From: Eublepharis macularius
Lineage: Eukaryota; Chordata; Lepidosauria; Squamata; Eublepharidae
Direction: 5' to 3'
Length of the DNA stretch: 64,000 bases
Assembly (NCBI RefSeq): GCF_028583425.1
Contig: NC_072795.1
Location: 68,400,001-68,464,000, forward strand
Part shown: piece after piece, positions 1 through 64,000 of the stretch
How positions within the stretch are numbered: the stretch's first letter is position 1
Layout of the letters: each line of letters starts with the position of its first letter
The notes under the pieces: generated by a model
The model's input: only the letters and a program-made list of their open reading frames with translations
The model's database searches: none
Told to the model about the DNA's origin: nothing
Made by a program: the position numbers and the translations under genes

Positions 1-284
1 TTATTCAACGTGTGTGGAAATGGCCTATGTAAGACACTGAACATTCATTCACTACATGTGTGCTTATATAGACATAGATTTGTGTATATAATAATGTTTT
101 TTTTCTTTCCGTTTTTCAGTTCCACCCCACTGCATTATTTTTGTAAAATGGGAATCTTTGATGGTAGACTCAAATGTTGCATTTTGTCTACAACATTTGC
201 TGATTCACTGAATACCTTTGTTTTACCAGGAATCTTTACTGTTCAATTCAAATATTGTTACCATTCAAATATTATATTTTATAA

Positions 285-375
285 TCAGCTTATTGATTGA
301 CTGAGTAGTTCTATCATACTTGTAATCTGTTTACAGTCACAGTGAGAAAGGTGGTCTATAAATGAAAATAAATAC
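285..375 (+). repeat. LINE 3'-tail relic
   Basis: A short stretch ending in a 'gtctataaatgaaaataaa' motif resembles the 3' ends of squamate L2/CR1-type LINEs; a similar ending closes the better preserved fragment at 53540-54040. No coding remains. The 284 bases to its left are AT-rich and show nothing recognisable. Confidence 0.35.
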
Positions 376-393
376 TATCTATTGATATACATG

Positions 394-420
394 CACACAC
401 ACACACACACACACACACAC
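394..420. repeat. (CA)n microsatellite
   Basis: About 13 uninterrupted CA units. The short open frames on both strands here are produced by the repeat and are not genes. Confidence 0.95.
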
Positions 421-484
421 GCATATGTATACATACATGCACACCCACAACATTCCTTCAGTTCACAGGGCAAGTATAGACTAG

Positions 485-930
485 CGTGGAAGAATAGGAG
501 AAACATGTCCTGTCCCTTTAATAGAAGCTTAATCTGTGGAAATAGACAGCTGAAGCTTTTCATTTCATGAAGGCAGGGCTTTTTTTCTGGAAAAGAGGTG
601 ATGGAACTCAGTGGTGGAACTCAGGACTGCACTTTGGGTCAGCTGGAACAAGGGGGGAGTTTTTTAAGTTTAAATCGCCCTTGGCAAAAATGGTCACGTG
701 GCCAGTGGTCCCACCCCCTGATCTCCAGACAGAGGGGAGTTTAGATTGCCCTCCATGCAACAGCATGGAGGGCAATCTAAATGCCCCTCTGTCTGGAGAT
801 CAGGGGGTGGGACCACTGGCCATGTGACCATTTTCAAGAGGTGCCGGAACTCTGTTCCACTGTGTTCCAGCTGAAAAAAAGCCCTGCATGAAGGTAAATA
901 ACATTTCACTAAAACTTTTATATTTCTGAA
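485..930 (+). repeat. Foldback repeat family A, split by a hAT miniature element
   Basis: The left part (485-573) carries the family A signature: 'atgtcctgtccctttaata', then 'gaagcttaat', 'gtggaaat' and 'cagctgaagcttttcat'. The right part resumes at 887 with 'catgaaggtaaata'. Other copies are at 5117-5282, 11160-11335 and 13734-15385. In fuller copies both ends contain 'ccctttaat' or its complement near 'gggttgccaac'-like termini, so the family is a foldback or MITE type. Its superfamily is not established. This copy is the target of the insertion at 574-886. Confidence 0.6.
574..886 (+). mobile_element. hAT-type miniature inverted-repeat element, copy 1
   Basis: A 313-bp element starting 'cagggctttttttctgg' and ending with the inverted counterpart 'ctgaaaaaaagccctg'. 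It is flanked by an exact 8-bp direct repeat, catgaagg (566-573 and 887-894), the target duplication size of hAT transposons. The middle is a long palindrome: the segment with 'gatctccagacagagggg' near 720-740 recurs inverted near 780-805. There is no transposase, so it is non-autonomous. Short frames across it are artefacts. Related copies are at 5944-6245 and 24976-25105. Confidence 0.93.
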
Positions 931-3900
931 GGGCAATCATTCTCATCTTCACCCCCCTTTTTTTGCTAAGTGTGTCCTTTATTTGCATGTCACCTTTCAG
1001 TATCCTCCTCTGAGAGTACCATTTACAGTGGGAACTGTTTCCTTTAAGTGTTCCAGATCAGGGCAGACCATTATTTTTCAGGAGCTCCTTTGCCTCTGGA
1101 CAACTCCCTGGTCACACATGTAAAATGGCAATGGCTATAAGCCATGAAATGAACCCATATAGTGGTTAAGCATGTCAAAAGCACACAAATTTTTACCTGG
1201 TGGGTGAGACCTGGGTTTGAAAAGCTTTAAAGCTATTGGTCTTGAAGTATCACATCTGCTTGCTTCCAAGCAGTGAGAAATAAATGCCTTGGGCACCACA
1301 ATGAAGTTTATTGAAAAGTAGTAACAGTGGACCTACAGAGATGACAAAAAGCAGGCAGCAAGTCTTCACATTCTCCAGAACTCTTCTTCAGATTAGTTGT
1401 TCAGTACAGATGAGGAAGAAGAGAGAAGAAAAAGAAGTTCTGAGATATGATGAAAAGTTCCCTCATCAGTAACAACCAGGACAGAGCCCAGGAGGTGTTG
1501 CAGACTTAATTAAGTTGGATAGTGTCTGAGTACAAAGCAGATTTCAAACTGTACCAAGGGCTACTGCAACACTGTGGGATGAAATTGCTGCATTCTCTTT
1601 GAAGATATAAAAGCAAGCAGTAATTGGCATATACAAGTCTCTTGTTAGGCAGAGAGTAGATGTAAAGAAGAAAAGGTGGTATTATTTGTGTTAGCAAAAC
1701 TACAGAATAATTTAAGGCTTTGCGCTACATGGAGAATCTATAGAAGCTACTGGTTTCTTTTGGAGAAAGAGCACTGGAGATTTTTGGTGTCTGAAATATT
1801 TGCCTTTTTACCAACACACAAGCAGAGCATAATTAAGGCAAGCCTGCTCCCAAGAGCAGACAGCCTCTGTCACACACCTGCAAAACATTTGTCTCAAGGG
1901 CTGGCCTACACGCGCAGCAGAGTGGAGTGGTGTTGAGGCAGCAGAGTGCTGAGGTGGCAGAATGGACTGCGGAGGGGAGGAAGAATCATAGTTTTGAATG
2001 TTTCTTACATAAACAGCTCCTGGCCAGTGAAATATTAATACCATGGAGAGAGACTGGACTAAATTCTCCCTGTTGTTTTTGCTTGTTTATATGCACTGTG
2101 TTTTTACATGGTGGAACTGATAGTAATAGCACCCCCCACCTGCTGTCTGAAGTGCTGCAGACCACTCTACCAGCTCATTTTTATGCATGTGTAAACCTGG
2201 CCTCAACCCTGGTCTAAATTACTTTGCACTGGCACAGAGTCTCGTATCAACTGGTTGGCTGGCTACTCATGCACAATAGCTACATGTGCTTAGCATACCA
2301 GCATAAAAGTCACCTGACCCACGAATAGGCTAAATCCCAGCTGAAGGTGCATCCCCCTCCCAGCAGTTCTTTCTGCCACTGGGAAAGTTTACTCTTGGGG
2401 TTGTGGGACCTATGTGGTCTAATAGCCAAGTAGCCAAGAGAATTAAGTCATGCTTTCCGCCTCTTCCATCAGTGTACTCTCTTCCAAAGAGGTTTGGGTG
2501 ATTTTGCCCGTTACCCCCTCTCCAGTGCAGCATCTCAACCTCCCTTAATCACGGGGGTCCTACAACTCTGGGAATGAACTTTCTTGAGGTTGGGAAGGAC
2601 TGCGGTGGGAAAGGGAACATAAGAAAAATCTGTAGACCTTGCATCTGCAGATCATAAGAACCAACCCAATCTCTGGTGTGCTAACTAGGCATGTGTAGCT
2701 GCTTTGCCTGGAGAGCAGCTCAGGTTAAACATGATGCAGTGTGAGTGCAGTGCTCCATGGAGCATCAGAGTTAATCTGTTCCCAGATTCCTGAAGTGATT
2801 TCTTATTCAGGAAATCACTGTATGATTTAAGATATATTCATGTTCTCTTGTCAGGTCCAAACCACTGATTCACTGTCATGAAACTGACCGCTACGTTAAT
2901 TTGTCCCATTTATCCAAGCCTGCACATGGAGTGCAACAACTGATGTGTTGATGTGACAAGAGCCCCAGTCAATATAAGAAGTAATAAATTGCATCTGGCT
3001 TTTAGGGAGATGGGAGGGTGCTAGGTAAACAGATGAACAACTGTACCATAAACTTCACACCAAGCATGTGGATCCTGTTCTCATTTTGACATATTATTAT
3101 GCATTATGTAGTGTCTAAGGCAGGTATTGCAGTGGTTATAAATGGCCTGGATTTTTCATATATGCAATGAATTCACTCCAGTTGTTCCCTTATTCTTGTG
3201 TGGAGATCCTGCCTGCTTTGATGGATGACACAATCGCTAATGTAAAGGTCATAATCAAACATTATTGATCCAAAACATGGCGCTGCCAACAAACATTCCC
3301 TGGGGAATTGTTTTCTAAACTATAATGCTGGCATATTGACACTATAAAATGTGCAGTCAGATTTGTAATTCTCATGTGAATCTACAGGAAAGCATATCTA
3401 TGTCCATTAAAGGAGAATGCCCCAAGGATACACACTTCCTTTGGTACAGCACTACTACAGTCTTATGAATTCATGTTTTATAAATAACATCATGACCTCT
3501 TCACAGCAGTTCATTCAATGGCATTTATACGCCAAGGAAGAGCTCGCATTCTGACTGTACTGTTACGTTAAAAATCCTGTAAAGAATACTTCAAATTCAA
3601 AAATATTAACAGGCTGAGATTTGGGATGGTTATTCCAGTGATAAACTAAACAGACCAGCAGGTTGGATTTCAAACGGTCCAGTTCTAACACTAATTCTTA
3701 TGCTGTTTTAATGACAGTTGTTCTGACATTTGAACATTTGAACTGTTGAAAATGGGGAGAAATGTTTATAGAATATTGGCAAAAAAGAAAAAGCAATAAA
3801 AACAGATTTTGTGCACGTAGTATTGTCTTGTTCCGGCCTTTCCTACTGCTTCTCATTTTTGGAAACTAGATTTCATCCAATTCATTATGATATAAGATTC

Positions 3901-3937
3901 TGCAACTCATTTTAACATTTGTCACCCCATAGACAGC
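931..3937. other. Intergenic stretch, no gene seen
   Basis: Mostly AT-rich single-copy-looking DNA upstream of NEURL1. A faint tRNA-derived SINE trace lies near 1158-1225 ('agtggttaagc' followed by 'gggtttgaaaagc', resembling A and B boxes). Open frames here are short, lack recognisable domains and overlap on both strands. Confidence 0.6.
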
Positions 3938-4155
3938 TGCTGTAGTATAGTGGTTGAGTGGTTGGGTTGTGAGTCAGCACTCTGTTAGTTCAAATCTCAG
4001 TTCTGCCATGCACTCAGTTGGTGGCCTTGGGTAAGCCACTCCTCTCAGCCCCAGCTCTCCAGCTGTATTGTGGGAATAATAATAACACTATGTTCATCGC
4101 TCTGTGTGGGCACTAATCTGTCTAGAAGAGCTGTATATAAGCACAGTTATTATCA
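3938..4155 (+). repeat. MIR-like tRNA-derived SINE
   Basis: A tRNA-like head has an A-box-like 'tagtatagtggttgag' and a B-box-like 'gttcaaatctcagttctg'. It is followed by the MIR-type core 'ggccttgggtaagccactc' and a 3' part with 'taataataac' and 'gctgtatataagcacagttatt'. Minus-strand relatives with the same core lie at 22820-23025 and 33155-33375. The 3' part resembles an L2-mobilised tail. Confidence 0.85.
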
Positions 4156-5116
4156 GCAAAATTTAGATAAATAGGTTACAGCATGTGTTATGTAACTACT
4201 GCAACACCTTTGTATGTGAGCTTCATCATCCTGTGAGTACTTTAAAGTTTGCAAGGGTTTCTAAACTCTGAATAGCTCTTAAGCTACATTGGCTGCATGC
4301 AGCATGAAGCCAGTTAACCTTGCATCTGCACTTTTATGCTTCAAGCAAGAATGTCAGAACTGTTAACTTTTTTTTTATGCGGTCAACCTCAGAGAACCTT
4401 GTTATATTTTTGAAAGGCATAATGGATGTTGATAATATGTCATCAAGTCATATCAAACTCCTAAATGTGTTTAGGTACCATGAAAGCATCATGTCCTACC
4501 TTTCAAAAGAGTTGCTGTGCCAGAGAAGAGGCACAGGTCAAAATGGAGTATGATGGATGTGTCTGTACAACGTCCCTTGCGCCTTTCCACTAGTCAGGCT
4601 GGGTTAACAGCCTGACTAGTGGAAATGTAACAGCCAAGCAGCCACCATCATCAAATGGAGAGATGCACAAAGTACAAAAACGAGTAGATAGATTTGAGGC
4701 ATAGTGAGACAGAGGCAGAATTAAGATATGGTTCACCAGTCTGCCGGCTTAAGTATGTTTTGGCCACCTTGGAGTCACTTGTGTGGGTACAGCTGCAAAC
4801 TATGTGATTTCAACTGGATGATTGCATAGCTGTCCAACCTGCCTTGCAAAGGAAATAAATTTAGTTCTTTCAGTACAAACCACTCTGTTGCTGCTGGGCA
4901 TTTCTTCCTCCATTTATCAACCTTTAATAATTAATTGTTCCAATGAGTAACCTAAGGCTAAGGTTGCAGTCATCGTCATCTTCTGCCCCCTGCTGGATCG
5001 AAGAGGAATATAGCAAGAATAGTGTACGTCAGGCAAGATGCTCAGGAAACATGTTGCTGATTGCCATATTTGTCTTCAGGAAGCAGTTCCCCTCAGAGAA
5101 GACTGGTTAGTGTCTT
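4156..5116. other. Intergenic stretch with one perfect hairpin
   Basis: No gene or clear repeat apart from the hairpin at 4584-4625. The open frame from 4320 to 4553 shows no recognisable domain. Confidence 0.55.
4584..4625. repeat. Perfect 17-bp inverted repeat (hairpin)
   Basis: 'tttccactagtcaggct' is followed by an 8-base loop (gggttaac) and its exact complement. There is no U-run behind it and no gene beside it. It may be the remnant of a very small foldback element; its role is unknown. Confidence 0.9.
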
Positions 5117-5282
5117 CAGTTGCCAACTACCTGGAGAAAATGACCTGAACCTTTAATAGGTTGATATTTACTAGGTGATGTTACTTACCACGTCATGAAA
5201 AGCTTCTGCTGCCCATTTCCACACAATATGCCTCTATTAAAAGGATAGAACTTTTTTTTGCAGGCCTGTTAGCAAACTTTCT
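5117..5282. repeat. Foldback repeat family A, degenerate copy
   Basis: It opens with 'gttgccaactacctggag' and continues with 'cctttaata', an internal 'aggtgatgttacttacc' and 'atgaaaagcttctgctgccc', closing with 'cctctattaaaagg' and 'caggcctgttagcaaac'. This is the same order of blocks as at 11160-11335, in the opposite orientation. Confidence 0.65.
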
Positions 5283-5943
5283 AGTAATCCTTTCCTTTTC
5301 TCTACGGTATATGCATTAGCATTGTAGCTAGAGTAATTTAAAGCTTTTTTCCTCCACATAACTGTTTATAGGATTGCAGCCATAGTTTTAAGTGTAGAAA
5401 CCTGATACACAGATCCCTGTAGTTCATCTCAGTCGTTTACATTAATTTATTTAATAATTAAACATTTACAGTGCAATCTCAATCTGTTTGGGTTCATGAG
5501 TGGTTTATTAAATCATTTAGAAAGTCCCATAAAACTGCAATGCGCTGAAAATAAAACATCTAGAGCTGGCCCGCATTTATTTGCTTTCTAGAGAAATGTT
5601 CCCCACCTTCCCCAGATTTTATCTTATGCTGATCAATAATAGAACATTAAATGATCAAGGGTTAATTTGGATATTATTTTCTCATTTTGATCGGTAACGT
5701 ATGACTTAATTCTCCCCCTTTACAGCTTTGTCTATGCCTCCTACAAAAGTGTAAGCAGCGGCTCCTTCCCCAACACAATTACACAGTTGAGGTAGATGCC
5801 TCTGTCATTTTGGCACTTCTCTATGACTTGGCCAGTCTGATTACATCACATCAGCAAGATCCATAAAACCAAACGCCACAGATTTTGCTTGTACTAATCT
5901 TAGTGTGTATCCACAGGGAAGGTCAGTAATCTATGAGTCTTTC
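5283..5943. other. Intergenic stretch, no feature recognised
   Basis: AT-rich sequence with no convincing frame, RNA gene or repeat. Confidence 0.5.
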
Positions 5944-6245
5944 CAGGACTTTTTTTCAGCAGGAACATGGTGGAACGGAGTTCCGGCACCTCATGAAAAT
6001 GGTCACGTGGCCGGTGGCCCCGCCTCCTGATCTCCAGACAGAGGGGAGTTTAGATTGCAATCTAAACTCCCCTCTGTCTGGAAATCAGGGGGCAGGGCCA
6101 CTGGCCATGTGATCATTTTCGCCGAGGGCGATTTAAACTTTAAAAAACTCCCCTCTTGTTCCAGCTGACCCAAAGTGACATCATTGTGCAGTCCTGAGTT
6201 CCATCACTGAGTTCCACCAGCTCTTTTCCCAGAATAAAAGCCCTG
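5944..6245 (-). mobile_element. hAT-type miniature inverted-repeat element, copy 2
   Basis: The ends are 'caggactttttttcagc' and 'cagaataaaagccctg'. The core has inverted halves built on 'ctccagacagaggggagt'. The flanking 8-mers agtctttc (5936-5943) and agtctctc (6246-6253) differ at one base, so this is a slightly aged target duplication. It lies in the opposite orientation to the copy at 574-886, stops just before the L2 element begins, and has no coding capacity. Confidence 0.9.
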
Positions 6246-6289
6246 AGTCTCTCTGCACAAGACACTCCCCACTGATTAATGTCTGTATG

Positions 6290-9200
6290 TTGTGATTAGC
6301 ATTGCAATTGAAGAGAGCTAGTAGCTTGGACAAGCGGTGTGAGCAGCAGGGTGGTGGATGTGGAGAGTGGTCAGCATGGGGCCAGAGATCCCGGTCCTCT
6401 GGGGACGAGGGAGGTATGGCGGTGGGACCCAGGGAAGGATGAGAAGGACACGGAGATATGGTGAGGCTCGATGTCCTTCTAACCTGCGTCCTATCCCGAG
6501 GCATGTTGAGTGTGGAGCTAGGAAATATAGCCCCCCTTCGACACTGATGTTGTGTAATGCCAGGTCCATAAATAACAAGACCAGAACATTGCACGATTAT
6601 TTTGTGGCAAATGATGTTGACCTGGTATGCATGACTGAGACCTGGGTGAGGGAGGGTGAGACGGTTGCTCTGAATGAACTAGTCCCACCTGGGTTCTCAG
6701 TCCTTCATCAGTCCCGAACGGGAGGCTGGGGGGGAGGGGTGGCGATTCTTGTCTGAGAGTCTTTCTCCTTCAGGCCGCTCCCCATCCCAGAGATCTCCAG
6801 AATTGACAGTGTAGGTCTAGTGTGGGGTGCCGAGGAAAGTTTGGCCATCTGTGTGGTGTACCGGCCGCCCAGCGCACCACCAGATGCCCTGCCACATCTG
6901 CTAGAGGTGGCGGCTGGATGGGCCTTGGAACACTCAAAACTATTGGTATTGGGTGACTTCAACGTCCATGCTGACGATGACACCTCTAGTCGGGCTGTGG
7001 ACCTGGTGTCCTCCATGGCTGCACTCGGACTTTCCCAGATTGTTTCGGCCCCTACACATCAAGCAGGCCACATGCTGGATTTGATCTTTGGGATGGGGAT
7101 GGATGTGGTGCTAGAAACAACTGACTTGGTGCCATGGTCAGACCACGTGGTCCTGAAGGCTCGGCTGGATATCCCACCTCCCCCCTGCAAGGGCGGTGAG
7201 CTTATTTATGCTCGCCCGCGGAGACTTATGGATCCAATTGGTTTCCAGAATGCTCTGCAGAATCCGATGCTCCCTGGCGGCTCATTGGATGAGCTGGTGG
7301 AAGACTGGCAAGTCCGTCTTTCCGAAGCCATAGATGAAATCGCCCCCCGTCACCCTCTCCGCCCCTGTACCAAACTAGCTCCCTGGTATACAGAGGAGCT
7401 ATGTCGGAAGAAGTGGGAGCTGAGATGGCTAGAGCGAGTGTGGCGGCGGACTCGTGAGGCAAGAGCATCTTATAGGACGTTTATGAAGGCCTATGAGATG
7501 GCAGTGAAGTCTACAAAGAAAGAGTTCTATGCAGCCTCCATTGCATCAGCTAGCTCACGCCCAGCAAAACTGTTTAATGTGGTTCGGTCTCTGGTCTCCT
7601 TATCGGGAGGGGACCGTCAAAATTTAAATTCGGATATTAGCTGTGAGGCTTTTGGGAGCTTTTTTGCTGATAAAATTTTGTTTCTCCGCCGTGATCTCCC
7701 AGCCACAGTTGATACAGTGTGCGAACTGGAGGCCCCTTGGCTGCCTTCTGGGATGATATTAGACCATTTCAGTCCGCTCTCTGGGGATGAGATTGACAGG
7801 ATCCTGTGAGCAGTTAGGCCTACCACATGCTCCTTGGACCCGTGCCCTTCGTGGCTGGTGAAGGCCAGCGTAGATGGGCTACGGGATGCCCTGGAGGCCA
7901 TTGTCAACATGTCTCTGAGCTCTGGGATCTTCCCGGAAGCGTTGAAGGAAGCTGTGGTTAGGCCTCTCCTGAAAAAACCATCTTTGGATCCTACCGACCC
8001 GGTCAGTTACCGCCCAGTTTCGAACCTCCCGTTCCTGGGTAAGGTGATTGAGCGGGCGGTGGTAGAGCAGGTGCAGGTCTTCCTGAATGATTCCTCATCC
8101 CTAGATCCTTTCCAGTCGGGCTTCCGTCCAGGACATGGGACGGAGACATTGCTGGTCGCCTTGATGGACGATCTCCGTAGACAGCTGGACCAAGGCGGGT
8201 CGGCACTGCTGATATTATTAGATCTATCAGCGGCATTCGACACGGTCGATCATGACCTGTTAGTCCACCGCCTTGCTAATGTGGGGATTAGAGGGACAGC
8301 TCTGCAGTGGTTTGTCTCTTTTCTCCACAGTCGGGGACAGAGGGTGGCACTAGGGGAGAAGTTGTCATCCCGCCACCCGTTGGTGTGCAGTGTCCCTCAA
8401 GGGGCAATACTTTCCCCTCTGCTATTTAATGTATATATGCGCCCCCTCGCCCAGCTGGTACGGAGTTTCGGACTTGGGTGCCATCAATACGCAGATGACA
8501 CCCAATTGTATCTGATGATGGATGGACGGCCTGGCTCTGCCCCAGATGTCCTGGAACGTGCCTTCGGAGCTGTGACTGGATGGTTAAAGCAGAGTCGGCT
8601 GAGATTGAATCCCTTGAAGACGGAGGTCCTGCATGTGGGTCTAGGGTCCATGGGTGTGGGACTCCGGCTCCCTGCTCTCGACGGAGCGCTACTTACGCTG
8701 GTGTCGAGAGTGAGGAGCCTGGGTGTGGTCCTGGATGCTTCCTTGTCTATGGAGGCACAGGTTGCAGCGGTTGTTAGATCCTCTTTCTTCTATCTAAGAC
8801 AGGCTCGACAACTTGTCCCCTACCTATTGACCCATGACCTCAAAACAGTGATCCAGGCAACGGTCACCTCCAGATTAGACTACTGCAACTCACTCTATGT
8901 AGGGCTTCCCTTGGGCTTGATCCGGAAACTGCAGCTGGTTCAGAATGCAGCTGCACGGGTGGTTGCCGGAGCACCAGTTATGGCTCATGTAACACCTATC
9001 CTCCGTCAGCTGCACTGGTTACCGGTTGAGTACCGGGTCCGGTTCAAGGTTTTGGTGTTGACCTATAAAGCCCTATGTGGACTGGGCCCAGCATACCTTC
9101 GGGACTGCCTCTCCCCATATGTTCCCCGGAGGTCGCTTCGATCAGTCACTAAGAACATGCTGATGGTCCCTGGCCCCAGGGAGGTCCGCCTGGCCTCTAC

Positions 9201-9567
9201 CAGAGCCAGGGCCTTCTCAGTTCTGGCTCCGACCTGGTGGAACTCTCTGTCTGAGGAAACTAAGGCCCGGCAGGATTTGTTATCTTTCCGCCGGGCCTGC
9301 AAGATGGAGATATTCCACCGGGCATTTGGTGGGGGCTAGGCTGTCCTCTCGCTGGCCATACCACTGAAGACTCTCCACCACCCATGCAGGACAATGCTGC
9401 ATTTTAATATTTAATATTCTACACCCGCCAATTTTAATGGTTTTTTATATGATGTTTTAACGTTTTTATAATGTTTTTACTGTTTTAATTTGTTGTCAAA
9501 CCGCCCTGAGCCCGTCTGACGGGGAGGGCGGTCTAAAAATGTAATTAAATAAATTAAATAAATAAAT
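6290..9567 (+). mobile_element. L2-clade LINE, nearly intact
   Basis: A non-LTR retrotransposon with an apurinic-like endonuclease, a reverse transcriptase and a 3' region ending in 'ccgccctgagcccgtctgac', 'agggcgg' (a GC hairpin, about 9507-9532) and an AAATA-type tail to about 9567. The 5' boundary is not fixed; the coding part is recognisable from about 6546. There is no separate ORF1, so the element is probably 5'-truncated or of a one-ORF type. The match to the L2 group rests on the 'NLPFLGK', 'GFRPGHGTET' and 'AAFDTVDH' blocks; CR1 is the main alternative. The coding state is described under the pseudogene entry. Confidence 0.92.
6358..9339 (+). pseudogene. LINE endonuclease-reverse transcriptase polyprotein
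   Basis: One reading frame runs the whole length and is interrupted only by TGA at 6754-6756 and TGA at 7807-7809. Both could be CGA-to-TGA changes, the usual result of methylated CpG decay. The endonuclease part shows CNARSINNK (from about 6547), TETW and, after the first stop, VVYRPPS, GDFNVHADD and WSDHV. The reverse transcriptase part shows SYRPVSNLPFLGK, QSGFRPGHGTET, LDLSAAFDTVDH, SVPQGAILSPLLFNVY and the catalytic YADD (about 8489-8500). The C-terminal part has QNAAARVV and LHWLPV followed by WWNSL. So few lesions in about 1,000 codons point to a recent insertion. The protein would nick DNA and prime reverse transcription at the target. Confidence 0.93.
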
Positions 9568-11159
9568 CTTTCCTGAGTAGGATCAAGTGAAAGATCTTAT
9601 ACTTGTTGTCCCGTGAATACACATGCATTGCTAGGGAGACAGAGTACACTTGAATATAAGACCACACTTGAGCATCCCCGTGTAAGATGTCTTGTGTAGA
9701 GAGACTATGTATAACCTTGCAAAGGAACAGGGAACTACCTAGGTCTGTTCGTGTTCCACTGTGTTGAGTAACGGATTTTTGCAACTTATTTACTATATGT
9801 TTGAAGTGTGTAAATGAAAAGAGGAGCCATTTTCTCTTATTTAATATGTTTTCAACATTATTTGAGAGCTGTTCAGTTCTGCAAGGGCAGATACTATATA
9901 TGCCTTTCCTTGTGGATAAGGTAAAACTTATTTTCATATCTTATTGTGACACTCTACAAAGAATTTTTTATCAGTCAATGTTGATCTTTATGGCCTTCCT
10001 TTTGCAGAAGGTTGTGAAAAATTAGAAAAGGGAAGTAAATATGATGCTTCACAGATCAAGGAATTATATAAGAGTGTGTTAGAGTCAAACTGTGTGGCAA
10101 TTGTTCAAACTTTTAAGAGGAACTCGTCCCCAATCTCCCAAGTATATCATGTTCATAGGAGGCAATAAAATCATAATTGAAACCCTCACAGTATATTTAG
10201 ACAGCAGGTACTGTACTCATTCTGGCGCTATTCATACCTACCTAATTTGTATTCAGTATGGGAAAAGAAATTCAGTATTAGGAGATCCAACTGCAGCTGT
10301 ATTGCTAATTTTCTTGTGCTTCATCCTCTCTAGTGTGTACAAATTCTTCATAGATAATGATACTTTCTTTTTGTGACCTAGTAAATGGACTGCAGTTCTA
10401 GAGGGGTTTCTGTTTGGGTGGCTGAAGTTTTGTGACATTGAAATGCATGAACTGGCCCTCAGGGATGATTCCAAAAAGTAGCAAGGAGGTAGTGAATTAC
10501 CGTAATATTCCCTAAATATTTGTTTCATTAACCCAGCTTTCATTCTTGATATATTTGGATCCTACAACATGGACTGTATTTTATAGCAAGGTGGCAGGTA
10601 GCTAAAGAAGTTTCACTTATTCACTCCTACCTCAGCAGCAAAGAGAAGTTAAGCAGGGTTAACACATAGCTGCCTCCTATGTGTTGAGCCTGCCAGGAAA
10701 AAGGTTAGGCAACGTCATCTATAAAGTGTAGAGCCTCCTCCACAATTTGTAGGGGATGAGGTGCCACCACCTTCTGTACTTTTTCCAGTGCCATAGTGTC
10801 CTTTTTGAGATACTAAAACTGCACACAGTATTCCAATAGGCAAATTTCAGATACCTGCATCCTTCTTCTGGGTACTCAACTTGCATAACTAGAGAGCAGT
10901 TCTATTGAGTGTGAGGTACGGGGTTCGAGTTTTGTCTCCATCCTACATTATCATTGCAAAAAATATGGGTTTTGCTTTAATGCTGCATGTCCCCATGTTG
11001 GTCCTAAAACTGCTGCTTCCAGTCTACCATCTCAGTGCTTTTACCAGTGGAGATTAAAGGCCTTTGTGCAAACATGCAGTTGTCTATCCTCTATTCCCAC
11101 TCCCTTGCCCCAAATCTCTTTTGCCTCCAAGTAGCATTCTTCCCTTAGCAGGGCTTGAA
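9568..11159. other. Intergenic stretch, no gene seen
   Basis: AT-rich, with short two-strand frames only. A B-box-like 'ggggttcgagttttg' near 10919-10933 may mark a decayed tRNA-derived SINE, but the rest is not recognisable. Confidence 0.5.
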
Positions 11160-11335
11160 CGAAGGCTGCCAAAGGGTAAAATGTCCTGTCCCTTTAATGC
11201 GTAGAAATGGAAAGATAAAGCTTTTCATGGCATGGAGTTAAGTAACTTCACCTGGTAAATAATATCCCATCAATCCCTTATTAAAGGGACGGGGCATTTT
11301 TTCTCCAGGCCAGTTGGAAACCCTACCTTGAACCT
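11160..11335. repeat. Foldback repeat family A, both ends present
   Basis: The left end has 'aatgtcctgtccctttaat' and the right end has 'ttattaaagggac' followed by 'ctccaggccagttgg'. These are inverted versions of one another. Between them are 'aagcttttcatggcatgg' and 'aacttcacctggtaaata'. This is the most complete uninterrupted copy of the family in the window. Confidence 0.7.
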
Positions 11336-13733
11336 TTTCCTGGGGCTTTCTTTCACCTAGAGACATCATTCTCTGCTAGTGCTTTAGAAGCAACAGAGAA
11401 GGATTAAGATAACAGAAGATTAAACAATGTCTCAGATCTAGTACTGTAGCAAAAAAGACAAGACTACAGATATGTTATAGTTCAGAAATTGGAGTGAGCA
11501 CTGTTCTTTTTTTTTTTAAAGAAGTCACATGCTCTTATGAGTTGCTTTTTAGATGCTACTTCATGTCCAGCTTCCATCCAAACAATAAAGGCCTTCTCTC
11601 TTTCTTGCTGGAACTCTTGTGCTCTCTCTCTCTCCCCTTCTTGTGTGTCTGCATAAAGACTGAACTATATCCTTTCAGCATGTCTCAATTTATGGAGCTA
11701 AAGATATACACATAATGCACCCACTGTCAAGAGTTACTACCATTCTTTGTCCTGTGCTGAAAAGACCTGCCATTTTCAATAAGGACCATGAACTAGTTAA
11801 AAAAGGAGAACAGCAACATTTAACCCAAGTTAAATGGTTATGGTATTGAATTATGTGGATATGTGGCATATTTTCTAGTACGGGGTAAGTGAAAAAAGGC
11901 ATCAGTGTTGTATCAAATAAGCAGCTCAGAATACTGTAGAGTACAAGGGAGTATGCAAACCCTTAAAGGTCCAGAGAACCCCAAGTAACTTCTGGTTTTG
12001 AAGATCCCTAGCTATAAAAATGACAACACATGATGTAGAAAAAACAAGCCATAAACCTTATTAAAATGAAAAGGAAAGCATATATCTAACTCTGAGTGCA
12101 GGTGTGGGGGCTGCTTCCCCTACCCAGAGCTGTACCAAGAGCAAAGTATCATAGTTAAGCTTCTACTACTTATCCAGCTGTTACAGCTGCAGACCTTTCC
12201 AAACTGAACAAAAACATAAGCAGTTATCTGTGGCCCATGACACTGTCTTGCTTGCTACAGAAAGTGAGGAGCATTCCCTCAATATTGCTTTGATTGATTT
12301 ATTTATTTTTTAAAAAGAAAATGTAACTAGACTGACCCTGTTGTTTCAGGATAGAAAGCTCACAAAAGAACTGGTTACAGAATTGTTCACGTATACAGAA
12401 ACCTTAGCTAAACATTTAAAAGTTATAATTGTTTTAAAAGGTAATTGTTTCATAATAACAAATTTGTTTTTGTAATTAGCATAAATATCCAATATTTTTA
12501 TTGTCTGAATAAAGCTTTCAAAATATTTGACAATATTTGAGTACCATTTGGCTGGTCAACTGGCCAAAACGTTTTTGACTGGTCATATGTCCAGCCCAAC
12601 CCTTCTGCAATGCACAGGAATAACTCCACAGACAAATCCTTGGGAGAAATGTTTTAAAGGAATAAATGATCATTGTGGAAAGGGTTCCTGAAGGTAGAAA
12701 GTTTTAAATTCCACTGGAATATACTGATGGCACATGGCAAGTTTGTTGAATTTAAAGCTGCAACTAAAGATTACCTTTGTGGATCTCTGGATTTTTGCAG
12801 CAGTGTGCTAGACATTGAAGATAGTTATTAATAAGAGGGAAGCTCCTTTGCTTCAGAAGCTGGTGCCTGTGAGGAAAAAGAAAGCATGGGGCGCATGGTT
12901 CATATCCTGTGGTTGGTTCCAGCCTATTTAATCTTAACAAACTGACAGAGTTTTGTCTGAACCCTGGGATAGCCTGACTCTGCTGGCTTGATTATGGCAG
13001 ATTGCAAAAAAGGGCCTTATTTTTGGTCAGAAAGTACATGGATACTTTTTTAAAGTACTTTTCCCCCGAAAGTTCTTATAAACAAGAGTAACCATAAAAT
13101 GATAGCACAACATTGGGTATACATGTAGAACTATATACAGCAGGTCTATTATAATGGCATTGGATGTCATCATTTGCTATATTGTTACCCATATTAAATA
13201 ACACGCTGGCATTGTGAATTAAGATTTGTAGGGGATTTTATTCTTTGTATCTGTGTATTTCTGTCATTCTGTATTAGATTTCAATGTATTAGATTTCTGT
13301 CATTCTGTATTAGATTTCAATGTTAATAATTGCCTGATAGGGTTATTTTGTTAGTTGTGAATTATTACTAGAAAGGTATTCTAAACATGGATGCAATTTT
13401 TCTGGAAAAGTTATTGTTTTAGGGTAGTTTATTGATTGTTGTAATCTGTCTGTTATCTTTTTTCCATTATAAGTTGTTCCCATATCTTTGTAAACCATGT
13501 GTTCAGATCGGGTGGAAGCTGAGATTTCTAGCTTGATGCTATAGCAGTTTTAGCAACTACTAGAAGAGTTGATATCAGGTGTTGTCTTATCTGTGGAAGT
13601 GATTGATTTTGCCAGTGATCTTAGAAAATTAATTCTGGTTTCAGGGGAATGGTATTGTTTGTTATAAGAGTGGCACATGGATACTTTTGAGTTAAAAATC
13701 CAAATTCCATAGATATATATGTGGCTAAAGAAC
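11336..13733. other. Intergenic stretch, no gene seen
   Basis: AT-rich DNA. The only structure noted is a 36-bp tandem duplication at 13258-13323. No exon, RNA gene or well-preserved repeat was recognised. Confidence 0.5.
13258..13323. repeat. 36-bp tandem duplication
   Basis: The block 'ttctgtcattctgtattag' followed by 'atttcaatgt' occurs twice in a row, without visible divergence. Confidence 0.85.
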
Positions 13734-15385
13734 GAGGGTTTCCAACTGCCTGGACAAAAACTATTCTGTCCCTTTAACAGAGACTTGATGAGATTATTTA
13801 GTAGGTGATTTTTATCTCTGTGCCATGAGATGTTTCAGCTGCCCATTCCACACATTAAGCCTCTATTATTTATTTATTTATTTTTATTGTTTGAATAATA
13901 TTAATGTATTTATAGTCTGTCTTTCAAACCAAGACCCAAGGCGGATTAAATACACAGAGCAAGTCAATAAGAACAACCACTAGGACATTCAATGAACAAA
14001 AACAATATGATCAACAGCTAGAACATTCAGTGAACAAATACAATCGGGTATGGGTTGCAAACATTTGAAATGGGCATAAATCAGGAACACAGAGATGAAA
14101 TAATTGCTGAAACAAAGTGTAAGTAATTAAACATATCTTTAATGATGCAGAATCTACCCAGTAAGAGCGCATCTAAATCAACAGATAGTATCCAGCAGAA
14201 CAGTCTATAGACCCTGTCCCTGTCCAGTGAACCTCTCCAAGCCTATTCTTACAGCATAGCCCTATAACCCAAGTAAAGAAGCCCTCCTGAATAATTCAGT
14301 TTTACATAGTTTGTGAAAAGCCAGGCAGGCAATTTCATAAGGTGGCTACCATAGAGAGTGTGTGTGGGGTGAGGTGGGGGAGGTATGATTTTGGCAAATG
14401 CAGAGCAGCACCTGCAGAAGGTCCTGTTAAGATGAGCAAAACTGACATGGCAGAGCATAGGGGAAAGGGCTTTGTATGTGAAAGTCAAAACCTTGAATTG
14501 AGCCTGGTAGCCAGTGGAGTGATTGCAGAATGGGATTCATGCATGCTCTGCCACGTTCCTGATAGTAAATGAGATGTGGTGTACTGTATCAGCTGGAGTT
14601 TCCAAGTTGACTTTGTGGGGAAACCTATGTAGAGCACATTACAGTAGTCTAATATTGATGTTACTATGGCATGAATGCAGGTGGCGAGATTGGCCATGTC
14701 AAGGAAGGGTTCCAGGTTAGTCTGAGTTAGGAGAAGGCTTTTTGTTTTGTTTTGCAGCTGCATTTATTCGCTTCTCTAGCAGCAGTGCTGGATCCAGTAT
14801 AACTCCTGGGCTTTGAATCAGCCAGGGTCAGTTGAATCCCAGTGAAGGTGGAAGCGCAATGTCCTTGAAGATCCATGCCTTTCCAGCCAGCCAGCATCAC
14901 TTCAATTTCAGTTTGTTTCCTTTTATCACAACTGTCAAGCAGCAACTCAGAACCTCTACTGCATCACCAGTAGATTTGGATAGTGAGATATAGTTGGGTA
15001 TCATCTGCATATTGATGACATCCAGTTCCATAGATACAAATGAGTTCTCCTATAAGAGTGGGGATGGGATTGTGTATCGTGGAGCCCCACACAATAATTC
15101 CCACTCTGAAGATATCTGGTCCCCAGCAGCAACCCTCTGAGTCACTTCCATGAGGAATGACTGAAACCAGTCCATGGTACTTCCCCTGATGCCTACAGCT
15201 GCCTCAAAATGCCTCAGCAGGATGGCATGGTCTACTGTATCAAAGGCTGCATGATAAATCCAAGAGAAGCAAACATGATGTATGGCCTTTGTCTACGTTC
15301 TGGCAGAGGTTATCAATTAAAGCACCAGAGCCCAGTCTGAAACTGGGGCTGGACATTTTTCTCCAGGCCTGTTGACAACCCTAAC
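13734..15385. repeat. Foldback repeat family A, split by a LINE
   Basis: The left part (13734-13866) runs from 'gggtttccaactgcctgg' through 'ctgtccctttaacag' to 'attaagcctctatta'. The right part (about 15349-15385) is 'acatttttctccaggcctg' followed by 'ttgacaaccct', the opposite end of the family. The LINE between them (13867-15348) accounts for the gap, so the foldback repeat is the older insertion. Confidence 0.6.
13867..15348 (-). mobile_element. 5'-truncated L2-like LINE (family of 61985-64000)
   Basis: Reading the minus strand, the reverse transcriptase active-site block (YADDTQLY-like, near 14993-15020) is followed by the segment seen in the frames at 14727-14945 and 14485-14763 (KQTEIEVMLAG; LDYCNVLYIGFPTKS). 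A long 3' untranslated part then runs down to an ATTT-rich tail at 13867. The untranslated part matches the copy at 61985-64000 block for block, for example 'gacccaaggcggatta', 'caacagctagaacattcag' and 'gggtatgggttgcaaac'. Coding frames are broken several times. The element lies upstream of NEURL1 on the opposite strand. Confidence 0.85.
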
Positions 15386-15879
15386 ACAAACTACCCTCCA
15401 AATTCACCTGCCAGTAACAGCCCTGCAGAGTTTTCAACTCCCAAGTAAATTAGCTAAGAAAACTTTGTACTTTAGCAAATCTATGTTGCAGTCCAAGTCC
15501 CTGGACACCAATGATGAATTCTCCAGGGGCAGGAACAGTTTGGGGGCTGTATTAAGATTCTGAACACTTACTTGCAGATTCTGAACACTTGCATTTCCAC
15601 AGACATAGGCATATATGTGCCAACACTCTTTCAGGGCAACTATAGGCAAGTTTACAGGGCAACTACAGAACAGAATGGAATGTTCAGACCTTGTATAGAA
15701 ACTCTTTCGCTGGGAGCTGATGAGTGCGCTCCCTGCCCCTTGTGCACGCCGGGTTCCACCACCTGGCTTGTACACAGACCACAAGCAGCTGGAAGACGCA
15801 CACGGAAAGCACCCACCACAGTCCCTTCCCACGTAACCTGGCCCCACTCCTGCACTTCGCGACCCTTCTGCAGACAGCA
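15386..15879. other. Flank between LINE and CpG island
   Basis: GC content climbs from left to right. Long minus-strand frames at 15434-16274 are by-products of rising GC content: they overlap each other in several frames and match nothing recognised. Confidence 0.45.
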
Positions 15880-16560
15880 GTGCCCTCCTTAACCTGAGCG
15901 CGCACACGCTCCTTCCGAGGGCACACATCACGCGCAGCGGCTGCTTCCTGCACGTACACGAGCGGCCCGTATTCCAGGTTCCTCCTGCAGCAGAAAGGCG
16001 CGCGTGCATCCAGCTCCCCCGCCGAGGCCTGAAGAGGCGGCTGTGCGCGCAGCCTCCTCTTGCCCCTCCGCTCCGACACCAGTCCGGAGGGCTGCTCGGA
16101 AAGGCGGTCTTCTTGACTGCAGCGCGCTCCAAAGGCACCGGTGCCGGCTGCCCTCTCGCCGTTCCGGTCTAGCCTGGGACGCGCCGCCGCCACCGCGGCT
16201 CCCTTCTGCGGCTCCCCGGACGCTACCTGTTGGGCCCGAGTGCGGGGGGGGGGGGGGAGGGAGGCGCCTCCCACTCCAGAGGTGGCACATCTGGCTGCCC
16301 ACGTGACTCACCCGGTCCCTTAAATGACTAGTCGGAGTCGGCAGCTGTCACCATAACAACTGGTCCGAAGGGGGAGCCGGTCCATCGCAGCCCCGTACAG
16401 GGGAGAAGTGGGGCTGGGGGCACCCGGAGGGCCCATGCTTCAGCCGCCGCCACTGAGCAGGGCCGGGGGGACGGGTGGGTGCAGCCGGTAGCAGCCACCT
16501 TTTGGCGTTGCTTAGGCAAGGTAAAGTCCGTGGAGGGAGCCAAGTAGGAGGGGTGAGCGA
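15880..16560. promoter_or_regulatory. CpG island, probable NEURL1 promoter
   Basis: A sharp rise in GC and CpG, dense at 15895-16260 (runs such as 'gagcgcgcacacgctcc' and 'ggcgcgcgtgcatcc'), contrasts with the AT-rich, CpG-poor surroundings. It ends about 440 bases before the NEURL1 start codon. A CACGTGAC E-box overlapping an AP-1-like TGACTCA lies at 16299-16310, and a G-run lies at about 16242-16257. No TATA box stands out. The transcription start cannot be fixed from sequence alone. The many GC-driven open frames in both directions are treated as spurious. Confidence 0.75.
16299..16310. promoter_or_regulatory. E-box overlapping AP-1-like site
   Basis: The string 'ccacgtgactca' contains CACGTG, the palindromic core bound by USF, MITF and Myc-type factors, sharing bases with TGACTCA, the Jun/Fos core. 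It lies in the CpG island about 690 bases upstream of the NEURL1 start codon. Binding is inferred from motif match only. Confidence 0.45.
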
Positions 16561-16998
16561 GGGAGAGTGGGGGGATACGAGAGACACAAAGGGAGCAGCA
16601 GGACGGGGAAGGAGAAACCTGAGAGCCGGAGGAGGTGGGGGATTACCAGGGGAATCAACCTGAACTCCCTAGGGGAGGACAGCAGATCTCTCCCACCATA
16701 TTAGCTCATGAAGCAGCCGTTCCCTCCCCATTTCATCCCTCACAACAGCCTGGGCAATGTGGACTGTGTCCAAGTCAAGGCAACATCGCCCAGGCAAAGG
16801 AGACAAAGACTGATTCCGGATCCAAAGTGACAGCCAGGGTGGGGGGAGAGGAGGAGGAGAAAGGGCCAGGAGAGGGAGGGGAGAGCTCAGCCCCTGCTCC
16901 CCTCCCCTCCCTTTCCCACCTCGACCTGGCATCGGCACAAACCCACAGATCCTTCCAGCTGTTGTCACCTTCCAGCTGTTCTGCTGCCTTTGGGTGCC

Positions 16999-17083
16999 AT
17001 GGGGAACAGCTTCTCCAGTATCCCAGCTTTGCCTCGGGGCAACCCCAGCCGGTTCCACAGAGTCCATCACCAGCATCTCAAAG
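16999..17083 (+). CDS. NEURL1: NEURL1 first coding exon (partial gene)
   Basis: ATG in a strong context (gtgccATGG) opens 28 codons beginning MGNSFSSIPALPRGNPSR and ending HHQHLK. One further base and a donor GTAAGA at 17084 follow. From memory, human NEURL1 begins MGNNFSSIPSLPRGNPSR and continues to NLK then D. The length and the phase-1 junction (AAA, then G to start an Asp codon) fit. NEURL1 is a RING-type E3 ubiquitin ligase with two neuralized (NHR) domains, acting on Notch ligands and, in neurons, on CPEB3; those parts lie in later exons not seen here. Gly2 with Ser6 fits the N-myristoylation pattern, so this exon would supply the membrane anchor. Reading through the donor gives only 12 more codons before a stop, as expected for intron. 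The 5' untranslated part probably extends leftward into 16.5-16.9 kb. Confidence 0.9.
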
Positions 17084-17484
17084 GTAAGATGGATTGTCTT
17101 TTCTGTCTTTGGTTTTGAAGCTGAAAAGGAAGAGGAATCCCCTCTTCCTTTAAAAGGCAAAAGAGAAGTTTTGAACCATCGTTGTGGCAATCTTCATAGA
17201 TACATCCTTGATGCTCACCTGGATGCCATTCCTCCCCCCAACCAGCTGTGCTCTGTAAGAAATCCAGGGGTAGCTGAGACCATCCACCACCCCATAAAGA
17301 TCCAAAAATGTTTGTTCTTTCTTCCAGAGATTTTTAAACGTGTCACAGAGAATCCTTTTCGGTAATTTGGATTAATCATTTACACAATATAATATGTATG
17401 CTCTTTAGTACACTCACATGTGTATGCAAACATACTCATGAAAAGACACAGAGCCACTAATTCCTCTGAGTAAATATGATGTGG

Positions 17485-17580
17485 GTTGTGATCCTGTGCA
17501 TGTATACCTGGAAGTAAGACCCAGTGGAATCCATGGGCCTTACCCCCAAGTAAATATGCTGTAGTTCAGGGTGATAGATT
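17485..17580. repeat. Short palindromic interspersed repeat
   Basis: 'gatcctgtgcatgtatacc' and 'tggaagtaagacccagtgg' are followed by the partly inverted 'ccatgggccttaccccca' and 'agtaaatatgctg'. A related copy is at 56555-56640. The pattern of two inverted 'aagtaag...' arms around a short centre is common in reptile DNA; its class is not known to me. Confidence 0.6.
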
Positions 17581-20500
17581 GGTTTACATGCCAACTCCTT
17601 TCTTTTAATTGTGTGAGAGCTGTAACACACTAAGAGATTACAGAAATAGAACAGAGGCCCATGTTTGTGCTAGGCAATATAAGCACCTTCCAGTGTTTTA
17701 CTTCTGAATGAGTGTACTGCAGCTACTGTTGTCTTGGTTACCCAAGAAATGTCCACTTTTGGAGTGGGAGGGTCCAATTTAGAAAGTGATAGATTTTATA
17801 TGCATACTCAGTATATTGATCTTGGTAGTAGTAGCTCAGATCTGTTAAGTATTAGAACCTTTCCAAGATGTTCCCATTGAGACGTCCTGGTAGATTTCCT
17901 TGAAGCCTAAAGAGATGAAGATTGAATATCTCTTGTTCGCTGTGGTTGCTGTATACTTGAGCATCTCAGAGCAGACTTCTTTTCCTGATCCAAAACCCAG
18001 TTATGTCAAAATACATTTGTGGCACTGAAATAAATGGGACCAAACTAATTTAAATTCAAGCACTATAGGTTAATTGGTTTCTGGACTATAGCTGTAGTCT
18101 CTTACTTTGAAAGTGTTTTTCATTGATTTTCCTAGATCTGTATAATAGATATTATGTTGCCGATTACATTGTTAAATTTAATATTAGAATGTGGCCAAAT
18201 ATTATTTTTTTTGAAAAGTGGGTAAAGAAGGATGCTTTGCTATTATTTTGGCAGATAACATTTAATTGTAATAATTTTCAGTGAGCTGAAATGCAGCACA
18301 TTGTTACTGGAAAATGCTTCATTGATTACCCCTTAGCTGGGAACTTGATTTTTTTTACACTGCTTTTGTTATTTGATGAAGCTATTGTATATTCTCCTTA
18401 TTAGCAATACTGTTTTTGTTTCATTTTGCTAATGGTTGCCAAGAAGACATACATTCCCAGTATGGACTGAGTCAGGCAGAAATTCAGATCAGACAATTGC
18501 TGTGTTTAAAATTAGACGGGCAAAGAGGGGGCAGCTGAACCCTACTGAGAAACCATCATTCCCTATCAATGCAAATGTGAATGCACAGATACTGCTCCAG
18601 TAGTTGGTATTCAATTGTAAACTGCCAGGAAGGATTTGCCTTAAAAAGAAGGCAAAATTTAAGCAAAATTTACAGTCTGTGGGCAGAATGGGCACATGCA
18701 GAGATAACAAATGCGTGGTATACAGAGACACCTGATTTGACCACCTTTCACATGGCAGGCTTGGTCTGAGAGCCCATCTTTGCCCTGTTTTAAATTAGTA
18801 GGGTATGTTGTGCTATTAAATCTGATGGCAAAACAAACAAAATGGTGCTTGCCTGTTTCTAGTGTGACAAAGTGGTCCAGTAAAGAAGATTGAAATGAAG
18901 AGTTAAACTAAGCTTTGTCTTTTGTTGTATTTTTTGGGGGGGGGGAACTCTTAAGCCAAGAAACTACCAGGGACAATATGTGCTTTTCCTGGTATTTTTT
19001 TTTTTGTATAAAGAAGATTGCCTCAGGTCCTACATTTACATGCAGAATAAACAAGCTTGATTAGGTTTGACAGGTTCCTGTAAAATGCTTTGGAGGCAGA
19101 GCAGCACAAAAAGTATGAATGTCACACTGTTTTGTTACATTTTATATTTTAGGATGTATGTTTTTATCAAAGGTACACTTCAGCCTCTCTCTCTAGCAAT
19201 CTTTCAAGTTTGGAAGGTTGCGCAAGAGCTGATACCTTGGCAAGCCCTGACTCCCTGTTGTTCTTAAAAGAAGGTCTTCTTGCTCCTCTCTATAAAAGAC
19301 TATGCTGATCTGGTTAACAAGGTTAGCATTTGCTTACCATTGAAAATGCTAAAGAGCTCCATTCCTGTACATGACTACCAAGAGATGTCCATGCTATAGA
19401 TCTTGCAGCCTTCTAGATTGAGTGACAGTTCTGTGAAACAACACCATTTTGCACAACTAAATCTTTCCCACATCTTGAATCTCTCATATTCTTGAGAAAG
19501 CACCAGCTACATTCTAATCCAATGAATTTTGCCGTGGGTGAATCCTTTGAAGAATATCAAATTCTGATGGCATTGCCATTTGGTGATTGTGAAAGGTTTG
19601 TAGGAAATACTAAGGCCTGAATAAGATATACAAAAGCAATTTTGTAACTGAGGTTTCTGGGAGATTCTTAAAAATTTAAATGTCACTCAAAGCATCCTGT
19701 GCTCCAGGATTTTTGCAAGTTCAGATTTTTCTCAACATTTGTCAGAGCTCAACTGATGTTGAATCTGGAATTGGCAAATGGGGATTTGTCTTATTGAGTA
19801 CAACCAGGAGGGAACTGCAGGGTTAATCAGCCACACTGTCAAAGAAACTCAATGACACCAATTGACCAGAACAGAACATGTGGTGCTAACTCACCTTTAT
19901 AAATGTTTATTGATCAGGTTCTCGTATGGCTGGAGCAAGAATGGGATTCTGTGTGTCAGACCAGCTCTATCTTGCCTTACCCCTTCTCTCCTGTTCAAGA
20001 ACTTAATCTGACTTTTTATTTTGTACATTATACTTCACTACACTGTGAGTGATATGTCTACCCCCCCCTACTTCAATAACTGCTTATGATATGAAAAACA
20101 TGAGCCTCTCAATCTGATATATTTCATATCACAGAAGCACTACGTTTCCGGTGGGGTAAAACGTTATCAGCTCCAGACTGGGAGACTGGAACACACATAC
20201 CAAGCAAATGGAATGCGGGGCGATTAGGCTTATTGAACTCCTGCCTCATGCACCTCAGATTGTAGCTCTTTGAACAAGAAAGGTGCCTGAGAAATCTTCC
20301 CTTTAATACCCCTCTGATATTCCTTCTCCTTTCATCCTGGTTTGGTGAGAACCCCAATGCAATCCTATCCGGCAATCAAGAATCATCAGTCATCTCTAGA
20401 TAGTTTTATTCCTTCCTGGGAAAAACTTAAATTAAAACTTGGAAACACATCACCAATCTTTAGAGATACTTGGTGAATTATAGTCTTATTAGGCACCTGA

Positions 20501-20667
20501 ATAAGCAATTCCACCACTGGTCCCTGAATGGAATGTTGAATTATTGTTTTATTGGCGGGAACCTAAAATAAGCAATTGCACCCCTTGTCTCCGGCCAGAA
20601 TGTTGATCAAAACTCATCAAGGTCCTTTGCACTCTGAGGAGACAAATATCAAAGTCCTCTGTGTATA
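17581..20667. other. Intronic stretch, nothing recognised
   Basis: AT-rich, apparently single-copy DNA with no exon, SINE or LINE piece that could be supported. Frames such as 18489-18731 and 19067-19267 are short and featureless. The part nearest the promoter could hold enhancers, but nothing in the sequence shows this. Confidence 0.5.
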
Positions 20668-20674
20668 GGATCAT

Positions 20675-20709
<35 letters not shown>

Positions 20710-20830
20710 TTTGTTTGTTTGTTTATGTATGTATTTATTTATTTATTATTATATTTTTAACCCACCCTCCTCACAAGCAGGCTCAGGGCAAGGCACAACA
20801 TTGATTAAAATACAACATAAAAACAGTAAA
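20668..20830 (-). repeat. L2-type LINE 3' end with ATTT array
   Basis: An ATTT/GTTT array (20672-20750) is followed by 'aacccaccctcctcacaag' and 'caggctcagggc'. This is the complement of the 'gccctgagcctgc' and 'agggtgg' hairpin that ends L2-like elements, as at 9507-9532. Only the 3' tail is present, typical of 5' truncation. Confidence 0.75.
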
Positions 20831-22766
20831 CACAGCATAAAAACAGCAATCAATAAAACCATTCCAAGATGGGCAGTCCTGCACTCCTGCCTGTCAGCGT
20901 ACAAAAAGGGGAGGTAGTAGCGGACAGATAGATTACTGTACCCCTTTTCAGGGCAGCCAGCCATTTATAAGGTGGCAGTTCTATTCCACCTAATAAATAT
21001 TTGGGCTCTGACCCAGCCAAAGTGTGCACGCTTCCTTGGGACCCAAGTGTCGCACTCTCAGGTTTGCCCTGGGCTTCTCTTTGCAGATGCCAGTTGTTCT
21101 CTGCGGACTTCACTTCTCGTCTGATAGGTAAATTTACCCTGAACATTACCCTATTCCCCATTTCGTAGCTATATTCCTAGGACTCTGGTGTGTTCGATAT
21201 ATATACTTACAGTAATCTACCTACGTATTTATGATATTTTCCTCTTCAATAAAAACTACTTTTGTCTTAGAAACCCCCCCATCTTGTTATTTTCCTTGGG
21301 AGAGGGACACTGTAAACACTGGTGGAAAATCCTGCTAGTACCAACCTCTTGCTAAGCTTACTCTTTGCTTGCTAATTTCTCCCTACTTTGCAAGGAGCCT
21401 CATCCAGGTAACAACGCTACATACTCCATGGGAACATCAATCCTGCTCTGACAGTAATTTTCTTACATTTTCTACCTGGACCAGTTCATCCACTGGGCAG
21501 CCCTACGTGGTTGCCCAGGGTGTCAGTGGTGAAGGAGGGCCATTCAGCTTTGTCTCCCCTGTGCCCAGCCACCCACCTACAGCTTCAGGGCCTGCCTTGG
21601 GAAGCACCCCCTGCCCCTATAGACGGCTGGTGGGGAGTCTGTTCCCTCATTCCCTCCCACTGTTGGGGGTGGGGCAGGCATGGCCCTCTTCCTCCTTACC
21701 TTAGCTGCATCTCACCACCTTGCCTAACTGTGGTGGGGGATGGCAAGAAGGCAAATAGCCGCTTCTCACTACTGTGCAGGTGGAAGGAGGCCAGTGCTGT
21801 CTTCTCACTTCCTTCTCAATTCACCACAGTGCAGGGTGGGGCAAGAGGAGAGTGGGCACTATCTTCCTGCCTCCCTGCAGCATGAGAGTGAATGAAGAGA
21901 CTGCGGCCATCTGTAGTGGGGGAGGGGGGGGGCTTGGATGCACAAAATCCTTAAGCCAGCCCTGTATTCTATCATACATTAACCATACATCTGATTTAAC
22001 CGTACACTTGATGAGTGGACAAATTTTCTGTACTTACCCTTTTATAGCTGACAAAGATGTTTGTGTAGCTTACTGTGTGGTGGCTCAGTCATCTAGGATA
22101 TCCCCAAAAAGCTGAATATATATATATCAAACCTGAATCACCCCAAGCATGAATGTCAGACAGATTGAGTTGCAGGAATCTGTTTCTGCTGTTGTCACAC
22201 AGATATGATGTATCATATCACAAGATGAAAATAAAAGACTAGAGTATTACATTAATCTGTTTATGGTAAACTATGTTTTTTAAGCTTTCTTTCTCATCCC
22301 TCCATTATATTAAAAATGCTTGTATCTATTTTATGAACAATAAGCATTTAATGGTCCCCTGTTTCTTAAACCAATAATTTGTACATCTTGAAATTTGAAG
22401 GTGGGTGTTTGGATGGTTTTTAGATAAGTTGTTGGATCTCTGCATTATGATTTTTTGCATTATGATTTTTACAAAAGTTCAGAGAAAGTTGTAAAATACA
22501 TTAGCAAGCATTAGTGTTTCAGAGGTTTCCCCTGTAATAGGCAAAATATCATTTTAACACAGTGAATGTTCTGTTCAGGTTCAAGATAAACTATTTACTG
22601 CTGTATCTGTGGCCTTCCTTATAGGATTGCTGTAATGACTAGTGATAGTATAAGTGAAGCTTTGGCTAATACAAATATCTACTGTAGCCATCTAATGGCA
22701 TAAAAAGTAATGCTGCGGGCAGAGTGGAAAGTGATGTTGCAAAGGGAAAGTTATCTAACCTGTATA
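20831..22766. other. Intronic stretch, no gene seen
   Basis: The part just right of 20830 may continue the LINE untranslated region. A moderately GC-rich block at 21480-21960 gives several overlapping frames without recognisable domains. A 15-bp tandem repeat ('gcattatgattttt') lies near 22441-22470. Confidence 0.45.
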
Positions 22767-23025
22767 ATAATAATGATGATGATAATGTTAGTGATGATGA
22801 TGATGATGATGATGATAATAAAACTGTGCTTATATACTGCTCTTCTAGACAGATTAATGCCCCATCTAGAGCAGTGAACAAGTTAGTGTTATTATCCCCA
22901 CAACACAGCTGGGGCTGAGAGGAATGGCTTACCCAAGGCCACCTACTGAGCTCATGGCAGAAGTGGGATTTGAACCAGTAGAGTGCTGATTCACAGCTGA
23001 ACCCCTGTGCTACAGCAGCTCTCAT
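22767..23025 (-). repeat. MIR-like SINE with GAT-repeat tail
   Basis: Minus-strand copy of the family at 3938-4155. The left side is a GAT/GATAAT array (the SINE tail), followed by 'gcttatatactgctcttc', the complement core 'gcttacccaaggccacc' and 'gggatttgaacc' (complement of the B box), ending at 'tgtgctacagcagctct' (complement of the A-box head). The acidic poly-Asp frame is a product of the GAT array. Confidence 0.88.
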
Positions 23026-23352
23026 ACTTAGTGCAAGTTGTTTATGTAAACATTTTAGTTTTATCAGTTACATTTAGTATTATGACTTTGCCACTATATT
23101 GCTGTTTAGGCAAATGCTGGCTCTGCCCACCCTGATCTCAAGTGGTAGAGAGTATAAAAGGACATCCATCTTGGGAATAGATGATCTCATCTAGAAATGG
23201 GCATTTCTTTTTTTAATATGAGTGGTTGATTGGCTTAGGCAGTCTCTTAATTTGGTCTAGTATAGAGCAAGAAGCTATTGTTGCCATTCTAAATACATAC
23301 ATTTGAAGTCAGGGTTTAGGATTGCACTATATATCTTTTAAAAAAGATAGAA

Positions 23353-23566
23353 AGGCCGTTTTCACACGCACCCCTAAGATCACATGAAGCTCACAGTTGA
23401 AGCATCTTCCTAGCGTGATTTCACAGCACAATCCCCTTTAGTGGTGCGATGACCAGAAATTGTGCCATTAAATGGGATCATGCCGGAAATCGTGCTAGGA
23501 AGATGCTTCGTTCTGTGAGTTTTGTGCGATCTTCCAAAGGCTTTGGCTGTGTGGAAATGGCCAAAG
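23353..23566. repeat. Long palindromic (foldback) element
   Basis: The arms read 'ggccgttttcacacgc' on the left and 'gtgtggaaatggcc' on the right. An inner inverted pair 'agcatcttcctagcgtga' and 'tcgtgctaggaagatgct' leaves a short unpaired centre. There is no coding sequence. The ends resemble those of the palindrome at 25638-25835 ('ggccat' with 'acactgc'), suggesting one superfamily. No clear target duplication was found. Confidence 0.75.
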
Positions 23567-23581
23567 AAAGTGGGAGGGAAG

Positions 23582-23760
23582 GCAGCATGGTATAGCCCAA
23601 TCTTGTCAGATCTCAGAAGCTAAGCAGGGTCAGTATTTGGATGGACAACCACCAAGGAAGACCCTGCAGAGGAAAGCACTCACAAACCGTCTCTGCTTCT
23701 CACTTGCCTTGAGAGAAAGAAAGTAGTAAGATATTACTTGGGGTTTGCTGCCTGCGATTT
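23582..23760 (+). repeat. 5S rRNA-derived SINE, copy 1
   Basis: The head 'gatctcagaagctaagcag' and 'ggtcagtatttggatgg' is plainly derived from the internal promoter region of 5S rRNA (A box and C box). It is followed by a non-5S body with 'accctgcagaggaaagc'. Too diverged to be a 5S gene. Related copies are at 52850-53060 and 58955-59150. Confidence 0.85.
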
Positions 23761-24975
23761 AGGGTAAACTTTTACAAGTTCAGCATTGAGAAACAAGGAT
23801 CTTAATGGATGTTTATATAGAACTGACCCCAGTTATAATGTCCCCCCACAGGCAGAGGAAGGGAGCCTATACTGCAAGCTGACTCCATTATGTGAGTCTG
23901 TCCATAATCTGCTATTAAATGGCATGAAAGTTGAGCTGAAAACATTCATTTACAGTTCCCTTCATTCTTCTCATAAACAAAGTTTCGATTCTAGAATTGT
24001 CTAGGAAACAGCTTTATTTCATAATGTTTTTTGTCTTTTTGAGGCTTGCCAATTAAGTCAAAAGGAACTAGGAATGTCCAGTCATTTAGTAAACAATTTG
24101 CTAGTGCCTCGTGAATTGTAGAGATTTTAAAATGTTTGTGGGAAAAAATAAAAATAGTTTTCTCAGTATTGAAATTGAACAATGTTAAGCAGTTTGCTTT
24201 GTCCGTTGGGCATGGGATGGCAAAGAAGAACATATGGTCTCAATTTACAATCTGTTCTAACTAAGCTGCCTCTGATGGGCCTGCCCTATAAGTCTGAAAG
24301 ACTTTGCAGTTATATAATCACTATGTTTCTCTACTGGTGTGGCAGGGATTGTGTTCAATGGGTGACATGTGTATGAAGGAGCGAGGGAGGCTCAGCCACC
24401 ACAGGGAGCAAGTAATATCCCTGCCGGTCTGTCATAGGGTTTACATTAAAAAAGGTGTTGCCAGGGTGGCAGAACTGCAATCACTTCTTCTAATCTGTGA
24501 GAATATAAAGAAAAAATCTGCTCAATCTGTCTCTGAATGGATCAATATAAGATCCAAATGGTGCATTACCTACTCAGGCATAGTATAAAACAAGCCAGTC
24601 AAAGATAGACTGAAAATCATCCCTTGTAGAATTGAGGGGAATTGTCCTTGAAAACTAAATCTAGTATTGTGTTTATTAACAGAGGGCATCATACAGCTCT
24701 TTCACAGAACACACATTTAATTTTTTAAATAAATTTTTATCCTACCCTTCCTACAAGCAGCTCAGTGTTTCCCTCCTCTAAACTGAGAAGAAGGTCACAC
24801 AAGAAAGTTCATAGCTGACAAGGGACTGGAACTGGTCTCCACAGCATCTTCACTGAGAACACATGGCCCTTCTAGCTTCACTGTTATGATCCAAAGGTTC
24901 TGGGAGCAGAAGAAAACCTCTTGTCTGGATGTCAGCAAGGTAGCTGAGCTGAGAAGGGGTCATAACAGCTAAAGC
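23761..24975. other. Intronic stretch with a LINE/SINE tail fragment
   Basis: Mostly unrecognised. Around 24718-24860 the sequence 'aaataaatttttatcctac' and 'ccttcctacaagcagctcag' is a minus-strand LINE or SINE 3' end related to the tail at 20668. The remaining frames lack support. Confidence 0.45.
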
Positions 24976-25105
24976 CAGGGCTTTTTTTTCAGCAGGAACG
25001 TGGTGGAATGGAGTTCCAGAACCTCTTGAAAATGGCCATGTGACCATTTTCTCCAAGGGCAACCCACTGAGTTCCACCGCCTCTTTTCCCAGAAAAAAAG
25101 CCCTG
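24976..25105 (-). mobile_element. hAT-type miniature element, copy 3 (internally deleted)
   Basis: Only 130 bp: 'cagggcttttttttcagc' at the left and 'agaaaaaaagccctg' at the right. The palindromic centre of the longer copies is missing. It is flanked by an exact 8-bp target duplication, gctaaagc (24968-24975 and 25106-25113). It has the same end sequences as 5944-6245. Confidence 0.93.
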
Positions 25106-25637
25106 GCTAAAGCTATGTTGAAACTTCAGCTGGGTTCAGTAAGAATAATTAAAATACATGTATTAAGCCCTCAAAAATGATGTGTGTGTGTTTGTGTCGA
25201 AGTGGAGGAGGTGGTGGAAGAAATAGGACCTATGTGATCACACATCCTCATTGAGTGCCCAGCTATATATGATTATGATGAGCTATAAAACAAATGACCC
25301 AAAACAAATGCCCTGAAAACACACTGCTTTATTTTTAAAAGCAGTCATGAATTTAGCTGTTGAACCTTGCTGCAAATCATATTCTCCATCACTTTCTCCT
25401 TCCCAAATCTGTAATGGTACACCTGATCTCAGTCTTGCTTTCTTATTCTGCGACGCTTCTTAAAGCCTTCATCATGAATGTATATGATATAGGTTAGCCC
25501 CATGCCACAATAAAGGCTGGCCTCTAATCATGCTAAACTAAGCTTTGTGATAATTGCAGGCTGCTGACAGATACGAATATTCAGCTTTCAGCTTTTTTCT
25601 TGGTACGCTTGATAACACTAAATATGAAAAAATGGCC

Positions 25638-25835
25638 CAGGGCCATGTTTACACTGCTAACCTGCTTCTGTAACGTTGTGAAACATCGTGCAAAAAACAC
25701 AGAAGATAGTGTCTTCTCGCAAGAGTTTTGTGCGATGTCGTGCAAAACTCTTGCGAGAAGATGCTATCTTCTGTGTTTTTTGTACAACGTTTCGCAATGT
25801 TACGGAAGCAGGTTAGTAGTGTGAAAATGGCCCTG
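25638..25835. repeat. Near-perfect 198-bp palindrome
   Basis: The arms start 'cagggccatgtttacactgc' and end 'gtgtgaaaatggccctg'. The centre pairs 'gtcttctcgcaagagtttt' with 'aaaactcttgcgagaagatg'. The two arms differ at few positions, so either the element is young or the arms have been corrected against each other. The look-alike frames on the two strands (25600-25824 and 25649-25849) are mirror images produced by the palindrome, not proteins. Confidence 0.85.
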
Positions 25836-26008
25836 GTGACAATAAGCATTAGCTTATGATCACATAAATGCTATATTTTCCATAGCATGATAATGTGAAA
25901 GAGGGTCCTTTAAAAATGAAAGGCAATACTGAATCAAGATTGGTTGTTTTAGTGGTTATTAGATATACATGCTTAGGTTGCACTTTCCTTCAGCCTGATC
26001 CTAGGCGT

Positions 26009-26092
26009 GTGTACCTAGAAGTCACATCTCACTGGATCCCAAGCAGGTATGCACCTGTTTGGGACTTAGTGAGATGTGACTTCCAGGTACAC
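26009..26092. repeat. Palindromic repeat
   Basis: The 40-base arm from 'gtgtacctagaagtcac' to 'aagcaggt' pairs with the arm from 'acctgtttgggact' to 'ccaggtacac' across a 4-base loop, with a few mismatches. It resembles the repeats at 17485-17580 and 56555-56640 in its 'tacctrgaagt' ends. Confidence 0.75.
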
Positions 26093-26599
26093 ATTGCAGG
26101 TACAAGTATCCTCTAGATATATTTTAAAGTATTTGCATGCAAAACATTCTGTAGTATTGATTGGTTTATCTTACTATTATCACCTACTTCTAATAGGGCA
26201 TTGTGGTTGACTTGATCAAGATCTCCCCATAAATCAGTGAAGGGACTAGATTCCAAGGGTCCAAGTACAATACACTCACTGACCAGACTCCACTGCTTCT
26301 TTAATTGGCTCTAAATATCCTGTTCAATAGGCTATAGCATCATTCCCTCCAGCTGTTGTCTGATCAGCTGAAGGACTGAGAACTCCTACCCTAAGGAGCT
26401 TGCCTATTCCTTTCTTTAAAATTCCTCACAGCTTTATTAAAGAGCAGTGTTTGTTGGAGTTTCTTGGAAGGCTATCAAAGAGAAGAATATTAATGATGAA
26501 AAGCTGGATTCAAAAACAGGTTGGCCACCACTACCAATTCTGCCTGTTGTTTTTAGGGCTGTCCAGCAAAACGTTTGCCATGAGCTCCTTAAAATGTGA

Positions 26600-26815
26600 T
26601 TGCATCCACAGCATACAACTGTACATCATGGGGCCTGAAGGTCTCCTGAAATTACAATTTATATCCAGACAACAGAGGGCAGTTCCTGTGGAGAAAACGG
26701 CAGCTTCAGAGAATGGACTCTGTGGTATTATGCTGCGCTGAGCTCTTTCCTGTCCCCAGGCCCCACCCCTAAACCTCCAATAATTTGTACACCCAGAGTT
26801 GAGAACTCCTGGGGC
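26600..26815. repeat. Dispersed repeat of the 54594-54795 family, degenerate
   Basis: Blocks shared in order with 54594-54795 are 'ctgaaattacaattta', 'ccagacaacagagggcag', 'ggagaaaacggcagcttcag', 'gactctgtggtattatgc' and 'aggccccacccctaaacctc'. It looks like an old non-autonomous element. Confidence 0.65.
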
Positions 26816-29715
26816 AGCTGTTGTTCCTTTTTGACCTCATTGTCACTGCTCACTTACTTGCTCTCTATCATGAAGAGGAGCATCATACTCACTTCGTCAC
26901 TCCTTGCCATAGAGAAGGAGGGAGAAAGAGCACACGAGCCACAGTAGTTCCTCTTTCTCTACCACCTCCTCTTAATTTCCATCATTCAATCTGTTACCAC
27001 AGTGAAAGAGTAGCATCTGTTGATGTTGCATACTTGCCCTCCATCATGGTGGTGGAGCTAGCTGGCAGCTGTTACTTCAGCTTCTTTCTTCCTTGTCTCC
27101 AGTAGCTTGATTTCCCCCACCACCAAAGTGAGGGAGCAGAGGAGGCCAAGGGAGCATCAGTGGTGCTTTGAAAGTTGGTAGTGGACATGCTCTTGCAATG
27201 TGAGCTCTGGCAGGTACTTGGCAATGCAGACTGCTCATGCTAGCCCATCACGCACACTGAGTGCGGAGTGTGTTCTAGGTGAGGTTAGTATACCAGCACC
27301 TCACACTAATTATGTGCAGTAGAACATTTCTCTAGATCGTCTGGAAAGTACAGAGGTTTTGTGGGTGATTGAAAGGGGTTCCTGTGCAGACAAATTGATG
27401 TAGAAAGCGTTGCTGAAGGTAGAAGCAGGGTAGACTTGGTAGCAAAATAACAGGTGCTGTTCAAGAAAAGGGACAAGGCTTGATATCTTCAGTATGAGTT
27501 GCTTATATTTATATAGTGCTTTGATTTTTGAACCCATTGATATGATATTTTACTCCAACTTCCCCTCCTCTTTTCTTTCATTTGTATTTATATTTTTTAC
27601 CTCAGAACTATCAGCGTTATCCAGGATGAACATACAAGGGAATAATAATTCCACCCCCCCCCCAGAGTTGAAATATGAACTTTGCTTTATTATTAACATA
27701 GGGATTCTTTCTTGCAAGGTTAACCATAAACACTACTGACAGAAAAAAAGTTCTTCACAACTGGGAAAATAGTTACTCATCGAATTACAGGGGAGTTTCC
27801 ATGTGTGGGAAAATTCAGGGCCTTGTGACAAATGAGGAACTAAATGACAGTGGAATATTTTGAGTGCAGTCCAAAGTGTGTTATATATTTCAGTGTGAGG
27901 TGGATTGCATTCCATAGATGTCAGACAGGTTGGGTTACAGTGAGGCATTGTGCTTATTTTGGTTGTCATAGACAGAGACTGTGTTCCATCTATTCTTTTA
28001 GCCATTTTAGAGTTCTTGGGGAGCTGAGGGAAATTATTTTCTGACTTCATGAAAGGCTTGGAGATTCAGAAGCAGTGAGAACCTGCAGCGCCATCTCCAA
28101 GGTTTTTTTTTGGGTGGGGGTTGGTCAGGGAAGTTGTCCTCAGTGGATCCTCCTCCATGAGTGGACCTAACTTCTTGCTGCTGCCCACTCATTTGCCCTT
28201 TCTTTCTGGGCCCTATAGTCACCCAGAGAAAGAGGTGGAGAACCCTTCCCCCCCTTGTGTTTTCTGGAACTTGGGAGAAATAAGGGGTCATTCACACCAT
28301 TTGTGCTATGTTTTGGAGGTGCCTGGAGTGGCAGAAGAGATACTGCTGCTTTTTAGTGTTTCCCGGGATAGAATGAAATGAGAGATGGACACTATCCTCA
28401 TTACTCCCCTGAAGATGCCAGAGGACTAAGGGGAAGGTATGGTTTTCTCTTCCACTCAGCACAAAATAAAAACCTCTAATTTCTCTGTGATATATAGAGA
28501 ATTTGGAGGAAGACGCTCTTGCCTAGTCCCCACTGGGATGAGAGTCTTGCATTTGTACAACCCAAAGCCTTGAATTGCTTCACTTGTATGTGTTTTTCTC
28601 TGTATATCCTCAGTCCTAGCTGGTTAAGAAGAGTTGAGGAACTGGAACCAGACCTTAGAAATTCCAGTTCCTCCTTTGTTAGTTTTCTGTTCAAACTTGT
28701 ACTTCCACATTTCCGTTACAGTAGTCTCCATTGTTAGTAAATAACACCCACCAAGTAAAAATGTATGTCATATTCCACCCCCCGCCTTTGCTGGTTTCAC
28801 TCCCTTTCACCCCTCAATATTTTATTTCAGCCTTTGGGTTTCAGCTTATTTTACTTGTGTTATTAGCACCACCACTGACATACATACAACATACATAGAA
28901 AAAGCCAGCCTTAAGGTAGTATGACCTTCCCTCAAGAGACTTGTTTTTTTCCCCCCTCAGGCTAGAAGTTAATTTCTAAGGGCTCTCTCTAAAATATCAG
29001 TTCCTTAATTATATTGCTTTTATTTACAGTACTTTACTTGTTTTTTTTCCTAAAAGCACCCAGAGCAGGTACTGGTTGATCCACGTAAAGGTTACTGAGA
29101 AAGAGTGTGATGCTGTTATTAAAGCAACCTAGTGTAGGAAAGGCTACATTTATAAGTCCAATATTTGAGTGGTGAAAAGAAAAATGCTAGAAAATTCATT
29201 CTTCTTGGGGAAATTGGACTATGAATCTCAGCCAGGTTTCTTACATGCTACAGTCATGCACAGACTGAGGAAACTTGAATTTTAAATATTGGTTTCAGGC
29301 CATACACACAAGTATGTGTCTATTTTGAAGCGTACAGAAGTAGAAGATTAGAGTAAAACTGGAAACACCCTAGATTAAAAAATTAATACCAAAAAAGCGC
29401 AAGTTCTGAGCTCTGAAAGTGGATTATATGAATTAATGTGTTTGCATAATTGTAGATGTATTTTATGGCAGGGCAGGAAAGGAGGGGGGCAAAGGGAGTG
29501 TAAGAGGTGGTGGACTGAGGAACAGCGAATTTTATATGGCACTAAAATCTTAACAAGTGCTCCATAGATATTTAAACTTCTTGTTTTGTAGTCATCATGA
29601 AGCAGCTCTGCTCCATCCTGAATAATCCCCAGAGACTGCACTTGAAAAAAGGCTAGAGGGCTTATACGATAGTAATTCCTGTTCTGGGGTTATTTTGCAT
29701 GTATACAGACACACC
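26816..29715. other. Intronic stretch, no gene seen
   Basis: Unremarkable, moderately AT-rich DNA. Several frames of 60-105 codons occur on both strands, but none shows a domain, signal peptide or splice context. Confidence 0.5.
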
Positions 29716-29730
29716 AAGATTGTCTCCCAG
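29716..29730. repeat. Left 15-bp direct repeat flanking the RMI2 copy
   Basis: aagattgtctcccag, identical to 30553-30567. It fits a target-site duplication made by LINE-type retroposition. Confidence 0.85.
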
Positions 29731-29775
29731 CATGAGGAGAAGCTGAATAACGGAATACGGAGGCAGGGAGTCCGA

Positions 29776-29793
29776 TTTCGCGGGAAGGAAGTG
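29776..29793. promoter_or_regulatory. E2F-like and ETS-like sites in the RMI2 leader
   Basis: 'tttcgcgggaa' (29776-29786) is a close match to an E2F site in either orientation and runs into 'ggaagtgg', an ETS core. These motifs are typical of S-phase DNA repair promoters. They lie about 50-65 bases before the start codon and inside the duplicated unit, so the copy may have brought promoter information with it. Confidence 0.5.
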
Positions 29794-29839
29794 GACGGGC
29801 TGAGGGGAAAAAGTGAAACAGGCAGGAAGGAGGAATGAC

Positions 29840-30259
29840 ATGATGTCAGAAGGCCTCTCTTTGCAGTCTCCACCAGTGAAGGTTCTGGCTGCACAGCTAC
29901 AACAGTGCTATCGGGACTGTGATGGTTTATGGCTGTTGGCTCGAAAAGAGTATGGACGGCCCGCATTGCCAGTTCCCCTGGTATGGATGCAGGGCACAAT
30001 ACTGACTGTGGACCAGGATGGCAAAGCGGTGAAGATGGAAGATGAAAGTGGCTCTTTCACGGTTCAGGGGGCAGACAAGGTCCCCAAAGGGCAGCCTTGC
30101 CTCAGTGCGGGGAAGTATGTGATGGTGATGGGACTGGTTCTGTCCTGTAGCCCAGAGCCCATCCTTCGAGCAGTGAAGATGACCGCTCTTACGGACAGTG
30201 TCTTGTATAGAAACATGTGGGGGCTGGAAGTGGAGGATTTACACAGAAATCTCCCTTAG
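29840..30259 (+). CDS. RMI2: RMI2, RecQ-mediated genome instability protein 2 (intronless)
   Basis: 139 codons, uninterrupted. RMI2 is the small OB-fold subunit that pairs with RMI1 in the BLM-TOP3A-RMI1-RMI2 complex, which dissolves double Holliday junctions and limits crossovers. Conserved blocks are SPPVKVLAAQL near the N-terminus, VWMQG (about residue 50), a GKYVMVMG strand (about 90-97), CSPEP and the C-terminal LEVEDLHRN tail, all close to human RMI2. Length is 139 against 147 residues in human, the difference being at the variable N-terminus. The start is ATG 29840 (ATG 29843 follows at once); the longer frame from 29813 begins with GTG and is not preferred. A two-codon upstream frame (ATG 29835, TGA 29841-29843) overlaps the start. 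Codons look selected rather than decayed, so the copy may be functional or very recent. Confidence 0.9.
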   Translation: MMSEGLSLQSPPVKVLAAQLQQCYRDCDGLWLLARKEYGRPALPVPLVWMQGTILTVDQDGKAVKMEDESGSFTVQGADKVPKGQPCLSAGKYVMVMGLVLSCSPEPILRAVKMTALTDSVLYRNMWGLEVEDLHRNLP

Positions 30260-30525
30260 TGGTGGAGGCTGCTTCAGTACGCTTGCTTTCCAAAGAAACT
30301 GAAGTGCTGAATAACCTTTTGATTTTGCCTTTGAAATAAATTTTAAACTTTTTCTTTGGAGAACTCGAATTAGCTGGAGAAATCCATCTACTTAAGTTAC
30401 TGTAGGAATTGAGAGCAGTGCGGACAGAGGAGTGCATTTTTGAATAGTGGACTATTTCCAGATAAGTCAATTTGGATAAAGCAGCATCAGTTTGTACAGT
30501 GGAAGACTGATTAAGAGTTGCCCCC

Positions 30526-30531
30526 AATAAA
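30526..30531 (+). terminator. Polyadenylation signal of the RMI2 copy
   Basis: AATAAA 267 bases after the stop codon and 21 bases before the end of the inserted unit. A second AATAAA-like hexamer lies nearer the stop (about 30335-30340, in 'tttgaaataaatttt'). Confidence 0.6.
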
Positions 30532-30552
30532 ATATCCAGTGGGGGGGGGGGA

Positions 30553-30567
30553 AAGATTGTCTCCCAG
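30553..30567. repeat. Right 15-bp direct repeat flanking the RMI2 copy
   Basis: aagattgtctcccag, identical to 29716-29730. Confidence 0.85.
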
Positions 30568-31605
30568 AACAAGGATGTGAGAGAGCTTGCACCCCTTTTC
30601 CCAGAAACTGTATTTTAAAAGAAACTTTGTGCAGAATTGGAATTAGAGGATTCTTCCTCTTAGTTTGAAAACAGGTGTTAAGAAAGATGCGCACAATCTG
30701 AAAAGGGCCTTATTTTTTCTCGACACCATCCTGCATTTTGTTCCTTTAAGCAGTGCAGCTCTTGCCATTCTGTTTAGGTAAAAGGCAAGTTCATATTATG
30801 CTTAAGTCATATTGTGCTTAATTTACATTGGCTTTCCATATGTCAACACATGCTTTTCAAACCTTCTTGATCAGCTTTTATCCTCTGATGGGCATAAGCT
30901 CTGATGATTTCCCCTGAAAGGCTACCCAACTGGAGACATACCTTGTGCTTTATGCTTGATTGCTCGTCAACATCCTTTTAATGCAGAGATTAGTATTAGT
31001 GTCTTAACTGGCTAGATACAGGCTCCTAACAGCTAAATTGAGCCACCAAAGAAGCAGGACTTAAGCTATTTCCCCCTCAAATTCCAACCTTCCTCATCTA
31101 GAGAGCAATTCAAATCTCCTTAAATAATATCTGTTTAATTTCACATTGAATTATATTTCTGTTAAGCTGTATTTGAGCAGCAGCTGCTACCATTTTATAT
31201 TTTAGATGGACTTTGAAAATTTGCTTTGATTCTCTTTCTGTGCAAAATGTTTAATTTGTTTCCTTTGAAAGAAAGCAGCATGTACCATTTTCCAGTCAGG
31301 CACAGTGTGAACCATCCATTGTTTCAGTTCCCAAGTTTGCACTGAACAGGTATAAATCGAGATGAGCCATTTTCTGCAGTGTGTGAGAGACACTAAGTTG
31401 AGTTGATAGAAGCAGTGTTTAAGTAAGCTGCTGTTCTTTTTCTGTATATCTACGTTTACAAATGCATCTCTGCATGATAAGACTGAGGTGCAACCACAGG
31501 AAGTGCTATGTTATTATTGAATGATTAAACCAGCATCTCTCTATCTGTGGGCATATTCCTAAGAATGAAGTTACCAGTATCACAGTACCAACACTCACCC
31601 TATGG
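30568..31605. other. Intronic stretch, nothing recognised
   Basis: AT-rich sequence with no convincing frame or repeat. Confidence 0.5.
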
Positions 31606-32983
31606 CAGTGGTTTTCAAACTTTTTGAAGTGGAACAATTTCTAAATTTAACTCTACTTTTTGTGAATTACTTCCAAACTAACTTACCTCTCCCTAACTTA
31701 AAATAAGTATCTCATATCAGTCACTCCTGATATATTTAGTATGTATAAGTGTATACTAGTATTACTGAGCAAGAGGCTGTACTTCATGGGCATTATGTAG
31801 AAGCAAAGCCAAATTTGCCATCAAGCTTCCCCAAGCATCCTCTCCCAGCTCAACTCATTCTGCCTCTTTGCTCCTAGGATGAATCCACACGGCTCAAGTT
31901 TGCCATTATTTGCCCTCCGTTTATGCACTTGTCGGAGGGCTGTTCACATACTCTCACCTCAGTCCCGCCATTTTTTCGCATCTGTCGTGCTGCGCCTCAG
32001 ACGAGTTTGTCATGCTTTCCAATGCTTCTCTTGTGCAGTTCTCACCATGGATGTGAACAAATAGAAGCGGTTCACAAAGAGACCGCCCCCTGTTAACCAC
32101 CCCCACTTCCTTGTTTCTTGCCTTTCCGGAACACCGTCCCTCTTTGCCAAGCAATTCTTATGTTCCCAACTCTGTCCGAGGCATGCCCGCACCCCCGTCC
32201 AGTTTATTTTTTGTTTAAAGGGTGCTTTCCTAGCACTATTGCGCAATTCCATTTCAATTCCCAAGCGGTTTGGGAAGGGGCATTGTAAAAAGCCTGTGGA
32301 GGCATCAAGGGGGGCCCCCCACCATTTTTATTACAGTGAATAATGTTTTACTGCCAAAGGACAGCCTAGGTAATTTCCGATAAGTGGACTGTGGCTGCAA
32401 AAGTTGACTCTTTCCAGGTTTTTTTTTTAATTTAAAATTATCGGTATGGCGAAAAATCGCTATCCTATGAATATAGTTGAGCGGTAACACAATAGTCTGT
32501 GGTAATTGGCCATGCGAACACCTGTGTCCCACCAATGTCCACAATCTTTTTCAGTGACCCATTGTGCTCTCCTGGGGCTCTCTGACCAACAGAAAATGCT
32601 ACTTCGGTCTCGCATGGCCTGAACGTGTGATAAAGCATGGTGTTTTCTATTAATCAAACGTATTTGCAATACAGTGGAAAATCAATATAGCAGAAATCTC
32701 TCATTAAATTAAAAAAAAATGTCATGTTGTCATCAGCGACGGTGGATCTAGACCCGCCCCTTATCCCCTTTTTCTCCCAGGGATGTGAACGAAGTATAGT
32801 GTGACGCTGACTCAGTAAGAAAGGGAATGTGAACACAGCCTGGGACATCGCGGGATAGAATCCAGCGCAATAAATGTGCAGGAAAACCGGAAGGTAGGGA
32901 AGTGTGGATTCAGCCATAGTCTTGTGAGAGAGTTGTATTTGCAACTCATTTTTTGGTCCCAGCCCACAGACTGAAAACCACTG
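31606..32983. mobile_element. hAT-like DNA transposon relic carrying an inner element
   Basis: Ends 'cagtggttttcaaacttt' and 'gactgaaaaccactg' are inverted versions of each other and match the common hAT terminus type (cagtggttctcaaac). Flanking 8-mers ccctatgg and tccattgg share five of eight bases, consistent with an old target duplication. Most of its length is the inner element at 31877-32915; only about 340 bp of the outer element remain. No transposase frame was seen. Confidence 0.7.
31877..32915. mobile_element. Non-autonomous DNA transposon nested in the hAT relic
   Basis: About 1.04 kb bounded by 'ggatgaatccacac' and the inverted 'gtgtggattcagcc'. Subterminal blocks also pair ('ggctgttcacat' on the left, 'atgtgaacacagcc' on the right). 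GC and CpG are higher than in the flanks, a sign of relative youth. Target duplication and superfamily were not resolved. The short frames inside it are on both strands and show no transposase motif. Confidence 0.65.
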
Positions 32984-33154
32984 TCCATTGGGCATATCTA
33001 TGTTAGTGTCCTTGTGAAATGTATCACAAGGACACCAATGTAAGTTAGTTTTACCTTAGAAGTACAATCCTTCAAACCCCTCCCCCACCCAAATTACACA
33101 AATTCATGTATTAGTTGCATAACTGACACTTGCAGACTTCACTGGAGGTAAATG

Positions 33155-33375
33155 CAGTTAATAATAATAATATTAATAATAGTAACTGTTCTTATATATC
33201 AGTCTTCTAGACAGATTAGTGCCCCACCCAGAGCAGTGAACAAGTTAGTATTATTATTATCTCCACAATACAGCTGGGGAGCTGGGGCTGAGAGGAGTGG
33301 CTTACCCAAGGCCACTGAGCTCATGGCAGAGTGCTGATTCACAGCTCAACCACTTAACCTTTGTGCTACAACAGT
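33155..33375 (-). repeat. MIR-like SINE
   Basis: Minus-strand member of the 3938-4155 family. An AAT-rich tail at the left is followed by 'cagtcttctagacagatta', 'agtgccccacccagagcag', the core complement 'gcttacccaaggccac' and a tRNA-like end 'acctttgtgctacaac'. Part of the B-box segment is missing compared with 22767-23025. Confidence 0.85.
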
Positions 33376-36294
33376 GCTAGAAAGGACATTTAGGAGCAAA
33401 GATGACACTGGATTGTCCCATATTATGTTGGGTACATCTTCATGGGGGCTTCTCCTGCTCCCTATTAGACGCTTAGTACCAAATTGGAAGTTTAGAATAC
33501 TTTCTCTGAAAAAGGGGGAAAAAACCCAATGTAGTGCAAACTGATCTTGTGGGATTACTATTTGAATATTCCAGGCAGTGTTAGTCTCCATTATTCCAGC
33601 TATTGTCTTCTTTTGTGCAGAACAGACCTCTAGATACAGGGGCGTAATGCATGCACAGATGCAACCTTACTTCCTGACCATATTAATTATCATCTGCTCT
33701 CTTCCGTAATCTTTCCCATCTGTTTTGTTTCATAACCTGTTCCCCCAAGTGCACATTTGTTTGCCTAGTATACTCCTTGAATCTCGAATGCAATGTGAAA
33801 CAACAGTTTAAACAGGAAATGGACTCAGGAATCACTGTAAACAAGACAATGGGAATATCTTTCCTGTAGTCATCCAAAGCAAACTGTCAGTATGGTTATG
33901 GTGTCAATATGGGGTCTATAAAATTGTGCCATTGAACAAAACAAATGGTAGAGTGTTAAACTGCAGCCACAAAGTGGGCTCCTGAATGTAGAACTATAAA
34001 TACTGTACATATAATAAATTAACATATATATTAAGGGGAAATATCTATTTATGAAAAGGTTCTCAACACAGTAAGAACATTTCATGTCTTTTTTGGGTTC
34101 GTGATACATAGCCAACAAGTCTAGAAGGGTAAAAATAGCCTAGTTATCTGTTCATGCAACCTGGAATATAGCAGAGGATTATGAAAACAAAACAGTTCAA
34201 TGTAGGTTGTATCTAAGTTTCCAACGCTTGCTTTCTTTAGCTTGCCCTTGCCAGGGTGTCACTACTAGTGGGTCCCTGTATAATTCTTAAAAAGGCAACA
34301 GTCAGAATATAGTGAATCTAAGCTATCTATAAAGGGGAGATTTATCACCCAGTTGAGATGAAGCTTCATAGCGATGAAGTGGAAGCCTTTTGTGCAAATC
34401 ATGGACAAGAGCAGATTTCCCACCCCCAAAGTACAGTGGTTAATGATGTCAGATATGCAACAAGATGCTCTCAGTATCTGAATATAGACAGAACAAAGTA
34501 ATTTCTGTAAAGAGAGTTGGATCTGTAGATCACCATGGACAGAATCTGACACTCATTTAGGGTGTGACGGCTTTTTTAGTGGGTAGTACCAGTCATATTT
34601 TATGTGTAAATATAAAAATATCCTAAGTATGTACTCTAACTGAATATAGGAAATTGTGGTGTCATATAGGTTCTCGTTCCAGGAACCCAAAATAAGATAT
34701 GGGTCTCTACCATACGTACACATTTTGGTAAACACATTTTTCAGCTATGTAATATGTGAAGTGGTTGCAAAAATGTCCCGAACATATAAATTATATGGTT
34801 AGGATTGTATTGTCTGAAAGTGTATGCTCTGGAAGCCATAGCCATTCTATTCTATATTGCTTTGTGGAAGAAACTTTCTGAAATGCAAGAGACATATCCA
34901 AATCTTTGGAAGGCACCCATTTTCAAGAGGTTTATCAAGATGTTTTGGAGATCTTGAATAAAAAACATCATTAGGATGGCAAAATCTATAGTGTATGTAA
35001 TTGCTTAACTTTGTAGCGCCTGATACTTGAAACACAGACAATTAAAATGAGATAAGCAAAGGGCAGATATGTGCTTCAGTGAAACAGAGTTGGGATGACA
35101 TCATCATCATTTCTGGGAGGATCTCCATTTTTGATCTTATTTTCCCTGGGAAGTTGAAGGGAGTGTCTGAAGGGTACAGATAAAACATCCTGTTCTATTT
35201 CTTCTGTCATCTGAAAGAATCAATTGAGGACTTCTGTGGGATATGTACAGTAGTTTTTATTAAAACTAGAATGGGATATGTACACTAGTTTTTATTAAAA
35301 ATCATTTTCATATAATGGATATTGCACAAGAATTTCTTCAATAGCAGAATAAGAGGCAAAATTCAATGGCTCTTTATATCACTATCTTCAACCCAGGAAA
35401 TGCCTCACCTGTTGAATTTCTGCCTCTCATGTAGTTGTTGAAGACATAGGCATTCTGCCAGAAAAAAGACTGAAGCTTCATTCCTCATGTATCCAGCAAT
35501 AGCCATTAATATCTTCCATCATCTTTTTCATCCAAGCTATTTGAGTATTGAGCTTTTATACTCTGTCTCTCCAGATGCATTGAAAGCAGTTAGGTCTTAA
35601 ACCCACATGGGATTAAGCCCATTTATTAGCTTCATATGGAATTTAGACATTTTGCAACAGCAAGAGTCTGATCAGTAAGTCATATTCAATAACATAAAAC
35701 TGATCAATAAGAAGTATATTCAGGCTGTTGGCACTGATCTGAAGGATACCTTTGTATGCAGTTTTGATGGCTGAGCAATTTTACTGGTAAGTGCCAAAGA
35801 TTAGGTGTCCTTGCATGTGTTGGCCTAATAAAATTAAAATGTGTTAAAGCATGAGCTGGCTTGGGATAAGCCTAAAACAAAGTAATACAGAAACTCACAT
35901 GAATAGTTCCTTGACCCTTGTGGCATAGCAGGATTAGTTTGTCAGAGATCTGTGTTGTTTGAAGGAACTGAGATGGTGATCAGAGGTCCTGTGTAGCATA
36001 TGCATCAAGGTGGGCAAGTTCTGTCTAATAATAATTGGAGGATCCCAGGACATTTAAAATGTAGCTATTTCTATCTTTGCTCAATTTAATGACCTGTTGT
36101 GCAGCAGGTGGAATAAAGAAAGACTCCTTGCAAGCTGATGTTGTATGCTAGTGCAGGTTGTTTAGGATTCTACATAGAAACCACACAGAAACCCCTCCGT
36201 TCTGTCAATCAAGTTTCTCACTGACCACTACTCAGTAATGGCAGTAATCAAAATGAACAGCCCTTCCCCATCGTCTTTAGTGGATGTGTCATGG
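33376..36294. other. Intronic stretch, no gene seen
   Basis: AT-rich. The one structure noted is a near-perfect tandem duplication at about 35238-35300 ('gggatatgtaca' then 'tagtttttattaaaa', twice). Frames are short and unsupported. Confidence 0.5.
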
Positions 36295-36425
36295 TGAACA
36301 CATGATGCTGCCGTATAGTGGGTAAGGCCCTTGGTCTATCAAGGTCAGAACTGTCTGCTCTGACTGGCAGTAGCTCTCCGGGATCTCAGGAAGAGGGCTC
36401 GCATCACCTCCTACCTTATCTTTTT
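36295..36425 (+). repeat. Dispersed squamate repeat, class unassigned
   Basis: 'gatgctgccgtatagtggg', 'ggtctatcaaggtcagaac', 'tgactggcagtagctctc' and 'cgggatctcagg' follow the order of a repeat I know to be abundant in lizard DNA but cannot name with confidence. Confidence 0.5.
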
Positions 36426-36984
36426 TTCAGTTGTAGATACTGAAGATTGAAGCTTGGATTTTCTCCGTGAAGAACAGGCGGTTTGCCAATGAGCCATGGT
36501 TATGCTGTTCATTGCTTGAAGAATGAACAAGTCATAGATTATAGAATTAGGAATTAGCCCAATTATTCCAAGTGAGGCAAATTCTGGTGAAATTCTTAAA
36601 AGGTGTGCATTTGAAGGGACAAGCTTTGATTTGTGAATAAGGAAATCTCTTGTTTCTTTTCTAGTTAAACTAGTTAATGGAAGAGATTCACGTATGGGAA
36701 ACCCACAACCATTTTTACAAGTCAGTTTCCAAGCTAGGTAGACAAATATGGTAGAGTTCAATGCTATTGACAGTTTCATTTTCCTGTTGTGCAAATGTGG
36801 TACATAAAGGCCAAGAGTTCTGAGATTAATTCAATCATCTTCCTTTAGCAACACCATGTGGGAGGCAAAATAGTCTCCTTAGCAACACTTCCTATCTGAT
36901 CAATGAGTGATGCTAATAAACATGGAAGCAAATTATGACAACATCCAGACTCACTGACATCTTTTTATAGCCACATAGGTGATG

Positions 36985-37274
36985 CTTTGGCAGCAGATAA
37001 TCAGGAAACTTCTAAACGGCTGGGGCTGGGGTTTGTGGGCCGTTTAAAGGGACCTGCCGCTTGCAAGCTGCAGGAAAAGTTTAAATGGCCATTTCTTCAG
37101 GGAAATGGCCATTTAAACTGTCCCTTTCCCAATACGACTCAAACGAACCCGAACCAGTAACCAGTTCGTAGAAGTTCGTAGAAAGGAGCTTCCACAAACC
37201 ATGGTTCGCGAACCATGAACTGGCCTGGTTCGTGCGTTTTTTTGGGGGCGTAATTGGATTTGTGCCCATCTCTA
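36985..37274 (+). mobile_element. hAT-type element fragment (right end)
   Basis: The right end 'gtgcccatctcta' at 37274 equals the terminus of the complete element at 56755-57456. The body has inverted arms around 37085-37125 ('aaatggccatttcttcag', 'ggaaatggccattt') and 'gaacc'-rich motifs. No left terminus or matching target duplication was found, so the left boundary is approximate. Confidence 0.55.
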
Positions 37275-37445
37275 TGTATAACAAGTGGGAGGAAGAGGAA
37301 GTAGAGCAAACCATCCCCTACTGTGACAGGAATATGGTAATAATAATTTTTTTTTTGTAAGTTAGTCTCCCCCCCTTCTCCTGCTGGAAAAGAAGCAGGG
37401 TGGAGAAAATATGCCTGCAGGAGTAGACCATATCAGGTGGCCATA

Positions 37446-37770
37446 GAATTGCCAGGTCCTGCATCAGTGTGATGACATCACTTCCAGGAAGTGACATTAT
37501 CACGCAGGGCTGGGAAGCACATGCGCCTTTCACTGTGGGCCAATTTGGACCCCAAGTGGGCCTGATTTGGCCTGTTTGGGGCCCAAATCTGCAAAGCACA
37601 GGAGTGCTCTTGGGGCAGCTTGATGTTGTTAGTGACATCACATTGGCCCTGGGAGCACACCCAGGAGGCCCGTTCCTCATCTTTCCTCCTGCCAGCCAGG
37701 TAAGCGGTGGCAGGGTGGGGGGGGAGGCAGAAGCAGGAGATCCCTCCACCCCCACCAGGGGAATGGGATC
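37446..37770. repeat. GC-rich dispersed repeat, class unassigned
   Basis: Contains 'gatgacatcacttccagg' with the nearby complementary 'aagtgacattatcacg'. A related block order is seen at 60140-60480. Frames on both strands are side effects of GC content. Confidence 0.45.
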
Positions 37771-39349
37771 CCTAGGTGGTCATTGTCTTTGATGACTTCC
37801 CTCCACTGTGTTCTGGCTGTGCTTGGAGTTCTTTGGTTGGAGGCAGGTCGAAGTCCCCTTGGAATGCATCCATCTCTGTATTTTTTGTGTATCTTGGTCT
37901 GTGTTTTCATGTCATCACTTATTAATTCAGATGCTTAGTCCTTCCTCATATATTTAAAAATGTTTTCAAAGTTATCTTTAATTGATCTATGCTGAGGGAC
38001 TAAGCAATCTGATGGGATTGTATTTCCTTTGCATAACATATGGGACCTGACTTAGGACATGCTACGACTGAAATCTTGCTTCTGCACAAAGCACAATGAG
38101 CATATTAGGCCAAATTAGTCTCTCTGAAACAAAGCTTTAAAGCAACAGAGAAGGCTATGTAAGGGTTGACTTCTGTGGTCTGTGTTTCCCCATTGCAGCA
38201 TCTCCTTGCAGCTTTGTTCACATCAGAAAAACTTTGATTGCCTTGAATCAGTTTCTGGCTGTCCCTTGAATAGTTTTCTCCTTCTGACCAAGAGTAGAAT
38301 TTTTGTAGAGCAGTTTCTGAACCGGTGGCTACCCTTTTGACTCTTTCTGGCACTACCCACATCTCCTTTTTAGACGATTAAAATGTACATCAAAATAAAA
38401 TACTTGAATGCAAAACATTTGCAAAAAAAGTTATTATACCAATACCAGAGAGCCACTATTAGCTGCATCTTCCTGTCAAGCATACACAAGGGCAAAACTG
38501 GTTTACCGTTGTGGAATAGCTTTCAGTTTTCAGCCATGTTCTGTAACCCAAATTTAGGACATAAAAGTCAATAATTTGGTCTTAATTCATGCTTCTTTCA
38601 CAGGAAATGAACCCTTATATAGTGTCTCAGTATCATGGAATAAAACCACACCTGGAGTCCTGCTGACTTCTCCGTTGGACTCTTTCACTACACTACAGAA
38701 CAGTACTATCATTATCAACCAAGTAGGGGATATTAGTATTCTCTAGAAGAATACTGAAGTGCGGCTTTCACTTAGTTTTCTCAAAGAGCTACTGTGAGAG
38801 CTGTTTCATAAAACAGAACATCTGAGGGATGGCTGGGAGTGAGTGTGATAGTGTATCTTTCTGTCTTGCTTTTATTTCTTCTTCAGCACCTGGGACGCGA
38901 GACACAGATCCCCTTGAACATCTTTATTTGGATATACCTTGAGACTCCAAGGATCTATTTCTAGGGAGCAGTGATGAGATTTGGCAATAGGAACATTAGA
39001 TGCAGGTGTTAGAAAGCTTTCCTTCAAAGCCACAGTGAAAAGAAAGTGAGAGAATAACATATTCACTTTAATTTTGCACATAAGAGGTACTAAAGTAACA
39101 ATCTGATGTGGGCCAGAATTTAATATTGCAAATCAGAGCTTCTTTGATAAATAATAATAAAACATGGCATTCAAGTTCTGGCAGCTTTGTGCTAGTCTGA
39201 CTAATGCAAAGATAGTATCAGTAATTAGGTAAAAAAGGAAACATGATGGAAAATTTCCAATAGTTGGGTTATAGAAAGTGTTGTTGAAGTTATAGAAAGT
39301 GCTTGTGTAGCTTATGTGCAATGGGTTAATGAAATATAGTGTCATTTTG
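37771..39349. other. Intronic stretch, nothing recognised
   Basis: AT-rich sequence with short frames lacking domains or conserved splice contexts. Confidence 0.5.
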
Positions 39350-39510
39350 AGGGAACTATTGTGATGCAGTGGCTAGAGTATCCAGCTGGGACTGTGGTGA
39401 TCCAGGTCCAAATGTACATTTTTCCTTTACTAGGTGACCTGGGGCTAGATCCCCTCCCTTGAGTTGGTCTGAGGATAAAATGGGATGAAGAAAAACCTAT
39501 GTTAGGGGGG
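39350..39510 (+). repeat. tRNA-derived SINE, degenerate
   Basis: A-box-like 'gtgatgcagtggctagag', a weak B-box-like 'gatccaggtccaaatg', then 'ggtgacctggggctag' and 'tctgaggataaaatggg', the order seen in squamate MIR/ACA-type SINEs. Confidence 0.55.
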
Positions 39511-39603
39511 GAAATGTAATAGATAAGTGAGTATTTCCAGCTGATCACAGGGTATAAGTGACTGGGCTGTTACCTGGGAGATCTCATCTCAGCCATGAAC
39601 TAA

Positions 39604-40197
39604 CTAGGTGATCTCAATCAATCAAGTTTATTATGATACAAGATCAGCTCCATAGAGTCAGCCATAACAGAAATAAGGATAAAAAAGAAGTAAAAATAAA
39701 ATAAAAAATACAGAGGGCACATGTAGTGCGACAAGCACAGAATGCAGATGGGGGGCGGGGGACACAGAGAAATAATATCTACCTCCAACAAAGAAATAAA
39801 GTTATCGAGGCTTAATCATCCACTTATGTATCCGACATGCCTGAAGACAAAATCTAGCAACTTTATTTATTATCTCCTGGGAAGAGTCTGCAAAAAGGAG
39901 GGAGGTGTAAAGTTGTGCAGATCTTCCTGGTAAAGTTGACAAAATTGGAGCTATATATTGAGTTTGGATGTCATTATAGAATGAGCAGCGCAGCAGAACA
40001 TGTTCAATAGACTCTGCTTTCCCTGTATAACATGGGCAGAGCTGTTGAGAGAGTGGAACACGATGGTATCTTCCTTCCAAGAGGTCTGAAGGTAGAACAT
40101 TGAAATGTGCAAGGGTAAAAATTCTCCAATATTTGGGAATCTCAAGAGATCTAAGATATTCTGCTGGTCGGAAGCATTTGGCGTATTGCAGAATCAT
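39604..40197 (-). mobile_element. LINE 3' fragment with cysteine-rich C-terminus
   Basis: The minus-strand frame (39802-40197, 131 codons) has HFNVLPSDLLEGRYHRVPL followed by CPCYTGKAESIEHVLLRCSF. This is a C-x-C then H-x4-C pattern like the C-terminal zinc-knuckle region of I/R1/Jockey-type LINE proteins. The untranslated 3' end continues to 39604 ('ttgtatcataataaacttg' on the minus strand). It may belong to the same family as the reverse transcriptase fragment at 47222-48340. Confidence 0.75.
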
Positions 40198-40330
40198 TGG
40201 ATATTTATTTTATTTATTTTACACGGTCCACTCTCCCTACAAGCAGGCTTAGAGCTGATAACAACATAGTTTGAATCTACATTAAAATTACCATTCAAAA
40301 CCATTAAAAACTTACAATTTAGCAGTAAAA
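40198..40330 (-). repeat. L2-type LINE 3' end
   Basis: 'tatttattttatttatttt' then 'ccctacaagcaggcttagag' is the complement of the L2-like 3' hairpin and tail, as at 20668-20830. No coding sequence. Confidence 0.65.
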
Positions 40331-40887
40331 AGAACAGTTCGCAGGGTGACGGGGAAGGCCAGAGCTGCCTCCTCCAGCCCTTCCTGCCCTTCAAATGGCT
40401 GCCGCTGTGGCCACTTGAGGGGCAGGAAGGGCCTTCTCTATCGCCTACACTGCGAGGAGGGCTGGAGCCACCGCCGCCACCACAGGGCAGCCAAGAAGGC
40501 TGGAGCCACTGCCACCCCACCGCCTCCACAGCTGCAGGGCCAAGGTAAGTGGGGTGGGGGTGGGGGACTGGGGGGTGGGGACATTTAAAGGGCCCTGCTG
40601 CTTGCAAGCAGCAGGAAAGAGGCCCTTTAAACGTCAGCTATCAGGCACGGGAATCCCCCCCCACCTGCCAACTGAAGTTTAAAGGAACCTGCCACTTGCA
40701 AGAGCCAGAGAAAGGGCTCTTTAAACTCGGCCCTGAAGCTTCCTGAAGCAGTCTGAATGCTTCGGGAAAGCTTTGTTTTGGGATTTCCAAATCCTAGCCA
40801 CCATGCTGGCCTCGATTCAGTTATCCCGAATCTTTACAAATCTGGTCCGATTTGGGTAAAATTGTAAACGCGAAATGCACACCCCTT
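40331..40887. repeat. hAT-like non-autonomous element, partial
   Basis: GC-rich block with paired motifs 'acatttaaagggccctgctg' and 'cttgcaagcagcaggaaag'. It finishes 'gtaaacgcgaaatgcacacc' then 'ccttta', close to a terminus I associate with squamate hAT miniature elements. The left end is not identified. It shares the 'tttaaagg' and 'cttgcaag' blocks with 36985-37274. Confidence 0.45.
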
Positions 40888-40894
40888 TACTGCA

Positions 40895-41299
40895 GTGCTT
40901 GCTACAGTGGATTACTTAGCAATCGGACTGTCAATCACAACTGGCTGTAGCAGCACTCCCCTCCTGCACCTCCCCTGGCAGCATCAGTCAAAGAGGGGAT
41001 TGGGGAAGAGATCAGGGACTCCTCTTCCTCTGGCCCCTCAGCCACTGCTTGGCTTGTGCACAGCCCTCCCACGGCCCTGCGGAGCTGGCGGGGACCTCTG
41101 CCTCCCCAGCCGCTGCAGGACCTTAGGAGGGCCTCACCGCCAGGCTGAACCTTTCTGTGTCTCTGGAAGCCCGAGGAGGCAGCGGGGAGGCAAACTGTTT
41201 TGCCCTCAACTCGCTTCTTATCCCTGCATCCTTGCATACTATGCCTGCATGGGGATGAGTGAGTGGTTGGTTACACGGTTTGCCTTTTGTATAGTAGGA
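40895..41299 (-). mobile_element. Helitron-like 5' terminus
   Basis: On the minus strand the segment begins TCCTACTATACAAAAGGC after an A-T junction (plus-strand 41299/41300). That matches the 5' terminus of the Helitron at 57919-58599 and the general TC-start rule. No CTAG-type 3' end was identified, so the left limit is nominal. The GC-rich interior gives spurious frames on both strands. Confidence 0.5.
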
Positions 41300-41597
41300 T
41301 ATGAACTCATGTGATCACACTACTGTACTGTTTGCATATTTATGAATCAATGGTAGAGAATGCTGTACTACGCATGCCTAGTTTCTACAGAAGCTGAAAG
41401 ACAGGACAATGCATTCCTGCATGTGCTCCAAAAAAAAAAAAAAAAGGAAAGTTGGGCGGGAATGCACCAGTGTCATTTGTGATGAGGCTCAGATAAAGAA
41501 TGCATTTTCTGTTTTGGGACCTTTTTTACCCACAATAAACACCCACAAAACATGCATGAGGACAATGCATGTGAAAGATGAGTTCTCCCTCTGAGGC

Positions 41598-41703
41598 GGA
41601 GGACATCTTGGGTGATTCCCACCGTCCAATCGGGGAGGCAGGAAATGAAACATCTTTCTTCCTCTTCCCTTGTGGGTGGGATCACCCTTGGTTTCCCCAG
41701 TTC
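41598..41703 (+). repeat. DIRS left inverted terminal repeat
   Basis: The core is the reverse complement of 46975-47079, e.g. 'gtccaatcggggaggcagg' against 'cctgcctccccgattggac', almost identical throughout. The outer 16 bases (41582-41597) are not in the right end but recur, complemented, in the internal complementary region. Confidence 0.93.
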
Positions 41704-41942
41704 TTTTCCTGCCTCAGGGGAGAGCAGTAGGGTATAGGCTAGCTCTGCTACCCTGTCCTACTATTTACTCTTTACTCTTTATTCACCTTTTGTCTTTGCC
41801 TTTTCCCTTCCCACTTCAGCCTTAGAGTCTTACCTTTCCTTGTTCAGTCCCTTTCACTACTCTGTGCTATCTTCCTTCTTGGTCCATACCCTTATTCTTC
41901 CTTCCCTGCGGAGAGGAGTCCCCTACTCGCAGGGAGACCAGG

Positions 41943-43673
41943 ATGGCTACAAGGGAGTCTTCCGACTCTGAAGACTCTTTCATGGACAAAGCTGGAGACG
42001 GCTCCCTAGGACCAGTCCTTCCAGCGGCAGGGGACGATCCGGCGGGAACCGACGCGCCGCGGAGGCCTGATCGGTCCCCCGGGGAAGACTCTCCGAAGAG
42101 AGAACACCCTGCAACAAAGCGCCCTCGTCTGTCTTCACCCAAGCCAGAGAGGGCAGCGCGCCATGGAAAACGAAAGCAGACCGGCGAGATGGCGCGCGAC
42201 TCGATTTCGGCGGGAACGGCAGCCAGCCGCGACTTCCCGCCAAAACGCGGCAACGTGCTTCCCAACCTCCCGGCGGGAGAACTTGAGCACGGATCGGGGC
42301 CCTCGTCGCAGGATCTCAGTGCGATGCCTTCAGGAGCTCAAGTAAGTGATCCTTCTGAGGAGCTGTCGCCCCAGATCTTGGCTGCCATCAGGAGGTCCCT
42401 TAGAGAGGAGATCTGGGCCATTAGCCGGGGGCAGACTTCAGATCCTGATCGTTCTCAGCCCATACCAGACCAGCCTATTCCGGGTCCTTCTCACCAGAGA
42501 AGCACCTGGCCCACTAAGGCGGCCCGCAAACAATCTCTAGGCCCGACCACTAACAAGGTCTCGGCCTGCTATGATGAAGATCTCTCCCTCAGTGACATCT
42601 CAGAGGAGGGAGAATTTCTGTCGGAGGAGGAGCAGGAGTTAGACCCCACCACTGCCCAACCATCCAATAGGTTGTTCCAGCTGGAAGATTACCAATACCT
42701 ACTCTCCAAGACCCTTTCAGCCCTGGACCTCAAGGATCCATCTGAGGGAGAGGAGGAGAGAGAGGAGCCGAAGCCCTCGGGCCTCAAGGCTAGACCCAAA
42801 GGGAACAGGGAATTCTTCCCCAGGTCAGACGAGGGTCCCAAACTGTTCCCCTTCCCAGAATATTTCGAGCGCCAACTCAAGGCCGAGTGGCCCACTCCTG
42901 CAGCCACAAAACAGGTACCCAACTATATGAGAAAGTTATATGTCTTGCCTAACTTTGTGGACGAGCTCTTGCAGGTGCCTGTGATTGATGCCCCGGTGGC
43001 AGCGCTACAGTCTCAAGGTCTTCTCTCCGAGGACGGCCAAGGCAACATTCGAGACGGCCTGGATAAAAAAGGGGAAGCCGTGCTGAAGAGGGCACACGAA
43101 GCAATGGCTATTTCCATCAAAGCCTCGGCCATAGCCTCTATGGTATCCAGAGCCTCGGTGGTGTGGATCAGGAGGATGATCCAGCTGCTTCCCGAGAACA
43201 ACAGGAGGCTAGCGGAAGGAGCTAATAGGATCCTCAAAGCATCCACCTTCGTGGCGGATGCCACCTTGGACACCCTGTCCCTGACATCGAGGGCCATGGC
43301 ATCTACCGCGGTCTCTAGACGACTACTCTGGCTTAGAACCTGGCAGGCCGACATGCAAGCCAAGATTATCCTAGCATCTTACCCATTCCAAGGAGGGAAG
43401 CTATTTGGAGATCAGCTGGAAAAAATATTGATAGAAACCAAGGATAAGAAGAAGGCCCTCCCAAGGTCCCTAAAGTACACCTCCAGGAGACCAAGCAATT
43501 ACCAACCATTTTGCTCTCATCACACGTTGGCCAGAAACAGACAGGACCACAAGAGAGCCTGGAACCCTCCCAGGGGCCATCCCAAGCGGACTGGTTTTCA
43601 CTCCAAGTTCAACAGGTCTCAAGGATTCCGCGGCAACCGACAGGAATCCGACGATAAGGGTCAGAAGCCCTGA
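41943..43673 (+). CDS. DIRS gag-like ORF
   Basis: 576 codons from ATG in a good context. Acidic and serine-rich in the N-terminal half (SDSEDS near the start, then EEEQELD), with basic stretches (KRPR, KRKQ). DIRS first frames of this kind are assigned a structural, nucleic-acid-binding role by position. No zinc knuckle was noticed. Part of the element at 41582-47131. Confidence 0.8.
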   Translation: MATRESSDSEDSFMDKAGDGSLGPVLPAAGDDPAGTDAPRRPDRSPGEDSPKREHPATKRPRLSSPKPERAARHGKRKQTGEMARDSISAGTAASRDFPPKRGNVLPNLPAGELEHGSGPSSQDLSAMPSGAQVSDPSEELSPQILAAIRRSLREEIWAISRGQTSDPDRSQPIPDQPIPGPSHQRSTWPTKAARKQSLGPTTNKVSACYDEDLSLSDISEEGEFLSEEEQELDPTTAQPSNRLFQLEDYQYLLSKTLSALDLKDPSEGEEEREEPKPSGLKARPKGNREFFPRSDEGPKLFPFPEYFERQLKAEWPTPAATKQVPNYMRKLYVLPNFVDELLQVPVIDAPVAALQSQGLLSEDGQGNIRDGLDKKGEAVLKRAHEAMAISIKASAIASMVSRASVVWIRRMIQLLPENNRRLAEGANRILKASTFVADATLDTLSLTSRAMASTAVSRRLLWLRTWQADMQAKIILASYPFQGGKLFGDQLEKILIETKDKKKALPRSLKYTSRRPSNYQPFCSHHTLARNRQDHKRAWNPPRGHPKRTGFHSKFNRSQGFRGNRQESDDKGQKP

Positions 43674-43689
43674 CTATCACGACGCCCCG

Positions 43690-45603
43690 GTGAGGGGAAG
43701 ACTTCTCCTGTTCCGCAAGACCTGGGAGGAATCCGAGGCGGACGCATGGTCCTTAGAGATTGTGTCCAATGGTTACTTGATCGAGTTTGCCTCCCTTCCA
43801 CCGGAACGTTTTATTCCTTCCCCCCTCAAGAAGAATCAGTCCAGAAACCACATAACTCTGAAAGCGATCCAACACCTTTTGGACATACAGGCCATCGAAC
43901 CAGTGCCCCCTGCAGAGCAGGGGCGGGGAGTATATTCAATTTTCTTCACGGTTCCCAAGAGGAACGGGGACTGGCGTGCCATCCTCGACCTCAAATACGT
44001 CAATCGACATATCAAACTCAGGCACTTCCGAATGGAGACTCTTCGATCCATTGCCGAGGCATTGCAGGAAGGGGAGTTCCTGACCTCGATAGACCTGACA
44101 GAGGCGTATCTGCACGTTCCCGTCGCCGCACCACACCGACGGTTCCTCAGATTCTGCGTCAAGAAGGATCACTTTCAGTTCAGAGCACTTCCCTTCGGTC
44201 TGTCCACGGCCCCACGGGTATTCACCAAGCTCCTAGTGGTTCCCATTGTCAAATTACGGGAGAAGGGCATTCACGTGCACCCGTATCTGGACGACATTCT
44301 GATAAGATCCGCCTCCGAGTCCGATTCAATCAGGGAGACAATGTTCACCATTCAATTCCTACAGAGCCACGGCTTCTTGATAAATCAACACAAGTGCTCA
44401 CTGCGTCCTTCACAAAGACTCGAGCATCTGGGCCTGATGATAGACACAAAGAAGGGCAGCTTCTTCCTCCCGGAGGACAAGAGAGCCAAGACCAGGAAGC
44501 TTGCGTCACAGATAATCAGGAAACAGGCGTCTCCACTCATGGAACTCTCGAAGCTAATGGGTCTGCTCGTGGCCAGTTCAGAGGCCATCTACTGGGGCAA
44601 GTTCCACGCAAAGCCACTTCAGGCCTTCCTGCGCCCCTACCAATGGCAGATCGCCCAGAGATCGAACATCAAACTCCAGGTACCGAGCTCCGTGAAGGAA
44701 AGCCTGGGATGGTGGACAATCGACGGCAACCTTCGCCTAGGCAAGAGTTTTCTGTCACCAAAACTCACCCAACTCTTCACGGACGCCAGCCTGAAAGGCT
44801 GGGGAGCAACACTACACGACGTTCCTGCCCAAGGGGAGTGGTCAGAAACGGAACGGAGCCTACCCATCAACATCTTGGAGATGCGAGCAGTCTTCCTGGC
44901 ACTGAAACACTTCCGGAGTGCGCTCGACCGCGAGCACGTCCTGGTGCGGATGGACAACGTCGCCACCAAAACATATATAAACAAGCAGGGAGGGACCAAA
45001 TCGTCCCGACTCCAAAGGGATGCCCACAAAATTATGACCTGGGCGGAACACAATCTTTCCTCCATCAGAGCGGAGCACATCCGGGGGATCCAGAATATCC
45101 ACGCGGACTGGCTGAGCAGGGAGTCGCTCCAGCCAGGGGAGTGGTCACTGAAGAAGGAAGTATTTGCCTTGCTGACAGAGCACTTCGGAACCCCGGCAGT
45201 GGATCTCTTTGCCTCACACAGGAACAACCAGGTCCCACGTTTTTACACCAGATATTTCCATCCACAAGCGGAGGACACGGACGCACTCACTGCGTCCTGG
45301 CCCGACTCTCTGCTGTATGCCTTCCCTCCCTTACCAGTGATTCCGAAACTGTTAAGGAAGATCAGACAACTCGGAGCAACAGTCATCGTGATTGCTCCAT
45401 GGTGGCCCAGGCGACCGTGGTTCTCCACTCTCCAGCTGCTGTCAGTCTCACCACCGCTGCAACTACCGGTGCATCCGGACCTCCTACAGCAGGGCCCGAT
45501 CCGGCACCCTCATCCAGAATGGTGGGCGCTGACCGGATGGAAATTGAGAGGAACTTGCTCCAACGAGAAGGCCTTCCCCCGGGAGTCATCGACACATTGT
45601 TAG
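43690..45603 (+). CDS. DIRS reverse transcriptase-RNase H ORF
   Basis: 637 codons open. Reverse transcriptase motifs: FFTVPKRNGDWRAILDLK, SIDLTEAYLHVP, FRALPFGLSTAPRVF and the YLDD active site (HPYLDDILI). An RNase H-like region follows (FTDASLKGWGA, LEMRAVFLALKHF and VRMDN). This motif set separates DIRS from LINE enzymes. The frame overlaps the recombinase frame, an arrangement known for the DIRS group. Confidence 0.9.
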   Translation: MRGRLLLFRKTWEESEADAWSLEIVSNGYLIEFASLPPERFIPSPLKKNQSRNHITLKAIQHLLDIQAIEPVPPAEQGRGVYSIFFTVPKRNGDWRAILDLKYVNRHIKLRHFRMETLRSIAEALQEGEFLTSIDLTEAYLHVPVAAPHRRFLRFCVKKDHFQFRALPFGLSTAPRVFTKLLVVPIVKLREKGIHVHPYLDDILIRSASESDSIRETMFTIQFLQSHGFLINQHKCSLRPSQRLEHLGLMIDTKKGSFFLPEDKRAKTRKLASQIIRKQASPLMELSKLMGLLVASSEAIYWGKFHAKPLQAFLRPYQWQIAQRSNIKLQVPSSVKESLGWWTIDGNLRLGKSFLSPKLTQLFTDASLKGWGATLHDVPAQGEWSETERSLPINILEMRAVFLALKHFRSALDREHVLVRMDNVATKTYINKQGGTKSSRLQRDAHKIMTWAEHNLSSIRAEHIRGIQNIHADWLSRESLQPGEWSLKKEVFALLTEHFGTPAVDLFASHRNNQVPRFYTRYFHPQAEDTDALTASWPDSLLYAFPPLPVIPKLLRKIRQLGATVIVIAPWWPRRPWFSTLQLLSVSPPLQLPVHPDLLQQGPIRHPHPEWWALTGWKLRGTCSNEKAFPRESSTHC

Positions 45604-46613
45604 CGTCCCGAAAGAGCTCCACCATCCGCATATATAACTGTGCATGGAAAGCCTTCCATAGATGGTGCAGACGTAAGAAAGTGTCACCTCTGGATCCGAC
45701 TGTCCACTCCATTCTGGGGTTCCTGCAGGAGGGCCTCGACAAGGGACTTAGACCAGCCACCCTCAGGAGACAGGTTGCAGCCATAGGATCGGTCTGGACC
45801 AAAGACGGAGGAACCTCGCTAGCGTCTCACCCGCTCGTTAGGAGATTCCTCAGGGGGGCCACGCTGTTGAGACCCCCACCGGTCCATCATTTTCCTACTT
45901 GGAGACTCAACGTAGTACTCTCCGCCCTGACCAAACCACCATTCGAGCCGGTGAGAAGCGTATCCCTCAGATGGCTGCGGATCAAGACGATCTTTCTGGT
46001 CGCCATTACTTCGGCCCGCAGGGTATCGGAGTTGAGTGCCCTCTCGGCCCGTCCAGACCTGTGTGTCTTCCACAGGGATAAGGTGGTTTTGAGGACAGAC
46101 CCTATCTTTCTACCCAAGGCGTATTCCACTTTCCATCGTTCTCAAGAGATCAACTTGCCATCATTCTGCCCGAATCCCAAACACCGTAGGGAGCGAGAAT
46201 GGCACACTCTGGACGTGAGGAGGTCGCTCAAGGTGTACCTGATCAGAACGGAAGATATTCGACAGACGGACGCCTTGTTCATCAATATCTCACAACCAAA
46301 AAAGGGTCAACGCATGTCCGCCTCAGCGATCGCGTACAGTATTAGATCTTGTATTACGGAAGCCTACAAAGCACAGCGGATCGAAATACCAGCCGGAATA
46401 ACTGCCCACTCAACCAGAAGCGCAGCCACCAACGCAGCTCTGAGAAGGAGCGCCTCTGCGGAGGATATCTGCAAGGCGGCTACGTGGGCATCTTTAACTA
46501 CATTCATCAGACACTACCACCTCCACACCCGTGCCTCGGCGGACGCGGCCTTCGGGAGAAGAGTGCTTCAACATGTGGTGGAAGACGAAGATACACTCCC
46601 ACCCAGATCGTAA
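45540..46613 (+). CDS. DIRS tyrosine recombinase ORF (domain part)
   Basis: The open frame extends from 43746 to 46613; the recognisable recombinase occupies roughly the last 350 codons. It has a SAM-like N-terminal part (TIRIYNCAWKAFHRWC, GLRPATLRRQVAAI) and the catalytic set: Arg in TSARRVSEL, the HSTRSAAT box with His and Arg, and Tyr in RHYHLH. The enzyme would insert a circular DNA form. The start shown is where homology begins, not a proven start codon. Confidence 0.85.
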   Translation, partial: EIERNLLQREGLPPGVIDTLLASRKSSTIRIYNCAWKAFHRWCRRKKVSPLDPTVHSILGFLQEGLDKGLRPATLRRQVAAIGSVWTKDGGTSLASHPLVRRFLRGATLLRPPPVHHFPTWRLNVVLSALTKPPFEPVRSVSLRWLRIKTIFLVAITSARRVSELSALSARPDLCVFHRDKVVLRTDPIFLPKAYSTFHRSQEINLPSFCPNPKHRREREWHTLDVRRSLKVYLIRTEDIRQTDALFINISQPKKGQRMSASAIAYSIRSCITEAYKAQRIEIPAGITAHSTRSAATNAALRRSASAEDICKAATWASLTTFIRHYHLHTRASADAAFGRRVLQHVVEDEDTLPPRS

Positions 46614-46629
46614 GGCACTGCTTTAGGAG

Positions 46630-46721
46630 CACCCAAGATGTCCTCCGCCTCAGAGGGAGAACGGCCCCTTGGATACTCACCGTGAAGGGTCCTTCTCCTC
46701 TGAGGACAGGAGGACATCTTG
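46630..46721 (+). repeat. DIRS internal complementary region
   Basis: 46630-46662 is the reverse complement of the left outer end (41582-41614). 46661-46721 is the reverse complement of the right outer end (47077-47135). The two halves meet at 'gagaacggcc', i.e. the joined right and left ends of a circle. This is the hallmark of DIRS-1-type elements, where the region is thought to template completion of the ends. Confidence 0.92.
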
Positions 46722-46974
46722 CCCGCCCACGATCTTCGTCATATTGGCACTCCTCTCCGCATTGTCGTACTCTGCTTCTGTCTGATCGCGTAGGAGCCGA
46801 AGGGACACACTTGTTGGCTCTCACGCTCACTCTAACAATAAGTTACCTGTTAATTCTTGCATGCTGTTCGTATTTACTTATTTGATTATATTGATGTTTT
46901 CTATCTCACTCCTGTTGGGGTCTAGTTTTTTGATCTTTCCACAGTCTGTGTGGTACTGCTGGGGGGAGTCACCC

Positions 46975-47131
46975 GAACTGGGAAACCAAGGGTGATCCCA
47001 CCCACAAGGGAAGAGGAAGAAAGATGTTTCATTTCCTGCCTCCCCGATTGGACGGTGGGAATCACCCAAGATGTCCTCCTGTCCTCAGAGGAGAAGGACC
47101 CTTCACGGTGAGTATCCAAGGGGCCGTTCTC
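46975..47131 (+). repeat. DIRS right inverted terminal repeat and extension
   Basis: 46975-47079 pairs with the left repeat. The extension 47080-47131, from 'tgtcctcagaggagaagg' to 'gggccgttctc', matches only the internal complementary region. Confidence 0.92.
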
Positions 47132-47221
47132 GAAGCGGATTGGGAAGACGCGCCCTTGGGACAGGGAAAACCTGAAAAAATTGGAGCATGTGGAAGCAGC
47201 CCAGATTGAAGATGAGTTTTA

Positions 47222-48340
47222 ACTAGTTGGTTGATTTATGTAGCCACATATGAGTCTCCAAGGGGATCAGCCCAGTCTCTGGTCTAAGGAAGGGCATTCA
47301 GGATAGATCGCTGGACTCCAAGGATCTTTTGCAGGAACTTGGATTGTACCACTTCTAGTGAGCGTCTTTCTTTGTAGATACAGAGCTGAGAACCATATAA
47401 GACCTGAGATACCTGATTGCTGCCGGTATAAAGGAGGCTCCTTTTGTGAAGTAGAATCTTAAAATGGTGGAGGATACTCTGTGGGCAACCTCTGCAGCAT
47501 GCAATGCCTGAGCTCTCCAATATCCAGATGACTGGAAGACTATTCCAAGATATTTAAAGGTTTTTGTTTATTTGATCTTGTGGCCCTCTATTTGCCATCT
47601 ACGAATTCAATTTTTTCGGTAAATTTGGTTTTGATAGTTTATCGCAAGCTGCTCTTCTTTACACTACATGTTGAAGGCATGGAGGGCTCTCCTGAGGGCC
47701 ACTTGTGAATAAGATAAGATGGCAGTATCATCTGCGTATAATAAAGCAGGAATCGTTTTGTCAGCAAGCTCTGGCAAATGCAAGCTTGGATTTCTTAGAT
47801 GTTGCACCAAGGAGTTAATAAAGTAGTTAAAATGTAGAGGGGCCAGGATACAATCCTACTTAACTCCTTTGTCAAGTGGGATCTTATTGGAAAGTTGGCC
47901 TTGAGGACTGCATCTTACTTTTAGTAAATTTCTTTCAGCAAGTGGTTAAGCATATAAAGTCTTTTGTCTATTGAGGCATTCTCAAGCTTGGCCCAGAGCC
48001 TGTTCCTGGAAATGCTGTCAAATGCTGCCTTAAAGTCCACAAAAGTGGCATAGATTGCTCCATTTGGTTTAGAGCTGTACTTCTCCAGAAGATGGTACAA
48101 AATCAGACACTGGTCTATGGTGGAGCTGCCAGCTCTGAAGCCTGCTTGCTCATCCATCAGTATGCTTTTTTGATCTAACCAATCAAGGAGTTTCCAGTGT
48201 AAGTATCTTGAATATAATTTACTAACAACACCAAGGAGACTAATTTGTTGGTACTTGGTGGGGTTTGATTTTTCTCCTTTCTTCTATATTGGAACAATAA
48301 TTGCAAGACCCCAAACTGAGGGGATGCAGACCAACAGATT
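47222..48340 (-). mobile_element. Non-LTR reverse transcriptase fragment (LINE)
   Basis: On the minus strand the frame at 48157-47921 reads DEQAGFRAGSSTIDQC and FVDFKAAFDSISR, reverse transcriptase blocks with the FDSI form of motif A. A second frame (47520-47284) has SQLCIYKERRSLEVV and FLQKILGV. The AGFR...STIDQ form differs from the L2 elements elsewhere in the window and fits the I/Vingi or R4 side of LINE diversity; the clade is not certain. It is broken by frame changes and truncated at both ends; the left edge lies close to the DIRS element. Confidence 0.75.
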
Positions 48341-48344
48341 AATG

Positions 48345-48453
48345 TGAGTCTGAGCCTGCTGGTGCGGGGAGGGCGGAATAAAAATCAAATTGATCGATCG
48401 ATCGAATAGATGAATGAATGAATGAATGAATGAATGAATGAATGAATGAATGA
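48345..48453 (+). repeat. L2-type LINE tail with (GATC)n and (GAAT)n arrays
   Basis: 'ctgagcctgctggtgcgggg' and 'agggcggaataaaaatc' form the L2-like 3' hairpin and tail. They are followed by four GATC-type units and about ten GAAT units. Inserted beside or into the older LINE fragment to its left. Confidence 0.8.
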
Positions 48454-49359
48454 AAGTGCAGTGAGCATTTGGGCCCACCAATCAAAATTACATTTTATCA
48501 TCTCTGGAGATATATCATTTCCAAGATCCTTACAGATTGCAATTGGTTATTAATCTTTGGCAAGCCTCTCTCTTTCAACTTCACCCCCCATCTCCAATAT
48601 GGGGAGATTAATACTTAAAGGGCTTCTGTAAGGATTACTGTGATAAAGTACTTTGGATGCTGAAAGCCCTATACAAATGCTATGTATTATACACACCTGT
48701 GATCTGATAGCTACAGACAGAGATAGATACTTCCAAGGCACAGTTGTGAGGGACATCCCAATCTTCCCTAGAGCTGAGCCATGTTGTTAGGAAGGTTAAC
48801 CAGAAGGAGATGAAACTTAGAAACAATATAAATATTGGCATAGTTGATGTTCAAGATGGACAAGAGACACTGACCACTGACCTCTTTCCTGAGAATTAAG
48901 CATTAAACTCCTCGGATTTCAGGCTGAGAGGAAATGTTTCCTGTTACAGAGAGCATGGAAAGGGGGGACATTATACAATCAGACCAGAAAATGGTACAGG
49001 ACAGCAGTGGTGAAGGGGGGGGGTGGCATGATTTTCCTATGGTGAATAATTAAGATGTTTTTTGAGGGGAAACACTAGTCTGAAGGAGTTTTGTGGAGTT
49101 TTGAATGGTTTGGAGGGAGTGGGTTGCTGCTGGTTGATAATTTGATCTGTGCTTTCAGATTGAAGAACATGGCTCTTCGGTAGCATCACACACCTGTTGC
49201 CAATTTTGGTTGGTATGTTGGTTGCAGTACTTCCTTGAAAAGCATGATTTGGCCATGGTTATCTTCCCTTTGCTCATTGACTGCAATGAACTGTGTGTGG
49301 GAAGACTGTTGAGAAGCTTGAATGAAAGCAAAATGCAGAGAAGTTACTTGCCCTTGCAA
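48454..49359. other. Intronic stretch, nothing recognised
   Basis: Mixed composition with short frames only. Confidence 0.5.
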
Positions 49360-49940
49360 ATGATATCACCGGTCCTTAAAAATAGCTACACTAGCTGCTG
49401 ATCCTCTTTGGGGCTCAATTCAAACTGCTGATTCTTACTGAAAAACCCTAATCAGTGTTGAACCAGGTCATTTAAACATCCTCCTTCTTCCATGTGGCAC
49501 AGACCATCAGCTAAGATCTGCAAGCGAGACCTTATGAAGTAGACCTGCCTCTTGAGTTGCGGCATCTTGACTGTACATCTTGGCTGTACACCATCAGTTT
49601 GCTTGGTGCTGAACCTCTTTTGAACTTTAGTTAGCAGGCCAAGGCTTTCTTTTCCCATAGACCTTTTATCAGTAATTTTTGGGGGGGTTTATTGCTCTTT
49701 ATTGGTTTTATTGCTTCCTATTGACCCTTACAATCTGTATTGATTCTTTATTGACAGATGTAGTCTGTAAATTATTATTTTAATATCTTAATGAACTGGA
49801 TTTTAGTTTTGATGTATGTTTATTTTACTTTCTTGCATTTGTAATTATTGGATTATAAAAAAGCTTGTATGGCTGCTTCTTCAAATGCTTTTGAGACAGA
49901 GGATATGAGTTTCCAAATAAATAAATAAATAAATTCAAAA
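49360..49940 (+). repeat. Degenerate LINE 3' end with AAAT tail
   Basis: A long T-rich untranslated-like region (49680-49900) ends in 'tccaaataaataaataaat' at about 49935. The upstream part contains a decayed stretch resembling the C-terminal LINE region (LLILT-like). The clade is not assignable. Confidence 0.5.
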
Positions 49941-50184
49941 TACTGAGTTCAGGGACATTCAATTAAGTTAATTCATATTCAGCTTCAGGACTAATGAAAT
50001 AATGTATTTCCTCATATGAGGCATAATGAGCTTGAGGATTTCTGTATCACATGTTGTGGTGACAGCCAGTAACTTAGATGTCATTTAAAGAAAGCTTTGC
50101 CGATTTGTGTATCAACAACTCTGGTTACCTTCTCTAATTGGAACCGTTTGGTACAGAAGCTACACAGTGTTGTAAATCAGATGC
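49941..50184. other. Intronic stretch, nothing recognised
   Basis: Short AT-rich interval without recognisable content. Confidence 0.45.
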
Positions 50185-50415
50185 TGAAATAAGCCATTGG
50201 GGGGCTGCCATCACTCTCCTCCCCTGCTTATGGGCTTGCTTGGGGCATCCAGATGGCTACTGTATGAAGCAGAATGCTGGATCAGATGGGCCCTTGATCT
50301 GTTCCAGCAAGGCAATTCTTGTCATTTTCTGGTGCAGAAATAATAATAACAGTGTGCATATGTAACGCTCTTCCAGACGGATCAGTGCCCCACTCAGAAC
50401 ACTGTGCTCCAATGC
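50185..50415. repeat. Dispersed repeat followed by a MIR-like SINE fragment
   Basis: 50245-50310 has 'atgctggatcagatgggccc' and 'ttgatctgttccagcaagg', a common vertebrate dispersed motif. 50338-50408 is a minus-strand 3' fragment of the MIR-like family ('aataataataacagtgtgca', 'cagtgccccactcagaac'). Confidence 0.6.
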
Positions 50416-50965
50416 AATGACGTTTACAGAAGTAACTATTTTGAACAAGAAAGAGAAGAGCTAAACTAGACAACTTCATGTTTGTCAAGCCACCAAAACA
50501 CTTTCCCCAAGTACAAATAAGGAGATCCATTCCATCATCTTGAAATGTGTCCAGAATATATGGGGCGACCAATGCCTTGAAGTGCAGTGATGATGGAGCA
50601 ATATATTGGCCAAAGTGGAGGGGCGGGGGAGAAAGCGGAGCCCAAGACAGTTAGTAGGATGGGAGCAGTAATAGCAGGAGAAAGAAGCAACAGCACAAGT
50701 CAGCTGAATGGCAAACCTCAATAAAGTGAGAGGCATGACCCCAGTGGTAAAACATTCTTCAAGTTAAATGGGAACAGCTGCTTTCTCTGGGAGCCGCTTT
50801 GAATAGGCAGGCTCAGATCCTTGGGATTTAAGGCTTGATGAAGGAGAAAGACATGAAAGGCAGCGTTATTTGTTCAGATTCATAGCGATGCACATCCAGG
50901 ATTCCAACTGCTAACACAGCCCCGTTAACACAGCTTTGATTTCAAAGGGTGCTTCCAAATATAGC

Positions 50966-51442
50966 TCAGCCCCCTCCCCTTCCAATAAGCTTAGTGCAGC
51001 ACTTTGAGCTAGGAAACTTATTCTGCATTTGACTGACAGTTGCTTCTGAATGACCCATAGGGGTTATGGCTTGTGAAGATTTGTTGCAGTTGCTGCGCAT
51101 GATGTTTTCTGCATGTGGTTTCAAGAGAACATGGAAGTACTCTTGATGTAAGAAACGTGTTAATCCTTGAAGCAATAATGGGTCAGATGAGCCATTGACA
51201 AAATAGTAGAGTGGACTAAATTGTCTGTCAGCAGAATGAAACTCTCCTGCCTGTATCCTTCTCCGCAGCCCACTGATCTCCACAAAATGTCGCTCCTGGG
51301 GATAGGGACATGAGGAGGGTCTGCAATGGGAAAGGGGAAGTGATAGAAATTGCCAGGTTAGTCTGGATCCAGCCCAGTGTGAGCTACTACCCTGTAATGA
51401 AATCCATGGTGGATTTAAGTCCAGTAGAACCTTAGAGACCAA
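50966..51442 (-). CDS. Unrecognised 158-codon frame with exon-like left edge
   Basis: The minus-strand frame contains VEISGLRRRIQAGEFHSADR followed by FSPLYYFVNGSSDPLLL and TRFLHQEYFHVLLKPHAENI, a protein-like composition with balanced charged, aromatic and aliphatic residues. On the minus strand a pyrimidine-rich tract 'cacttcccctttcccattg' and 'cag' ends at 51321, just before the plausible coding part, and looks like a splice acceptor. A second AG ('tatccccag') lies about 25 bases further in. I found no donor or partner exon and do not recognise the protein. It could be an exon of an antisense gene, an old retrocopy or part of an unnamed repeat: a 32-base stretch near its 3' end recurs at 58748-58779. 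The function is not known. Confidence 0.35.
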   Translation of the reverse strand: MVSKVLLDLNPPWISLQGSSSHWAGSRLTWQFLSLPLSHCRPSSCPYPQERHFVEISGLRRRIQAGEFHSADRQFSPLYYFVNGSSDPLLLQGLTRFLHQEYFHVLLKPHAENIMRSNCNKSSQAITPMGHSEATVSQMQNKFPSSKCCTKLIGRGGG

Positions 51443-51532
51443 CTAGATTTCCAGGGTGCAAGCTTTCGAGAGTCAAAGCTCGAAAGCTCACACCTTGAAA
51501 ATCTAGTTGGTCTCCACAATGCTACTGGACCT
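51418..51532. repeat. Palindromic dispersed repeat
   Basis: The arm 'agtccagtagaaccttagag' and 'accaactagattt' pairs with 'aaatctagttggtct' and 'atgctactggacct'. The tips 'aagctttcgag' and 'ctcgaaagct' surround a short loop. Single arms of the same family occur at 54975-55035 and 55868-55915. Confidence 0.8.
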
Positions 51533-52716
51533 GATTCTTGCTCTTCTACTGCAGACCAACATGGCTACCCACCTGAAACTATCTCCATGGTGCATTTAAG
51601 TGTTTCTCCCAACTTTGAGTGTCATTGTACTTGATATCCCCTTGACCTTCTATCTAGACATTATTCAGTAGATTTGTGAGCAGTCTTTGGATTTCCCATC
51701 TATGAATGCAGGAGAGAAAGTTGATGGTGCTTATTAGCCCTCTTGACCCACGTTCTTCTACAGATTATTGAATTTAAGAAGAAGATCCTTCCCTGTAAAT
51801 ATGTACTTCCTGCTCATTTCAGTCACACCTTTTATTCATTGCAAGGTCACCTGGTTTTCAGTGTTTGGAACCATCCTAAGGTAAATAGACTCCTTGGTTT
51901 ATTTTGCTTCAGCAGTCTCTAGTGGGGGGGAACATTGTTTGGAACATATTAGCTATGGAGATCAAGTCTTCCTTTTGCTTTACTCTGATTCAGCTGGTTA
52001 TACTTGGAGATAATTTAGCTCAGTAAAACCCAGAGGGAAGACTTTCCAGACAAGGCTGTCTTCCAGACAGCATTACTATTCTTTTTTTTACTTCCCTTTG
52101 TTACTGTTTTTTAATTGTTGCCTCACAACTTTGTTGCCTATCCCTCGCTGTCCCAGTGTTTCTCTTTTTCCTAAGCTCATTCCGAAACCTGTTTTCCTCT
52201 AACCTTTTTTTTTTTTAAATGGCTTGATTTAATTTTTCCATAATGCCCACGCTGTTTCTCATTGCTTTGCCTACCTTGCCATTTTGTTTTGGTGCACAGT
52301 GGGCGGTGCCCTTTTTTAATGGCATGCTAGCGATATATTGAACCAGTGATATACCACTCATGCACTAGACAAACCAGCAATGGCCAACTGGAAACAATCA
52401 GCCAATTCTCTCCTCCTGGAACATTCTTTCTGGGAGTACACCCAAGCGCCATGCCTGGACGCCATTTTCAAGCCCTGTGAGCACTGTATACTGGGTTCTT
52501 TCTCAACATGCAATCTATAGAGAAAGGCAAGCCTGTGGGAGTACCTGTGGAGAAAGAGAAAATATTGCCTTGCTATTGATCTGAGATGAGAAGTTTTGGG
52601 GAGCTTCTTATCACCTGTGCCCTCCCTCTTTCCTCCAGAAGAATGCCCTCTACAGAAACTGCAGAAACCAATGGAAGGGACACATTCCAGCAATGGCCCA
52701 GCAGTATGACTGATCT
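51533..52716. other. Intronic stretch, nothing recognised
   Basis: 51533-51590 continues the palindromic repeat family ('cttctactgcagaccaacat', 'ggctaccc'). The rest is AT-rich with unsupported short frames. Confidence 0.45.
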
Positions 52717-52800
52717 ATTCAGGGCTTTTTTCTGGTGGTACTCACTGGCACTGAGTACCAGCAGCTTTTGGGAGGCTATCCCAAGTCCTGAGGGGGGAAC
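52717..52800 (+). repeat. hAT-like terminal fragment
   Basis: 'cagggcttttttctgg' at about 52719 resembles the terminus of the elements at 574-886 and 24976-25105. The following 'actcactggcactgagtacc' is different, and no right terminus or target duplication was found. Confidence 0.4.
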
Positions 52801-52849
52801 TGGTGGAAATCAGTGCAACCATATGTATGAGTGTATATGTGTGTGTGCA

Positions 52850-53060
52850 TGTGTAAAGTTTCTTCAAGTCACAGTTGACTTATGGCAACCTCATTGGGTT
52901 TTCAAGGCAAGAGACGTCCAGAGGTGGTTTGCCATAGCCTGCCTCTGCATAGTGACCCTGGACTTCCTTAGTGGTCTTCTATCCAAGTATTAATGAGGGC
53001 CAGCCCTGCTTAGCTCCTGAGATGTGATGAGACTGCGCTAGCCTGGACCATCTAGGTCAG
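52850..53060 (-). repeat. 5S rRNA-derived SINE, copy 2 (fullest)
   Basis: The right part is the complement of a 5S head: 'ccctgcttagctcctgagat' and 'gtgatgagac', with 'cttctatccaagtattaat' upstream. The left part is the body: 'aagtcacagttgacttatgg', 'caacctcattgggttttcaa' and 'gaggtggtttgcca'. This body is shared with 58955-59150. Confidence 0.88.
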
Positions 53061-53539
53061 CAACTTTTTAAAAAACAAAAAGTACTAGGTCTATTTAAAA
53101 GTTCATGATTAATGGTTCACAAATCAGAATGCAGTTATGAAAGCATTTTTATATTAATGATCATTTACTGAAGCAGAATTGGTTTCAATATTAACCATCC
53201 TCCACCTGCTCTTTTTGTAAATGAAATTTGTACACAGTAATAATGAATTCCATCTTGATATGAGGAGTATAAGCACAGCAAAATTATTTATTGATGAACA
53301 GAAAGGGGCAGCAAAACAGCGCAAGGGTGCTTTGAAGAACCTCAACAATAACCTTCCAAAGCAATATCACTTTCATCTTGCCATTGGCCATGATCATAGC
53401 TATGCTGAATTCCTTAACTACTGCTCTCTGTAATTCAAAAAAGGAAGGACAGCACAGCCAATGAAAACAACCAAACATAGGAAAGCAGCTAATCAGTCAA
53501 AAGCCAGATACATCCACCTGCACAGGGCCTTCTGTAGGT
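53061..53539. other. Intronic stretch, nothing recognised
   Basis: AT-rich. Frames on both strands (53221-53433, 53154-53348, 53284-53478) overlap and show no domain. Confidence 0.45.
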
Positions 53540-54040
53540 TCCTCCCTTCAAATGGACAAAATCAACAGCTGCCCGTACATGCATGTTTTCTGTTGTGGCC
53601 ACCCCCTGATAGAATGGCCACCTGAAGAGGTCAGGAAAGCTCCTACTCTCCTGGCTTTCCACAAACTGTGCAAAACCAAATTATTCAAAAGGGCTTTCTT
53701 ACACAGGTAATAAAGCTGTGCTATAAGGAAATGGTTTGGAGAAGTTCTTTGGTAAAATGCTAGGGACTGTAAACTATACTACTGTGTACTGTCTGTATAC
53801 TCCTTTAGAATAGTTTCTGTGTCATTTAATAAGTCATGTAAAATTGCTTATGTTTTGTTTCAGTATTGTTTCAGTTCTGCATCAGATTTCGGGTTTTATT
53901 TCAAATTTTAGCAGTCCATACCCTATTGCATTGTTCATTGAATGTCTCAGCCATTGATCATACTGACTTACACTGTGTAGTCTGCCTTGAGTTTCAGTGA
54001 GAAAAGTGGACTATAAATAACAATAGCAGCAACAACAATA
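53540..54040 (+). repeat. LINE 3' end, L2/CR1-like
   Basis: The decayed C-terminal coding part (53605-53700) reads roughly EEVRKAPTLLAFHKLCKTKL then FKRAF, the usual last segment of L2/CR1 proteins. A T-rich untranslated region follows, ending 'gtggactataaataacaata'. No reverse transcriptase remains. Confidence 0.65.
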
Positions 54041-54593
54041 GTGCAGCAGTGCAAGTACAACCCCCATCCCTCAAATGCCACAAACTGAACAATCTGTAAA
54101 GGAAGCTAGAACACATACATGGGAAGGGCCATGTGAAAACCAGCAGTGTGGAATGACTGGCCCGAATGTGCTGTGATTGGAGGCACTCCAGAGGCGAGGA
54201 AAACATCAGTCAATGCTGCTGTCTGGTAGATGCCAATGTGATGGGGGAGATAATTCAGAACAGCATAGAAAGTTAGAACAGTGAAAGAGGAGAAAAGCCA
54301 ATTAAAATGAAGTGTTTGACTCCAGTCTTATTTTGGCTAATATACAAAAATTCAGTAAACACAAACAAATGCAGGAAGCCGGAGAAAATGATTAGATTAA
54401 AATTGATGGTGATAGTTATTTCTATTGTATCTGCTCTGATTTGGTCAGAGAATATGAAAACAAACCACAGAACTGCCATGAGGGATCCAAGCAAGTCACA
54501 GAATAACTAAACATACCAGGGGAAGAATAATTGGAATCAAAATCATTTTAAACTACTGGGTTTAGTAGTTAGAGTTGGGAGTTGGGTTGCCAA
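54041..54593. other. Intronic stretch, nothing recognised
   Basis: AT-rich sequence with short unsupported frames on both strands. Confidence 0.45.
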
Positions 54594-54795
54594 CCTTTAG
54601 GTGGGATTATGGAGATCTCAGATCTGTAATTACAACTCATCTCCAGACAACAGAGATCAGTTCCCTTGGAAAATGGCTGCTTAGAAGGGAGGGCTCTATG
54701 GCATTATACCCACTGAGATTCCTTCCTTCCCTAAACCCTCCCCAGGCTACACCCTCAAATCTCTAAAAATTTTCCAATTTGGAGGTGGAAACCCT
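54594..54795. repeat. Non-autonomous element with gggttgcc-type inverted ends
   Basis: The left end 'gggttgccaacctttagg' pairs loosely with the right end 'ggaggtggaaaccct'. The body has 'atctccagacaacagagatc', 'aaaatggctgcttagaagg' and 'ctatggcattatacccac'. A second, older copy is at 26600-26815. DNA-transposon ancestry is inferred from the inverted ends; no target duplication was established. Confidence 0.65.
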
Positions 54796-55859
54796 AGATG
54801 TGAGTCAGACAAACCCAAGGGGAAATGATGTGCCTTTCTAAAGGCAAGAGTGCAGTATGGTTATAGAGGCCCAAGTTCCTCCTCATACTATACAATCAAA
54901 ATTATAGGGAAGGCTATGAAAAAAAATCCTCAGACTGTTCAGAAACCATAAAGAAAATGGGGTACGTTTGTTATAGCAAAATGAAAAGGAGTCTTGTGGT
55001 ACCTTAAAGGATAACAGAGTTGTTGTTGCCTATGTGTTATGTCAGTCTGTATTCTGGCTCAAATGACTCACATGACACCTTTATTGGGTTAGAAAATGGC
55101 CACAATTTTATTGATTACATCTTGATGGAGCATTGGCCAGGCATCTGGGCTCGGATCCCCGTTGGCATCGGAGGGCCATCCTGCCGACTGATGCATCCTC
55201 CGCCAGCCCCGTGCTGGCCCACCGTAGCAAGTGTCATCCGCCGCCAGCACATGCCAGGCAGTCTTCTCTTCCCAATCCGTTGGGGTGAGCAGACCTGTGG
55301 CCCACTCACCTTATTGGGATCCGGTCCAATGCCACAAAACCGCCACTGGAGGAGAGCTGGAGGCCTGACTCCCATCTAAGCTCCAACTGCTGCAACCCAA
55401 AAAGTTGCAGCCACTTCCCTCCCCTAGGGGTTCCCAACTTTGATGACCAGAGGAAGGCAAAAATTCCCAAGCAGCCCTGGCCAATCTGGCCCCTTGTGGG
55501 AAAAAAATCCTTCCTGGCCCCCGCAGGTGACCGGCTCAATTGGCCCTGGGGAATCTCTGCCGGGACTCCAAAGGGGGCCCCACTGCATCCCCTAGCTCCA
55601 AGCTCCTGCTGCGCCGCTCATCCTGATGTTGTTTCCAGTCGTTTGGAATCATACCCAGGGGGATGCCGCATTTGCAGCTAGATCAAACAACGTTAGTGCC
55701 TTCTCTTACCACAGACACTGGGAGGAATGGTGTCGACCATGAAGCAGGACTGGAGGTGGGCTGGGTGCTCCGCCCCATCCTGGCCGACCTGCCTCCACTG
55801 CATCCTTCACAACAGCGACAACCCAGCCCGCCAGTAAGTCAGTGAGCGTCTCTTATTGT
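54796..55859. other. Intronic stretch with a GC-rich block
   Basis: 54975-55035 is one arm of the 51418-51532 repeat family ('ggtaccttaaaggataacag'). 55130-55830 is GC-rich with scattered CpG and frames on both strands but no recognisable protein. It may be an unnamed repeat; nothing supports an exon. Confidence 0.4.
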
Positions 55860-55915
55860 AGAACAAAATTCGAGTCCACTAGCACCTTAGACCAACAAAA
55901 TTTTCAGGGGATAAG
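55860..55915 (+). repeat. Single arm of the 51418-51532 repeat family
   Basis: 'cgagtccactagcaccttag' then 'accaacaaaattttcagggg' matches the arm consensus; the inverted partner is absent. Confidence 0.6.
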
Positions 55916-56554
55916 TGGACTTGCCAGTCCTCCCAGCCTCTGCCCCCGTCCACCTCTCATCTGGCCAGCAGGGGAGGTGTGGGAATGCAGTGGTGGGGGG
56001 CAAAGCACACTCCCATGTGCTCTGAAACACCCCTGTGTTGCAACAGGAATGATGTTAGTTCCTCTCCCCCGCATGACCCCCCCCCCATGATTCCCATCCC
56101 CCATGTTCACCACCAGGGGCCCAGCAACCCTAAAGCTTTTGTGAATCAAAGCTAATATTGTAATCTTCTTCTGAAGTTTCTCTGCTGGGAACATTTAGGT
56201 CAGCAATGGAATGTCCTGGAAGAATAAAATGTTCTCCCACCAAATTATTGTAGCACCACACACATCAGTTGTATCCTTAGTGTTTTCTCTTACTGTAAGC
56301 AATTGGACCAAAAGTCCATAAAATACAAGAGGTATGATCTGACATGTCTTTGCAACTTCAACTTACCGTTCACAATAGCAAAAACTGGCAATAACATCAT
56401 CTTCCTGATTTTAATATATAATTTCATTCTTGTAGTAGGCTGAAAATCTTGGTTTCAGTTAACTCCCAGATGAATATGGTCCAACTTTCTAATCAGTTCT
56501 GATTCAGAAATTTCTTATTGGAGCGGCCCTCTTTTAAAGTATTTTTCACATTTA
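55916..56554. other. Intronic stretch, nothing recognised
   Basis: GC-rich at its left side, then AT-rich; only short unsupported frames. Confidence 0.4.
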
Positions 56555-56640
56555 GCCTGCAATCCTGTGCACGTTTATTTGAGAGTAAGCCTCAGTGAAT
56601 TCAAAAGAACTTACTTCTAAGTAAATAGGCCTAATATTCG
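56555..56640. repeat. Short palindromic interspersed repeat
   Basis: 'gcaatcctgtgcacgtttat' and 'gagagtaagcc' are opposed by 'gaacttacttctaagtaa'. Same family as 17485-17580. Confidence 0.55.
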
Positions 56641-56754
56641 TCTTAAAATCTGTTAAAATGATTCCACAAGATTTTTTCATTATTATGAAATTGAATTAAT
56701 AATTGGTTTCTGAATGGAATCATTAATGTGACCCATTAGTTAAATGTTCAAGAG

Positions 56755-57456
56755 TAGACATGGGCACAAACAGAAAAAAACCCCGAACATGGTGTTCGTT
56801 GCTCGTTGCAATCCATAAACAACGAACAATGAACACTGACTAACATGATCCTGTCACGAACATGTTCATTGTTCGTGGGGGCCAGCAGGCTCTCCTCCAG
56901 CCATCAAGATCCCTACCACACCACTCCCAGAAACCCTACCTGAGCAGGCAGCAGGAACGGTACCAATAATAAATAATAGCTTGACCCCAGAGCCTGGCAG
57001 CAGCCCTGGAACCTGAAGGGATAGAACCCTATCCCACCACACATGAAGAAAATTCAAGCTCCAATGTACTCACCCTGTCTCTCTAACAGCAGTTGTCTCT
57101 CCCTGAAAGCCAGAGCTGGGAGCCCTCTCCCCCCTGGTCTTTTCCTCTTGTAACAAATTTGGAGCTCCAGTCCACACTTGGAAGGAAGACCTGCCTATCA
57201 AGCTAAATTGGGCTTAGATTGGGGTTTCCAGGGCAACAGAGGAGTTCAGACACAGTTCAGACAATCCCTGCCTGAGTTGCCAAGGGAATTGATTGCAGGT
57301 GCCAGACTGTCTGGCTTGACAAACAGCAACGAACAAGGCTTGCAATGACCATCTGTTTGTTTAGAATGGGGACTCACGAACAGCTTGTTCGCAAAAAGCT
57401 GAACAGGCTGTTCGTGGGCTTTTTTGCATTCGTAATGCTGTTCGTGCCCATCTCTA
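56755..57456. mobile_element. hAT-type non-autonomous element, complete
   Basis: 702 bp with ends 'tagacatgggcac' and 'gtgcccatctcta' and a perfect 8-bp target duplication, ttcaagag (56747-56754 and 57457-57464). Subterminal 'gaac/gttcgt' motifs (for example 'gttcgttgctcgttgc' and 'gcttgttcgcaaaaagctg') are scattered at both sides, as in elements whose transposase binds repeated subterminal sites. There is no transposase frame. The fragment at 36985-37274 has the same right end. Confidence 0.93.
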
Positions 57457-57464
57457 TTCAAGAG

Positions 57465-57918
57465 TTCTTTTCATCCATGTCTTCTTGTAATTTGGTTAGA
57501 TTATGGGGTCAAGCAATGACAGAACAGCCATCTCAGCATTCATGGCACTTATTACCACCATAAGTGTAATGTTTTTCAATGGTTTGACATGTTCAGCTAC
57601 TAGTCATTGGGAAATGAGTTCTCCTCTCTACCAGGGATGTACATGAAAGCATGAATCAGCCCTGAGACGATGTTGTCCTCTCATATCTAACCAACATTTC
57701 CTGTTACTTATCATTCTAATAATCCATTTATTATTAGTATGGTTGAATGGAAAAAAATATCTTTTCTCAAGGATATATATTGCTTATTTTGGTATGCAGT
57801 AGAATGAAATCTACCTGGAGGAGTATGGTTGAATCACACGTGTGAGTAATTAATAGAGAGGTTTTATTTTGTGAATCAACGGCAGCATTGTACCTCTCAG
57901 CTTCCTTTTTATTACAAA
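57465..57918. other. Intronic stretch, nothing recognised
   Basis: AT-rich, without supported features. Confidence 0.45.
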
Positions 57919-58599
57919 CTAATAACAAAACCCGTTGTAGGAAAAAATACATTGGGCTCTAGAAAGGGGAGGGTGGGTAGATGGGCATTGCCTCCTTCTC
58001 TGTGACTGATCCCGGCCAGGTGAAGGTGGGGGGGGCAGACCTTGCCACCTGGTCTGCTTCTGATCCAGGCTGGGTGAAAGGAGGCAGGCATTGCCCCCTG
58101 CTCCACTATTGATCCCAGCCGGGTGAAGGGGGGGCGGGCATTGCTACCTGCTCTGCACCTGATCCCGGCCAGGTGAAGGGGGGGTCAGGCATTGCAACCT
58201 GCTCCACTTCTGATTCTGGCAGAGTGAAGGGGGGTGGGCATTGCCACCTGCTCTGCTCCTGCTCCTGGGTGGGTAAAGGTAGGGTGGGCATTACCGCCTG
58301 CTCCAATGCCCGGTTGGGTGAAGGGGGGCGGGCATTGCCACCTGCTCTGCACCTGATCCCAGCTAGGTGAATGCGTGGGGTGGGCATTGCCTCCTGCTCC
58401 TCATCTCATCCTGGCTGGGTGAAAGGGGGGGCAGGCATTGCCTCCTGCTCCGCACCTGATCCCAGCCTGGGCTTCCCACTGCAGTACACTGTCGGAGGGA
58501 TGAGCTGCCTCTTCTGGGCTTCCCTCCGCAGCAACGCCCTCTGGAGGTGCACCAGGAAGTGAGTTGTTTGTAACATGGTTAGCCTTTTATATAGTAGGA
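57919..58599 (-). mobile_element. Non-autonomous Helitron carrying a minisatellite
   Basis: On the minus strand it begins TCCTACTATATAAAAGGC and ends with a hairpin (AGCCCAATGTA ... TACAACGGGT) followed by TTTTGTTATTAG, close to the CTRR rule with one change in the last four bases. It lies between an A and a T with no target duplication, as Helitrons do. The interior is mostly the 50-bp tandem array at 57985-58472. No Rep/helicase frame is present. Confidence 0.75.
57985..58472. repeat. Minisatellite, about ten units of 44-54 bp
   Basis: Each unit starts 'gcattgccacctgctc' and ends with a '(g)gtgaaggggggcgg'-type G-rich stretch; units vary in sequence and length. The repetitive frames on both strands (58106-58387 minus, 58173-58562 plus) are products of the array, not proteins. 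Confidence 0.9.
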
Positions 58600-58954
58600 T
58601 AGGTTTGAAGTATTACTCAGCTACTATTTTGTGTTTTTTCTTTGTTTTCTTTCTTTTTGCTTCATATTTTGATTCTACTGGTTATGCTAGTGAAGGAAAT
58701 GGCTAGTGTTCCATTCTGTCTGCCATGTTCTGTCTTAGTGGTGTTCTCTGCATTTGACTGACAATTGCCTTTGAATGACTCAAAATGTTCCAAAAAAGAA
58801 AGACTTGTCTGAAAGGGACTGTATCAGTTTCTGCAACTGTCTGAGGAAGGGAAGCAGCAGGGAAAAGACAGAATGTTTGGTAATATATATAGAGAAAGAA
58901 AATCTGCTCATAAGGGATCCCAGAAGTATCTTGAAGGAGTACAGTAGATTTGGC
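58600..58954. other. Intronic stretch with a 32-base match to 51023-51054
   Basis: 58748-58779 matches 51023-51054 at 29 of 32 bases. Otherwise unrecognised; the minus-strand frame 58703-58993 has no domain I can name. Confidence 0.45.
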
Positions 58955-59150
58955 CCTGACCTGGATAGCCCAGGCAAGCCTGATCTCATCCAATCTTGGA
59001 ACCTAAGCAGAATCAGCCTTGATTGGAAAGGAGATCTCCAATGGAGACCAGGGTTGCAGAGGCAGGTAATGGCGAACCACCTCTGTTATTTCCTTGCCAT
59101 GAAAACCCCACCAGGGTCAGTGTAAGTCACCTCTGACTTGACAGCACTCT
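58955..59150 (+). repeat. 5S rRNA-derived SINE, copy 3
   Basis: The head 'gcctgatctcatccaatctt', 'ggaacctaagcagaatcagc' and 'cttgattggaaagga' derives from 5S rRNA. The body 'gcagaggcaggtaatggcg' and 'aaccacctctgttatttcc' matches the minus copy at 52850-53060. Confidence 0.87.
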
Positions 59151-60139
59151 CCCCCACAGTAGATTGGCAACCATCAGTTGTCCATTAAAACACAGAGACA
59201 AGGAGGTCTCATTGAGATACATAAGTTTGGATCTTCCTTAAAATTTCTATGAAGGGAAGGATTTCATTCTAAGGAGCATGATTTCCCCAGCTCCCCTGTC
59301 CTGCTGCAGTCTAAAATGTCTCCTGAAATGTAGCTCCTCAGGGCTGAAGACCCCTAGGAAGCTGGGGGAATTTAGAGGTCTGCTCTTGAGGGATGGGGAT
59401 TTGTGAAAATTGTCCCTGTTCCACCCATGGGACATAAATCATAAAGCACAAGGGAGGAGACAAGACATGGACTCTCTGCCTATGGATGTTGGCTTCTTTG
59501 AGGCCAAAATTTCTCTCAGGGACTTAGCTGGAGCCTGCTGATGAGTTTTTCTGTAATGTAGTCTAATTGTTGCTGCATCCTTTGCTTCTAACATATGTAT
59601 TCACAAATAGTATTATAACTAGCCACTTCTTTACAAGACTGCTTGAGCCCAAATCCAGTTATTTGCCCGCGATATTTGTTCCAGGTGATGTGAAAGAATG
59701 TTGTTTCCAGTATTTTACTTGACACGACCCTATGAACGCTGTATATGACATTCCAACTTCCTGTCCAAGACATCACCCAAGTCCAAAAGTCCAGAATGCT
59801 ACTCTGAGAATATTGTTCTTGTGTAACTATAGGCAGCCCCTGGCTTTTATTTATATGGGACTATTAAATGGTTCCCAGGTTCCCATACTGTAAGGGAGGA
59901 GCAAGACTGGCAAACTGAAGCTCTGTACAAACAAATCACTTTTGTGTGGTTGTAATTTCCTGTAGCAAGTACAGTGTACTAATGGTGTGTCTCTTTTAAG
60001 GAAGATGAGACCAACTGATGGACAGCTGTGCCTATTATTATTCATTATAGTAGCCAAACATGGTATGTCCATATTCAAAGGCAGCACAAATGTCCAGAGC
60101 TGGCTATCCAACCTGCTGTGCTGAGTTGCTGTTGCTAGG
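59151..60139. other. Intronic stretch, nothing recognised
   Basis: No exon, RNA gene or preserved repeat noticed. Confidence 0.45.
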
Positions 60140-60480
60140 TCCCTATACCCTCCCAGTGGGAGGAGGGAAATCTAACACTTGCCAGGTGGTTGATCCTTGC
60201 ATGCATGCTCCCGGCACTTACACAATGATGTCACTTTCAGAAAGTGATGCCATCACGGTGGCAGTGGGCGTGCTCCCATACTTTGGGCGGGGCCACTTCA
60301 CCCTGTTTAAGGAAGCTTGAGGAAGTGATGTTACGCATTCCTGGGAGTGCACCTCCTGTGTGTTTTCCTAGGTTGCTTGCTTGTGATGCACAATTGCTGG
60401 GCTGTTTGCCACCTTCCGCTGGCAACAGAGCAAACCCCCGGGAGATTGCCCACCACCAGCTGGCAACTGAGAACCCTAGA
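60140..60480. repeat. Dispersed repeat related to 37446-37770
   Basis: 'gatgtcactttcagaaagtg' with 'atgccatcacgg' (a small inverted pair), then 'ggcaacagagcaaaccccc', 'gggagattgcccaccacc' and 'agctggcaactgagaaccct'. Class unassigned. Confidence 0.45.
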
Positions 60481-61479
60481 GAAGACCTGTTGGGGTGATC
60501 TTGGTTTGTTTTGTGGCACTACCCAGGTGTTCGTCTGGCTCCACCCTACCCCAATCAGGGCGCTTGGATGATTGCTGTGAGGAAAAGTGCTGCAGAGGTG
60601 GGGGTGGGAGGGAATGATCTGTTCAATCAGTTAAACTTGATAAAAGCTCTCAAAGACTTCAATCATACACTGCAATTCTAAAGATACCTCCCTGGGAGTA
60701 AGCATAAGGAAACATGGCACCAAAGAGAATAATTTAGTGGTACTAAAGAAAAAGAAAAAAATGAACAAAGCAGGATTATTTTTTATGTCACTGCCCCACC
60801 CCCTTTCCCTTAGCCAACCAATTTCTCACCATGTGCACTGCTGGTACTCGCCTTCTTTAGGGTTCATTGTTGTGTGAGTGTATAGTGTAACTGAGAGTTG
60901 ATAGTTTAGAGGGTGGACTGTATTCTGTGCGACTTTGGAGACATTCAGTGCAAAAACAGCTGCCTAAAATTGCCTGGAAGCCCGCATTGCAAAGAACAGT
61001 GCCAAAATTCATGATCATGAAAAAAATTAAATGGATTAGATCCAAGCCAGGCATGACCCAGCAGGAAAAAAATAGCAATGGTACATAGTTGGTTTGGAAC
61101 CCCCAGCTCCAAGACTGAAATGGAATTTTTTTAGTGCCCAGTCACATTCCTAATGGGTACAGCATTTGTTATATTAAGTGGGTTTTCCCAAGGCAGCCAC
61201 TAGGTGTCACCATCAAAATACTAACACAATATATCAGGTGGCTATGAATTATGATGGGTCTGATTTAAAACTGAAGTTGACTGCAAGTTAACACAACATG
61301 GCTGATGCTCAAGAATTCACAGCCCCCCCCCCTCCACACACACACACAACTGGACTTTTGGTCTGTATTTAGTTAGCCCTAACAGTGAATTAGAATACTG
61401 CTCTCTGCATTAAAATGGAAGGACATACGATTGTTGCCTTGCAGTTTTTGATACCCTGAACAAGTTTCTTGACAAAACA
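60481..61479. other. Intronic stretch, nothing recognised
   Basis: Contains a small C/CA-rich run (61323-61350). No supported gene. Confidence 0.45.
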
Positions 61480-61690
61480 TCTGCTATATTTTTATCTCAC
61501 CTTTGTTGCTAGGAAGCTTAGGGCAATGTATATGCTTCTCTGCTTCCCATTTTATCCTTATAAAAACCTTGTAAACTAAGGGTGAAAGGGAGTGGCTAAC
61601 CCAAGGCCGCCCAGTGAGATTGATGGCTGAAAGGTGGTTTGAATCCAGGTGTGTCCAGCTACAGGCTAGCACTTCAGCCACAACCTCACT
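61480..61690 (-). repeat. tRNA-derived MIR-like SINE, other subfamily
   Basis: Minus-strand order: '3' part 'tccttataaaaaccttgtaa', core complement 'ggctaacccaaggccgccc' and 'agtgag', then 'tggtttgaatccaggtg' (B-box complement) and 'tagcacttcagccacaacc' (head). It lacks the 'cagtgccccac' block of the 22767 and 33155 copies. Confidence 0.75.
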
Positions 61691-61984
61691 CAGCAGCAAG
61701 CCACTGTTTGAGTCCCTGTTTACTTTCTTCCACTGATAGTTCTCTGAACTTTGCCCTGTGATAGACTGACCTAGCCATCTGCTTTCTAGTTCACAGATTT
61801 TGACAGATAACATAATTCAGATACTTAGACTGTAGCTTTCAGGTGATTAAGGATGCTGATATTCCAATTCTTTCTCTGTGTTTGTTTTTTGCTGGGTGGG
61901 CTGTTTGTTTTCCAGGTGTTATCAAACTGACAAAGAGATTCGCAGTTAGGAAAAGGTATTTTTTAAAAATTTCACATGTGAATA
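61691..61984. other. Intronic stretch, nothing recognised
   Basis: Short AT-rich interval between the SINE and the LINE tail. Confidence 0.4.
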
Positions 61985-64000
61985 ATAAAAAATAATGCAT
62001 TTATTTATGTTACGTCTTTCTCATTGAGACCCAAGGTGGATTACACAGTGCAAATGAAATACAATATAATCAACAACTAGGACATTCACTAAATACAATA
62101 ATGAACAACAGTTAGGATATTCCGTGGACAGATACAATAGGGCATGGTAGCAGAAAATTTGAAAACAAGCATAAAGCCAAGTTCAGAGATAAATTCTTTC
62201 TGAAACAAAGCATAACTAATTAACATGGCATGTTTTGCAATATGGAAACTCCCTAGTGGGAACATATCTGCATCAGCAGACAGTATCCAGTAGCATAGTC
62301 TATAGTCCCTGTCCTTACCAAGGCATCTCTCTGAGCTATTTCTTATGACACAGCCCTATAATTTGGGTAGAAAGCCCTCCTGAATAATTAAATCTTGCAT
62401 CATTTGTGGAAAGCCAGAAAAGGGGGAGCTTTCTGTATCTCCTCAGGCAAGCCATTCCAGAAGGTAGGGGCTGCCACAAAGAAAGCATGTGGGGGGGGGC
62501 AGCTGTTGATTTTGCCCAGCTGCAGGGTGGTATCTGCAGATGGCCCTGTTCAGATGAGCAAAGCTGATATGATGGAAAATAGGGGAAGAAGTGGCAGCAT
62601 GGATATGATGGGCTAAGGCCATGAAGGGCTTTGAATGTTATAGTAATTGAACCTTGAATTGAACACGGTAACTGATGGATAGCCAGTGGAATGGTTGCAG
62701 AATGGGGATGATATGAATGCTATGTCTAGCTCCTGAGAGTAAACAAACTGCAGCATTCTGCATCAGCTGGAGTCTCTGAGTTGACTTTGAGGGGAGACCT
62801 AAGTAGAGTCCATTATAGTAGTTTAGTCTTGATGTTACTGTGTCATGAATCCAGGTGGCCAGATCAGCTGTGTCAAGGTAGGGGGCCATTTTCCAGTCTA
62901 GTCTGAGTTGAGAAAAGGCTTTTTTTGCAGCTGCATTTGCTTGCTTCTCTAGCAGTTGTACTGGGTCCAGTATAATCCTTGGACTCTTAACTGAGTCAGC
63001 CATGGGCAACTGGATCCCATCAAAGGTCAGAAGCACGTCTTTCAAGATCTCTGTTTTTCTAACCAGTGTCACTTCTGTCTTGTCTGGGTTCAGTTTCAAT
63101 TTGTTTGCTTTCAGCCAATTGACAACAGCTGTCAATCAGTGAATCAGGACCTCTACAGCATTTGGATAAAGATAAACAGAACTGGATATCATCTGCATAT
63201 TGATAGTATCCAGTTCCATAGCAAAAATGATTTCTCCTAAAGGCCTTACATACAAGTTGAATAACGTGGGGGATAAGATTGTGTCACAAGGTAATTCCCA
63301 CACTGAAGATAACTGTTCTCCAATAACAGCCCTTTGATTCCATTCCATGAGGAATGATTTAAGTCAAATCCCCTGATGCCTACTTCTGCCTCCAAATGCC
63401 TCAACAGGATGGCATGGTCTACTGTGTCAAAGGCTGCAAATAGATCCAGGAGGAGCAACAATGAAGCATGGTCTTTGTCTATATTCAGAGGGAGATCATC
63501 CACTAATGCTACTAGTGCTGTCTCTGTCCCAAAGCCTGGCCTAAAACCAGGCTGAAAAGGGTCCAAGGCACAAGAGTTGTCCAATAAGGTCTGGAGTTGG
63601 TCAGCTACTGCTCTCTGAACCACTTTGTCCAGAAAGGGCAGATCAGAGACTGGGCGAAAACTGGCTACATCATTTTTGTCTTTGGATGGTTTTTTAATTA
63701 GTGAGCAGATGATTGCCTCTTTGAGAGGCTGAGGAAAGGAGCCTTGAGTTAGTGACTGATTTATGATAGACATCAAGGGCTCCTTTACAAGATTTTAGCA
63801 GTCAGGGTGGGCAAGGATTCAGTTGACAGGTAGTAGCCTTCACAGATGCTAGAATTTTGTCAGTATCTATCACTGTGAGTGGGTTAAAATGATTCAGAAA
63901 TGGACCAGACAGTTTGTTAAGCATTATTTTTGGCTCACCTGGTGACATCCAGATCAGAGCATATTCAATCTATTTTATCAGCAAAAAACTTCACAAGGTG
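61985..64000 (-). mobile_element. L2-like LINE, running off the right edge
   Basis: Read on the minus strand: reverse transcriptase start (FRPVSDLPFLDKVVQRAV, GFRPGFGTET, LFAAFDTVDH; frame 63776-63246), the active site QYADD near 63200-63186 in another frame, then the C-terminal frame 63135-62638 (LKANKLKLNPDKTEV, LQLMQNAAVCLLSG, QPFHWLSISYRV) and a long untranslated tail to about 61985. At least two frame changes separate the three parts, so it is not functional. The 5' end, with the endonuclease, lies beyond 64000 or is missing. Same family as 13867-15348; both have the 'gacccaagg' untranslated region. Confidence 0.9.

Follow-up and report, generated by a model that had tools for sequence, protein, structure and literature searches.

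Processed retrocopies are recognised by a set of hallmarks, as outlined in PMC7692494: introns are removed, the copy ends at the polyadenylation site, target-site duplications flank the insertion, and the location in the genome is new. Retrogene replacement has been described for amphioxus SYCP1, which is reported to have only one coding exon, together with 5' UTR exons and a bidirectional promoter that is shared (PMC5803294). Here we describe a processed copy of the RMI2 gene in Eublepharis macularius. The copy lies in a 64,000-nucleotide stretch of contig C6, referred to below as the window.

RMI2 is a subunit of the BLM (Holliday-junction) dissolvasome, and the coding sequence of the human gene presumably has an intron. 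Human RMI2 exon 2 is described as carrying the C-terminal coding part (PMC5157948), and the human gene order is given as CLEC16A-SOCS1-TNP2-PRM2-PRM1-RMI2-LITAF (PMC4657880). A literature search returned nothing on RMI2 in connection with a retrocopy or a squamate, and the matches for RMI2 with lizard were unrelated by title. RMI2 was also absent among the matches listed for the gene together with retrogene, processed pseudogene or retroposed.

We are confident of the overall reading that an mRNA of the RMI2 gene on contig C14 gave rise to a retrocopy in an intron of NEURL1, and that this copy is young and probably unused; less certainly, the parent on C14 arose in its turn as a retrogene, at an earlier time. 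The feature is genuine and had been rightly identified from the letters of the window. The window copy is a further example of a known retrocopy type, and the interest lies in its C14 parent, which is probably an orphaned retrogene, and in an unexplained tail of G residues.

Structure of the RMI2 copy

The inserted DNA occupies window positions 29731-30552 on the plus strand, between exact 15-bp target-site duplications (AAGATTGTCTCCCAG) at 29716-29730 and 30553-30567. This is the direct repeat reported by the first-pass annotation, which was made from the letters of the window. Exact 15-mers recurring 300-2000 bp apart gave five rows at three places in the 64-kb window, and the RMI2 copy is one of the three. 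The inserted DNA aligns to the spliced C14 RMI2 transcript over 811 of its 822 bases. Positions 29731-29812 correspond to parental exon 1, which is 5' UTR (C14:57142261-57142180, minus strand; placed by BLASTN and splice sites), and positions 29813-30541 correspond to parental exon 2, which supplies the rest of the 5' UTR, the whole coding sequence and the 3' UTR (C14:57141395-57140667, minus strand).

The uninterrupted RMI2 frame noted in the first pass is open over 139 codons plus stop at 29840-30259, with its ATG at 29840 and its stop at 30257-30259; the program-listed ORF start at 29813 lies upstream of this ATG. The 139-aa product matches the Pfam RMI2 profile PF16100 (E=4.7e-38) and, at E of about 2e-41, the PDB chains of human RMI2. 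An AATAAA polyadenylation signal copied from the parent stands at 30526-30531, with the spacing of 21 bases before the right repeat that had been claimed. Beyond it, the inserted DNA ends in a tail of ten G and one A (G10+A, 30542-30552), which is not in the parent, where AAAAAATTATC is found instead; the first pass had made no mention of this tail. At the extreme 5' end of the copied 5' UTR, positions 29732-29746 hold a four-codon upstream ORF (ATGAGGAGAAGCTGA), and parent exon 1 has the same ORF.

The host gene had been named from an exon upstream of the copy on the same strand (16999-17083, plus), which is followed by the donor GTAAGA. We take this to be NEURL1 coding exon 1 from the human N-terminus, and a Pfam search found no domain in the exon 1 peptide. 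The naming agrees with Neuralized-domain exons that follow on the plus strand at C6:68544270, 68545587 and 68586392, the first at window coordinate of about 144,270. The copy is inserted in the sense direction; if no exon lies between, it sits about 12.6 kb inside an intron 1 of about 127 kb.

Source gene and mode of copying

A search of the animal's own genome (2.24 Gb, 72 contigs) found one other RMI2, on the minus strand of C14, in two blocks of 98-99% identity; a second RMI2 was among the things that the first-pass annotation had asked to be looked for. Exon 1 of this gene (57142261-57142180) is 5' UTR, and all of the coding sequence lies in exon 2 (57141395-57140667), as does the 3' UTR. 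The 784-bp GT-AG intron between them is exactly missing from the window copy, in which the exons are joined directly. Between the spliced parent and the copy, 800 of 811 bases are identical, with 11 mismatches and no indel. The homology to C14 is limited to the two exons and stops 10 bases past AATAAA, where the parent's genomic A6 starts. The multi-exon parent beside CLEC16A and SOCS1 that had been expected was not what was found; the parent instead has a torsin gene as its neighbour on C14, and one exon contains all of its coding sequence.

The window copy is an RNA-mediated copy of a spliced transcript, and we file it as processed because of the missing intron, its ends and the target-site duplications. 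The earlier proposal of an RMI2 mRNA copied by reverse transcription into the first intron of NEURL1 is thereby borne out, with a source gene elsewhere, an intron precisely lost and flanking duplications. A spliced mRNA of the C14 gene would have been made in the germ line and cleaved at the polyadenylation site. Target-primed reverse transcription would then have placed it in NEURL1 intron 1 on C6, leaving the 15-bp target-site duplication, and the copy would have arrived without a promoter. With LINE-mediated processed retrocopies it shares intron loss, an end at the polyadenylation site, target-site duplications (about 7-20 bp in the class, 15 here) and a new location; it differs in its tail, which is G10+A where the class has poly(A).

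The copy seems to be an ordinary young retrocopy, and it is chiefly useful as a fossil cDNA. Read in this way, it implies that germ-line transcription of the C14 gene started close to the CpG island of the torsin gene, that its 5' UTR intron was spliced, and that its transcript was cleaved at the mapped site.

Age and use of the copy

The K2P distance between copy and parent is 0.0137, a divergence of 1.4%. At an assumed substitution rate of 1e-9 per site per year, the copy would be roughly 7 million years old. Its coding sequence differs from that of the parent by seven substitutions, of which six are nonsynonymous (N7S by two bases, A44P, Q67E, R85Q and H123Y) and one is synonymous. From these seven changes only, dN is 0.019 and dS 0.010, and the probability of at least six nonsynonymous changes among seven is 0.35 under neutrality. 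This comparison, suggested in the first pass, gives no sign of constraint on what are few changes. When seven random substitutions were placed in the frame, it was still open in 71% of 20,000 simulations, which model substitutions only and no indels. Around the copy, CpG o/e is 0.17-0.39 over seven 300-bp steps, and there is no promoter island.

The first-pass annotation had left it that the frame stayed open either through recency or through use. Recency is supported by the divergence, by the simulations and by nonsynonymous changes that are not depleted, and no sign of use, or of a second RMI2 dose, was seen. Since randomly substituted frames stay open so often, the open frame is no evidence for use, and judged by its substitutions it is accounted for by youth with no selection needed. 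On the same sequence comparison, the copy is probably young, unused and evolving without constraint.

Two other explanations of the copy were weighed against this reading. The high identity of copy and parent would also suit a duplication that carried the C14 gene to C6 as DNA, with no RNA-mediated step, and nothing else speaks for one. The missing intron, taken out exactly at GT-AG, already contradicts such a duplication, as do the stop of homology 10 bases after AATAAA, the target-site duplications and the confinement of homology to two exons, so that we give it practically no credence. It is improbable, to a lesser degree, that the copy is a functional retrogene, transcribed within NEURL1 intron 1 and translated to add RMI2 protein or a variant of it. 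The six nonsynonymous changes among seven argue against this, and two of them, R85Q and H123Y, alter residues common to human RMI2 and the parent. Also against function are the low CpG o/e nearby, without a promoter island, and the openness of the frame, which is expected at the age of the copy. In favour of function, the frame is intact and in the sense orientation of the host gene, the Pfam RMI2 score of the copy is 130 bits compared with 134 bits for the parent, and the lysine aligned to human K121 is kept. A K121A mutant is used in PMC5167996, its numbering being assumed to be human.

The oligo(G) tail

The parent reads AATAAAATATCCAGTG and then AAAAAATTATC; the copy matches it through CCAGTG and continues with G10, A and the right repeat. 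In place of a 3' poly(A) tail the RMI2 copy thus has G10+A. Had the insertion been A-tailed, a copy of this youth should still show a run of A, and the G tail counts against retrocopying of the C14 mRNA, which is otherwise the best explanation. The consensus for the L1-type target nick is TTTT/AA, and the bottom-strand nick at the RMI2 copy, TCTT/GG, fits it poorly.

Two other retrocopies with target-site duplications served as controls for A tails. An RPL18A-type copy at C11:84.877 Mb (L068) has a duplication with 17 of 18 bases alike and a run of 9 A, and an RPL10-type copy at C10:76.956 Mb (L071) has a duplication of 14 bases and a run of 10 A; part of these A runs may belong to the duplications. 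The RPL18A-type copy also has an open frame of 173 codons. Several other candidates for controls were set aside: the GAPDH family (PF02800) and PF00687 gave partial matches only, a PF00252 match (L070) looks like what we take to be a mitochondrial L16 exon, and the duplication and tail of a further RPL10-type copy (L074) were unconvincing.

Across the genome, AATAAA followed after 10-25 bases by G10 gave 3691 raw (overlapping) matches and a backward control 3752, so that there was no excess. The same pattern with A12 gave 9445 matches vs 1150 in the control, and the matches listed, at about 100 places, were mostly repeat families. A flanking repeat of at least 10 bases was present at one of the 26 distinct AATAAA-G10 places tested, the RMI2 copy alone; for 20 of the other 25 places, it was searched for within 1.5 kb upstream only. 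These 25 comprise 24 on C1 among the matches listed, some of the same repeat families, and one on the minus strand of the window. In this limited sample of 26 places, the G tail is peculiar to the RMI2 insertion. Two further candidates for G-tailed copies were rejected. In a family with AATAAA...ACC-G10 (L035-L039) the sequence continues beyond the G run, which is therefore internal. For a possible second G-tailed copy at 27654-27691 on the minus strand of the window a parent was not found, with two short matches at 76-77% only.

Runs of at least 8 G or C occur at 13 places in the window and reach 14 bases, and runs of at least 8 A or T occur at 17. The G10 may have arisen through addition of untemplated C as reverse transcription began, through slippage once the copy was in place, or through an error of sequencing or assembly. 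The copy may or may not be of the strictly poly(A)-primed, L1-type kind. Since this young retrocopy is a textbook case in other respects, its G tail poses a small puzzle about the priming of such insertions.

Origin of the parent gene

The parent gene matters more than the window copy. Its exon 1 lies head-to-head with the torsin gene, 340 bp from the torsin ATG, inside a CpG island (C14:57138000-57146000, locus L004; also L084). At this promoter, the four 300-bp steps that cover L004:4001-4600 have a CpG o/e of 1.05-1.31. The torsin gene was called because it matches Pfam PF06309 (E=5e-36) and, among PDB entries, Torsin-1A; it is presumably TOR2A in particular. A six-frame PF16100 search of the genome, with E up to 10, found RMI2 at two places only, C14 and the window copy, and the domain is uninterrupted over profile positions 1-132 at both. 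A relative of RMI2 was not found in viral contigs.

The neighbours of human RMI2 appear to be elsewhere. An FPL-domain gene, which we take to be CLEC16A as in vertebrates, lies at C12:28.79 Mb on the plus strand, and LITAF-like domains lie 0.38 Mb from it at C12:29.18 Mb on the minus strand. Further LITAF-like matches occur at C12:29.57 Mb, C12:3.57 Mb and C1:164.98 Mb, and we infer that the gene at 29.18 Mb is LITAF from its distance and strand. On C12, between the FPL-domain and LITAF-like genes or elsewhere, the PF16100 search of the genome found no RMI2; a decayed ancestral gene on C12 is of the kind that such a domain search could miss.

We consider it likely that the C14 parent began as a retrogene at an earlier time and took the place of the ancestral gene, which would make the window copy a second-generation one. 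This reading is drawn by analogy with amphioxus SYCP1, which the C14 gene resembles in having its coding sequence in one exon apart from the former neighbours, together with a 5' UTR exon and the promoter of a neighbour. The weakest point of the reading is the presumed intron within the human coding sequence. An intronless RMI2 coding unit would have left the CLEC16A-LITAF neighbourhood and landed beside the torsin gene. There it would have gained a new 5' UTR exon and taken over the CpG-island promoter of the torsin gene, and it would have outlived the ancestral gene. By the account in PMC5803294, SYCP1 and C14 RMI2 have in common a single coding exon, a 5' UTR exon, a head-to-head neighbour with a promoter region that may be shared, and a multi-exon parent that is not found in the genome. 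The two differ in that the SYCP1 case is backed by other animals and by expression (PMC5803294), whereas C14 RMI2 is read in one genome. A repeat of 11 bp (AAAATTATCTT), noticed post hoc, occurs both at the polyadenylation site of the C14 gene and within its 5' UTR intron, and its left copy ends 468 bp upstream of exon 2. Its level was reached in 9 of 2000 shuffles and in none of 322 window pieces; it is a candidate for a remnant target-site duplication, on which we do not rely.

The C14 gene may instead be no retrogene, having moved to C14 by DNA rearrangement and separately lost its coding intron, or belonging to a lineage in which that intron never existed. We regard this as unlikely, while granting it some weight: the C14 gene does have an intron, albeit in the 5' UTR, and the position of the human coding intron is presumed. 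Against it, two independent events are required, the FPL-domain and LITAF-like genes are still together on C12, and retrogene replacement is on record for amphioxus SYCP1 with one coding exon, 5' UTR exons and a bidirectional promoter that is shared (PMC5803294). Somewhat more doubtful is a full series of RMI2 retropositions, in which a retrogene at the torsin promoter replaced the multi-exon gene and then seeded the oligo(G)-tailed copy by way of untemplated C addition. If a relocated retrogene has indeed taken the place of RMI2 among these reptiles, synteny-based annotation could overlook the gene and call RMI2 lost, and the regulation of RMI2 would have been rebuilt from the promoter of a neighbour.

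Other elements of the window and genome

The window contains several further elements. A non-LTR retrotransposon lies at 6343-9336 on the plus strand and has frames for an endonuclease and a reverse transcriptase; it is presumably CR1/L2-like, and a short tandem repeat follows it at 9444-9486. An element that is DIRS-like by domain content occupies 41826-46610 on the plus strand, with a LAP2alpha-like frame and a reverse transcriptase that has RNase H; its match to the tyrosine recombinases (phage integrase family) is weak. Elsewhere in the genome, two similar PF00252 (RPL10-type) exon sets lie 0.75 Mb apart in opposite orientation, at C19:22997326 (minus) and C19:23749370 (plus), as either an inverted duplication or an effect of assembly. 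A tandem array at window positions 57983-58471 has a 50-bp unit in about 10 copies with 73% matches.
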